Virus record (IMG/VR): IMGVR_UViG_3300027896_000103
Coordinates: 1-38,544 of that record
Direction: 5' to 3' (one strand)
Length of the DNA stretch: 38,544 bases
Source of the DNA: a virus
Shown: piece by piece, positions 1 through 38,544 of the stretch
Layout of the letters: each line of letters opens with the position of its first letter
How positions within the stretch are numbered: the stretch's first letter is position 1
Program-made: the position numbers and the translations under genes
Notes under the pieces: model-generated
The model's database searches: none
Told to the model about the DNA's origin: nothing
The model's input: the letters and a program-made list of their open reading frames with translations, nothing else

Positions 1-252
1 GACCGCTGATGTCGCCGCGAAGACCGCTGACGTTGCCGTGAAGACCGCTGACGTTGCCGTAAAGACCAGTGACGTCGCCGCAAATACCGCTGACGTTGCC
101 GTGAAGACCGCTGACGTTGCCGTAAAGACCAGTGACGTCGCCGCAAATACCGCTGACGTTGCCGTGAAGACCGCTGATGTCGCCGCGAAGATCGATAACG
201 TCGCCGTTAATACCGCTGACGTCGCCGCGAAGACCGCTGACGTCGCCACGAA
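1..252. repeat. 21-bp tandem repeat, about 12 units
   Basis: Twelve consecutive 21-bp units (type unit gaccgctgacgttgccgtgaa) run from base 1 to 252 and code for the heptads of the leftward gene. A higher-order repeat is visible: bases 43-105 and 106-168 are identical three-unit (63-bp) blocks, which points to recent unequal duplication. The array continues off the left edge. Confidence 0.95.
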
Positions 253-283
253 GATGACTACTTTTGTTAAGTATTTTTTTCAT
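1..283 (-). CDS. Heptad-repeat protein, C-terminus beyond window edge
   Basis: This leftward gene starts at 283 and is still open at base 1. After a short basic leader (MKKILNKSSH) it is made only of seven-residue repeats of the form [L/I]-x-G-[D/N]-[V/I]-[S/T]-G, for example LRGDVSG, INGDVID, LHGNVSG, ICGDVTG and LYGNVSG. About twelve repeats are visible. I choose this strand because the ATG is preceded by an AGAAAGGA ribosome site and by a TTGACA/TATATT promoter of the same design as the other leftward genes. The plus strand of the same repeat is also open but has neither. Such regular repeats suggest an elongated or solenoid fold; the function is not recognised. The repeat copies are nearly identical at DNA level, so copy number may vary. 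Confidence 0.75.
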   Translation of the reverse strand, partial: MKKILNKSSHLRGDVSGLRGDVSGINGDVIDLRGDISGLHGNVSGICGDVTGLYGNVSGLHGNVSGICGDVTGLYGNVSGLHGNVSGLRGDISG

Positions 284-305
284 TTTTAGTTCCTTTCTAG
301 TTCAC

Positions 306-335
306 AATATAACACAACCCGATGGTTGATGTCAA
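306..335 (-). promoter_or_regulatory. Leftward sigma-70-type promoter before heptad-repeat gene
   Basis: Read on the minus strand: TTGACA (335-330), an 18-bp spacer, then TATATT (311-306) preceded by TGT, an extended -10. The -35 box contains the TGA stop codon (334-332) of the upstream primase gene. AGAAAGGA and the ATG of the heptad-repeat gene follow. Confidence 0.75.
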
Positions 336-2623
336 GTATTTTCTACTACCCGAACGCGCCACACAGCAGCGCCACCGGATATTCTGGTTTTATCAAGCAT
401 TTTGCCGCCCACAACACGCCGATGGATATGCCGTAGAGCATATCCTAAACGCTGAGGATCAGGTAGTCTCCCGCCAGGCATGGGGCAAAGCGTTTGTATA
501 GCCGACCGCACCGTTTCATTAGTGGTTATGTTTTGTTCTAAGATTCGCAATATCTCGGTAGTCTTTAGTCCTTCTTTGCCTTGATACATGGCCGGAAGAC
601 CGTCACAAAGATCGTGTATAGCATCCACGTCGCCGCTTACGGCTTTAGCGAACTCGGCGCGGGCGCAGTTAGGATCGGCAAAATCATTGAACACCAAGGC
701 TGCCGCTACCGTCTCATTCCACCCCGTAAAGCTTCCCCATGGATTAATAGATTGTCGTGGCGCACCGGAAGCAAAATAACTTCTTAAGATTATCAATGCC
801 GCTTGCACCAATTCAACGCGACATTCCGCAACAGTGTTCAATAGATTTGGATATTTAAAGCCGCCTCTCTCTTCCGGTTTTTCTAAACGCGATTCAATTT
901 GAATATGACAGATTCTTCTAACGAGATCCCCCGCAGCTGCGACATTGTTTCCGGTAACGTACCAAATAACGTTTAAAGGACCATCGTATATTTGATTACC
1001 CCCTAAAATTCGATCATGCCATCTGCCGCCGCTTGTAAGAGCCGCATTAAGTGCTGCACTATCAAAAGTCCCATCGATATTATCTAACAAAACCATGTTT
1101 GATCCGGCAATAGCCAGACCCGTAATTTTTTTTCGCATCTCGGCGTCGTCATTAGTATAAGACATACGCGCCAACGGCGCTCCGTTTACAATCGTCGAAA
1201 TAACGTCACACAAAAGTCCTTTTCCAGAAGCCGGAGTATTTGAATCGATTAAAAATAACGGCGTGGAGCCGTCAAAAGCGTATCGTGCAAATGGAGTAAG
1301 AAGGGCTGCAAAAAGGGCAGCTAAATGTACTTCCTTATCAGCAAACGGAAAGTCCGAAATTACATCATATATTTTATGAACTGCTTCAAATGCATCTTTG
1401 GGCGTAGGATTTTCGGGTATGAAAGGAAACTTTTCGGAAGGCACATAAAGTAATCCTGATTTAGAATCATAACCAGGTTCTTGCAAAATATGTCCGCCAG
1501 ACAATAAAACCGGCGTAGTCACCACACCCACAAGCGATTTAATTCCTTCCCAATAACCACGTGCCGCTAACTCCTTACAAGCCCAATCTGGTACATGCTC
1601 TGCAAGAAATCCACGTTTACTTGCCCGTACCCAAACAGCAGTAGCGGACATTATTTCTCGTAATGTAGGCAAAGATAAAGGCTTAATTACAGAATTTTGA
1701 TCGAGATAAACAAGCAATCCACCGCGTTGATATAAGTCCGAACCTTTTGCGAGAGCGACTATGGCTTCATTAACGCATTTTTGTTCATTAACAGTAATTT
1801 TAATTTCTGGCAAATTAGGTGCAGTAGATTCAATACCTAACCACTTCAAAAATAAATCAACTACGGGCTTGCCAATCAATTTAATTAATGAAGGTATACC
1901 GGTGATGTTTTCCCCTTGTAATTTTTTAGCAGCCGTACATTTAGCACAATCAGCACGCTTGGTTTTTTCCTCGTCACCAGCAATTTGTGCAGTAAGCTCG
2001 ATAAAGCTATAAGTAGCTTCTTCATCCCAGCCGTGTTTCAGAAGAACTCCGCTGAGTGCCATTGCTACATCCTGGCGGCTTCCGACTACAGGCCAGTGTC
2101 TAGCTATTAGCGCCACGGCTGCGATCTGTGAAACGGCTGTCATAAGTTCAACGAGTGGAACTTTGGTGGGGTCGCCGAATGGCTCCTTAAAGGATATAGG
2201 TTCGCCGGACGGATGTGTGGACGAAGGAACAACTGTTTGCCCCCCGGTCGAGCGTAGTTCGACGATCATTGCCCCGTCAATATCTCTAAACTGTTTTGTA
2301 GCCACGGGTTCGGTTTTAAAAAAATAGTGTGAGGCGGGTTTGGAAATATGACCGAATATCATCCCGGTCGTCGGTAACACCGCCATCCCCGCCGCCAATG
2401 CTTCTTTACAGTCTAAATCAATATCGATGAGACCACCTGACGATACACCAAGTATTATACCGATGTTTGAATTGGCCGAGAAATACTGTGGAATTTGCTG
2501 TTCGGTTATTTGAAGATCTGTCCATCCAGGCAGCACTGGACGTTTATCTTTGGTCGGAATCGGTACGACGCGCCAGCCACTTTTTATATAAAATTGAGCG
2601 AAATCATGAACGGATTTAAGCAT
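332..2623 (-). CDS. Primase-polymerase / helicase fusion protein
   Basis: This 763-aa protein is probably the replicative primase-helicase. Residues about 5-145 form a bifunctional primase/polymerase (Prim-Pol) domain: GWRVVPIPTKDKRPVLPGW near the start, metal-binding acidic residues in LIDIDLD (65-71), and SSTHPSGE (134-141) with the conserved histidine. Residues about 410-600 are an AAA+/SF3-like helicase with Walker A SNTPASGKG (461-469), Walker B VLLDNID (511-517), sensor-like TGNN (557-560) and paired arginines at 569-570. The middle, about 160-400, is a linker of helicase-associated type. Residues about 671-763 are a separate domain that is repeated as the stand-alone 139-aa protein at 3251-3670. 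The ATG lies only 8 nt after the promoter -10, so the mRNA may be nearly leaderless. It sits beside a DnaA-box origin, as expected for an initiating primase-helicase. Confidence 0.9.
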   Translation of the reverse strand: MLKSVHDFAQFYIKSGWRVVPIPTKDKRPVLPGWTDLQITEQQIPQYFSANSNIGIILGVSSGGLIDIDLDCKEALAAGMAVLPTTGMIFGHISKPASHYFFKTEPVATKQFRDIDGAMIVELRSTGGQTVVPSSTHPSGEPISFKEPFGDPTKVPLVELMTAVSQIAAVALIARHWPVVGSRQDVAMALSGVLLKHGWDEEATYSFIELTAQIAGDEEKTKRADCAKCTAAKKLQGENITGIPSLIKLIGKPVVDLFLKWLGIESTAPNLPEIKITVNEQKCVNEAIVALAKGSDLYQRGGLLVYLDQNSVIKPLSLPTLREIMSATAVWVRASKRGFLAEHVPDWACKELAARGYWEGIKSLVGVVTTPVLLSGGHILQEPGYDSKSGLLYVPSEKFPFIPENPTPKDAFEAVHKIYDVISDFPFADKEVHLAALFAALLTPFARYAFDGSTPLFLIDSNTPASGKGLLCDVISTIVNGAPLARMSYTNDDAEMRKKITGLAIAGSNMVLLDNIDGTFDSAALNAALTSGGRWHDRILGGNQIYDGPLNVIWYVTGNNVAAAGDLVRRICHIQIESRLEKPEERGGFKYPNLLNTVAECRVELVQAALIILRSYFASGAPRQSINPWGSFTGWNETVAAALVFNDFADPNCARAEFAKAVSGDVDAIHDLCDGLPAMYQGKEGLKTTEILRILEQNITTNETVRSAIQTLCPMPGGRLPDPQRLGYALRHIHRRVVGGKMLDKTRISGGAAVWRVRVVENT

Positions 2624-2631
2624 GGATTTTT

Positions 2632-2661
2632 AGTATAGCATTAAATAAAGGTACATGTCAA
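2632..2661 (-). promoter_or_regulatory. Leftward promoter for primase-helicase
   Basis: Minus strand: TTGACA (2661-2656), an 18-bp spacer, then TATACT (2637-2632) with an extended TGC. Only 8 nt separate the -10 from the primase ATG at 2623. Transcription would start at or within a base or two of the start codon, and no Shine-Dalgarno sequence can fit. Confidence 0.75.
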
Positions 2662-2673
2662 GTTAAACATTTA

Positions 2674-3201
2674 CTATAACATTGCTTGTTTAGCAATAGA
2701 AATTAAATTTATTGGTGTTATCGCCTCTGCCACCGCCCACGCCACCACCTCTGCCGTCACCCACGCCACCGTCTCTGCCGCCGCTTTTGTTTTATCGATA
2801 ATATATAACCATTTATTAGCCCAAATAACAAAATCTTTTTCTTTATAAACCGATAATGCACATAAAACAGCATACTTACTTCGCTGTTCGATAGTTATTA
2901 CTGGTAACGGTATTTGTTTAACGGTTGTTAATTTCGTGGTTCCTAGTTTCATAAACCCATCTCGTTTTATAACGTCGCCTGTTTTACATTCCCATAAAAT
3001 CATCGTATCGGGATTTAATCTAGCATGAATAGGATTATGCAATACAGCCAACAAAGGATCTTCATATGCATGTAACCACCCCGAACCACATAACTCACCA
3101 CTACCATCGGTTTCGTTAGTTACGTTGTTACCCCACTGTGTTTCGTTTTCGAAACCGACGCGTGTTTTTCCGTCTTTATCTGTTAATTTATAAACGATCA
3201 T
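2674..3201 (-). CDS. DUF7666-like phage protein with Ala/Trp repeat tail
   Basis: A 175-aa protein of a type common in phages: MIVYKLTDKDGKTRVG, then a conserved middle with ELCGSGWLHAYEDPLLAVLH and LTTVKQIPLPVITIEQR. I match it from memory to the DUF7666 type; no biochemical function is known to me. Residues about 138-160 form an Ala/Val/Trp/Glu-rich helical tail built on an eight-residue repeat (AETVAWVT / AEVVAWAV). This tail is coded by two 24-bp DNA repeats at 2725-2772 plus a partial third. The start is supported by AGAAAGGAG at 3218-3210, 8 nt before the ATG, and by its own promoter. It lies between the two genes that share the primase C-terminal domain, which hints at a replication or host-takeover role, but this is only context. 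Confidence 0.7.
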   Translation of the reverse strand: MIVYKLTDKDGKTRVGFENETQWGNNVTNETDGSGELCGSGWLHAYEDPLLAVLHNPIHARLNPDTMILWECKTGDVIKRDGFMKLGTTKLTTVKQIPLPVITIEQRSKYAVLCALSVYKEKDFVIWANKWLYIIDKTKAAAETVAWVTAEVVAWAVAEAITPINLISIAKQAML

Positions 3202-3224
3202 TTATATTACTCCTTTCTGGAGAG

Positions 3225-3254
3225 AGTGTAGCATGACGTATATCTATTTGTCAA
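3225..3254 (-). promoter_or_regulatory. Leftward promoter for DUF7666-like gene
   Basis: Minus strand: TTGACA (3254-3249), an 18-bp spacer, then TACACT (3230-3225) with an extended TGC. The -35 box contains the TGA stop (3253-3251) of the upstream 139-aa gene. AGAAAGGAG follows at 3218-3210. Confidence 0.75.
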
Positions 3255-3670
3255 GCTATTTCTACTACGCGCCACATGGCGACACGACTATATGTACTCA
3301 CACGTTCAAGCCGCTTGCCATCCACAGACCGGTTACTAATACGACGAAGATCCATTCCTAGGCGCGGAGCACTAGGCAACTCACCATTAGATAAATGACA
3401 TAGTGCGCAAACGACCGAAAACATATCGAGATATGCGAATGGATGATTTTTTAATAATGCCAATATCTCACTAGTCTTTATACCGTTTCTTCCCTCATAC
3501 ATTTCTGGTAAAACGGAGCATAATATACATAAAATATGTTCCTCATCTGCGGTAAGAACAGACGGAGGATGTACCCGCCCCTCAAGATCTTTACATAGCG
3601 ATTGAAGCTGATAAATAGCCCCTCTTGCATGGGTTAAGATATTTTTAATTTCAATATCGTTCATTTCCAT
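3251..3670 (-). CDS. Stand-alone copy of the primase C-terminal domain
   Basis: In this 139-aa protein, residues about 49-137 align without gaps to residues about 672-761 of the primase-helicase in this window. Shared residues include LC..LP.MY.G..G.KT.EIL..L, then LC....G.LP...RLG..LR.I..R.V.GK.L and a terminal WRV. I count roughly 35 identities over about 88 positions by eye. The predicted alternation of helices ending in a basic hairpin suggests a winged-helix, nucleic-acid-binding fold. Residues 1-45 are unique. The ATG at 3670 has AGAAAGGAG (3685-3677) and its own promoter, and the gene is the first leftward gene beside the origin repeats. It could bind the origin, load the helicase, or compete with the primase for the same site. 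These roles are inference; the paralogy is seen directly. Confidence 0.8.
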   Translation of the reverse strand: MEMNDIEIKNILTHARGAIYQLQSLCKDLEGRVHPPSVLTADEEHILCILCSVLPEMYEGRNGIKTSEILALLKNHPFAYLDMFSVVCALCHLSNGELPSAPRLGMDLRRISNRSVDGKRLERVSTYSRVAMWRVVEIA

Positions 3671-3690
3671 AATCTACTCCTTTCTAGGGT

Positions 3691-3720
3691 AATGTAGCAC
3701 GATTTGATTATCTATGTCAA
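3691..3720 (-). promoter_or_regulatory. Leftward promoter next to origin repeats
   Basis: Minus strand: TTGACA (3720-3715), an 18-bp spacer, then TACATT (3696-3691) with an extended TGC. AGAAAGGAG (3685-3677) and the ATG at 3670 follow. The promoter lies 17 bp from the first 42-bp origin repeat. Confidence 0.75.
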
Positions 3721-3736
3721 GGTTTTTCTTGCAAAG

Positions 3737-3990
3737 CGTGTAAAATGACCATATGTTTTTCATGTAAAATTTGTAATTCGTGTAAAATGACCATATGTTT
3801 TTCATGTAAAATTTGTAATTCGTGTAAAATGACCATATGTTTTTCATGTAAAATTTGTAATTCGTGTAAAATGACCATATGTTTTTCATGTAAAATTTGT
3901 AATTCGTGTAAAATGACCATATGTTTTTCATGTAAAATTTGTAATTCGTGTAAAATGACCATATGTTTTTAATATGAAATTTGTAATTTA
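3737..3990. repeat. 42-bp tandem iterons, five full copies and a diverged sixth
   Basis: Units begin at 3737, 3779, 3821, 3863 and 3905, and are essentially identical. A sixth unit starting at 3947 decays after about 28 bp. Each unit carries two TGTAAAAT words and one CATATG. Because 42 is a multiple of three, several frames stay open across the array, but these open frames lack start signals and are not genes. The position beside perfect DnaA boxes suggests initiator-binding iterons or a partition-type site. Confidence 0.9.
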
Positions 3991-4021
3991 CAAAGTTTTA
4001 GTAATTTGTGCACAAGGTTTG

Positions 4022-4194
4022 TGTGGATAACTTACACCAATTGTGGATAACTTACATAAAAATTTTTTGTTGTAAATTTATTTAAGCACCAATTGTGGAT
4101 AACTTACACCAATTGTGGATAACTTACATAAAAATTTTTTGTTGTAAATTTATTTAAGCACCAATTGTGGATAACTTACACCAATTGTGGATAA
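4022..4194 (-). repeat. Six perfect DnaA boxes in three pairs on a 72-bp repeat
   Basis: TGTGGATAA, the reverse complement of the consensus DnaA box TTATCCACA, occurs at 4022, 4042, 4094, 4114, 4166 and 4186. Boxes within a pair start 20 bp apart, so they lie on nearly the same helix face. Pairs recur every 72 bp. All six point the same way. Each pair is embedded in ATTGTGGATAACTTACA-type sequence and followed, in the first two repeats, by a T-rich stretch around TTGTAAATTTATTTAAGCACC. Confidence 0.9.
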
Positions 4195-4270
4195 CTTACA
4201 TATATTTTTATAAAAGGACTCGTGTTATCTTTTTACATTTACAAATTTCTGCCCTATATCTGTGCAAAAA

Positions 4271-4297
4271 TTTGCTAAATTTGCTAAATTTGCTAAA
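4271..4297. repeat. Three 9-bp AT-rich repeats (possible unwinding element)
   Basis: TTTGCTAAA is repeated three times head to tail at 4271, 4280 and 4289, with flanking AT-rich DNA. AT-rich short repeats next to DnaA boxes are typical of duplex-unwinding elements; the role here is inferred from position only. Confidence 0.6.
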
Positions 4298-4411
4298 AGT
4301 TGAACACAAATGACTTAAGTGTCTTATTGATACAAATTTTTTTCCTCTGTGATTTTCGTATGTTACAACGGCTTAATTTATTTCGATCAATGTTGGGGGG
4401 CTTTGTGCGAT

Positions 4412-4651
4412 GAGTAGCGATCAAAAGTGCGATCAACTCCTTGATAATAAAAGCAGAGTAGCGATGGTGCGATGATTTGGGGTTTTCTCCTATTCTATAT
4501 ATTAATTAATACCTACATTGTATGTATATATCCTACCTATATCCTCCCCTGTAAAGATAGAAAGTATCCCTACTATCGCTACAAACTTGAGTTAGTTCTT
4601 TGTTTCCTCACAGTTTTAGTGAGTAGCGATGGAGTAGCAATGAGTAGCGAT
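4412..4651 (+). repeat. Dispersed GAGTAGCGAT repeats
   Basis: GAGTAGCGAT occurs exactly at 4412, 4455, 4621 and 4642, with a one-base variant (GAGTAGCAAT) at 4632. GTGCGATSA-like half copies lie near 4406, 4428 and 4468. The last three copies are spaced 10-11 bp, one helical turn apart. They lie between the origin and the first rightward promoter and could be binding sites for a regulator or initiator. The rest of 4300-4700 shows no convincing gene; a 62-codon open frame there has no ribosome site and low-complexity content. Confidence 0.6.
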
Positions 4652-4707
4652 GCCTCATAACTATTGAGATATAAAGCAAATGATCCCACCTATCTAGTTT
4701 TTGCTTA

Positions 4708-4732
4708 GTATGTCGGCTATTCTTCGACATAC
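4708..4732. promoter_or_regulatory. Perfect 8-bp inverted repeat upstream of late-type promoter
   Basis: GTATGTCG (4708-4715) and CGACATAC (4725-4732) are perfect inverted arms around a 9-nt loop, followed by a T-rich run. It may be a terminator stem isolating the origin from the rightward promoter, or an operator for it. Confidence 0.5.
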
Positions 4733-4741
4733 GTGTTATTT

Positions 4742-4779
4742 ATTTTTCTTGACATCCTTTCAGAATTGGTCTAGGCTAG
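4742..4779 (+). promoter_or_regulatory. Structural-gene promoter motif, copy 1
   Basis: ATTTTTCTTG (4742-4751) is followed after exactly 20 nt by TAGGCTAG (4772-4779). The same layout recurs at 10382 and 15306. It can be read as TTGACA-N17-TAGGCT, a sigma-70-like promoter with a non-standard -10. Transcription would begin near 4784, right at the ATG at 4785. Confidence 0.65.
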
Positions 4780-4784
4780 TTGTC

Positions 4785-5321
4785 ATGATTGATTGTAATA
4801 AACAGAGTGACGAATCAACTCAGGACTATCAGTATTTTTCGGACTACCTGAATGCAGGTCCGGCACGATCGCTTGCTTTATTTGCCGACCTTTCGCCTTA
4901 TGATAGAAAATATGTGTTATCACTTTCTATTAAACATCATTGGGCAGAGAGATGCCGCAAATTCGATCTGGAGCACGCACCCGAACTTGTAACTAATATT
5001 ATACAGGAATCGACTAATGCAGAGCGGTTTGAGCGAACAGTAAAAACAGCGGCATTAATCTGTGAGACGGAAATTGTTAAGTATCTCGATCTTGTCAAGT
5101 TATCTTTAAACCCACAGTTAGGTATGCAAGAGTTATTGAAACTACTAGATGCCGCTGTACAGGTTGAGCGTTTACTTAATAATCAACCGGGGCATATCGA
5201 TGAACACCGTATAAGCGGCGACGATAAAGCGCACTTGATTGATCTTCTCAAGCATCCGAAGGAAGTGAGTTTGGTGGAGGAGATTTTAACATCTATTCAG
5301 GAGAAAGAACATGATAAGTAG
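4785..5321 (+). CDS. Probable terminase small subunit
   Basis: A 178-aa protein. Residues about 22-45 read NAGPARSLALFADLSPYDRK, then LSIKHHWAERCRKFD, which resembles the helix-turn-helix and W..R...[FY]D signature of phage terminase small subunits, where the domain recognises packaging DNA. The rest is helical (ELLKLLDAAVQVERLL), as in oligomerising small terminases. An upstream in-frame ATG at 4701 is rejected because a promoter lies inside that extension. The ATG at 4785 sits at the predicted transcript start, so translation may be leaderless. The last codons overlap the ribosome site and start of the next gene by 11 bp. The large terminase is 2.5 kb downstream. It could instead be another DNA-binding regulator. 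Confidence 0.5.
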   Translation: MIDCNKQSDESTQDYQYFSDYLNAGPARSLALFADLSPYDRKYVLSLSIKHHWAERCRKFDLEHAPELVTNIIQESTNAERFERTVKTAALICETEIVKYLDLVKLSLNPQLGMQELLKLLDAAVQVERLLNNQPGHIDEHRISGDDKAHLIDLLKHPKEVSLVEEILTSIQEKEHDK

Positions 5322-5499
5322 ATCACATATGCGGCGTATACAAATATTAAAAGAAGTAAAAGGTCCATTACTTATATGTTCAACTTGCGCGACCGAATAT
5401 CGATCTGAATTGTGGGATATGTGTCCGGTTTGTGGTTGTGTTGAAACAACGGCTGATATTATTGAGGCGAATTCAATACAGGAGAAAGAACATGATTGA
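5311..5499 (+). CDS. Small zinc-ribbon protein
   Basis: A 62-aa protein with two CxxC pairs: CSTC at about residues 28-31 and CPVCGC at about 43-48. This gives a treble-clef or zinc-ribbon knuckle as in small nucleic-acid-binding or adaptor proteins. Start: CAGGAGAAAGAAC directly precedes the ATG and lies within the end of the previous gene (11-bp overlap). Its own tail ends in the same translated junction (IQEKEHD), 8 bp past the next ATG. No specific family is recognised. Confidence 0.65.
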   Translation: MISRSHMRRIQILKEVKGPLLICSTCATEYRSELWDMCPVCGCVETTADIIEANSIQEKEHD

Positions 5500-5659
5500 T
5501 ATGGCTGATCTTGAATCAATAAAAGATTACCTTCGGCTTTTGCAAGAACGTTGGTTGCGTGAAGCGCGACGTGCTCGAAATAAGTTTCCGAAACTAAGTA
5601 AAGTTGAAAAACGAAATATTCGGCGGAATAAAAAAGCTAGGATGAAAGAACATGATTAA
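5492..5659 (+). CDS. Small basic protein of unknown function
   Basis: A 55-aa, very basic protein: MIDMADLESIKDYLRLLQER, then many Arg/Lys residues (REARRARNKFPKLSKVEKRN). It is likely a helical nucleic-acid-binding or ribosome-binding peptide, but no family is recognised. Start: the ATG at 5492 sits 8 nt after CAGGAG. An earlier in-frame ATG at 5432 lies inside the preceding zinc-ribbon gene and has no ribosome site. It overlaps both neighbours by 8 bp, so its translation is probably coupled. Confidence 0.6.
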   Translation: MIDMADLESIKDYLRLLQERWLREARRARNKFPKLSKVEKRNIRRNKKARMKEHD

Positions 5660-5825
5660 TTTAATCGTGTGTAATTGTTGCGGCACCGCATATGATCCGG
5701 CTTGCTTTGAGGTTTGTATTGTGTGCGGCCGATACAATTTTCGTCCAAATGAAGATTTTTCTGACGTCGATGATGATGATGACGACGATGATGAATATGT
5801 AGATCGTCGGCAATTGAAGGTATGA
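5652..5825 (+). CDS. Small zinc-ribbon protein with poly-Asp stretch
   Basis: A 57-aa protein with CNCC (residues 7-10) and a second pair CIVC (22-25), a likely zinc ribbon. It is followed by an acidic run of eight consecutive aspartates (about 40-47) coded by GAT/GAC repeats, and a short basic end. The combination of a metal knuckle and an acidic, DNA-mimic-like tail suggests binding to a basic partner, which is inference. The ATG at 5652 overlaps the previous gene by 8 bp at the third copy of the GAAAGAACATGAT junction. Its TGA overlaps the next ATG (ATGA). Confidence 0.6.
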   Translation: MINLIVCNCCGTAYDPACFEVCIVCGRYNFRPNEDFSDVDDDDDDDDEYVDRRQLKV

Positions 5826-6019
5826 TGATTTGTCCACAGTGTGATAAAGATATTGTACCAGAAGTTTATAATGAACTTCGAAGATATATTTATTGTAATA
5901 AATATGTACTTATCGCGGATAGATTTTTTCGGTGTCCTGAATGTCGTGGTGAATGGAGTGTAGATAAGTTTGATTTTGCTGCAGAGGTTTATAAAAAATA
6001 TGACCAAATGTCCAAGTGA
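5822..6019 (+). CDS. Small zinc-ribbon protein
   Basis: A 65-aa protein with CPQC at residues 4-7 and CPEC near residues 38-41, spaced as in zinc ribbons, followed by RGEWSVDKFDF. It is the third Cys-pair mini-protein in this operon. The start is the ATG at 5822, overlapping the previous stop by 4 bp. No ribosome site stands out, so it is probably translated by coupling. The family is not recognised. Confidence 0.6.
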   Translation: MMICPQCDKDIVPEVYNELRRYIYCNKYVLIADRFFRCPECRGEWSVDKFDFAAEVYKKYDQMSK

Positions 6020-6230
6020 AGATGCTCGTCAGCATCGACATATACGAACTGTAGATGCGTGGATAAAAGCAACATGGCCATTATTAGCTGGTTTATATAC
6101 TACGGGGTCTGCCGACCTCTGTACTGCGTCGGATAAATTTGTGGGTATAGAACCGGCTTATTGGGAAAGCGACGAATGGAAGGCTTATCTAGCCCTCAAG
6201 GGGCCTATTAACGTGCATGAGGTGGTGTGA
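6000..6230 (+). CDS. Hypothetical protein
   Basis: A 76-aa protein beginning MTKCPSEDARQHRH, with an amphipathic helix (TVDAWIKATWPLLAGLY) and a C-terminal AYWESDEWKAYLALKGP. No family is recognised. I choose the ATG at 6000 (20-bp overlap with the previous gene) over one 30 bp upstream that lies deeper in the neighbour. GAGG lies 12 nt upstream, which is a loose fit. The stop overlaps the next start (GTGATG). Confidence 0.5.
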   Translation: MTKCPSEDARQHRHIRTVDAWIKATWPLLAGLYTTGSADLCTASDKFVGIEPAYWESDEWKAYLALKGPINVHEVV

Positions 6231-6487
6231 TGAAAAAGCAGATGGCTAAATTGAAAGTCGTGGTCCTTGGTCAAGGCACACATAGTAATCAACGAATCGT
6301 GGGCATAAGTGCTCTCGAAGGCTCGTTAGTGCTACAAGTGCCTTCTTATACTGTGGATTATAAATCTCGATTGACGGTTGAGATTACCGAAGACATCGAT
6401 GATTTGTGCTTGATTAATATTGAGCATTGCTCGGACGGTAACGACATTTTAATGGCTCGGCACGAATTAGAAATTGAAGATAATTAA
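6230..6487 (+). CDS. Hypothetical beta-rich small protein
   Basis: An 85-aa protein: MKKQMAKLKVVVLGQGTHSN, then alternating hydrophobic strands (SLVLQVPSYTVDY, LTVEITEDI, CLINIEHC). It is probably an all-beta domain; no family is recognised. The start may be the ATG at 6230 or the GTG at 6227. GAGGTG just upstream serves either. It ends the first coupled cluster of small rightward genes, and a new promoter follows within 10 bp. Confidence 0.5.
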   Translation: MKKQMAKLKVVVLGQGTHSNQRIVGISALEGSLVLQVPSYTVDYKSRLTVEITEDIDDLCLINIEHCSDGNDILMARHELEIEDN

Positions 6488-6491
6488 ATAT

Positions 6492-6520
6492 TTGACAACT
6501 CCTAGGGAATGTGATATTAT
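6492..6520 (+). promoter_or_regulatory. Promoter for first GIY-YIG endonuclease
   Basis: TTGACA (6492-6497), a 17-bp spacer, then TATTAT (6515-6520). The sequence TTGACAACT...ATGTGATAT is shared almost base for base with the promoter at 9259. The predicted transcript start near 6527 falls at the right arm of an inverted repeat. Confidence 0.75.
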
Positions 6521-6531
6521 AGATCTAGGAG
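6499..6531 (+). promoter_or_regulatory. Inverted repeat able to mask the endonuclease ribosome site
   Basis: CTCCTAG (6499-6505) and CTAGGAG (6525-6531) are perfect 7-bp complements with a 19-nt loop. The right arm contains most of the AGGAGG ribosome site (6527-6532), 8 nt before the ATG at 6541. The -10 box lies in the loop. Read-through RNA from upstream would fold and hide the ribosome site; RNA from the local promoter lacks the left arm and would be free. This mirrors the known control of I-TevI in phage T4. Confidence 0.6.
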
Positions 6532-6540
6532 GATGAGAGA

Positions 6541-7359
6541 ATGTACGGTGTAATCTACCTTACAACTAATTTGATCAACGGCAAGCAATATGTTGGGCAA
6601 CATAAATGTTTATCAATAAAAAGCTTTATAGAAAGCGGATATAAAGGCAGCGGGTGTCTGATAAAACAAGCTTTTAAAAAATACGGAAAAGTAAATTTTT
6701 CTATTTGTGTTTTAGAGATTGTTGATACTTTAGATGATGCAAATACACGAGAAACAGATTTGATTGCCGCTTGGGAAACGCAGCGTCCGGTCGGATATAA
6801 TTTGCAAGCAGGTGGTGATGGGCATATTGTAGATGAAATCACGTTAGAGAAAATGCGATTGGTATCAACAGGTAAGCATTGCTCAGAGAAAGCGAAAGAA
6901 AAGCTGCGATGGATTAATAAATGTGAAAATCTATCGTCTGAAACGCGGGCTAGGCGCTCTCGTGGAATGTTAGGTCATATTGTATCTGCAGAGACGCGTA
7001 AAAAAATTAGTGCTGCACAAATTGGAAAAAATATATCGTTTGAGACTAGAGAACGTCAGCGTCTTGCACATATTGGTAAGCCGGGTAATCGTCTAGGATC
7101 ACATTTATCAAACGAGATGCGAGAATATCTGCGTCAATGTAATCTTGGGAAAAAACACTCGGCCGAAACTAAAGAAAAAATGTCGCTATCTAGGAGAGGT
7201 GTGAAACATCCTATGTTTGGAAAACATCATTCGATGGAATCACGGGCAAAAATTAGTTTCTCCCAGCATGGAAGAACAATATCGGTCGAAACAAGATCAA
7301 AAATAAGCGAGACTTTTAAACATAATAAACTATTAAAATTTTGGTTGGGGTGTATGTAG
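6541..7359 (+). CDS. GIY-YIG homing endonuclease with NUMOD3 repeats
   Basis: A 272-aa protein. The N-terminal GIY-YIG nuclease domain (about 1-95) shows VIYLTT (4-9), YVGQH (17-21), the likely metal-binding glutamate in RETDLI (E71) and GYNLQAGGDG (85-94). Residues about 100-262 carry about six NUMOD3-type DNA-contact motifs of the form S.ETR.KIS (SAETRKKIS, SAETKEKMS, SVETRSKIS). Such free-standing enzymes cleave a related genome at a site near their own gene and spread by recombination. It is a clear paralog of the endonuclease at 13382-14245, with an almost identical start (MYGV.YLTTNLINGKQYVGQH). It has its own promoter and a possible RNA switch. Confidence 0.9.
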   Translation: MYGVIYLTTNLINGKQYVGQHKCLSIKSFIESGYKGSGCLIKQAFKKYGKVNFSICVLEIVDTLDDANTRETDLIAAWETQRPVGYNLQAGGDGHIVDEITLEKMRLVSTGKHCSEKAKEKLRWINKCENLSSETRARRSRGMLGHIVSAETRKKISAAQIGKNISFETRERQRLAHIGKPGNRLGSHLSNEMREYLRQCNLGKKHSAETKEKMSLSRRGVKHPMFGKHHSMESRAKISFSQHGRTISVETRSKISETFKHNKLLKFWLGCM

Positions 7360-7388
7360 CGTCCCCTAGAAAATCCTCAGTATAAAGA

Positions 7389-7574
7389 ATGCTAGACATA
7401 AAGAAAATTGTTGAGGATGTCGAAGGAATGCGGGCTAGGCTTGCTGTACGTGGAGACATTCCAGAGTTGCAGCTATTAGACCGTATCGTTGCTTTATATC
7501 GACAACGATGTGCGCTTATTGGTGAACTTGAACAACGACGACATCAGAAAAAACTTAGATCTAAAAAATGTTGA
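7389..7574 (+). CDS. Mini-protein resembling seryl-tRNA synthetase N-terminal arm
   Basis: A 61-aa protein. From its first residue it follows the start of seryl-tRNA synthetases, which typically read MLDIK.IRENPE.V...L..RGD, then ELLD....LD...REL..E...LR.ERN. Here the matching parts are MLDIKKIVEDVEGMRARL, RGDIPELQLLDRIVALYRQR and ALIGELEQRR. In the synthetase this region is the first helix pair of the coiled-coil arm that grips the long arm of tRNA-Ser. The protein stops where the arm would continue, ending in a basic KKLRSKKC. It has no catalytic domain. No good ribosome site is visible and it overlaps the next gene by 7 bp. Resemblance judged by eye; a chance coiled coil is the alternative. 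Confidence 0.55.
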   Translation: MLDIKKIVEDVEGMRARLAVRGDIPELQLLDRIVALYRQRCALIGELEQRRHQKKLRSKKC

Positions 7575-7858
7575 CTGCTGAAAAATATCGTCGTATGTGT
7601 TTGATATATCGGCAGTTTGCACACAACGAATCATTAGATTTTTCCGACGCAGCAATGGCGGAGATGTATCAACATGAGACATACGGCAAATCTGTTTCAG
7701 ATATTAATGGCTTTTGTATCGGTAAGAAATGGTTGAATGTAACCGTTGCAATGTGGTATGAAGATATAAAAATAGGGTTGTTGTCAATAGAAGAACTGCT
7801 TGCGGATAAGCAATTTCCTAAATGGTGGATTGAATCGGTTATTAAAAAATGGCGCTAA
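7568..7858 (+). CDS. Hypothetical protein upstream of large terminase
   Basis: A 96-aa mostly helical protein (MLTAEKYRRMCLIYRQFAHN) with a Trp-rich C-terminus (FPKWWIESVIKKWR). No family is recognised. It overlaps the large terminase start by 10 bp and the upstream mini-gene by 7 bp, so all three are probably coupled. Its place directly before the large terminase makes a packaging-accessory role, or an alternative small terminase, possible but unproven. Confidence 0.5.
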   Translation: MLTAEKYRRMCLIYRQFAHNESLDFSDAAMAEMYQHETYGKSVSDINGFCIGKKWLNVTVAMWYEDIKIGLLSIEELLADKQFPKWWIESVIKKWR

Positions 7859-9252
7859 CCGCCGAAAAATTAGCACAGCATAAATATATGCTGCACAGTT
7901 ATACATTTGCGGAACACGTGTCACAAGGGCGATGGCAACCGTATAAATGGTGTGTTGCAACGATGGGGTATTTTGAAAAGGAATTATTAAAAGGAAATTT
8001 TCGCGGAATTGCAACTATGCCCCCGCAGCATGGGAAGTCGCTTTCAATGTCTTGGTTGGCGGCATGGTTACTGGCGCTCAATCCATCATTGCGTTTAGGA
8101 TGGGGCACTTATTCAGATGCACGTGCTTTGTATTGGGGGTCTATGATTCGTTCGGTGTTTGTTGAGAATCCATGGCTAGGAGTTATATTACGCAAAGACA
8201 CAAAGCGTATGAACGAATGGCGAACGGTGGAGGGAGGCGGTTTAAAATCTGTTGGTGTGGGTGGTTCATTAACGGGATATCCAGTTGATATAATGTTCCT
8301 TGACGATTTAATTAAAGACTATGCAGATGCGTATTCACCAGTGATTAGAGAAACGATTCGAAACTGGTTTGACAGTGTTGTGTATTTTCGAATACAACCA
8401 GGTGGTAGCATTTTAGCGGATGGGACTCGCTGGCATATGGCCGACATTCTCGGTTACTTCATTAACGAACATGCTGACAAATGGCATGTGATTAATTTAC
8501 CGGCACTAGCTGAGGAGAACGATGCTATTGGGCGCGTGTTGGGCGAGGCTTTATGTCCTGAGCGATATGATCGAGAAGCGTTGTTGCGAATAAAAGAAGC
8601 GACCCCTGAGCCTATATGGACATCGATGTTTCAATGTAGACCGTCTCCTGACGGCGGCGCTATTATTAAACGAGATTGGATTAAGCGATATCATCCATCG
8701 GAATTGCCCGCGCGCGAGGATGATTCGTGTATTTCGCTTGATTGTACATTTAAAGAAAGCGGTACTTCGTTTGTTGCAGCTCATGTATGGCAACGAACGA
8801 GCGCTAATTTTTATCTTGTTGATCGACGCCATGCGCGAATGTCTTATGTTGAAACAAAAATTATGTTTCGTGCCTTATGTAATCAACATAAAAATGTACG
8901 TAAGAAATATGTAGAAGAGGCGGCGAATGGACTTGCATTAATGTCAGATTTGAAGGACGAGATTAGCGGTATTATTGGCGTTAAGGTTCACGAATCTAAA
9001 ATGGCGCGTTTTGTGTCTGTAAGTCCATATTTTCAAGCGGGTAATGTGTGGATACCTTATGGTAAAGAATACGACGAACTTATTGAAGAGTTGGTAACGT
9101 TTCCATCTGCTCCTAACGATGATGATTGTGATGCATGTAGTATGGCGTTGACACAAATGCACTATGCGTCGTATGATACTAATTTTTCATTGGGCGGTGG
9201 CAGTACAGGTGCGGATTTAGGGCATCGAGAATCGCCGTGGCGGTTCAGTTAA
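7849..9252 (+). CDS. terL: Terminase large subunit
   Basis: This 467-aa DNA-packaging motor and headful/site nuclease acts at the portal vertex. The ATPase domain has Walker A PPQHGKS (58-64), Walker B IMFLDD (148-153) and a coupling-type DGTRW (191-195). The C-terminal RNase H-like nuclease shows D298 in ISLDCTF, the EEAANG segment (356-361) and the acidic cluster NDDDCDAC (423-430). The protein is full length for the family. It starts inside the end of the previous gene (10-bp overlap). Confidence 0.93.
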   Translation: MALTAEKLAQHKYMLHSYTFAEHVSQGRWQPYKWCVATMGYFEKELLKGNFRGIATMPPQHGKSLSMSWLAAWLLALNPSLRLGWGTYSDARALYWGSMIRSVFVENPWLGVILRKDTKRMNEWRTVEGGGLKSVGVGGSLTGYPVDIMFLDDLIKDYADAYSPVIRETIRNWFDSVVYFRIQPGGSILADGTRWHMADILGYFINEHADKWHVINLPALAEENDAIGRVLGEALCPERYDREALLRIKEATPEPIWTSMFQCRPSPDGGAIIKRDWIKRYHPSELPAREDDSCISLDCTFKESGTSFVAAHVWQRTSANFYLVDRRHARMSYVETKIMFRALCNQHKNVRKKYVEEAANGLALMSDLKDEISGIIGVKVHESKMARFVSVSPYFQAGNVWIPYGKEYDELIEELVTFPSAPNDDDCDACSMALTQMHYASYDTNFSLGGGSTGADLGHRESPWRFS

Positions 9253-9258
9253 ATTATG

Positions 9259-9287
9259 TTGACAACTATTGAGAGATGTGATATGGT
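9259..9287 (+). promoter_or_regulatory. Promoter after large terminase
   Basis: TTGACA (9259-9264), a 17-bp spacer, then TATGGT (9282-9287). It shares the TTGACAACT...ATGTGATAT frame with the promoter at 6492. The expected transcript start (about 9294) lies only 2 nt before the ATG of a 22-codon gene. Confidence 0.65.
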
Positions 9288-9295
9288 ATAAAAAC

Positions 9296-9364
9296 ATGGA
9301 AATTTTGTTTTTATTTGTCGGTTTGTTTTTGGTTTGGTGGTTATGCGGATTTAAGAGTAGATAG
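9296..9364 (+). CDS. 22-aa membrane micropeptide (candidate)
   Basis: The open frame encodes MEILFLFVGLFLVWWLCGFK plus SR: one hydrophobic helix with a basic cytoplasmic-side end, typical of single-pass microproteins. There is no ribosome site; the ATG would be nearly leaderless from the promoter at 9259. It could be a lysis or superinfection-related peptide or only a leader for the next gene, whose AGGAG lies in its stop region. Confidence 0.4.
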   Translation: MEILFLFVGLFLVWWLCGFKSR

Positions 9365-9372
9365 GAGTTGAT

Positions 9373-9582
9373 ATGTTAACACGAAACGAATGGACACGAC
9401 TTGTAGAGAAATTTAATAAGTTGCTTGCGTATTATCGATCTGAGAACGAGCGACTTACAGAAGAGGTGCGGGTGTTGACGATACTAAATCGCGCTACGCC
9501 TGGAATTCGAATGATTGATTCAGTCGGTAATGTTTATGGATATGATCAGTCGATATGTTCATCGACATCAAAGGAGATTTAA
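9373..9582 (+). CDS. Small coiled-coil protein
   Basis: A 69-aa protein with an AGGAG ribosome site 6 nt before the ATG. Residues about 8-40 (KFNKLLAYYRSENERLTEEV) are a clear coiled coil. The C-terminal part (GIRMIDSVGNVYGYDQ) is unlike any family I know. It lies between the large terminase and the portal and may be a minor head or packaging factor, but nothing in the sequence proves this. Confidence 0.55.
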   Translation: MLTRNEWTRLVEKFNKLLAYYRSENERLTEEVRVLTILNRATPGIRMIDSVGNVYGYDQSICSSTSKEI

Positions 9583-9583
9583 A

Positions 9584-9757
9584 ATGCCTTATAGAAGTCA
9601 AGCACAACGTGCCGCTATGCACGCCAAAGCTGAACGGGGGGAGATTCCTCAACACGTCGTCGATGAGTTTGACGCCGCGACACCGAAGGATAAGCCGCTT
9701 CCTAAGAGAGTTTCAAAAGACGATATGGAAGCCATTAATGATTCGGACTACGAATAA
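9584..9757 (+). CDS. Small conserved phage protein (MPYRSQAQRAAMHA type)
   Basis: A 57-aa protein that starts MPYRSQAQRAAMHAKAERGE and ends in an acidic segment (DDMEAINDSDYE). Phages and metagenomes contain many small proteins opening MPYKS.AQ..., usually near terminase and portal genes; their function is unknown. The start is the ATG at 9584, with AAGGAGATTTAAA just upstream. An earlier in-frame ATG at 9515 lies within the previous gene. Confidence 0.65.
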   Translation: MPYRSQAQRAAMHAKAERGEIPQHVVDEFDAATPKDKPLPKRVSKDDMEAINDSDYE

Positions 9758-9774
9758 ACTCTATTAATATTCAT

Positions 9775-10263
9775 GTGGATATTCCGCCGAAAAATAAGCC
9801 GTTATTATTGGGTATGGCTATATCCAATACAATAGGTTATACCTATGCTAGTAACCATGTTCTTTTTGATGATCTAATAACTGACGCGATTCAAAACAAT
9901 AAAACCATTGTTATAGATGTTCCGGTCGTGATTTTACACGATGTTATTATAACAAAACCGCTTATGATTTTATATCGCGGTTTTATTTCGGGTGAATTTA
10001 CATTAACAATAAGTGCGTCTTTTGAAGCTGGATTATATCAAGTCTTTAGTTCGAGTTTAGCGGTTGTATTTACTTCGAATGTTTCAGGAAATAAAATACC
10101 ACAGTGGTTTAGATCTATAATGGTTTTATTGTTTTTTGAGTTAAAATTCTCTGTACTCCTTGGCCATGTCTTTTCATCCCAATTGCCTGAGTCATACCTA
10201 TTCCAGAAATTACCCTCGTTCCATTTTCTAAGACGAAGCAAGGTATTTGGATGTCACCAATAG
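9775..10263 (+). pseudogene. Fragment resembling the N-terminal part of a beta-helix tailspike
   Basis: An open frame (GTG at 9775, open from 9742) with no ribosome site. Residues about 28-112 follow the pattern seen before the beta-helix of many phage tailspikes and pectate-lyase-like proteins: DDLITDAIQNNKTIVIDVP, then LYQVFSSSLAVVF and KIPQWF (109-112, bases to 10110), where intact proteins have PEWFGA and go on for hundreds of residues. Here the match stops at once and the rest (to 10263) reads as out-of-frame sequence antisense to a second gene remnant. It is best explained as a decayed or recombined piece of a receptor-binding gene left between terminase and portal. Confidence 0.5.
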
Positions 10264-10306
10264 GTAAAACTCCTTTGTGTGTTGCTTTGATTATTTTTTC
10301 TGTCGT
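10115..10306 (-). pseudogene. Fragment of a P63C-domain protein, start codon lost
   Basis: On the minus strand, TEKIIKATHKGVLPIGDIQI, followed by PCFVLENGTRVISGIGMTQA, matches the N-terminus of P63C-domain proteins (typically ATH.G.L.IGD..IPC.VLEDGTRVLS). An AGGAG site lies at 10318-10314, but the codon 7 nt later is ACG (10306-10304) where ATG is expected. The frame ends at TAG 10117-10115 inside what would be KPLIDLN in the neighbouring frame, as if one base had been lost. The remnant stops 5 bp from the end of the tailspike-like remnant on the other strand. Confidence 0.55.
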
Positions 10307-10350
10307 CTTTATACTCCTATCGCTCTAGCTAAGGTTATTGTAAAAAGGTT

Positions 10351-10371
10351 GTCGGTTCTACCCGATTTTTT
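10351..10371 (+). terminator. Weak hairpin-plus-T-run terminator
   Basis: TCGG (10352-10355) and CCGA (10362-10365) can pair around a 6-nt loop and are followed by six T. The stem is only 4-5 bp. It lies directly upstream of the second structural promoter motif and would separate the scar region from the head operon. Confidence 0.4.
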
Positions 10372-10381
10372 ATTCAAATTA

Positions 10382-10419
10382 ATTTTTCTTGCAATAAAAT
10401 CTATTTGGGTTTAGGTTAG
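10382..10419 (+). promoter_or_regulatory. Structural-gene promoter motif, copy 2
   Basis: ATTTTTCTTG (10382-10391), 20 nt, then TAGGTTAG (10412-10419), preceded by an AT-rich stretch (AAATTA). It can be read as TTGCAA-N17-TAGGTT. It aligns without gaps to the copy at 15306. About 65 nt of leader follow, with AAGGA before the portal ATG at 10484. Confidence 0.65.
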
Positions 10420-10483
10420 ACATAATGGACGTTTGTTCATTACGAAACTTTCCTGTGCTCTTTCCTAACTTCAAGGATTTATA

Positions 10484-11869
10484 ATGGCTGACAAACCTTT
10501 CGAAAATCCGTCTCCTTCGATGACGGCGGGTGTACCTGATGTTGCCCCCATCACAGATTTGCGGATCATAGGCTCCAGCGGGCTTCGCATATTTTCTGCT
10601 CCACAAGGATCGGGAGGATTTTTATACGAAGAGATTTTAGACAAACTAAGATTTCGTTTGCAGAACATTACTATCTATCGGGAAATGAATGATAATTCAT
10701 CCGTAATCAACACGATTATGTATATTATCCAGGCGCTTATTCGTCAAGCTGATTGGAAAATAAAGCCATCTATAGAATCTGAAGCGGGAATTGAAGCGGC
10801 CGATTTTATGACAAGTGTATTAGGTGATTTTGATGATATGACACTTGATGATTTTTTGATTGAGGCGTTATCGTTTTTGGTTTACGGTTACGCACTTTTC
10901 GAAATAGTGTTGAAGATTCGTAAAGGTTTACATCCTGATGATTTGACAATTAATTCGAAATTTGATGATGGAAAATACGGTATTCGCGGTCTCTATCCAC
11001 GCTCTGTAGACATCACCTACCAGTGGGTTTTGAACGAAGATAGAAAATTAGTCGGTGTAAGACAAAGAGATCCATATGCGTCTAAGTTCTTTTATTTGCC
11101 TATGGAACGCGTCGTTCATTTCAAGAACGGGGCTTTAAAACAATCCCCCGAAGGTCGTTCTTTGTTACGTGGTGCTGTAATTGATTGGTATTCGCTTAAG
11201 AAAATAGAAGAACTAGAAAAAATTGCATTGGAACGCGATTTAGCGGGGTTGCCGGTACTTGAAGTTCCGTTAGATTTACTACGTAACGACGCCAGGGCGA
11301 TCGATAAGACATTGCGCGCTGACTTAGAGAAGATGTTAGCCGACTTGAAAAACGACGAACGGGCATTTTTACTTCTGCCTACTGAACTCGATACACAAGG
11401 GCAACCCACCGGCTATAAATTTCGCTTGGTATCAGCGTCGGGTTCTAAGAATATGGATATCTCCGCCGCCAAAGCATATTATAAACGAAATATTCTTGAG
11501 TCGGTACTCGCACAGTTCATAACGTTAGGTACGCAAGCCGTAGGGTCGTTTGCTCTCTCAGAAAATCACAGCAATTTATTTAGTTCGGCTTTAGGCGCTA
11601 TTATGGATTCTATGGCGAGTACGTTTAATCGACAAGTGATAGATCGTTTATGCAAATTAAATAAAGTTCCCAATGAATTGGTGCCGACATTATGTCATTC
11701 GGATATCGTGACGCCTGATTTGGCGCAAGTCGGAGCCTATGTTCAGGCGTTGGCGTCGTCAGGTGTTTTACCTGTAGGCGATCCGGCATTGATAAGTAAA
11801 TTATTAACGCTTGCGGAGCTTCCGGTTCCCGAAGACGTGGCAAATTTAACAGCAGATCCTAACGATTGA
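10484..11869 (+). CDS. Portal protein (Mu gp29 / DUF935-like)
   Basis: This 461-aa protein forms the ring at the capsid vertex through which DNA passes. The family pattern is visible: YREMNDNSSVINTIMYIIQA then IRQADWKIKP (about 66-95), the following helical block FLIEALSFLVYGYALFEIV (about 123-141), YPRSVDITYQW (about 171-181), VVHFKNG and SLLRGAVIDWY (about 210-232). The C-terminal helical crown carries LPVPEDVANL. The length is normal for DUF935 portals. The MuF protein lies just downstream, as in Mu. Its transcript probably starts at the motif at 10382. Confidence 0.85.
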   Translation: MADKPFENPSPSMTAGVPDVAPITDLRIIGSSGLRIFSAPQGSGGFLYEEILDKLRFRLQNITIYREMNDNSSVINTIMYIIQALIRQADWKIKPSIESEAGIEAADFMTSVLGDFDDMTLDDFLIEALSFLVYGYALFEIVLKIRKGLHPDDLTINSKFDDGKYGIRGLYPRSVDITYQWVLNEDRKLVGVRQRDPYASKFFYLPMERVVHFKNGALKQSPEGRSLLRGAVIDWYSLKKIEELEKIALERDLAGLPVLEVPLDLLRNDARAIDKTLRADLEKMLADLKNDERAFLLLPTELDTQGQPTGYKFRLVSASGSKNMDISAAKAYYKRNILESVLAQFITLGTQAVGSFALSENHSNLFSSALGAIMDSMASTFNRQVIDRLCKLNKVPNELVPTLCHSDIVTPDLAQVGAYVQALASSGVLPVGDPALISKLLTLAELPVPEDVANLTADPND

Positions 11870-11876
11870 GGTAAAT

Positions 11877-12080
11877 ATGCTATGGTTATGCGGGCAAACT
11901 CGACGAGGTAAAACATGGGAATTTCAAGGTATTTTTGATTCTGAAGCGCGCGCACATAGTGCTTGTCGAAACTGGCATTATTGGATTGCACCAATAGAAC
12001 TTAATCAAGAAATATGCGATGAAACGGAGTTAATGCCGGGCGCTTATTATCCGATTACTCGATTACACGGAGATAAATAA
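11877..12080 (+). CDS. Hypothetical small protein
   Basis: A 67-aa protein starting 7 nt after the portal stop with a GAGGTAAAT ribosome site that includes the portal TGA. It is rich in Trp, Cys and charged residues (MLWLCGQTRRGKTWEFQGIF), with no signal peptide and no recognised family. It is probably co-translated with the portal. Confidence 0.5.
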   Translation: MLWLCGQTRRGKTWEFQGIFDSEARAHSACRNWHYWIAPIELNQEICDETELMPGAYYPITRLHGDK

Positions 12081-12117
12081 GAAATGAACCTAGACGAACC
12101 TCCACTATGGAGATGGC

Positions 12118-12384
12118 ATGTTTGGTATCGACATTTTAAATTATGTATTGTTAATTGTCGCCGGATTCGTTTTAGATTTTGTGGCCAGTTTTCACCTTGG
12201 TTATTTTTCTGATGGTAATATTCGCGGCGCGGTTGCTACGGATGTGATTGGCGTGTTGCTTACGATTTTTGCATTTCGATATATTATGCATTCTGAACAG
12301 GAATGGATACCCGGATTATGTTATGCAATTGGTGCTGGTTTTGGAACATGGTGTGTACTGAAGTTGCGAGATAAATCTAAATGA
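12118..12384 (+). CDS. Small integral membrane protein, three helices
   Basis: An 88-aa protein with three hydrophobic segments: YVLLIVAGFVLDFVASF (about 8-24), GAVATDVIGVLLTIFAF (about 37-53) and WIPGLCYAIGAGFGTWCV (about 63-80), then a basic tail. The pattern resembles small phage membrane proteins of unknown role found in structural operons. GGAG lies 6 nt before the ATG. It overlaps the MuF gene start (ATGA). A 43-codon frame from an ATG at 12084 overlaps it and is not called. It could be a holin or superinfection factor. Confidence 0.6.
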   Translation: MFGIDILNYVLLIVAGFVLDFVASFHLGYFSDGNIRGAVATDVIGVLLTIFAFRYIMHSEQEWIPGLCYAIGAGFGTWCVLKLRDKSK

Positions 12385-13382
12385 ATTTTATATTGGCGGC
12401 ACGCCGACAACTTGTTCGAAAAGCGAAATCAGCTTTGACGTCTCATAAATACGTACAAAATTTTGAAATTTCTTTAAAGCATGAGAAAGCCTTTGCGCAC
12501 GCTGTTCGAAAACTCTGGGAAGATTTAATAACGCCTCGAATTGAACATGCCTTTACTCATGCTTGGTTAACGGGTAAGACTCTGCCGGAAATCAAGGCGA
12601 CTATTCCTTACTTCACTAGGGATACGTCGGATGATGTATGGTTAGAATTTGTAGATGAACTTTCAAAGGCCTATGAGGGTGCTATTAAAGAATCCGGTGA
12701 CGCAGCGATGCGTGACTTAGGTACTCGTTTTGGTATCCAAATAAAGTTTACTTTATTAAACGATAGGGTTAGTAAAGCAACGGCTCAAGAGAAGGCGGAG
12801 TTTAGGGAACAAGTGGCCCTTCCGATAAATCCGTACAGCGTCATTTGGATGAAAAAGCGATCATTGAATCTTATCCGTGAGTCTTTTACGTCTGAACAAA
12901 AATCAGTAGTTGGTAAAATTTTACAGGATTCGTTTAATAAGGGTATACGGGCGACGAGTGTGATTGAGAACATACGTTCTAATATAGGATTGACAAGGCA
13001 AGGCTTTGATGCAGTTGAGCGCGTTCGCGAGACTTGGACGGAAGCACAGCTACCAACGGCGCGTATTGATACGCTTGTTGAAACGTATCGAGACAAACTT
13101 TTAAATCAGCGTGCTATGACTATAGCGCGGACCGAAACAGCTTATGCTGTTTCTGAGGGGCGCCGAGAAGCCTGGATGATGGCGAAAAATGAAGGCGAAT
13201 TACCAAAAAATGTAATTAGAACATGGATTTCGGCACCCGAAAGTATTCGTCTTTGTCCTGAATGTCAAGAAAGTGATGGAACGACAGCGGCTATTGATGA
13301 ACAATACGATAATGGATCTGATGGTCCGCCGTTACATCCCAACTGCCGTTGTCTTGAGATATTATCCGAGGAGTCTGAATAA
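12381..13382 (+). CDS. MuF-like minor head protein
   Basis: A 333-aa minor capsid protein of the Mu gp30 / SPP1 gp7 family, bound to the portal and injected with or needed for packaged DNA. The N-terminal two thirds are helical. The C-terminal signature is complete: MTIARTETAYAVSEGRREA, then KNVIRTWISA, the metal-type cysteines CPECQ, and GPPLHPNCRC near the end. It has a 4-bp overlap with the membrane-protein gene, and its TAA overlaps the ATG of the second homing endonuclease (TAATG). Confidence 0.88.
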   Translation: MNFILAARRQLVRKAKSALTSHKYVQNFEISLKHEKAFAHAVRKLWEDLITPRIEHAFTHAWLTGKTLPEIKATIPYFTRDTSDDVWLEFVDELSKAYEGAIKESGDAAMRDLGTRFGIQIKFTLLNDRVSKATAQEKAEFREQVALPINPYSVIWMKKRSLNLIRESFTSEQKSVVGKILQDSFNKGIRATSVIENIRSNIGLTRQGFDAVERVRETWTEAQLPTARIDTLVETYRDKLLNQRAMTIARTETAYAVSEGRREAWMMAKNEGELPKNVIRTWISAPESIRLCPECQESDGTTAAIDEQYDNGSDGPPLHPNCRCLEILSEESE

Positions 13383-14245
13383 TGTATGGTGTTGTTTATT
13401 TAACAACTAATTTAATTAATGGTAAACAATATGTAGGTCAACACAAACATAATTCAAGTAATAAATATTACCGAGGAGGTGGGACGGTTTTGCATCGAGC
13501 ATGGAAAAAGTATGGCAAAGATAATTTTTCTTTTGATATATTGGAAGAAGCAGATAGTTTCGAAGTTCTTAATGCGGCCGAGAAGCGATGGATTGCTGTT
13601 TTAGAAACTAAAGCGCCTTGTGGATATAATTTAACGGAGGGCGGCGATGGCACCGTAGGATATGTACCGTCGATTGCAGCTCGTCGAAAAATGTCGAATA
13701 AACTAATGGGTAATAAGCATACTAAGGGACAGAAGCGATCCGTGGAGCAGCGGCAACACATGTCGGACGCACAAAAAAATCATATTGCTTACAACAAAGG
13801 ACTTCCTTGTTCTGCGGCTCAAAAACAATCTATTTCCGAAAAGCTAAAAGGCCGTATTCCTTGGAACAAAGGTAAATTGGGTTGTTTTTCGGAGGATACT
13901 CTTAAGGCTATGTCCAATAGTCATAAAGGGATTTCTCCGGTCAATAAGGGTATTAAAGGCATTGTACATTTATGGAGTTCTGAGCGTCCTAATCCCGCCC
14001 AAGGGAAAAAGAGATCCGCAGAATCTATTCGTAAACAGAAAGAGCATTCACAAGGACGAGTTTTTTCAGAAGAACATCGGCGGCATTTATCTGAGGCGGG
14101 TTGTGGTCGTCATTTATATGATTCTAATCATCCTAATCCACAAAAAGGTAAATTAAAACACTCGATAGAAACTCGTTTAAAGATGTCACAAATTCGAAAA
14201 GGTAAAACCCCATGTAAAGGGGCTATTATAAAGGAATCCGAATGA
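13382..14245 (+). CDS. Second GIY-YIG homing endonuclease
   Basis: A 287-aa protein. The nuclease domain has VVYLTT (4-9), YVGQH (17-21), a likely catalytic glutamate in AEKRWI and GYNLTEGGDG. Then come NUMOD3-like repeats (SVEQRQHMSDAQ, SIETRLKMSQIRKG) mixed with repeated W/YNKGK and NPAQGKKR-type segments that probably wrap DNA. It is clearly paralogous to the endonuclease at 6541, but its C-terminal repeats have diverged, so it likely cuts a different site. It has no promoter or hairpin of its own: it uses GAGGAG inside the end of the MuF gene and a 1-bp stop/start overlap. It splits the usual MuF-protease order of the head operon. Confidence 0.88.
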   Translation: MYGVVYLTTNLINGKQYVGQHKHNSSNKYYRGGGTVLHRAWKKYGKDNFSFDILEEADSFEVLNAAEKRWIAVLETKAPCGYNLTEGGDGTVGYVPSIAARRKMSNKLMGNKHTKGQKRSVEQRQHMSDAQKNHIAYNKGLPCSAAQKQSISEKLKGRIPWNKGKLGCFSEDTLKAMSNSHKGISPVNKGIKGIVHLWSSERPNPAQGKKRSAESIRKQKEHSQGRVFSEEHRRHLSEAGCGRHLYDSNHPNPQKGKLKHSIETRLKMSQIRKGKTPCKGAIIKESE

Positions 14246-14445
14246 GTAAAATTTGCGATAAACACATTATCTTGACTAAATCAAACAAGTGTACGTGTTA
14301 TCAAATGTCGGATTATGCTCATTGTTATAGGTGCGGGAACCTGATTTGTGCTCACTGTAACGATGCTGGATTTTTGTGTCCGGCGTGTGAGATTGGATTT
14401 ACGCAAGCTAAACGTGTTTTTGGACTTGAGGAAGAACCGCGTTGA
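14242..14445 (+). CDS. Cysteine-rich zinc-binding protein
   Basis: A 67-aa protein with Cys/His spaced as in a B-box or double zinc ribbon: CDKH (5-8), CTC (17-19), then CYRCGNLICAHC and CPAC. Two zinc sites are likely. It overlaps the endonuclease stop by 4 bp (ATGA) and the next gene by 4 bp (TTGA), so it is translated as part of the same chain. It resembles no named family known to me; adaptor or nucleic-acid-binding roles are possible. Confidence 0.6.
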   Translation: MSKICDKHIILTKSNKCTCYQMSDYAHCYRCGNLICAHCNDAGFLCPACEIGFTQAKRVFGLEEEPR

Positions 14446-14825
14446 AAAAAATCACGGAAGCAACAGCTAAAAAACTTTTAAAAGAATATTTCACAAATCC
14501 GTCTAATTTTCCACATCCATGGAGTCATTCAAAACTTATTGATATCATAACTGAACGTAGTTTGTGGATGATTGATGAACGAGTTGTTCTTGAGCCGATA
14601 ATAGATGATGTGTTACAACAACATCCAAACGAAACGGCAAAATATAAAGCCGGTAAAACTGCATTATTGGGATTTTTTATCGGTTGTGTTATGAAGGCTA
14701 CTAATGATTGTGCTCAACCCGAGGAAACGAAGGCTTTGCTGCTGGAGAAACTCGATAAAATTCGGGAATATTCGCTAGCGGAAGTATGTCATGTGGCGAA
14801 AATAACGTTAAAGGCAGAACCATGA
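14442..14825 (+). CDS. Stand-alone GatB/YqeY-domain protein
   Basis: A 127-aa protein that closely follows the C-terminal GatB/YqeY domain of the Asp/Glu-tRNA amidotransferase subunit GatB. Matching parts are ITEATAKKLLKEYF (4-17, as in GIS.KTAKEV.EEM), VLEPIIDDVLQQHP (49-62, as in LE.IVDEVL.ENP), KYKAGK (67-72), LLGFFIGCVMKAT (75-87, as in LGFLVGQVMKAT) and ETKALLLEKL (95-104). In GatB this domain contacts the tRNA. Here there is no catalytic domain. The start is TTG at 14442 inside the previous stop (TTGA). It ends in an ATGA overlap with the secreted-protein gene. It may bind host tRNA or the host amidotransferase; the resemblance is strong by eye, the role is inference. Confidence 0.75.
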   Translation: MKKITEATAKKLLKEYFTNPSNFPHPWSHSKLIDIITERSLWMIDERVVLEPIIDDVLQQHPNETAKYKAGKTALLGFFIGCVMKATNDCAQPEETKALLLEKLDKIREYSLAEVCHVAKITLKAEP

Positions 14826-15217
14826 AAAATATAGTGTTACTTATATTCGTGTTTGTATTTGCTTGTTACGCATTTAACCATTGTAAATCGATGTCGGTTC
14901 ACGCGGCTGATTTCAAGTCAAAGTGTAATTTTGAAACAAAGATAATTGAGCAGGTTCGACATGATATGATATCAGAGAAGTCTGTAGACATTGAGGGTGT
15001 TGATCAGGTTCAGATAGAAAGCGTCATTATTCGATCAATTACTTGTATTGAAGATGGATCGATTGCTTATTTTATATCTACGTTTTCGGGGTTTGTAAAC
15101 GGAACATGCGTGCGAGTTCAATTATGGACGGCGCTTGCGGTGCAGGGAAGCGAGATTGAAATTTTTGGTATGGGTGCGTTATCGGGCGAACGATGTACGG
15201 ATCGATCATCGACGTAA
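14822..15217 (+). CDS. Secreted or periplasmic protein with signal peptide
   Basis: A 131-aa protein. Residues 1-20 (MKNIVLLIFVFVFACYAFNH) form a signal peptide or membrane anchor with a basic N-end. The remainder has four cysteines beyond the signal (CNFE, SITCIED, GTCVRV, GERC), which suggests disulphides and a location outside the cytoplasm. No family is recognised. The ATG at 14822 overlaps the previous stop by 4 bp. An export-directed gene inside the head operon suggests a moron or a host-envelope effector such as superinfection exclusion. Confidence 0.55.
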   Translation: MKNIVLLIFVFVFACYAFNHCKSMSVHAADFKSKCNFETKIIEQVRHDMISEKSVDIEGVDQVQIESVIIRSITCIEDGSIAYFISTFSGFVNGTCVRVQLWTALAVQGSEIEIFGMGALSGERCTDRSST

Positions 15218-15280
15218 AAATTTTTAGATGTGCTGTGACTGGTATAAATGCCCTTCGGCTTTATAATTATAGCAGGATTA

Positions 15281-15343
15281 TTGACTAATGTCAATTTTTA
15301 AATTAATTTTTCTTGAACAAAAGTCGTTTTGGGTTTAGGTTAA
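15281..15343 (+). promoter_or_regulatory. Tandem promoter region with structural motif, copy 3
   Basis: ATTTTTCTTG (15306-15315), 20 nt, then TAGGTTAA (15336-15343) matches the motif at 4742 and 10382 and reads as TTGAAC-N17-TAGGTT. Overlapping it upstream is TTGACT (15281-15286)-N17-TAATTT (15304-15309), a second sigma-70-like promoter, and the -35 lies in an inverted repeat TTGAC-N4-GTCAA (15281-15294). A small GCC/GGC stem at about 15250-15259 precedes them. The region 15218-15388 holds no gene. Confidence 0.6.
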
Positions 15344-15388
15344 GAGAGTGACAGTAAAAATCCCTCGAAAATTTTTAGGAGTTTAAAT

Positions 15389-16183
15389 ATGGAGCATATT
15401 GAGACCGTATCAAAGGCGCAATGGACGGGTAGTTACATTAATGATTTGCCTGATAATTCATTCGCTTACATTGAATCAGGTGGAGAGAAAAAGGATGGCA
15501 AAACGGAACCTAGATCTCTTCGGCACGGTCCTTACAAAGACGCTTCGGGCAAAGTTGATTTGTCACATGTGCGAAATTTACTTGCGCGCCTAAATCAAAT
15601 AAAAGGGCTTCCGGCAGATGAGGAAACTAAAATTCGAGCGAGAATGGAAAAACTGTTAGGTGAAAAAACAGAAAAATCGTCTGGTGGTTCTCATATTATA
15701 AAATCCAATGAATCAAAGCATATTATTTATTCTGTGATCATGGATTCATATGTTAATGGCAATGGGACTAGTTACCAACCTGATATACAGAATGATGTTA
15801 TTCCTCCGGCCGAAATTGAAAAAGCGGCCCATGCTTTTTTACAAACTAAACGCGAGATTCGAAACACACATGGGGGTAATCCTTCTGAAGGTAGTTATCC
15901 TGTTGAATCGTGGCTTGTTCCGTATGAAAGTGTTGTTGAATATCAAAAAGCAATGCTTGGCGAAGATCATCGTGTTTTGTGTACGCCATTCGGTTCGGAT
16001 ATTTTGCACTCGGGCGCATGGGTTATGGGAATTCATTTGAATGATACCGATTGGCAAGATTATAAAGATGGAAAAATAACTGCGGTAAGTCCTGGCGGTA
16101 CGGGTGTTCGAAAAGCGGCTACCGATAAGGATTTTCCTGTTGTTGAATTTGTAAACGTATCTTTTGGCAATGAGGGAGTCTAG
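15389..16183 (+). CDS. XkdF-like prohead protease
   Basis: A 264-aa protein. Residues about 10-95 are an N-terminal domain common in such proteins (NDLPDNSFAYIESGGEKKDG, then PRSLRHGPYKDASG and HVRNLLARLNQI). Residues about 110-260 follow the XkdF-type phage serine protease: VIPPAEIEKAAHAFLQ, a histidine in RNTHGG, YPVESWLVPYE and HSGAWVMGIHLND with the likely nucleophile serine, then a DGKITAVSPGG segment. It would mature the scaffold and capsid proteins during head assembly. AGGAG lies 8 nt before the ATG. The scaffold gene follows directly. Confidence 0.75.
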   Translation: MEHIETVSKAQWTGSYINDLPDNSFAYIESGGEKKDGKTEPRSLRHGPYKDASGKVDLSHVRNLLARLNQIKGLPADEETKIRARMEKLLGEKTEKSSGGSHIIKSNESKHIIYSVIMDSYVNGNGTSYQPDIQNDVIPPAEIEKAAHAFLQTKREIRNTHGGNPSEGSYPVESWLVPYESVVEYQKAMLGEDHRVLCTPFGSDILHSGAWVMGIHLNDTDWQDYKDGKITAVSPGGTGVRKAATDKDFPVVEFVNVSFGNEGV

Positions 16184-16185
16184 GT

Positions 16186-16887
16186 ATGGCATCCCAAACT
16201 ATAAACATTTTAAAAGACATGGGCATTGGCCACATCGCTTTAGTATTTGACGGAGCGAATGAAAAAACAGTGGCATTGGAAAAGTCTGCAAATCAGGATA
16301 ACGAACGCGGCGATCAACCTGATCCCGCTATTGAGGAGAGGATTATGGCAGAGGAAAATACTGTAATGAAAGAAAAAATCGAAGCGGTTGAGAAATCCGC
16401 TAATGCAAAGATTGAGGCTGTACAGAAGGCGGCTACTGAGGCTCTTGAGACTTTAAAGAAAGCGCATGATGTTGAAAAAGCGGCTCAAGATAAAGTTATT
16501 CAGGACATGAAGGATGCCAAGGCATTGGATGGATGGGTGCAGAAATCGACAACGGATCTTTCACATTATCCGGGTAAAAATGCGGCTGAATTAGGTAAAA
16601 TGCTTTGTGATCTCGAAAAGATTAGTCCTGAGACGGCTAAGACTACATTTGAGACGATGAAATCCGCGTCAGATAGTCTTAAGGCGTCTGATATGCTGAA
16701 AGCGGTCGGTAGTTCGGCTTCGGGTATGGTTGGTTCGGCTCTTGACAAAATCAACGTCCTTGTTGATGGTGTTGTGGCCAAGAGCGCAGATGTTAGTCGA
16801 GAGAAAGCATTTGTACAGATAATTACTAAAAATCCGGCTTTGTACCGTGAATATTTGAACGAACACCCGGAACAAATCAAAGGATAA
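16186..16887 (+). CDS. Capsid scaffolding protein
   Basis: A 233-aa protein. Residues about 50-110 are a long Ala/Lys/Glu coiled coil (KEKIEAVEKSANAKIEAVQK, ATEALETLKKAHDVEKAAQD). The flanks are helical, and the C-terminus has FVQIITKNPALYREYLNEHP. The coiled coil, the place between protease and capsid genes, and the low-complexity charge fit an assembly scaffold that shapes the procapsid and is removed by the protease. A GGTATGG start lies 2 nt after the protease stop. Confidence 0.65.
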   Translation: MASQTINILKDMGIGHIALVFDGANEKTVALEKSANQDNERGDQPDPAIEERIMAEENTVMKEKIEAVEKSANAKIEAVQKAATEALETLKKAHDVEKAAQDKVIQDMKDAKALDGWVQKSTTDLSHYPGKNAAELGKMLCDLEKISPETAKTTFETMKSASDSLKASDMLKAVGSSASGMVGSALDKINVLVDGVVAKSADVSREKAFVQIITKNPALYREYLNEHPEQIKG

Positions 16888-16906
16888 GAAATAAGGAGTA
16901 ATTTCA

Positions 16907-17350
16907 ATGGCTTACGAGCTATATCAAGAGGTTTTGCCGGGAGCAGCCGCTTCAGCGGTAGGCTGTACTGGCAGTGCGACCGATCCAACGGTCGGTAAAT
17001 ATAAGTTTGTGTTTATTTCGGTGACAGCTGATTCAACCCTGGGACAAATTAAAGTTAATGCTACGGCCGGTGCGCCGTGTGTTGGCGTATTAGTCGATAG
17101 TCCGGTAGCGCAAGGTGTAGGATGCACGGTTGTAACGCGCGGGGCGGTTAAGATGATTACTGGCGGGACATTTACCGCCGGTCAACCAATTATGTCAGAC
17201 GGCAATGGTTTGGCTGTTGTGGCTACCCAAGGCGCATCTGATACAGAAAATTATGTTATGGGTACCGCTCGGGAAACGTGTGCATACACCGGCAATATCG
17301 TAACCATTTCTCTTGTCGGCCAGGGCTACTGGTCCAAGAGTGCAGCGTAA
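16907..17350 (+). CDS. Head decoration protein (DUF2190-like)
   Basis: A 147-aa, small, beta-rich, Gly/Val/Thr-rich protein of the type that sits next to the capsid gene: GAPCVGVLVDSPVAQGVGCT, VVTRGAVKMITGG, TAGQPIMSDGNGLAVVA and GTARETC. This order is typical of DUF2190-like decoration or cement proteins that stabilise the capsid shell. The ribosome site AAGGAG lies 9 nt upstream of the ATG. Confidence 0.7.
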   Translation: MAYELYQEVLPGAAASAVGCTGSATDPTVGKYKFVFISVTADSTLGQIKVNATAGAPCVGVLVDSPVAQGVGCTVVTRGAVKMITGGTFTAGQPIMSDGNGLAVVATQGASDTENYVMGTARETCAYTGNIVTISLVGQGYWSKSAA

Positions 17351-17365
17351 GAAAGGAGTTAACAC

Positions 17366-18340
17366 ATGCAACCTACTGCTAGTGATGTCCACGTAAATGC
17401 AGTGCTGACTCAATTCAGCATCGCTTTTTTACAAGACCAAAGTGAATTTATTGCGGATAAAGTGTTTCCGAACGTTCCTGTGGCAAAGCAAACAGATCGT
17501 TATTTGACATATCCTAAAGGACAATGGTTTAGAACTGAGGCTAAACAGCGCGGTTTAAGTCAAGAATCAGTTGGGTCCGGGTATGATATCGATACCACCA
17601 ATACTTATGCTTGTGTTGTTCGGGCATTACATAAGGATATTGACGATCAAATTAGATCAAATGCCGATCAATTTATTAATCTCGACATGAGTGCAACCGA
17701 ATTTGTGACTCGTGGCCTTATGCTTCGAAAAGAATTGGATTTCATGACCAATTTCTTTTCGACGAGTGCCGGTCCTTATAAATGGACTGGTTCGACAACG
17801 GGTTTTGACTTGGTAGCAAGTCCCTTGTGGAGCACAACGTCTACACCTATTAAGGACATCCGTACTCAGATAAATAGCATTCATAAAAAGACCGGCTTCA
17901 AGCCAAATACGTTGGTTCTTAGTGAGCCGGTATGGATTCAGATTCAAGATAATGCCGACTTTATCAATCGTATTCAAGTTACACAATTGCGTGTTATGAC
18001 AACTGATATTTTGGCGCGTGTACTTGGTTTGGATCGTGTTCTTGTGGCGGGTGCGGTTGTAAATTCGGCTACTGAGTTGAATGCTACATTGTCAATGGAT
18101 TTTGCGGCTGGTAACTACGCTCTGCTTTGTTACTCGGCTCCAAGTCCTAGTTTGCTGATGCCGTCCGCTGGCTACACGTTCTCATGGACTGATTACCTTG
18201 GCGCCAGCCAGAACGGTATGCGTATGCTTCGGTTTAGAATGGATGCAATAAGATCAGATCGCATTGAGGGCGAGGCTGCGTACGACTTAAAGTTAATAGC
18301 CCCGGAATTAGGTGCGTTTTGGGCCACCTGTATCGCATAA
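17366..18340 (+). CDS. Major capsid protein
   Basis: A 324-aa protein. The N-terminus (VLTQFSIAFLQDQSEFIADK, then VFPNVPVAKQTDRYLTYPKG) and the core with IRTQINSIHKKTGFKPNTLV, LSEPVWIQI and a C-terminal strand region are typical of HK97-fold capsid proteins in phages with DUF2190 decoration proteins. It has the strongest ribosome site in the head operon (AGAAAGGAG, 8 nt before the ATG), fitting a protein needed in hundreds of copies. No N-terminal delta domain is obvious, which agrees with a separate scaffold. Confidence 0.85.
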   Translation: MQPTASDVHVNAVLTQFSIAFLQDQSEFIADKVFPNVPVAKQTDRYLTYPKGQWFRTEAKQRGLSQESVGSGYDIDTTNTYACVVRALHKDIDDQIRSNADQFINLDMSATEFVTRGLMLRKELDFMTNFFSTSAGPYKWTGSTTGFDLVASPLWSTTSTPIKDIRTQINSIHKKTGFKPNTLVLSEPVWIQIQDNADFINRIQVTQLRVMTTDILARVLGLDRVLVAGAVVNSATELNATLSMDFAAGNYALLCYSAPSPSLLMPSAGYTFSWTDYLGASQNGMRMLRFRMDAIRSDRIEGEAAYDLKLIAPELGAFWATCIA

Positions 18341-18357
18341 TATCAAGGAGTTAGCCG

Positions 18358-18582
18358 ATGTCTTGGATTTGCTTAAAATCATGTCAATTGCAGTTTGGAA
18401 GTAAACTAGTTGACTACATCGGCGGCGAATCCATTTCGGATGAAGATGTTGGTTTGATCAACCGCCAGAGTCTCTGTTCTCTGTTACAAGGAAACTACAT
18501 AAGTTTCGTGGGCGAATATCCCAAAAAACTTGCAGCAGCATTAGACTCTGGCGGTTTTTCTACTAAGAAGAGTAAAAAATGA
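18358..18582 (+). CDS. Hypothetical small protein after capsid
   Basis: A 74-aa protein (MSWICLKSCQLQFGSKLVDY) with a basic end (FSTKKSKK). AAGGAG lies 8 nt before the ATG, and its stop overlaps the connector gene (ATGA). The position between capsid and head-tail connector suggests a minor head or neck component. No family is recognised. Confidence 0.55.
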   Translation: MSWICLKSCQLQFGSKLVDYIGGESISDEDVGLINRQSLCSLLQGNYISFVGEYPKKLAAALDSGGFSTKKSKK

Positions 18583-19040
18583 CCTGGAACTACAGCGGTA
18601 ATCCATCCGACAGTGTTCTTATGGAAGTACGTTTTTTAGCGGGTGACACAAATATTCACGATCAACTTATACAGGACGAAGAGATTTTATACTGTACCGA
18701 TATGTGGAGCGATCCAATATTGGCAGCGGCACTTGCGTGTTTTACACTAGCAACAAAATTCGCGCGGAAAGCCGACGCATCTATGGGCGATCAACAAGAA
18801 TCTGCTTCTCAACGTTCTAAGCAGTTTATGGAGTTGGCAAAAGAGTTAGATAAAGATGGTATAACTCGTGGGGTTGGTCATAACGTATTGCCTTCATTCG
18901 GCGGTTTGACTCTTTCGGGTAAAGATGCACTAGATGCTGACATCGATGCAACTCAACCCGCTTTTAAACGAAGTCGAGACGAAATTCCGGTTATGCCAAG
19001 AGACGGCGGAAATATGAATCCGTTGATTAGACATTCATGA
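18579..19040 (+). CDS. Head-tail connector (gp6-like adaptor)
   Basis: A 153-aa protein. The start NPSDSVLMEVRFLAGDTNIH, followed by QLIQDEEILY, is the usual opening of phage head-tail adaptors, which read as RFLIGDT....LLSDEEI. A helical stretch (ILAAALACFTLATKFARKAD) follows, with a flexible C-terminus. It should bind below the portal ring. It overlaps both neighbours by 4 bp. Confidence 0.7.
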   Translation: MTWNYSGNPSDSVLMEVRFLAGDTNIHDQLIQDEEILYCTDMWSDPILAAALACFTLATKFARKADASMGDQQESASQRSKQFMELAKELDKDGITRGVGHNVLPSFGGLTLSGKDALDADIDATQPAFKRSRDEIPVMPRDGGNMNPLIRHS

Positions 19041-19522
19041 ATGAGTTTATTGTAAAAGACAAAGGCTGGAACCGAGTACGGGCGTTGTTAAGCGAATATA
19101 ACGTAGGCGCGGGCGCTAAGGTTGGTATACAGGGGCCGAAGGGTAAAGAAACGCATGAGGATGGTGTAACAAATATTATGTTGGCAATTGTTCATGAATT
19201 TGGATATCCCGAAGGCAACATACCAGAACGTTCGTTTATTCGCGCTACTTTTGATGCTAATGAAAAAGAATATCAGGAAGAGATAAATCGAATTGGCAAA
19301 GATGTGTACGGCGATAAGCCCGTTCGAGCCGCTATGCGAATGCTTGGTGAGAAATTTCGACAGCATATTATAGCAACGATTGAAGCGGGTATTCCTCCTC
19401 CGCTTGCCGATGCTACAGCCGAACGACGACTAAAAGGTGGCCAGGATAATACACCTTTATGGGATACTGGACAATTGGTTGCTAGTATTTCAGTTGTAGT
19501 TACTAAGGTTAAGGCTCAGTGA
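19037..19522 (+). CDS. Neck / virion morphogenesis protein (HK97 gp10-like)
   Basis: A 161-aa protein containing AIVHEFGYPEGNIPERSFIR (about 51-70), the diagnostic HEFG...IPERSF[IL]R motif of tail-completion and gp10-like proteins, and LWDTGQLVASISVVV near the C-terminus (L.DTGQL..SI). It acts in joining head to tail or finishing the tail tip. It has a 4-bp overlap with the connector. Confidence 0.75.
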   Translation: MNEFIVKDKGWNRVRALLSEYNVGAGAKVGIQGPKGKETHEDGVTNIMLAIVHEFGYPEGNIPERSFIRATFDANEKEYQEEINRIGKDVYGDKPVRAAMRMLGEKFRQHIIATIEAGIPPPLADATAERRLKGGQDNTPLWDTGQLVASISVVVTKVKAQ

Positions 19523-19905
19523 TGCTCTTAGGCGAATTCATGACATCGCGCGCTTTAATGCAGTTTGCTCGACCTCTAGTGGTCAAGCGCGCGCCTATGG
19601 GAGCATATGATAATCAAGGTAAGTATATCGCACAACTTCCACAGATGATGCAAATTATGGCCGTGGTTCAACCTTTGCAGGGCCAAGAATTGCAGTTGGT
19701 TGAAGAGGGCGCGCGCACGAGCAACACCATAAAGCTTTATACGGATACGGAATTACGAACGGTTGATGTGAATAAACAAATTGATGCTGATCGCGTGATA
19801 TTTAATCAACGAGAATATCAAGTATTTCGCGTTGAAGATTGGTCGGCGGGTGGGTATTGGAAAGCATATTGTAGTGAGGTTTTGAGTGACGGTTTACCCC
19901 ATTGA
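19522..19905 (+). CDS. Head closure / neck protein
   Basis: A 127-aa beta-rich protein in the head-completion position, between gp10-like and tail-terminator genes. It contains RPLVVKRAPMGAYDNQGKYI, IMAVVQPLQGQELQLVEEG, IKLYTDTELRTVD and YQVFRVEDWSAGGYWKAYCS, matching the layout of small SH3-like head closure proteins. The start is ATG 19522 or GTG 19519, both in the previous stop. It overlaps the next gene by 20 bp. Confidence 0.6.
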   Translation: MLLGEFMTSRALMQFARPLVVKRAPMGAYDNQGKYIAQLPQMMQIMAVVQPLQGQELQLVEEGARTSNTIKLYTDTELRTVDVNKQIDADRVIFNQREYQVFRVEDWSAGGYWKAYCSEVLSDGLPH

Positions 19906-20428
19906 CATAGCAGAATTTGAAGATTGTATTCAAGATTGGTTTGCACAAGCAACCGGATTGCTTACGATATGGCGACAACAGGGTCGAATTCAACCAAAGC
20001 TTCCTTATGCTGGTTTGCATACAATTAGCGGTCCGCAAGCGTTAGCTCCTCAATGGGAATTACGGCGTACTACAGATTTGACACGTCCATTAGGAAAAGA
20101 AATAGAAATTGAATATTGTGTTCCCGCAAAATTTGATATATCATGTCAAATTTACGCCCCGCCAGATTTTGATGATCACGGAACAATGTGTAAAGCCATG
20201 GCTGCATTATCAACAATTTCGCAGCAAGAAAAATTTCATGCAAAAAATATTGCGATGGTAAATTACTCTCCAATACGTTGCATAGCTATTCCAGTGAATT
20301 TGGAATATCAGGCACGTGTAAATATGGATGTAGTTTTTTTAGCGTCGCTTTCAATAAAAGAATATACCGGGTATATTTCGTCTGTTGAATGTACGTCGGA
20401 TAGTTTACAAATAGATGTTGAAATATAA
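19886..20428 (+). CDS. Tail terminator-like neck protein
   Basis: A 180-aa protein. The opening FEDCIQDWFAQATGLLTIWR, then QQGRIQPKLPYAGLHTISGP, is typical of phage neck terminator proteins (W...ATGL.VIW..Q..P.LPY). These cap the tail tube and join it to the neck. The start is GTG at 19886 with GAGG upstream, 20 bp inside the previous gene. The sheath gene follows after 15 bp. Confidence 0.7.
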   Translation: MTVYPIDIAEFEDCIQDWFAQATGLLTIWRQQGRIQPKLPYAGLHTISGPQALAPQWELRRTTDLTRPLGKEIEIEYCVPAKFDISCQIYAPPDFDDHGTMCKAMAALSTISQQEKFHAKNIAMVNYSPIRCIAIPVNLEYQARVNMDVVFLASLSIKEYTGYISSVECTSDSLQIDVEI

Positions 20429-20443
20429 CAAAGGAGTTTTTCT

Positions 20444-21778
20444 ATGAGTCTTAATGATATTGTCACTGTTAATATTTCGGCGGAGACGCAAGCGCTGACA
20501 AGAACGGGGTTTGGAATTCCGGCTGTATTGGCTTATCATACACATTTTACTGAGCGTTATCGTTCATATGAGAATGTTGACGATATGGCAACGGATGGTT
20601 TTGCAGTAACCGAAGCGGCCTATCTTGCCGCGCAAGCTCTTTTTGCTCAGAATCCGAAACCAACTAGCGTGATTATTGGTCGTTCAACTGTTGATAGTCC
20701 TAAAAAAGTAAATTTTATTCCAATCCTTCAAACGGTCCCAATCGGTGTTGTGTATAGCATAACTTTAAACGGACACACCGCAACGTATACCACTGTCGGT
20801 CCGACTCCGACTGTTGCTATAATTACGGCGGGATTAAAGACAGCTATTGATCTCTTGAGCGCGGGCGTAACTGTGACTGATAATCATACCAGTCTTGATA
20901 TTGCGGCGACAACTGTTGCTCAATTCTTTTCGCATTATGTTAATGATAGAACGCTATTTATACAACTTGATACTACTCCAAATACCGTTAGCATCGTGTC
21001 GGACATTACTGCACTTAGAACGGCTAATGATGAGTGGTATTGTTTGATTATGACAAATTGTGGAACTGATGTGCTTGCGGCAGCGGCCGCATATATTGAG
21101 ACTACCTTTAAAGAAATGACGGCTACTAGTGCGGACGATGCAATTCTTACATCCGCTACGACCGGAAATGTGGCTTATGTTTTACATCATCCTAATTATG
21201 CTAGAACGTTTATCGGACATCATCCAAAGGCTAGCGTTCAATATTTTACAAGTGCTTGGACTGGAAGATGTTTGCCGAAAGATCCGGGTTCATTAACCTG
21301 GAAATTTAAGACATTGGCGGGAGTTGATCCAGTTGACTATACCTCAACCGAAATTGGTTACATGAAAGCAAATGGTTGTAATTATTACTCTACCATAGCG
21401 GGATTAAATATTACGCAAGAGGGTGTTGTATGTGCTGGTTCGACCAGTGTGCCGGTGTTTATCGATATTATACAATCTCGTGATTTTATGCACGCGCGTA
21501 TTCAGGAAGAGGTGTTTGGTGATTTAGCTCGATCCGATAAGATTCCGTTTACTGATCCAGGAATTTTGAAAATTGAAACGGATGTGCGAAGTGTACTTAC
21601 AACGTGTGTGCAACAAGGTATTTTATCGGCCGATCCTGCACCAACAGTTACCGTGCCAAAAGCAGTAGATGTTTCAATTAGTGATAAAGCGACGCGACAT
21701 TTGACGGATATAAAATTTTCGGGTGTCTTCGCGGGTGCTGTACATAGTCTTGTAATTGACGGAACAGTTTCCGTGTAA
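20444..21778 (+). CDS. Tail sheath protein (DUF3383-like)
   Basis: A 444-aa contractile tail sheath subunit. The DUF3383 pattern is clear: FGIPAVLAYHTHFTERYRSY (about 24-43), AAQALFAQNPKPTSVIIGRS (about 62-81), WYCLIMTNC, SAWTGRCLPKDPGSLTWKFK (about 265-285) with LAGVDPVDYT, and MKANGCNYYSTIAG (about 306-319). This protein defines the window as a contractile-tailed phage. AAGGAG lies 8 nt before the ATG. Confidence 0.88.
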   Translation: MSLNDIVTVNISAETQALTRTGFGIPAVLAYHTHFTERYRSYENVDDMATDGFAVTEAAYLAAQALFAQNPKPTSVIIGRSTVDSPKKVNFIPILQTVPIGVVYSITLNGHTATYTTVGPTPTVAIITAGLKTAIDLLSAGVTVTDNHTSLDIAATTVAQFFSHYVNDRTLFIQLDTTPNTVSIVSDITALRTANDEWYCLIMTNCGTDVLAAAAAYIETTFKEMTATSADDAILTSATTGNVAYVLHHPNYARTFIGHHPKASVQYFTSAWTGRCLPKDPGSLTWKFKTLAGVDPVDYTSTEIGYMKANGCNYYSTIAGLNITQEGVVCAGSTSVPVFIDIIQSRDFMHARIQEEVFGDLARSDKIPFTDPGILKIETDVRSVLTTCVQQGILSADPAPTVTVPKAVDVSISDKATRHLTDIKFSGVFAGAVHSLVIDGTVSV

Positions 21779-21791
21779 TAGGAGGAATTTC

Positions 21792-22223
21792 ATGGCTTTG
21801 CATACATACGATGCGTCTCAGGTCAATACGGTATTTGCGGGAATTCCGATTGCCGGAACCCCGGATGGCAAATTTTTAGAGATTGACTATAACGACGATG
21901 CTTTCAAACTTACCGTTGGTACGAATGGTGATGCTTGTCGATCTAAATCTAATAATCGCAGTGCGAAGATTGATATCACGCTCGGTCAATGGGATCAAGT
22001 AAATCTAGCATTGTCCGCTTTGTTTAATCTCGATATCAATAGTCCAAACGGCGACGGTATTGGGCCACTGATGGTAAAAGATAACTCTGGTTTGTCGATG
22101 TATTTTGCGGCTAAATGTTGGATAAAAAAACCTGCAAATGTGACATTTGATCGAGAAGCCAAAGAACGAACCTGGAATTTAGAGACCAACGAACTAACTG
22201 TTTATACCACTGGCGGTAACTAA
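21792..22223 (+). CDS. Tail tube protein (DUF3277-like)
   Basis: A 143-aa protein beginning MALHTYDASQVNTVFAGIPI, with GFA-like DDAFKLTVGTNGDACRSKSN and a C-terminal REAKERTWNLETNEL. The order after the sheath and the sequence pattern match DUF3277 tail tube proteins of myoviruses. The correct ATG is 21792 with GGAGGAATTTC. A longer frame from 21756 would start inside the sheath gene. Confidence 0.82.
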   Translation: MALHTYDASQVNTVFAGIPIAGTPDGKFLEIDYNDDAFKLTVGTNGDACRSKSNNRSAKIDITLGQWDQVNLALSALFNLDINSPNGDGIGPLMVKDNSGLSMYFAAKCWIKKPANVTFDREAKERTWNLETNELTVYTTGGN

Positions 22224-22236
22224 AGAGAGGTGATTT

Positions 22237-22689
22237 ATGTCACAACTCGATAGTCAAACGAAAGAAATAGACGGACATTCCTACGAAATTTTTATGCTCG
22301 GTCCGCATATAAGTCATGATTTACTTATGGATACGGCTAAAATGATTGGACCGGCGGCGGGGCCGCTATTTGATAGAATTTTTAGTGGTCAAGGTCTCAG
22401 TGGTTTAAATCAAGAACTTGGAAGTGATTTTTTTTCAAAAGCCGCAACGGCTTTATTTTCGGGACTTGATAAAAAAATTATATGGGATGTGATCACACAA
22501 ATGTCTTCGGTGACTCAAGTAGATGGTAAGGCGCTTAAACCTATTTTTGAGGCACATTTTCGGGGTGATTTAGCGAGCATGTATAAATGGCTTGCGTTTG
22601 CTATGCAGGTTCAATGGTCGGGGTGTTGGACCGCCTTGGTAAACGAAGTCGGAAGTCAGGGCGGATTACCACCGACAACTCGGGCATAA
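22237..22689 (+). CDS. Tail assembly chaperone
   Basis: A 150-aa helical protein (SYEIFMLGPHISHDLLMDTA, MIGPAAGPLFDRIF, VDGKALKPIFEAHFRGDLAS), located between tube and tape measure. That is the position of the tail assembly chaperone, which coats the tape-measure protein during tail building. GAGGTG lies upstream. A second open frame (22587-22853) overlaps its last 100 bp in the -1 frame, as in gpG/gpGT pairs. Confidence 0.7.
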   Translation: MSQLDSQTKEIDGHSYEIFMLGPHISHDLLMDTAKMIGPAAGPLFDRIFSGQGLSGLNQELGSDFFSKAATALFSGLDKKIIWDVITQMSSVTQVDGKALKPIFEAHFRGDLASMYKWLAFAMQVQWSGCWTALVNEVGSQGGLPPTTRA

Positions 22690-22853
22690 AGGGACCAGAT
22701 GAATTGTCATGGCTCATATGGGGCTTAGTAACTTCAAAAATAGCAACCCTATATGAAGTAATGACTTTTTATGATTTGAATGATGTTTTGGATGCGCATT
22801 TAGCACTTGATTTACTTTATGAAGCGGAAAGAAAAGCATACGAGAAAAAGTAA
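22587..22853 (+). CDS. Overlapping second chaperone ORF (possible -1 frameshift product)
   Basis: The frame opens at 22587, just after a TAA, and overlaps the chaperone gene to 22689 in the -1 frame. The part beyond the overlap, GPDELSWLIWGLVTSKIATL then YEVMTFYDLNDVLDAHLALD, is a clear conserved-looking domain of the DUF6889 type (from memory). It may be made as a C-terminal extension by a -1 frameshift. No standard XXXYYYZ slippery heptamer in the right phase is visible in the 100-bp window. Independent initiation at ATG 22587 or 22614 is the alternative. It ends TAATG with the tape-measure start. Confidence 0.6.
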   Translation: MACVCYAGSMVGVLDRLGKRSRKSGRITTDNSGIKGPDELSWLIWGLVTSKIATLYEVMTFYDLNDVLDAHLALDLLYEAERKAYEKK

Positions 22854-24418
22854 TGGTAGTATCGGAATTAGTAGCTACATTGGGAATTAAAACGGATGCG
22901 GCATCTGTTGCAAAAGCAGATAATACATTAAAAAAGTTTATGAATATTGGGAAAGCTTTTGTTGGAAGCTGGGCGGTATTAAAGGTTGGTGGTTTTATAA
23001 AACACGCCGTTGATAGTACAACAGAATTAGCCGCTACATTTGAGCATATGCACGCCCGCACGGGAGTTGCTACCGAGACCCTACAAGAACTAGGTTATGT
23101 AGCAAAATTAGCGGGTACAAGTGTCGAATCAATGGAAACAGCACTTAAAATTTTATCTCGGACGATGATGGAATCTCAAAAAAGCGGATCGGAGATAGGC
23201 AAAATATATCAAAAATTAGGTATTCAGACCAAAGATGCAAAAGGACAACTCCGCCCAGTTGCGGATTTACTGCCTGAATTAGCCGATAAATTCAAGAACA
23301 TGAAATCGGATACAGAAAAAAGCGCTATGGCAGTTAAGTTATTTGGCCGTGCTGGAACAATGTTATTACCCGTCTTAAAACAAGGGGGGGATGCCTTACG
23401 TGCTCAGATGGCCGAAGCTCATGATTATGGTGCCGTTATTGATAATGAATTAATCACGGCTTCAATGCGATATCATGACAATCAAATCAAAACTGCTTAT
23501 ACTTATCAAATGCTTCGTAATGCTATTACTAAAGGTTTGTTGCCGTCCTTGACTCGAATGCAAGAACAATGGCTTGAATGGGTAAAGAAAAATAAAGAAT
23601 GGTTGAATTTAAAAATTGAGACGACGTTTGCAAAAATCGGTCAACTAGTTGAAGATCTTTCTACGGCAATTCATCGCGGTACCGGCGCATTTTCTGAATG
23701 GTTTTCAAAACTTGATTCTATTTCAAAGGGCTTGTTAACAATCGGTATGATTGTGGCTGGTGTTGCTGTTTTACTAATGCTTCCTGGCGGTTCGATTATT
23801 TTACTTATTGGTTTGATGGCTATACTAATTCAAGATTTTGAACGTTGGCGGGAAGGTTCAACATCCGTTATTGGGGACGTCATTAATAGGTTTAATAAAT
23901 TAACCGGTATAGATCTAGGAGATTTTGGTCGTCGTTTTAAGTTAGCATTTATTCAACCTATTGAAACGTTTGCCAAGCGAAGCGCAAATTTGGTATTGAT
24001 GATTGAAGAGATGGGTACAATGGGATCTATGAAAGCTGTTTCACGCGCTAATGCCCGCGAAATCGATTTACAAAACGAATCAATGCGCGGTTCGGTTAAT
24101 GCCGGGAATGCTTTACGAGGTCTTTCAACACCATTTTCATCCGATGTTACACAAAAAGCACAAAATCGAAACAACATCGCTGCCGGATTTGATTATTTAT
24201 ATGGTAATCTAAAAGAAGGTCAGTCCATAATACCAGAAGGTGCGTCGGCAATGCCGACGTCAATACCCGTACATAATATTCAAAACAATAATATCAATGT
24301 AACGGTAGAAACTTCGCCGGGAATGGATAATGATTTAATTGGTCAAAAAGTTCGAGAACAGATTAAAGAAGAGATGGACGCACAAAATCGTTATGCGTTG
24401 CAGAGTTTGAGTCAATAA
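22853..24418 (+). CDS. Tape-measure protein
   Basis: A 521-aa protein. It is helical from the start (LGIKTDAASVAKADNTLKKF), followed by a phage tape-measure core (ATFEHMHARTGVATETLQEL, KSAMAVKLFGRAGTMLLPVL) and two hydrophobic stretches (LLTIGMIVAGVAVLLML, IILLIGLMAILI; about 300-330). The C-terminus has a repeated Asn/Val segment and charged helix. At about 0.15 nm per residue it would set a tail of roughly 75-80 nm, an inference. The start is ATG in TAATG. Confidence 0.85.
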   Translation: MVVSELVATLGIKTDAASVAKADNTLKKFMNIGKAFVGSWAVLKVGGFIKHAVDSTTELAATFEHMHARTGVATETLQELGYVAKLAGTSVESMETALKILSRTMMESQKSGSEIGKIYQKLGIQTKDAKGQLRPVADLLPELADKFKNMKSDTEKSAMAVKLFGRAGTMLLPVLKQGGDALRAQMAEAHDYGAVIDNELITASMRYHDNQIKTAYTYQMLRNAITKGLLPSLTRMQEQWLEWVKKNKEWLNLKIETTFAKIGQLVEDLSTAIHRGTGAFSEWFSKLDSISKGLLTIGMIVAGVAVLLMLPGGSIILLIGLMAILIQDFERWREGSTSVIGDVINRFNKLTGIDLGDFGRRFKLAFIQPIETFAKRSANLVLMIEEMGTMGSMKAVSRANAREIDLQNESMRGSVNAGNALRGLSTPFSSDVTQKAQNRNNIAAGFDYLYGNLKEGQSIIPEGASAMPTSIPVHNIQNNNINVTVETSPGMDNDLIGQKVREQIKEEMDAQNRYALQSLSQ

Positions 24419-25077
24419 TGCCAGATACTAATATAATTTTTGGATTTCGAAGTTCGGTCGGTGTGGTTGAATTAGATTGTACTGTATCTGAACAACATAT
24501 CAGCGAATCTAAAATTACTGATTTTCCCGTTGAGAACCAAGTTGGCGGAAGCAATAGTATATCCGATCATATCCGTAAAACCCCAGATACTATTGAACTT
24601 GAAGGTTTGGTTACAAATACCCCATTGATTTATTTATTGCCATCAACGATAAGGTATGATAAATATAATTTAAAAAATCCCATAACAGCATTAGATTCTA
24701 TAGTTTCGTATTCGCCTTTAAATAATGATTTGCATTCGCCTATCAATCGAGTTGAAGCGGCATATGCGGAACTATCACGTGTTCAACGCGAAGGTGAACT
24801 AGTAACTGTCGTAACTTCGCTTCGTGATTATAATAACATGGCTCTTTCGAAAATGACGGTTAATCGAGATAAAGATACCGGTAATGTTTTGTCTTGTAAG
24901 ATGACACTTACGGAAATTATTAAGGTACAGACTCAGACTATCGCATTACCCGAACCAGTGGTTGTATCAAATAAAAAACTAACGCAACGTGGTCATGTAG
25001 CGTCGGTGGAAGCAACACCCAAACAGGATGGTATTTTACACTCATTAACAACGGCAATTGGAAATGCTTTTAAATGA
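24418..25077 (+). CDS. Baseplate Dit-like protein
   Basis: A 219-aa protein. Motifs ESKITDFPVENQVGGSNSIS and IRKTPDTIELEGLVTNTPL (about 30-70), then INRVEAAYAELSRVQREGEL and VTSLRDYNNMALSKMTVNRD, fit the Dit-like N-terminal domain in baseplates of DUF3383-sheath phages. Dit proteins form the ring joining tube and baseplate. It starts in TAATG after the tape measure and overlaps the plug gene by 4 bp. Confidence 0.75.
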   Translation: MPDTNIIFGFRSSVGVVELDCTVSEQHISESKITDFPVENQVGGSNSISDHIRKTPDTIELEGLVTNTPLIYLLPSTIRYDKYNLKNPITALDSIVSYSPLNNDLHSPINRVEAAYAELSRVQREGELVTVVTSLRDYNNMALSKMTVNRDKDTGNVLSCKMTLTEIIKVQTQTIALPEPVVVSNKKLTQRGHVASVEATPKQDGILHSLTTAIGNAFK

Positions 25078-25412
25078 GTACATCTATTATACCAATATCT
25101 AATGCCGGAACACTCGGGGCATTTACAATGACCGTTATGTTAACGGGAGTTGATTTTCAACTTGCGTTTCGGTTTAATGAGCGCGAAGGATGTTGGTATT
25201 TTGATCTAATGAATAGTCAAGGTATCGTTATTCGATCAGGAATTAAAATTGTTGTAAATTTTCCGTTGCTTTCGACAATTGTAGATTTAGGACGGCCTGC
25301 TGGTGAATTGGTTGTGGTAGACACACGCGAACCTGCAGGACAAAGTGATCCGTTGATTGGTTTAAATGATCTAGGTATAACCGCTTTGCTTGGATATATT
25401 GATAATGTCTAA
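25074..25412 (+). CDS. Baseplate plug protein (Pam3 gp18-like)
   Basis: A 112-aa protein. VMLTGVDFQLAFRFNEREGC followed by WYFDLMNSQGIVIRSGIKIV is the characteristic pattern of the small baseplate plug family named after cyanophage Pam3 gp18. It is thought to close the tube in the baseplate. Position between Dit-like and hub genes agrees. It overlaps both neighbours. Confidence 0.7.
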   Translation: MSTSIIPISNAGTLGAFTMTVMLTGVDFQLAFRFNEREGCWYFDLMNSQGIVIRSGIKIVVNFPLLSTIVDLGRPAGELVVVDTREPAGQSDPLIGLNDLGITALLGYIDNV

Positions 25413-26265
25413 TATGTTTAATAGAAACATTGCTGTACAAGTTGGAACGATTCGGATTTCCGCCAGCAATACAAATGAAGCGCCGAAGACTAGTGCTATG
25501 TTACGTGTTGTATTCAAAGTCGATAAAGGACTGAATCAAGAACCGAATAAATCCGAATTATCGATTTATAATTTATCGGCTGAACATCGTCGGCAATTAC
25601 AGAAAACAATGCCTTTAATTATTGAAGCCGGTTATGCGGGAAATAGTTCCATAATTTTTCAGGGTAAGATTGCATATTTGAGTAATGTTCGTGAAGATAC
25701 AGACTGGGTGACAAAAATTCATTGTGGGGACGGCCAAAACGAATATATAAAAGCGAGATTTGCTAAATCCTATGGTGCTAATACGTCAGTTAAACAAGTG
25801 CTTATCGATGTTGTTGGTGCGCTAGGTGTAGGCGTTGGAAATGCGCTTGAAAAAATTGCAGGTATGAAAGCGCGCGAAGGTTTTGATAGGTTTACGAAGG
25901 GTGTGACCGTAAATGGTCGTGTGGCGGACCTACTTCAAAAATATGTTTCATCATGTGGTCTTACATGGTCAATTCAAAACGAACAATTACAAATTTTAGA
26001 GCCAGGTCAATCTACAACAGATCCCGCAATTAAATTAAGCGCCGCGACCGGAATGATTGGTTCTCCTGAATATGGCGAAAAAAAGGGTGATCAAACTGTT
26101 ATGTTACGTGTACGCAGTTTATTAAATGGCGGTCTTTATCCCGGCCGTGCGATATTTGTCGCGGCGGCGGCACTCGAAGGATATTTTCGTGTTAATCATG
26201 TTGTTCATTCTGGTGATACGTGGGGACCGGAGTGGACAAGCGATATTGAGGCTAGTGCATTATGA
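25405..26265 (+). CDS. Baseplate hub protein (gp27 / gpD-like)
   Basis: A 286-aa protein. KSELSIYNLSAEHRRQLQKT and IFQGKIAYLSNVREDTDWVT are usual in phage hub proteins that link tube and spike. The later GGLYPGRAIFVAAAALEGYF and NHVVHSGDTWGPEWTSDIEA are the typical C-terminal barrel (HVGDT-like). I choose the ATG at 25405, 8 bp inside the plug gene; 25390 and 25414 are alternative starts. Confidence 0.78.
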   Translation: MSNMFNRNIAVQVGTIRISASNTNEAPKTSAMLRVVFKVDKGLNQEPNKSELSIYNLSAEHRRQLQKTMPLIIEAGYAGNSSIIFQGKIAYLSNVREDTDWVTKIHCGDGQNEYIKARFAKSYGANTSVKQVLIDVVGALGVGVGNALEKIAGMKAREGFDRFTKGVTVNGRVADLLQKYVSSCGLTWSIQNEQLQILEPGQSTTDPAIKLSAATGMIGSPEYGEKKGDQTVMLRVRSLLNGGLYPGRAIFVAAAALEGYFRVNHVVHSGDTWGPEWTSDIEASAL

Positions 26266-27032
26266 CCGTAGGTTTTTATCATTCACGTTCTCCGGGACTC
26301 GCCGAAGTTTTACAGACTGCCTTAGATTATCGTATATCGGATCTTCATACATCCATGCCCGGCATCGTTGAAAGTTATAATGAAGTAACAAAAAGAGCCG
26401 ACATTAAACCAGCGCTTAAACGTTCAATAATTGACATAAATGGTCATGAAACTGTAGAGGATTTACCTGTTATTCCTAACGTACCTATTATGTTTCAGCA
26501 AGCGGGCGGTTTTTTTATCTTATTTAAGATTGTAAAAGGAACGCCTGTAATGCTTGATTTTAGTGAGCGATCACTTGATAGATATTTAGCTGGACAAGGC
26601 AAAGTAACCGATCCTGTAGATTTGCGTACACACGATTTATCGGATGCCGTAGCATATTTAGGTTGCTCTCCATTATCAAAGTGTATTAAGACTATAGATA
26701 ATGAATCACTGACACTAGGAGCCGATAATAACGGCGCACAGATACACATTAAAGACGGCGGTATAATCGAGATTACGTTTGCGGGCGGTAATGTGTTAAA
26801 ATTAACAGCTAGCGGTTTGGCAACTACTGCAACATTTGGGGATGGAACGATGCATGTCGCACTCGCGGAACCATTTATGATTTTATGGAATGCGATGCTT
26901 GCTGCATTTATGGTACATACACATAATATAATTTTACCGATGCCGGGGACGCCCACGGCTGTTCCTAATAGTCCATTATCTCCGTGGATTCCGACTATCA
27001 CCTCAACGAAGATAGCGGTACCAAATGGCTGA
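26262..27032 (+). CDS. Baseplate spike (gpV / Gp138-like)
   Basis: A 256-aa protein. The N-terminal OB-fold region MPGIVESYNEVTKRADIKPA, then VEDLPVIPNVPIMFQQAGGF, matches Gp138-type membrane-puncturing spikes. A repetitive beta region (NNGAQIHIKDGGIIEITFAG) and a C-terminal VHTHNIILPMPGTPTAVPNS follow. It pierces the outer membrane on sheath contraction. Overlaps of 4 and 8 bp with neighbours. Confidence 0.8.
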   Translation: MTVGFYHSRSPGLAEVLQTALDYRISDLHTSMPGIVESYNEVTKRADIKPALKRSIIDINGHETVEDLPVIPNVPIMFQQAGGFFILFKIVKGTPVMLDFSERSLDRYLAGQGKVTDPVDLRTHDLSDAVAYLGCSPLSKCIKTIDNESLTLGADNNGAQIHIKDGGIIEITFAGGNVLKLTASGLATTATFGDGTMHVALAEPFMILWNAMLAAFMVHTHNIILPMPGTPTAVPNSPLSPWIPTITSTKIAVPNG

Positions 27033-27384
27033 TTTACGCTTAGATAATAACGGTGATCTTGATCTTACGAACGATTCTATATCGCTCGTTACTGATCTTG
27101 CGGCCATTGCCCAGGATATTTCTATTCGATTACAGTTTTTTTTAGGCGAATGGTTTTTAGATACTAGACTTGGAATTCCGTATTTTCAAAAACTGTTGGG
27201 GGAAAAGCCAAATATTACCACGATAAAAAGTATTTTTCGAAAAGCAATTCTAAGTACATCGGGTGTGCTATCTTTATCCGATCTTAACGTTATTTATACG
27301 GGAGTTACTCGTCAACTATCTGTAACATTTCGAGCATCAACTATTGCCGGAGAACTTGTTTACAATAAGGATTTGATTATATGA
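27025..27384 (+). CDS. Baseplate wedge protein (gp25 / gpW-like)
   Basis: A 119-aa protein. The gp25-like core DISIRLQFFLGEWFLDTRLG (about 32-51) followed by IPYFQKLLGEKPN is diagnostic. It initiates sheath assembly at the baseplate wedge. The start is ATG at 27025, 8 bp inside the spike gene, and it overlaps the next gene by 4 bp. Confidence 0.88.
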   Translation: MADLRLDNNGDLDLTNDSISLVTDLAAIAQDISIRLQFFLGEWFLDTRLGIPYFQKLLGEKPNITTIKSIFRKAILSTSGVLSLSDLNVIYTGVTRQLSVTFRASTIAGELVYNKDLII

Positions 27385-28841
27385 CAGAATACGGTGTAAC
27401 TAGTACCGGCTTTGTGAAAAAGACCCTAGATGTGCTTTTATCTGAATTACAAGCCGATGAACGCGATAAAATCAGCGCACAATTGAATTTGCTCGCTACG
27501 GCGGTGCTTGGTCAACTTAATGGGATTTTTGCTGATAAAGCGCGTGAGTTATGGGATGTAGCCGAAACTATATATCGGTCGGCGTTTCCTAATTCAGCTA
27601 GCGATGATGCCCTAGAACAAATAGCATCTATTACGCGTTGTCTAAGATTAGCTGCTAAACAGAGTGTGATTATTCTTGATCGATTATATTTAGACGCACA
27701 TCAAACTATTCCGGCCGGCAGTCGCGCGAGTGTGGGCGCGACAGGGGAACAATTTGAAACATTGATTGATACAGTAAATACTTTAGATTATCCGGCAACG
27801 GTGTCGGTTGCAGCAGTGTCTGTTAATTACGGTCTAATCCAGGGTTTAGCAGGTACTATTGATACAATTCAAACTCCTGTATCGGGATGGTCTGCATCTC
27901 CGGCGTTAACATGTGCGAACACACAACCATACATTTTTTCAGGTGGCGAAACACTAATAATATCAGTGGACGGTGACGCGATTCAAACCGTTGCATTTAC
28001 GTCAGGTTCTAAAACGGCTGATGATGTAGCATCAATAATTTCTGGTGTTTTATCGGGAGGTACGGCAGAAGCCGTTGGAACTTTTGTTAGAATTAAAACG
28101 TCAAACGAAGATTCAGGTGCGTCGATTCAAGTTACGGGAGGTTTGGCGAATACTATTTTAGGGTTTAATACGGCCCTCATAAAAGGATTTAATTCATTGG
28201 ATGCTACGCTGGGTCGTAATCAAGAAGTTGACTCTGAACTAAGAACGAGACGTGTTGCATTGCTTCGTGTAACCGGTTCGGCCGCACTAGATGCACTTCG
28301 AGCGCATTTGCTAGAACTAGACGGAGTTATTCAAGTATTGATGCTTGAAAATACAACTATGACAACGGATGGCGATGGATTACCTCCGAAAAGCTATGAG
28401 GCTATTATATATGGCGGAACGGATGCAGACATCGCTCAAAGCATTTTTGATATTGGTCCGGAAGGTATAGAATCTTTTGGAACCACAGTTGTTGTTGTAT
28501 ATGATTCACAAAGCATTCCGCATAATATTGGTTTTAGTCGTCCAACGCCGTTGCCGATGTATATTAGTGCTGTATTGGTTATTGATCCGTTAACATTTCC
28601 GAGCGATGGTATTGTTCAAGCAAAAGTTGCATTAAATACATATGGAGATGCTTTACAGGTTGGCGATGATGTTATTGCGCTTGCGTTTAAAGCAACTCCA
28701 CTAACGGTACCGGGTGTGATTGATGTAACGACGTTTAAAATTGATACGGCAAATCCGCCTACAAATACAGCGAATATTACAGTTTCGCCCACTAGTTTAG
28801 CAACATTTGATACAAGTCGAATGACGGTGACAACGGTATGA
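27381..28841 (+). CDS. Baseplate wedge protein (gpJ / Mu gp47-like)
   Basis: A 486-aa protein. The Baseplate_J pattern is present: FPNSASDDALEQIASITRCL (about 70-89), AGSRASVGATGEQFETLIDT (about 113-132) and NQEVDSELRTRRVALLRVTG (about 280-300) with GSAALDALRAHLLELDGV. The central part has a beta insertion (about 160-270) longer than in Mu gp47. It bridges wedge and fibre attachment. It overlaps neighbours by 4 bp on both sides. Confidence 0.85.
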   Translation: MTEYGVTSTGFVKKTLDVLLSELQADERDKISAQLNLLATAVLGQLNGIFADKARELWDVAETIYRSAFPNSASDDALEQIASITRCLRLAAKQSVIILDRLYLDAHQTIPAGSRASVGATGEQFETLIDTVNTLDYPATVSVAAVSVNYGLIQGLAGTIDTIQTPVSGWSASPALTCANTQPYIFSGGETLIISVDGDAIQTVAFTSGSKTADDVASIISGVLSGGTAEAVGTFVRIKTSNEDSGASIQVTGGLANTILGFNTALIKGFNSLDATLGRNQEVDSELRTRRVALLRVTGSAALDALRAHLLELDGVIQVLMLENTTMTTDGDGLPPKSYEAIIYGGTDADIAQSIFDIGPEGIESFGTTVVVVYDSQSIPHNIGFSRPTPLPMYISAVLVIDPLTFPSDGIVQAKVALNTYGDALQVGDDVIALAFKATPLTVPGVIDVTTFKIDTANPPTNTANITVSPTSLATFDTSRMTVTTV

Positions 28842-29389
28842 TAGAACATAAAACAACACATATTTCTGAAGCGGCCGGGCATTTGGTTAATCAATTTCGC
28901 AACAAACCAAAACTCGGCGCGTTATTAGAATCATTTTCGTTACGAATTCAAGATGCAGAAAATATGTTATTTGATATACAGGCAAGCCGGGCATTTAATG
29001 AATCAACAGGAATTCAACTTGATCGATGGGGCGAAATTGTCGGGGAAGCGCGAGAAGGACGAAGCGATCTGGATTATAAAACAGCAATTCGAGCGCGAAC
29101 TATTTTAAATTTTTCACATGGACAATGTGAGGATATTATTTCTCTTTTGATTGCTATCACAAACACAAATAGAATTCGTGTTACAGAATATTTTCCGGCT
29201 GGATTTGTGGCACAGATTGTTGATCCGATAGATCCAGTATATATAGATCCGAGTAAAATTCAATCGTGGGTTAGTAAATGTCGCGGTGCCGGAATAATGG
29301 GAATTACATTATTTGGAGTTATCGGAAGTTTTCGATATGATTCCGGACCAGGATATGATCGCGGCAAGTATGGAGGGGCAGTTTCATGA
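28838..29389 (+). CDS. Baseplate protein (DUF2612 / gpI-like)
   Basis: A 183-aa protein. The helical N-terminus (GALLESFSLRIQDAENMLFD, then RAFNESTGIQLDRWGEIVGE and R.GRSDLDYKTAIRARTIL) matches DUF2612, the myophage equivalent of gpI. The C-terminus FRYDSGPGYDRGKYGG is also typical. It completes the conserved baseplate block; fibre genes follow. Confidence 0.8.
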   Translation: MIEHKTTHISEAAGHLVNQFRNKPKLGALLESFSLRIQDAENMLFDIQASRAFNESTGIQLDRWGEIVGEAREGRSDLDYKTAIRARTILNFSHGQCEDIISLLIAITNTNRIRVTEYFPAGFVAQIVDPIDPVYIDPSKIQSWVSKCRGAGIMGITLFGVIGSFRYDSGPGYDRGKYGGAVS

Positions 29390-30138
29390 CAGCTTTATAC
29401 ACAAAACCAACAACTATGCCTAGGTGGGCGGATACTTCAACAAATATACTCGAACCGCCCGACGCAAAGAAAAATGAAGGATGGTTATTTGATGAAATTC
29501 CGCCAAGTTCATACGATAATTGGCGTGAAAAATCAGTTGGTGATTGGTTCAAATGGATCAATGAACGGTTTTTTGATGGAGCCACAAAAAATGCTTTATT
29601 TATAAAGTCGCCAGGAAGTGCAACTACAATACTTGAAATAAGTGATTATGGATTAAAAAATAATTCGGCTATGTATTTGACAGATAATACTTTTATCGCT
29701 GGTATTATTTATGATGTTCCTTTTATTTTGTTTGATACCGGAGAGGGTTTAACATATAGTCGTTCGGCCAACATCCTTAATTGTTCGACGACATTGGCTA
29801 TCGGAACCGGATTATTGCAATTTGGAACCCCGACAGATTTAAATCAACTTCGTTTTAATACTTCCGGATCAAAATTTACATTAGAGATTGCGGGGATCGT
29901 ACAATATACGTTTGATACAATTTCGGCAAATTTCGGAAATAAGAATATAACTACCACTGCAAATTTACAGGGTAAAAGCCTTACTGTGCCTTTTAGTGCG
30001 GTTCCGTTTCCAACTCTTGGTGCCGTTGTATATACCGGCGAAGTTGTAGCAACAGCTGATCCATCGGTATTTTATATAGGTCTATGGAATGGAACTACAA
30101 AAACATATCTTAAAAGCAAAACGACAACGGGATGGTAA
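29386..30138 (+). CDS. Tail fibre / baseplate appendage protein
   Basis: A 250-aa protein. The N-terminal domain TMPRWADTSTNILEPPDAKK, then GWLFDEIPPSSYDNW and WFKWIN (about 9-65), is a common virion-attachment module of phage fibres. The rest is beta-rich and Thr/Gly-rich, as in thin fibre shafts, ending in an FPTLGAVVYTGEVV-type head. It is probably a short fibre or an adaptor for the longer one downstream. Confidence 0.65.
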   Translation: MTALYTKPTTMPRWADTSTNILEPPDAKKNEGWLFDEIPPSSYDNWREKSVGDWFKWINERFFDGATKNALFIKSPGSATTILEISDYGLKNNSAMYLTDNTFIAGIIYDVPFILFDTGEGLTYSRSANILNCSTTLAIGTGLLQFGTPTDLNQLRFNTSGSKFTLEIAGIVQYTFDTISANFGNKNITTTANLQGKSLTVPFSAVPFPTLGAVVYTGEVVATADPSVFYIGLWNGTTKTYLKSKTTTGW

Positions 30139-30139
30139 T

Positions 30140-30364
30140 ATGCCGAAACTTGACGAATATTTGGTTGGTAAGACGGAACCGAAAAATGAGTATGCAAAAC
30201 ATATTATCGCTTCAATGAAAATATTTTTAGCGGAACGAGAACAGGTTGAAAAAGAATTACAAACCGGCCGCAACGTAGTTAACATGTTAATGACTAAAAA
30301 GATTCAACTTGAAGCGATACTTTCACAGTATCAAAAAGATTTGGAGGTATTTGATCATGAATGA
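30140..30364 (+). CDS. Small coiled-coil protein
   Basis: A 74-aa protein starting MPKLDEYLVGKTEPKNEYAK; residues about 25-70 are a strong coiled coil (FLAEREQVEKELQTGRNVVN). No family is recognised. An upstream in-frame ATG at 30089 lies in the preceding gene. It overlaps the next gene by 8 bp. Fibre chaperone is one possibility, by position only. Confidence 0.5.
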   Translation: MPKLDEYLVGKTEPKNEYAKHIIASMKIFLAEREQVEKELQTGRNVVNMLMTKKIQLEAILSQYQKDLEVFDHE

Positions 30365-30674
30365 AGAAACGAAGATCATATGTGAACAAATACTTCCGGC
30401 GCTGGGGCGCGTTGAAGGTAAACTTGATAGTGTAGTTGATCGAACTGAGCGGGTTGAAACTAAAGTTGATTTAGTTACAACGCAAATGTCTGAGCATTTA
30501 GGTTATCATGATGGATTATTGACTTCGCATACCGAACTTGTAAAAAAAGTAAGTGTTTTAGAAAGCGTCAATTATAAGGTTTGTTTGAAGTGGGGTATTA
30601 TTCTTGGCGGCGCATTAGTTGGTATTTTAGCGCATTTTCGGCTTGGATTATTTACCTTTTTGGATGGTATATGA
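30357..30674 (+). CDS. Coiled-coil protein with C-terminal membrane segment (XhlA-like)
   Basis: A 105-aa protein with ribosome site GGAGG. Residues about 15-70 are coiled coil (VEGKLDSVVDRTERVETKVD). Residues about 80-103 (WGIILGGALVGILAHFRLGL) are one membrane helix. This layout resembles XhlA-type holin-associated proteins. It overlaps the next, two-helix membrane gene by 4 bp, so the two may form a lysis pair. No endolysin is in the window, so the role stays open. Confidence 0.5.
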   Translation: MNEETKIICEQILPALGRVEGKLDSVVDRTERVETKVDLVTTQMSEHLGYHDGLLTSHTELVKKVSVLESVNYKVCLKWGIILGGALVGILAHFRLGLFTFLDGI

Positions 30675-30907
30675 ATACATCTTTTAAACGAATGATGTTA
30701 CAGCGACTATATTTGTTGCTGCAGACTGAGCGATTGTATCCCCTCATTGCAATGGTAATCGCATCAGTGGCATTATTCCTTAACCAAGGCGGTTGTACAT
30801 TTTTAGAATGGAGCGCATTTGTGGGTGGTAGTGTTCTCGTCGGATCTGGCGGGGCATTACTAAAAAAGAAATTTGTCGATACGGATTCGACTATCACAAA
30901 ACAGTGA
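30671..30907 (+). CDS. Small two-helix membrane protein (holin candidate)
   Basis: A 78-aa protein with a basic N-terminus, two hydrophobic helices (LYPLIAMVIASVALFL, AFVGGSVLVGSGGALL) and a charged C-terminus (KKKFVDTDSTITKQ). Size and topology fit a class II holin. The start is ATG at 30671 in an ATGA overlap; the longer frame from 30581 is rejected. No endolysin gene is adjacent. Confidence 0.5.
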   Translation: MNTSFKRMMLQRLYLLLQTERLYPLIAMVIASVALFLNQGGCTFLEWSAFVGGSVLVGSGGALLKKKFVDTDSTITKQ

Positions 30908-30916
30908 GGTGTTATT

Positions 30917-31336
30917 ATGGCAGGTTCCTTCTGTGATTATTTGGACACCATGTTGTTAGACGGCATGTTTGGTGCCGCGACAATTACGGTGCCGTCAACG
31001 ATGTATGTAGGATTAAGCACGAGCACTATTGCTCAAGCTGGAACGGGCATTACCGAACCGACGGATGCATCATATCTTCGCGTCGTAGTTACTAATACGA
31101 ATACGACTAATTGGGAAAATCGTATTGCCGGAAACATCAAGAAAAATAAATTGGCATTTACGTTCCCGACATTTACTACGGCTTCGGCTTTGGTAACTTA
31201 TTTTTTCCTCGCAGATGACACAATGTCAGGTGGTGGAAATATTCTGTTATACGGGCAGTTGACTAATCCGAAGACGATTGATGTTGGTGATACGGCGTCT
31301 TTCGCCATTCATGATCTAATTATCACCTTGAACTAA
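30917..31336 (+). CDS. Phage virion-associated protein of a common fibre-region family
   Basis: A 139-aa protein. MYVGLSTSTIAQAG, TEPTDASYLRVVVTNTNTTN, KKNKLAFTFPTFTTASALVT and GGGNILLYGQLTNPKTIDVG follow a pattern I know from many environmental phages (VGLSTS.P...EP.G..Y.RV.....NW). It always lies near tail fibre genes and is presumed structural. GAGGTG lies upstream of the ATG. Confidence 0.65.
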   Translation: MAGSFCDYLDTMLLDGMFGAATITVPSTMYVGLSTSTIAQAGTGITEPTDASYLRVVVTNTNTTNWENRIAGNIKKNKLAFTFPTFTTASALVTYFFLADDTMSGGGNILLYGQLTNPKTIDVGDTASFAIHDLIITLN

Positions 31337-31346
31337 AAGAACAATT

Positions 31347-31664
31347 ATGCAACGGTTCCCGCTAATGGCTTCTGGTCTAACAAACATAGGTGGATCTCTA
31401 TCTATGCGGAAGTCATTAGCGGGTGGTTTTATTTCACATGCTCATTCCCAAATAGGCGGTAGTTTATCGGTTGCCCGATCCTTAAGTGGTAAATCTGACT
31501 CCTGCACGGATGTAAATCCTGCGGAAATTGATACAAAATGTATTTTGATTTGTCCGAAACCATTATTAGTACGGCCAATTCAAAGTATGTTTTCAATGAA
31601 CGAATTGAAATTTAATGTTATACGATGTGGTGATCTTGCACCGCCCTATGTTGAGGTATTGTAA
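31347..31664 (+). CDS. Small repeat-bearing fibre-region protein
   Basis: A 105-aa protein with two copies of an imperfect repeat, IGGSLSMRKSLAGGF and IGGSLSVARSLSGKS, then a non-repetitive end. The repeat is of the same kind as the long arrays in the following fibre protein. The ribosome site is weak. Its last base is the first base of the fibre gene ATG. It may be an extra shaft or tip subunit, or a split-off piece of the fibre gene. Confidence 0.5.
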   Translation: MQRFPLMASGLTNIGGSLSMRKSLAGGFISHAHSQIGGSLSVARSLSGKSDSCTDVNPAEIDTKCILICPKPLLVRPIQSMFSMNELKFNVIRCGDLAPPYVEVL

Positions 31665-34600
31665 TGGCTAATGAAACCCTCCTAGACGTAAATCAGCTTT
31701 CGAATGTCCAAGGTATAAAATCCGCGTCTCCATTAACGATAGTGGTAAATCCGGTTAGTACCGATCCTATCATTATAACAAACGGAACCACGACTCGGAC
31801 CTATAGTGCTGTATCCGGTGGTGACGTACAATATGCTATTGGGACCACTCCGGCCGATACCATGATTAACTTAGCCGCTGCCATCAACGGTGATGCTTTA
31901 AGTGTTTGGAATGCTTATATTGATACCGGATTAACGGGAATAGCTACCACGGTAATTGTCCTCGAAGCTAAGACATCTAGTGGAACTACTGGTAATTTTG
32001 ATGAACCGAGTACTCCTACATTCAAAATGGATTTTTCTCAAACAGTAGATACTACAGTAACCCCCAATATTGGACCGGTGTTGGCGGTAGCGGGAACACC
32101 GGTTAAAATTCCCGATGGTACTTATCCTACTGGACCAACCGGCATACAAGGCAGTGCTTGGACTTTTAGCGGAGCACCGTATCTCTCAGTTACTAATGCC
32201 AATGGCGGGTCTATTTTTAATCCACCGGGTGATTTTTCAGTGGTAAGCGTGTTTCAAACCAATACAACTAATGCCGGTTATATTATTGCTGAAAAAGGTA
32301 GATGGGCCTATCAAACTCTAATGTCGTGGTATATGGGATGGTGGTATGGCAGTATAGTATTTGGAGTGTCGAACGACGGTACGGGTGGAGTACATAATAC
32401 ACAAGTGGCGTTATCAGGAGTAACGGCGGGTAATACATATGTCAGTGTATTAACATATCATTATATAGGCAGCGGCACATCAATTTTGACAGGTTATATT
32501 AATAATTTAACTCCTGTTAGCTCAACAACATCGGTAGGTCCGTGTTTTGCTAGTACTGATCTTTTTTATGTAGGTGGAGATATCGCGAATCCATTAAACG
32601 GTACTGTATATCATACTGCATATTATCCAGTCTGTTTAACTGCTGCGCAAATTGATAACATCGTACAACAATGGCAAGGAGTTATCTCTGCCCCTGCTAA
32701 GATTTATGGTACGTGGGCAACGCAAGCTCATTGTAAAATAGTAGATTATACAAGTGCATCGGATTATACCTCAAACACACTTATTGATTTACCCACTTCT
32801 GTACCTACTAATCCAAATAGTGGTATAGAGCGCACCGTTGCAGTACTTACGAATGGAGAACCACATTTAATCAGAAATAGCAATGAAACATATGTGTGGT
32901 TAACATCAGGAAATCATTGGGTGTTAGGAGAAGAACCGACAGGAATCAGTACAGCGGTATCAACAACACAAGGAATTTTAACGGAGCTTACAACCTCGTT
33001 ACGAGGAACAAGCGCGGCGGTATCAACAACATCAAGTAATTTACTAGCGAATCCTATATTAAAAGCAAATACTACAGCGGTGTCAACAATACAAGCCAAT
33101 ATTACTGCTGAATTAGTTTTGAAAGCAACGACAAATGCAATCTCGACGACACCAGCCGATCTTATCGCTGATCCGGTATTAATTTCCACTATAAACGGAA
33201 TTTCAACGACTCAAGGAACGATAGCGGGAACTACACGAAAACTCGAAGTGATTACCAATGCTCTTTCGATCATATCGACAAATATTACAGCCGAGCCGGT
33301 TCTACTTTCAACTGTAGACGGGATTTCAACTACACAAGGTACGCTTACTCAAATCACAACCTCGTTGCGCGGAACGTGTCCATCAATTTCTCAAACAACC
33401 GCCACTTGGCATGTTACTAGATTAACTATGGGTATGGCGTCTGTTTCGACTATGATAGGTGGATTAGTAACTCTTACAGTAACAGCGCGTTCAGTAAGTG
33501 ATGCGATATCAAGTTGTGATGGAGATCTAACAGTACCAGGCGATCTACATTCTAGTTCAATTTCGGTGTCTACTACGCAAGGTACCCTAACAGCAGAGCC
33601 GGTATTAAAATCAACAATACACTCCTTATCAACAATTACGGGTAATATTGTTAATAAAAATCTAGCCGGTGCGACGCATTCAAATACGACTACAGTCGGT
33701 TCAATTGATAGAAATAGCGGTGTTTTAGTTCAAAACGACGCTCCTATTATTTTTTCTTCAATAGTACCAGGCGGGATGACTGAAGATGGATTACATCGTT
33801 ATATATACATCGGAAATGGAGCTAATAATTCGGGACGCGGAATATGGGCATATGGTCGCAATACTATAACTGGACATCCAATCTATATAGGTAATTACGG
33901 GCCGCTACTGAAAAACGTATATTCATTGACAAACGATGTTCGAGGGCGGTTTATTTATGCTTGTGACGGACAACATATTTATATTTTCGAAATCAACGGC
34001 ATAGGCGGATTGACTTATTTAGCAAGTGTTACTTTATTCAGCGGTCAAATTCCGTATATTGTACAAACCGATAAAACAGGTGAATTTTTATACTGTATAA
34101 CCCACGGCAATGAATTTGTTTTTACGTTTAGACTAAATCCATCGACGGGATTTTTGACACTTGTTGATCTTGTCGCCACGGGAACATCCGCGATTACATG
34201 TACTCTTGACTGCACAAATCGTTTTCTATATATTGGCTGTACTGACGGAATCTGGGTTTATGCACGTAATTTGATAACCGGTATTTTGACGTTTGTAGAA
34301 ATAATAACACCAGCGGCACCTTTGTCGAGCCTCGTTTGCGATCAAGATTTCCATTTATTTGTGGCCGAAGATACAGTAATTGAAAAATATGATATTACAT
34401 TTGATACGGGTCATTTAACCTATGCTTCTGAAATTACAAGCGTTCCTCATGTATCTGTTTTGGGGATTGATACATATGGTCGATTCTTATATGCTTTATG
34501 CCCAAATACAATTGCACAATATAATACATCCACGTTTGCTAAAATTACACCGAATTTAGTTGTTGATTTAGTACCCAACGGCTGTTTGACGATTCAAAAT

Positions 34601-36031
34601 AGTTTATATATTGACGATAGTGTTAGTAATAAATTAGAGACTTGGCATATTGGCGGACGTATGACCGCCGGTTCTGCGGACGCGATCTCTTTAATAGCGG
34701 GAAATGTCGAAGCCAATCCTTTTATTGATGGCGCTGCCGCAAGTGTAACGACGGCAACCGGTAATGTTTGCCGTAATCCAAGGGCAGTTAAGGGTATAAG
34801 CAATGCTACGACTATAACCACGGGTGCTTTAAACGGGTTGCATCAAACCCTGCAAGCGGTAGTTACAGTGGTATCAGCGACGAACGGCGCGGTAGATGTT
34901 CCGAAGTTGTTGCAAAGTACCAGCGATAGTGTCTCAACTATTGCCGGAGATTTGATTTATCCGATTTCGTTAGATAGTACGTCAGCCAGTGTTTCGACCA
35001 CTAGTGGTAAATTAACGTGGGCTTTAGATTTACGCAGCGATGTTATTAGTATTTCGACCGCCGCCGGACAAATGACCGCCGAGGTTCCTATCAAGGGCGT
35101 AAGTACAGCTATTTCAACGATACACAGTGATCTATTAAAACCGTGTGAATTAGCAAGCGTGGTTGCAAGTGTATCAACTGCGGTCGGTGATATTCCTGTC
35201 AGTGATTATTGTAAAAGTACCGTTCCGGCTGTAAGTACCCTTGTCGGTACTCTTGCCGGATTACCGCGTGTATTAATTGGACAATCCGATGGCGTATCAG
35301 ATGTCATAGGTCGTCTATCCGCTGAATGTCCGATAGCAAGCGTTGTTCAATCAATAACAACGACAGAAAGCAATTTGTTAGCGCCATCAACCTTGAAGAC
35401 GCATGTAAACGTGATATCAACAACCACGGGTCGTTTACGATCAAAGGGTTCTTTAAAATCGGTATCGGCAACTATATCGTCAATATCTAATACACTTTTA
35501 CGTATATATCGTCCAATAAAAAGTACAATAGGATCTATTTCGACGGCGCGAACGACTTTTTATCAAAGGCCAATAGAAAGTATATGTGAAGCCGAGTCAT
35601 TCTCGTGGGCCGACATAACACTTGTTTTAAAACCTAAATCCGAAGTGTATACGGGTCGTATTGGCTTTGGCGAATATGTTTTGCCCTTACAACCCACATC
35701 TAAATTAGGGATTTGGCAATCTCCGGCGTCGGTTAATTTTACCGTCTACCGACAGTTTGTAACACGATTTAATGGATATTTATTTGATTCAGAACAATAT
35801 CCTGTTAACATATCGGAAGACGTTGTAGATTTTGTAATTCCAAATTTCTTAACTAAAATCGGATTACACTTAGACGACATTAACGGCCTTGTTGAATTTA
35901 CGCTAACGGCTGCAGATTTTGTTACCCTACCTCCAGATTTACGTGTAGTTTTCCCCTTCGAGATATATCGAACGACATTATCCGGCGAAAAATATTTACA
36001 TATTACAGGTTTGTTAACAGTGGAGGCATAA
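31664..36031 (+). CDS. Large tail fibre with LamG-like domain and lactonase-type propeller
   Basis: This 1455-aa protein is the largest in the window and probably the main receptor-binding protein. Order seen: an N-terminal beta domain (1-130); a LamG/concanavalin-like domain (about 145-345; SAWTFSGAPYLSV, FSVVSVFQT); a first array of about 20-residue repeats (about 428-680; units such as GISTTQGTLTQITTSLRGT); a beta-propeller (about 697-995) with lactonase/YncE-type blades (DVRGRFIYACDG, DKTGEFLYC, CTNRFLYIGC, TYGRFLYALC); a second repeat array (about 1003-1320; ASVSTTSGKLTWALDLRSD); and a C-terminal beta domain (about 1330-1455). The propeller interrupts the repeats as if inserted. The gene starts in the TAATG overlap. 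Confidence 0.8.
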   Translation: MANETLLDVNQLSNVQGIKSASPLTIVVNPVSTDPIIITNGTTTRTYSAVSGGDVQYAIGTTPADTMINLAAAINGDALSVWNAYIDTGLTGIATTVIVLEAKTSSGTTGNFDEPSTPTFKMDFSQTVDTTVTPNIGPVLAVAGTPVKIPDGTYPTGPTGIQGSAWTFSGAPYLSVTNANGGSIFNPPGDFSVVSVFQTNTTNAGYIIAEKGRWAYQTLMSWYMGWWYGSIVFGVSNDGTGGVHNTQVALSGVTAGNTYVSVLTYHYIGSGTSILTGYINNLTPVSSTTSVGPCFASTDLFYVGGDIANPLNGTVYHTAYYPVCLTAAQIDNIVQQWQGVISAPAKIYGTWATQAHCKIVDYTSASDYTSNTLIDLPTSVPTNPNSGIERTVAVLTNGEPHLIRNSNETYVWLTSGNHWVLGEEPTGISTAVSTTQGILTELTTSLRGTSAAVSTTSSNLLANPILKANTTAVSTIQANITAELVLKATTNAISTTPADLIADPVLISTINGISTTQGTIAGTTRKLEVITNALSIISTNITAEPVLLSTVDGISTTQGTLTQITTSLRGTCPSISQTTATWHVTRLTMGMASVSTMIGGLVTLTVTARSVSDAISSCDGDLTVPGDLHSSSISVSTTQGTLTAEPVLKSTIHSLSTITGNIVNKNLAGATHSNTTTVGSIDRNSGVLVQNDAPIIFSSIVPGGMTEDGLHRYIYIGNGANNSGRGIWAYGRNTITGHPIYIGNYGPLLKNVYSLTNDVRGRFIYACDGQHIYIFEINGIGGLTYLASVTLFSGQIPYIVQTDKTGEFLYCITHGNEFVFTFRLNPSTGFLTLVDLVATGTSAITCTLDCTNRFLYIGCTDGIWVYARNLITGILTFVEIITPAAPLSSLVCDQDFHLFVAEDTVIEKYDITFDTGHLTYASEITSVPHVSVLGIDTYGRFLYALCPNTIAQYNTSTFAKITPNLVVDLVPNGCLTIQNSLYIDDSVSNKLETWHIGGRMTAGSADAISLIAGNVEANPFIDGAAASVTTATGNVCRNPRAVKGISNATTITTGALNGLHQTLQAVVTVVSATNGAVDVPKLLQSTSDSVSTIAGDLIYPISLDSTSASVSTTSGKLTWALDLRSDVISISTAAGQMTAEVPIKGVSTAISTIHSDLLKPCELASVVASVSTAVGDIPVSDYCKSTVPAVSTLVGTLAGLPRVLIGQSDGVSDVIGRLSAECPIASVVQSITTTESNLLAPSTLKTHVNVISTTTGRLRSKGSLKSVSATISSISNTLLRIYRPIKSTIGSISTARTTFYQRPIESICEAESFSWADITLVLKPKSEVYTGRIGFGEYVLPLQPTSKLGIWQSPASVNFTVYRQFVTRFNGYLFDSEQYPVNISEDVVDFVIPNFLTKIGLHLDDINGLVEFTLTAADFVTLPPDLRVVFPFEIYRTTLSGEKYLHITGLLTVEA

Positions 36032-36346
36032 ATGAACCGTCAAATAATTTACAATTTGGTTGAAAATGATACGGCTCCACAGATGCCTGTACGTTTTGTA
36101 GGACTGGATTTGCATACATATACCTCTATTACCCTACATATAAAATACAGCAACGGCACCAGAGCCTCTAGGATGCTTTCGGTTCATCCGACTGACCCAG
36201 AACTAGGACTTGTAACTTGGATAGCAGGAGACTTAAAGCGTGGCCGCCATACTATCGAATTTGAGTTGATAACCTCTGACGACAAGAAATCGACGTATCC
36301 AAAGAAATATCCAATTATTTTAGATGTACGCGGAGACATCGCATGA
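36032..36346 (+). CDS. BppU-like fibre N-domain protein
   Basis: A 104-aa protein. VENDTAPQMPVRFVGLDLHT, then ITLHIKYSNGTRASR and LVTWIAGDLKRGRHTIEFEL, follow the immunoglobulin-like N-domain of upper-baseplate/fibre proteins (ND.AP.L.F.....DL.G.......G..W..GDL..G.Y..E). Stand-alone versions occur next to fibre genes. GGAGG lies 5 nt before the ATG, which directly follows the fibre stop. Confidence 0.65.
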   Translation: MNRQIIYNLVENDTAPQMPVRFVGLDLHTYTSITLHIKYSNGTRASRMLSVHPTDPELGLVTWIAGDLKRGRHTIEFELITSDDKKSTYPKKYPIILDVRGDIA

Positions 36347-37899
36347 GCGCGATACTTTACATTGGCGGCTCATCCGTCTATCGATATAAAAATAATATTT
36401 TTACGAAAATATTTGATGATAGTGACGATGATGGAACTACGTATGATATTTTGCCGTTTGCTGAAAACAACGTGTGGGCCGTTGGTGATTACTGGATTAC
36501 AGAAGGCGGATTCTCTGAGCCGTATTCGAGAGTTATACATTATAATGGAACGACCTGGAGTGAAAATTCAACCCTTTCTAATCTTTTACTTTCACAACTT
36601 AGAGTAATTAACGGAATCTCCGATAGCGACTTTTGGATAGGTAACTATCACAACATCGGTGATGATCGCGATACCATGTATCATTGGAATGGTACAACAT
36701 TTACTGAATTTGAAATACCGCTTCTAAATTTAATTGATTATAAAAATCGTGGATGGATTACTGGTTTGTTGTTGTTATCACCAACTTCAGGATATGCGTG
36801 CGGTCAAGTTACAACTTTAGCCGGTGATATTTCCGTAGGAACATTGTTTGGGTGGAAAGGAAGCGCCTGGGCTAGTATAACGAATACAATTATTAATTGT
36901 GGCATAAACGGAATTTGCGGTACCGATTCGACTCATATTTGGTTGTGTGGTCAAAATCCTGCTGATGTAAATATGGGTCTTATTATCAAATATAACGGCA
37001 CAAACTTTATTACCGTTTTAGAAACCGATGTTGAAATATCACAATATGTTCCTAAACTCAACACAATGTTCGCAATTAGTGCTACTGATATCTGGGCGGC
37101 CGGTCCGTATATTGAAGATTATACATCAAGTCAAATCTGGCATGGGGATGGTAGCACATTTGTGTCAATGTTTTCGTTTTTACCTGTTGATGTTCAGCAT
37201 ATTGAAATTTCAAGTATTTGGGGATCATCCACAAACAATGTATATTTTTCTGGTTACAACGACACACATCGTTATTTATTGCGTTGGAACGGCACTACAA
37301 TCTCTATAGTTTGGTCAGAAACCATTGATTCGGCATATTTTTATGGAATGAAAGGGTTAGCATCAAGTGGGCAATTAATTAATTTAGGAATTAGTCATGT
37401 AAATTCCAAATCCACAAAATACGGAACGTTGCAGTGTGCTCGTTCATTAATAAATCAATGCTCTGCGCGTTCTTATATCCAAGGAACACTTTCTCTACGC
37501 GCTCGTCACGTCGAATATTCAAATGAACTTGTGATTGATTGTATGCCTGAAGAGTTAATTATTGAAGAAGCAATAGGAAGTGCGGTTTCAAATTTTGCTA
37601 ATATTGTTTATCCAGAATCCCAAAATATTAAAAGTGATCCCATAGAGGATGACCCTCTTCAAAACGCCTATCAAATAACACTGCCCGCCAATAGTATTTT
37701 TCCAAATTCTATTACGTGGTGGGATTCGATTACTCAAAACAAACTAATAGAAACGGATATCATTTGGAAAGGAGCGTTTTTCAATAAGATTATAAAAAAG
37801 ATTTATTCGAACGGTATGGTTCAAACAATCATTACTGATTTGTTTGATTATACAAATGGTACTGTATTTAACCCTAAAATTATAAGGACAATCACATGA
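36343..37899 (+). CDS. Kelch-like propeller fibre protein
   Basis: A 518-aa protein. Residues about 1-350 hold at least six blade-like repeats of the type [V/I]WAVG...I..YNGT.W (NNVWAVGDYWI, RVIHYNGTTWSE, SDFWIGNY, YHWNGTTFTEF, IWLCGQNP, DIWAAGPY, YLLRWNGTT), as in Kelch/galactose-oxidase-like propellers. Residues about 360-400 contain a degenerate GTL..ARSL repeat like those in the upstream fibre. The C-terminus (about 405-518) is a separate domain. It is probably a second adhesin or fibre tip. It overlaps neighbours by 4 bp. Confidence 0.65.
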   Translation: MSAILYIGGSSVYRYKNNIFTKIFDDSDDDGTTYDILPFAENNVWAVGDYWITEGGFSEPYSRVIHYNGTTWSENSTLSNLLLSQLRVINGISDSDFWIGNYHNIGDDRDTMYHWNGTTFTEFEIPLLNLIDYKNRGWITGLLLLSPTSGYACGQVTTLAGDISVGTLFGWKGSAWASITNTIINCGINGICGTDSTHIWLCGQNPADVNMGLIIKYNGTNFITVLETDVEISQYVPKLNTMFAISATDIWAAGPYIEDYTSSQIWHGDGSTFVSMFSFLPVDVQHIEISSIWGSSTNNVYFSGYNDTHRYLLRWNGTTISIVWSETIDSAYFYGMKGLASSGQLINLGISHVNSKSTKYGTLQCARSLINQCSARSYIQGTLSLRARHVEYSNELVIDCMPEELIIEEAIGSAVSNFANIVYPESQNIKSDPIEDDPLQNAYQITLPANSIFPNSITWWDSITQNKLIETDIIWKGAFFNKIIKKIYSNGMVQTIITDLFDYTNGTVFNPKIIRTIT

Positions 37900-38544
37900 T
37901 TTATTCTCCGGCAGAAGTTTTATATGATGAAGATGGTAATCCAATCGGTGTTGATGGAAATCCTATTAAAATTGATCCTACTGGAACAACGACACAACCC
38001 GTAAGCGCAACCGCCCTCCCCCTTCCAGATGGAGCGGCAACGGCGGTTAAACAGCCCGCCCTCGGTACGGCTGGGTCACCGTCGTCCGACGTAATAACTG
38101 TACAGGGGGATGCCAGCGGTACCCCTATTCCGATTTCGGGGACGGTTACTTTAGCAACTGGATCGCTTGAAATTGGAGCGGTTGATCAGGGAACGGGTGG
38201 TAGTTCGGCTTGGTTAGTAGATGGTTCAGCAGTAACGCAACCTGTTAGTGCAACGGCGTTGCCCCTTCCGAGCGGTGCATCTACGGCCGCAAAACAGCCC
38301 GCCCTTGGTACTGCAGGATCACCATCATCCGACGTAATAACGGTACAAGGCTCGGCCAGTATGACCGCGTTGAAGGTTGACGGTTCCGGTGTAACACAAC
38401 CTGTATCGGGTTCCGTTAGTGTAAGCAATTTCCCCGCAACACAACCAGTTAGTGCTACCGCATTACCGTTACCGGCGGGCGCCGCAACATCTGCGAATCA
38501 AACAACGCTCGGCAGTCAAACCACAAAAATAAATGACGGTACAA
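37896..38544 (+). CDS. Repeat-rich structural protein, partial at right edge
   Basis: The frame is open to the window end (216 codons seen). After MIYSPAEVLYDEDGNPIGVD it consists of repeats of TQPVSATALPLP, GAATAVKQPALGTAGSPSSD and VITVQG, with VSNFPATQPVS near the end. This module is widespread in virion proteins of uncultured phages and probably forms a beta-structured fibre or baseplate appendage. The ATG overlaps the previous stop by 4 bp (ATGA). Confidence 0.75.
   Translation, partial: MIYSPAEVLYDEDGNPIGVDGNPIKIDPTGTTTQPVSATALPLPDGAATAVKQPALGTAGSPSSDVITVQGDASGTPIPISGTVTLATGSLEIGAVDQGTGGSSAWLVDGSAVTQPVSATALPLPSGASTAAKQPALGTAGSPSSDVITVQGSASMTALKVDGSGVTQPVSGSVSVSNFPATQPVSATALPLPAGAATSANQTTLGSQTTKINDGT

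Follow-up and report, generated by a model that had tools for sequence, protein, structure and literature searches.

Why should a tailed phage carry, between its two terminase genes, a reading frame that begins like seryl-tRNA synthetase (SerRS) and ends some 60 residues later? The frame occupies positions 7389..7574 (+ strand, stop codon included) of an IMG/VR virus record of 38,544 bases, the whole of which was analysed here and is called the window below, and profile matches of the window's ORFs (contractile-type sheath, Mu-type portal and terminase genes) mark its owner as a tailed phage. An earlier note on this DNA had taken the 61-residue product for an orphan N-terminal piece of SerRS; we ask what the piece is, where it may have come from and what it might do.

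Homology to the SerRS N-terminus

The product (MLDIKKIVEDVEGMRARLAVRGDIPELQLLDRIVALYRQRCALIGELEQRRHQKKLRSKKC, 61 aa) can start only at Met1, since an in-frame TAA (7383-7385) stands one codon upstream of the ATG, and this residue aligns with Met1 of SerRS. The sole Pfam family found at any level is PF02403 (Seryl_tRNA_N; E 5.3e-8, 33.5 bits against a curated cut-off of 28.2 bits), with residues 1-60 placed on positions 1-58 of a profile of 108 positions, in register from Met1; a six-frame PF02403 search of the window gave the mini-gene 31.1 bits. Because this profile was built without the window sequence in mind, the Pfam score is an independent test, and it bears out both the identification as an orphan SerRS N-terminal piece and the match to Seryl_tRNA_N that the earlier note had proposed as a check. 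The NCBIfam serS model TIGR00414 matched weakly over residues 1-60 (11.6 bits against a cut-off of 301.65), and the protein falls outside that enzyme family, having neither the class II catalytic domain nor motifs 1-3.

Comparison with individual synthetases leads to the same place. Bacterial and archaeal genomes supplied 27 SerRS genes with N-termini 34-46% identical to the 61-aa protein; all were confirmed as synthetase genes, mostly of 422-435 aa, a few being cut by contig ends or masked stretches. A SerRS model made of 26 N-termini, partly picked for similarity to the query and hence biased upward, scored the protein at 56.3 bits, against 16.1 for the best of 40,000 shuffles and 4.7 for the best other ORF of the window. 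Most tblastn matches that start at residue 1 are SerRS N-termini, among them one (H1) read as a 423-aa SerRS adjoining serine dehydratase genes and another (H67) annotated as serS. An apparent homologue in Bacillus phage vB_BpsS-140 (H2) was set aside as chance, the match (E = 10) covering roughly residues 71-120 in a head-region protein of 126 aa, and a profile made from 15 diverse SerRSs proved too divergent for a pattern scan. At the level of sequence, we regard homology of the ORF to the first ~60 residues of SerRS as confirmed.

The likeness is nevertheless less exact than the earlier note implied. Set against 61 distinct SerRSs, which range from 32.9 to 80.0 bits, the 61-aa protein scored 43.4 bits, and all but two of them score higher. 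It keeps M1, L2, D3, I4, K5, I7, R21, G22, D31, L36, R40 and L43, and thus both the MLD and the RGD signatures that had been read in it, together with the wider N-terminal pattern M-[LI]-D-I-K..I followed by RG before the arm. The changes are R8V, D37Y, R41C, L50R and N55K, and four of these fall at positions conserved in 85-97% of the 61 SerRSs (R8 in 59, D37 in 58, R41 in 52 and N55 in 55). The C-terminal end is also unusual: a charge count marks a very basic tip, RRHQKKLRSKK (7536..7568, + strand), and residues 49-61 carry a net charge of +7, a value reached by 0/61 SerRSs, in which the maximum is +4. This tip may be only a reflection of the A-rich DNA at this place, where the following ORF has its start region. 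For codon usage the mini-gene frame is the best of the six, yet it lies below 99.7% of equal-length in-frame stretches of the phage's large genes, a bias that would suit a recently captured gene, a small accessory gene or a decaying one alike.

Predicted structure and nearest relatives

An AlphaFold2 model built from a 25-row alignment (mean pLDDT 88.4) places helices at residues 4-9 and 11-21 and one unbroken helix at 24-60. In this model the two short N-terminal helices (7398..7451, + strand; block pLDDT about 81-90) match the cap that forms the base of the N-domain in SerRS, and the alignments put the MLDIK..I signature across its start and the RG signature across its end. The long helix (7458..7568, + strand) is the counterpart of the helix that ascends in the tRNA-binding arm of SerRS, in keeping with a PF02403 match that ends at position 58 of 108. 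The product would thus stop before the arm turns, as had been supposed; the helical hairpin expected of its structure, however, does not appear in the model, which has a single helix and no return helix, so that the complete antiparallel two-helix arm of Seryl_tRNA_N is lacking. A VIA alignment superposes the model in register on Pyrococcus horikoshii SerRS 2dq0 (residues 1..61 on 1..61, rmsd 1.9, top of the list) with a Z of 5.5, a value indecisive for helical proteins; the superposition draws its weight from its register and from the agreement in sequence. With Foldseek alone no match reached significance, which is usual for a helical model this short; among the ranked solved structures P. 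horikoshii SerRS had the best TM-score (0.70), with an E that is not significant. Compared with the layout of SerRS (PMC11479938), the modelled protein would therefore comprise the base and one arm helix, without return helix, dimer interface or active site.

No copy of the mini-gene was found in 84 other viral records, most of them terminase-related, or in about 830 bacterial genomes (287 Patescibacteria and 544 from two other phyla), in which nearly all matches from residue 1 lay in synthetase-length frames. Two apparently short SerRS N-domains (L208 and L211) turned out to be full-length frames of 441 codons under genetic code 4. PF02403 searches found no such gene in the terminase-nearest relatives of the window phage, and IMG/VR searches with single-protein patterns for terminase and portal found no close relatives of the phage, the nearest terminase (L013) being 41% identical.

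The substitutions themselves offer some indication of origin. Among the 61 sampled SerRSs a single one, encoded in a Dojkabacteria genome, has V8 and Y37, and further SerRSs with V8, Y37 and an R at 50/51 were found in the Dojkabacteria class, the best of them (45% identity, E 2.8e-7) being the best match in the about 830 genomes of three phyla. In a tree of 64 columns the 61-aa protein joins the Dojkabacteria-class SerRSs with support of 87/88, just under the reliable level. These sequences are thus weakly supported as the nearest sampled relatives, which suggests, within a limited sample of phyla, a donor of the Dojkabacteria kind and perhaps a Dojkabacteria host for the phage. The window terminase reaches 38% identity at best in the Dojkabacteria class, over part of the protein.

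Genomic setting and possible function

The mini-gene sits in a cassette of small ORFs between the genes for the terminase small and large subunits; the mini-gene, both terminase genes, the endonuclease directly upstream of it and the 96-aa ORF that follows it are on the + strand. The interval opens with a terminase small subunit-like ORF (4701..5321; phrog_6299, 5e-8) and includes tiny CxxC-rich, zinc-ribbon-like ORFs (5311-5499, 5652-5825 and 5822-6019). Directly upstream of the mini-gene lies a free-standing homing endonuclease of the GIY-YIG/NUMOD3 type (6541..7359) with a strong ribosome-binding site of its own. A second GIY-YIG-type ORF (13382-14245), judged by sequence, resembles the first and is followed by another tiny CxxC-rich, zinc-ribbon-like ORF (14242-14445); both endonuclease ORFs are close to terminase and head genes, and only the first, with its NUMOD3 repeats, is confirmed. 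The mini-gene, identified by PF02403, the shuffle test and superposition on SerRS 1-61, has no clear Shine-Dalgarno sequence in front. The last 7 bases of the mini-gene are overlapped by the start of a 96-aa ORF (7568..7858) for which there is no Pfam, NCBIfam or credible PHROG match, and this ORF is in turn overlapped by the start of the terminase large subunit gene (7849..9252; Terminase_6N/6C, phrog_38 2e-85). Neither of these two downstream starts has a strong ribosome-binding site, whereas many other window genes have AGGAG-type sites. Since the starts overlap the preceding ORFs and lack strong sites, coupled translation of the downstream ORFs is likely, and the terminase large subunit is probably coupled to the ORF upstream of it.

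Across the window there is no tRNA gene, and hence no phage-borne tRNA-Ser; Rfam found no known RNA family and no group I intron at the endonuclease, and a scan of all frames found no other serS remnant and no SerRS catalytic domain. At the left end of the record a 21/63-bp array (1-289) encodes a TADVAVKTADVA-type peptide, and because the record starts inside this array it was probably cut within a repeat-rich gene. A 139-aa gene (3251-3670, - strand) repeats the C-terminal domain of a primase/helicase-like protein (332-2623, - strand) with 41% identity over 86 residues, and a 42-bp unit is repeated six times, nearly perfectly (98%), at 3737-3988, and can be translated into a peptide repeat in more than one frame. 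The region that separates the divergently oriented replication and packaging genes contains 72-bp direct repeats (4022-4202) with six perfect TTATCCACA boxes of the DnaA-box consensus, and TTATNCACA occurs eight times in the window against 2.3 expected; the box array is possibly a phage replication origin that uses host DnaA.

The explanation we favour, tentatively and at somewhat less than even odds, is that of a captured, shortened serS kept as a small accessory gene, whose product self-associates, binds RNA and weakly influences serylation, as a decoy or modulator. Of a cellular serS, the phage would have retained or acquired nothing but the 5' end, coding for the helical cap and the ascending half of the arm. 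This piece would serve as an accessory gene within an operon of closely overlapping frames upstream of the large terminase gene, and its translation would be coupled. Since the arm lacks its second helix, self-association or a partner would be needed: the protein would pair with itself, as an antiparallel dimer that rebuilds a hairpin-like coiled coil, or with another protein. RNA binding is plausible because the tip is basic, and the tip would bind most plausibly the elbow or variable arm of tRNA-Ser, so that in infected cells the mini-protein would weakly modulate serylation or act as a decoy. A role as tRNA-Ser decoy or modulator is the mechanism we prefer, with low confidence. Against the favoured reading speak the missing half of the arm, the changes at R8, D37, R41 and N55, the atypical codon usage, the lack of a clear Shine-Dalgarno sequence, the possible origin of the basic tip in A-rich DNA, the failure to find a second copy in the related viral records searched, and the absence of tRNA and SerRS genes from the record. 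More generally, synthetase fragments outside full enzymes often prove to be regulators or helpers, and phages are known to reshape host translation.

Of the two actions that the earlier note had imagined for a free arm, competition for tRNA-Ser is possible; it would need self-association, with only half of the arm present and four conserved SerRS residues changed. The arm pocket of human mitochondrial SerRS comprises residues 110, 118, 139, 143 and 146, which we infer to span both arm helices. The formation of mixed dimers with the host enzyme by the known route is improbable, since the SerRS dimer interface belongs to the catalytic domain (PMC10817482), and the mini-protein has no such domain.

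Nearly as likely as a captured functional fragment, if somewhat less so than the favoured reading, is a relic: serS, whole or in part, would have been present in an ancestral phage and then have lost most of its length by deletion, leaving an open 5' end to drift under no selection for function. The loss of conserved SerRS residues, the atypical codon usage and the failure to find any relative all fit such decay, and a clear case of serS decay that leaves the N-domain is at hand in the huge phage LR756504.1 (636 kb). There a stand-alone SerRS N-domain of 120 aa (locus L162, 587038-587397; PF02403 58.7 bits) is followed directly, in about 110 bases, by SerRS remnants in other frames, first motif 3 (HTLNGSAL; 64% over 14 aa to SerRS residues 378-391) and then the C-terminus (ASLLENNQTVYDVKLPYAQDFI). 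To judge by these remnants, the N-domain ORF is what an internal deletion of serS left open, which is one route to such fragments, and such fragments may be relics. The window, however, holds no remnant of the other SerRS parts, its frame is open from the exact SerRS start and, like working phage genes, runs into the gene that follows, and many core positions are kept at no more than about 46% identity to any SerRS seen.

Clearly less probable is exaptation of the helical protein to a job unrelated to serine or translation, for example as a small nucleic-acid-binding or packaging accessory. A place in a small-ORF cassette between terminase genes, the basic tip and the lost SerRS residues would all suit this, but with a homing endonuclease and further small ORFs in that interval, position by itself says little, and the terminase-nearest relatives lack such a gene. 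A still more doubtful proposal is a captured half-arm turned dedicated regulator, in which the self-associating basic mini-protein would hold tRNA-Ser, or protect it against toxins or host defences that target tRNA, thereby controlling serine decoding during infection, with LR756504.1 as a second independent case.

An action in cis is improbable: translation of the mini-gene would open the start of the 96-aa ORF and, through that, of the terminase, as the overlapping, weakly equipped starts might suggest when set beside the AGGAG-type sites of many other genes of this phage, but overlaps are ordinary in phages and a leader role would not preserve SerRS residues. Chance likeness of a generic charged coiled coil, despite the helical, charged composition and the weak matches of tape-measure and similar proteins, is ruled out for practical purposes by the 40,000 shuffles, by the other window ORFs and by the 84 other viral records, whose PF02403 matches reach at most 15.7 bits and all start inside the profile, against 31-33.5 bits from position 1 for a mini-gene that carries a short signature before the coil.

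Comparison with known systems

The window protein shares with the cellular PF02403 domain a sequence match over the cut-off, its start and the predicted helices of residues 1-60, and differs from it in covering only the first 58 of 108 profile positions, in having no descending helix and no catalytic domain, and in the changes at R8, D37, R41 and N55. Among phages, the earlier note's statement that no protein of this kind had been described holds for the literature searched but not for sequences, as the 120-aa N-domain of LR756504.1 and complete phage SerRS genes make clear. Complete serS genes are found, by annotation or reading, in Brevundimonas jumbo phages such as Kabachok, in the gut phage contigs MT835472.1 and MT836448.1 and in an IMG/VR contig (L165). 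Like the mini-gene these are serS-derived genes in phages, but they are complete, at about 428-435 aa, against a 61-aa fragment in the window. A 'hypothetical protein' overlapping the SerRS of Kabachok is merely a neighbouring gene with an 8-base overlap. SerRS genes in 'phage' records of Enterococcus, Staphylococcus, Listeria and Acinetobacter seem, in those examined, to lie on pieces of bacterial chromosome (for example, serS adjoining serine dehydratase genes or rplU/rpmA), and none was used as a phage example. The LR756504.1 N-domain is closer in kind, being likewise a SerRS N-domain alone in a phage genome, but it keeps the whole hairpin, has decayed remnants adjoining and is not closely related in sequence to the window ORF.

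A small phage protein that acts on a host synthetase is an idea that our proposal shares with the vs gene product of phage T4, which binds host valyl-tRNA synthetase and is not known to derive from a synthetase. PylSn, the N-terminal part of bacterial pyrrolysyl-tRNA synthetase, has a tRNA-binding role. That enzyme consists of two separate polypeptides, PylSn being one of them (PMC6222415), so that PylSn, like the window protein, is the N-terminal part of a synthetase made as a small separate protein; it has, however, a separate catalytic subunit and belongs to a different fold and family, whereas the window protein is without a visible partner. No catalytic partner of this type occurs in the 38.5-kb record, which may be a fragment, and the host could supply one.

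In animal mitochondria the functions of SerRS are split between SLIMP and SerRS2alpha, one subunit keeping the arm and the other the active site (PMC10817482), but these are long, nuclear-encoded proteins with catalytic-domain folds that dimerise as a pair, unlike the window protein. Arabidopsis has catalytically null synthetase fragments of unknown function, with no conservation between its fragment set and that of rice (PMC7564348); like the window gene these are synthetase pieces without an active site, but they are plant genes. If the mini-gene is a relic, it documents, with LR756504.1, the paring down of synthetase genes picked up by phages. If it is functional, the phage would have a very small tool for acting on tRNA-Ser or SerRS, and viruses, like cells, would be seen to exapt synthetase fragments.
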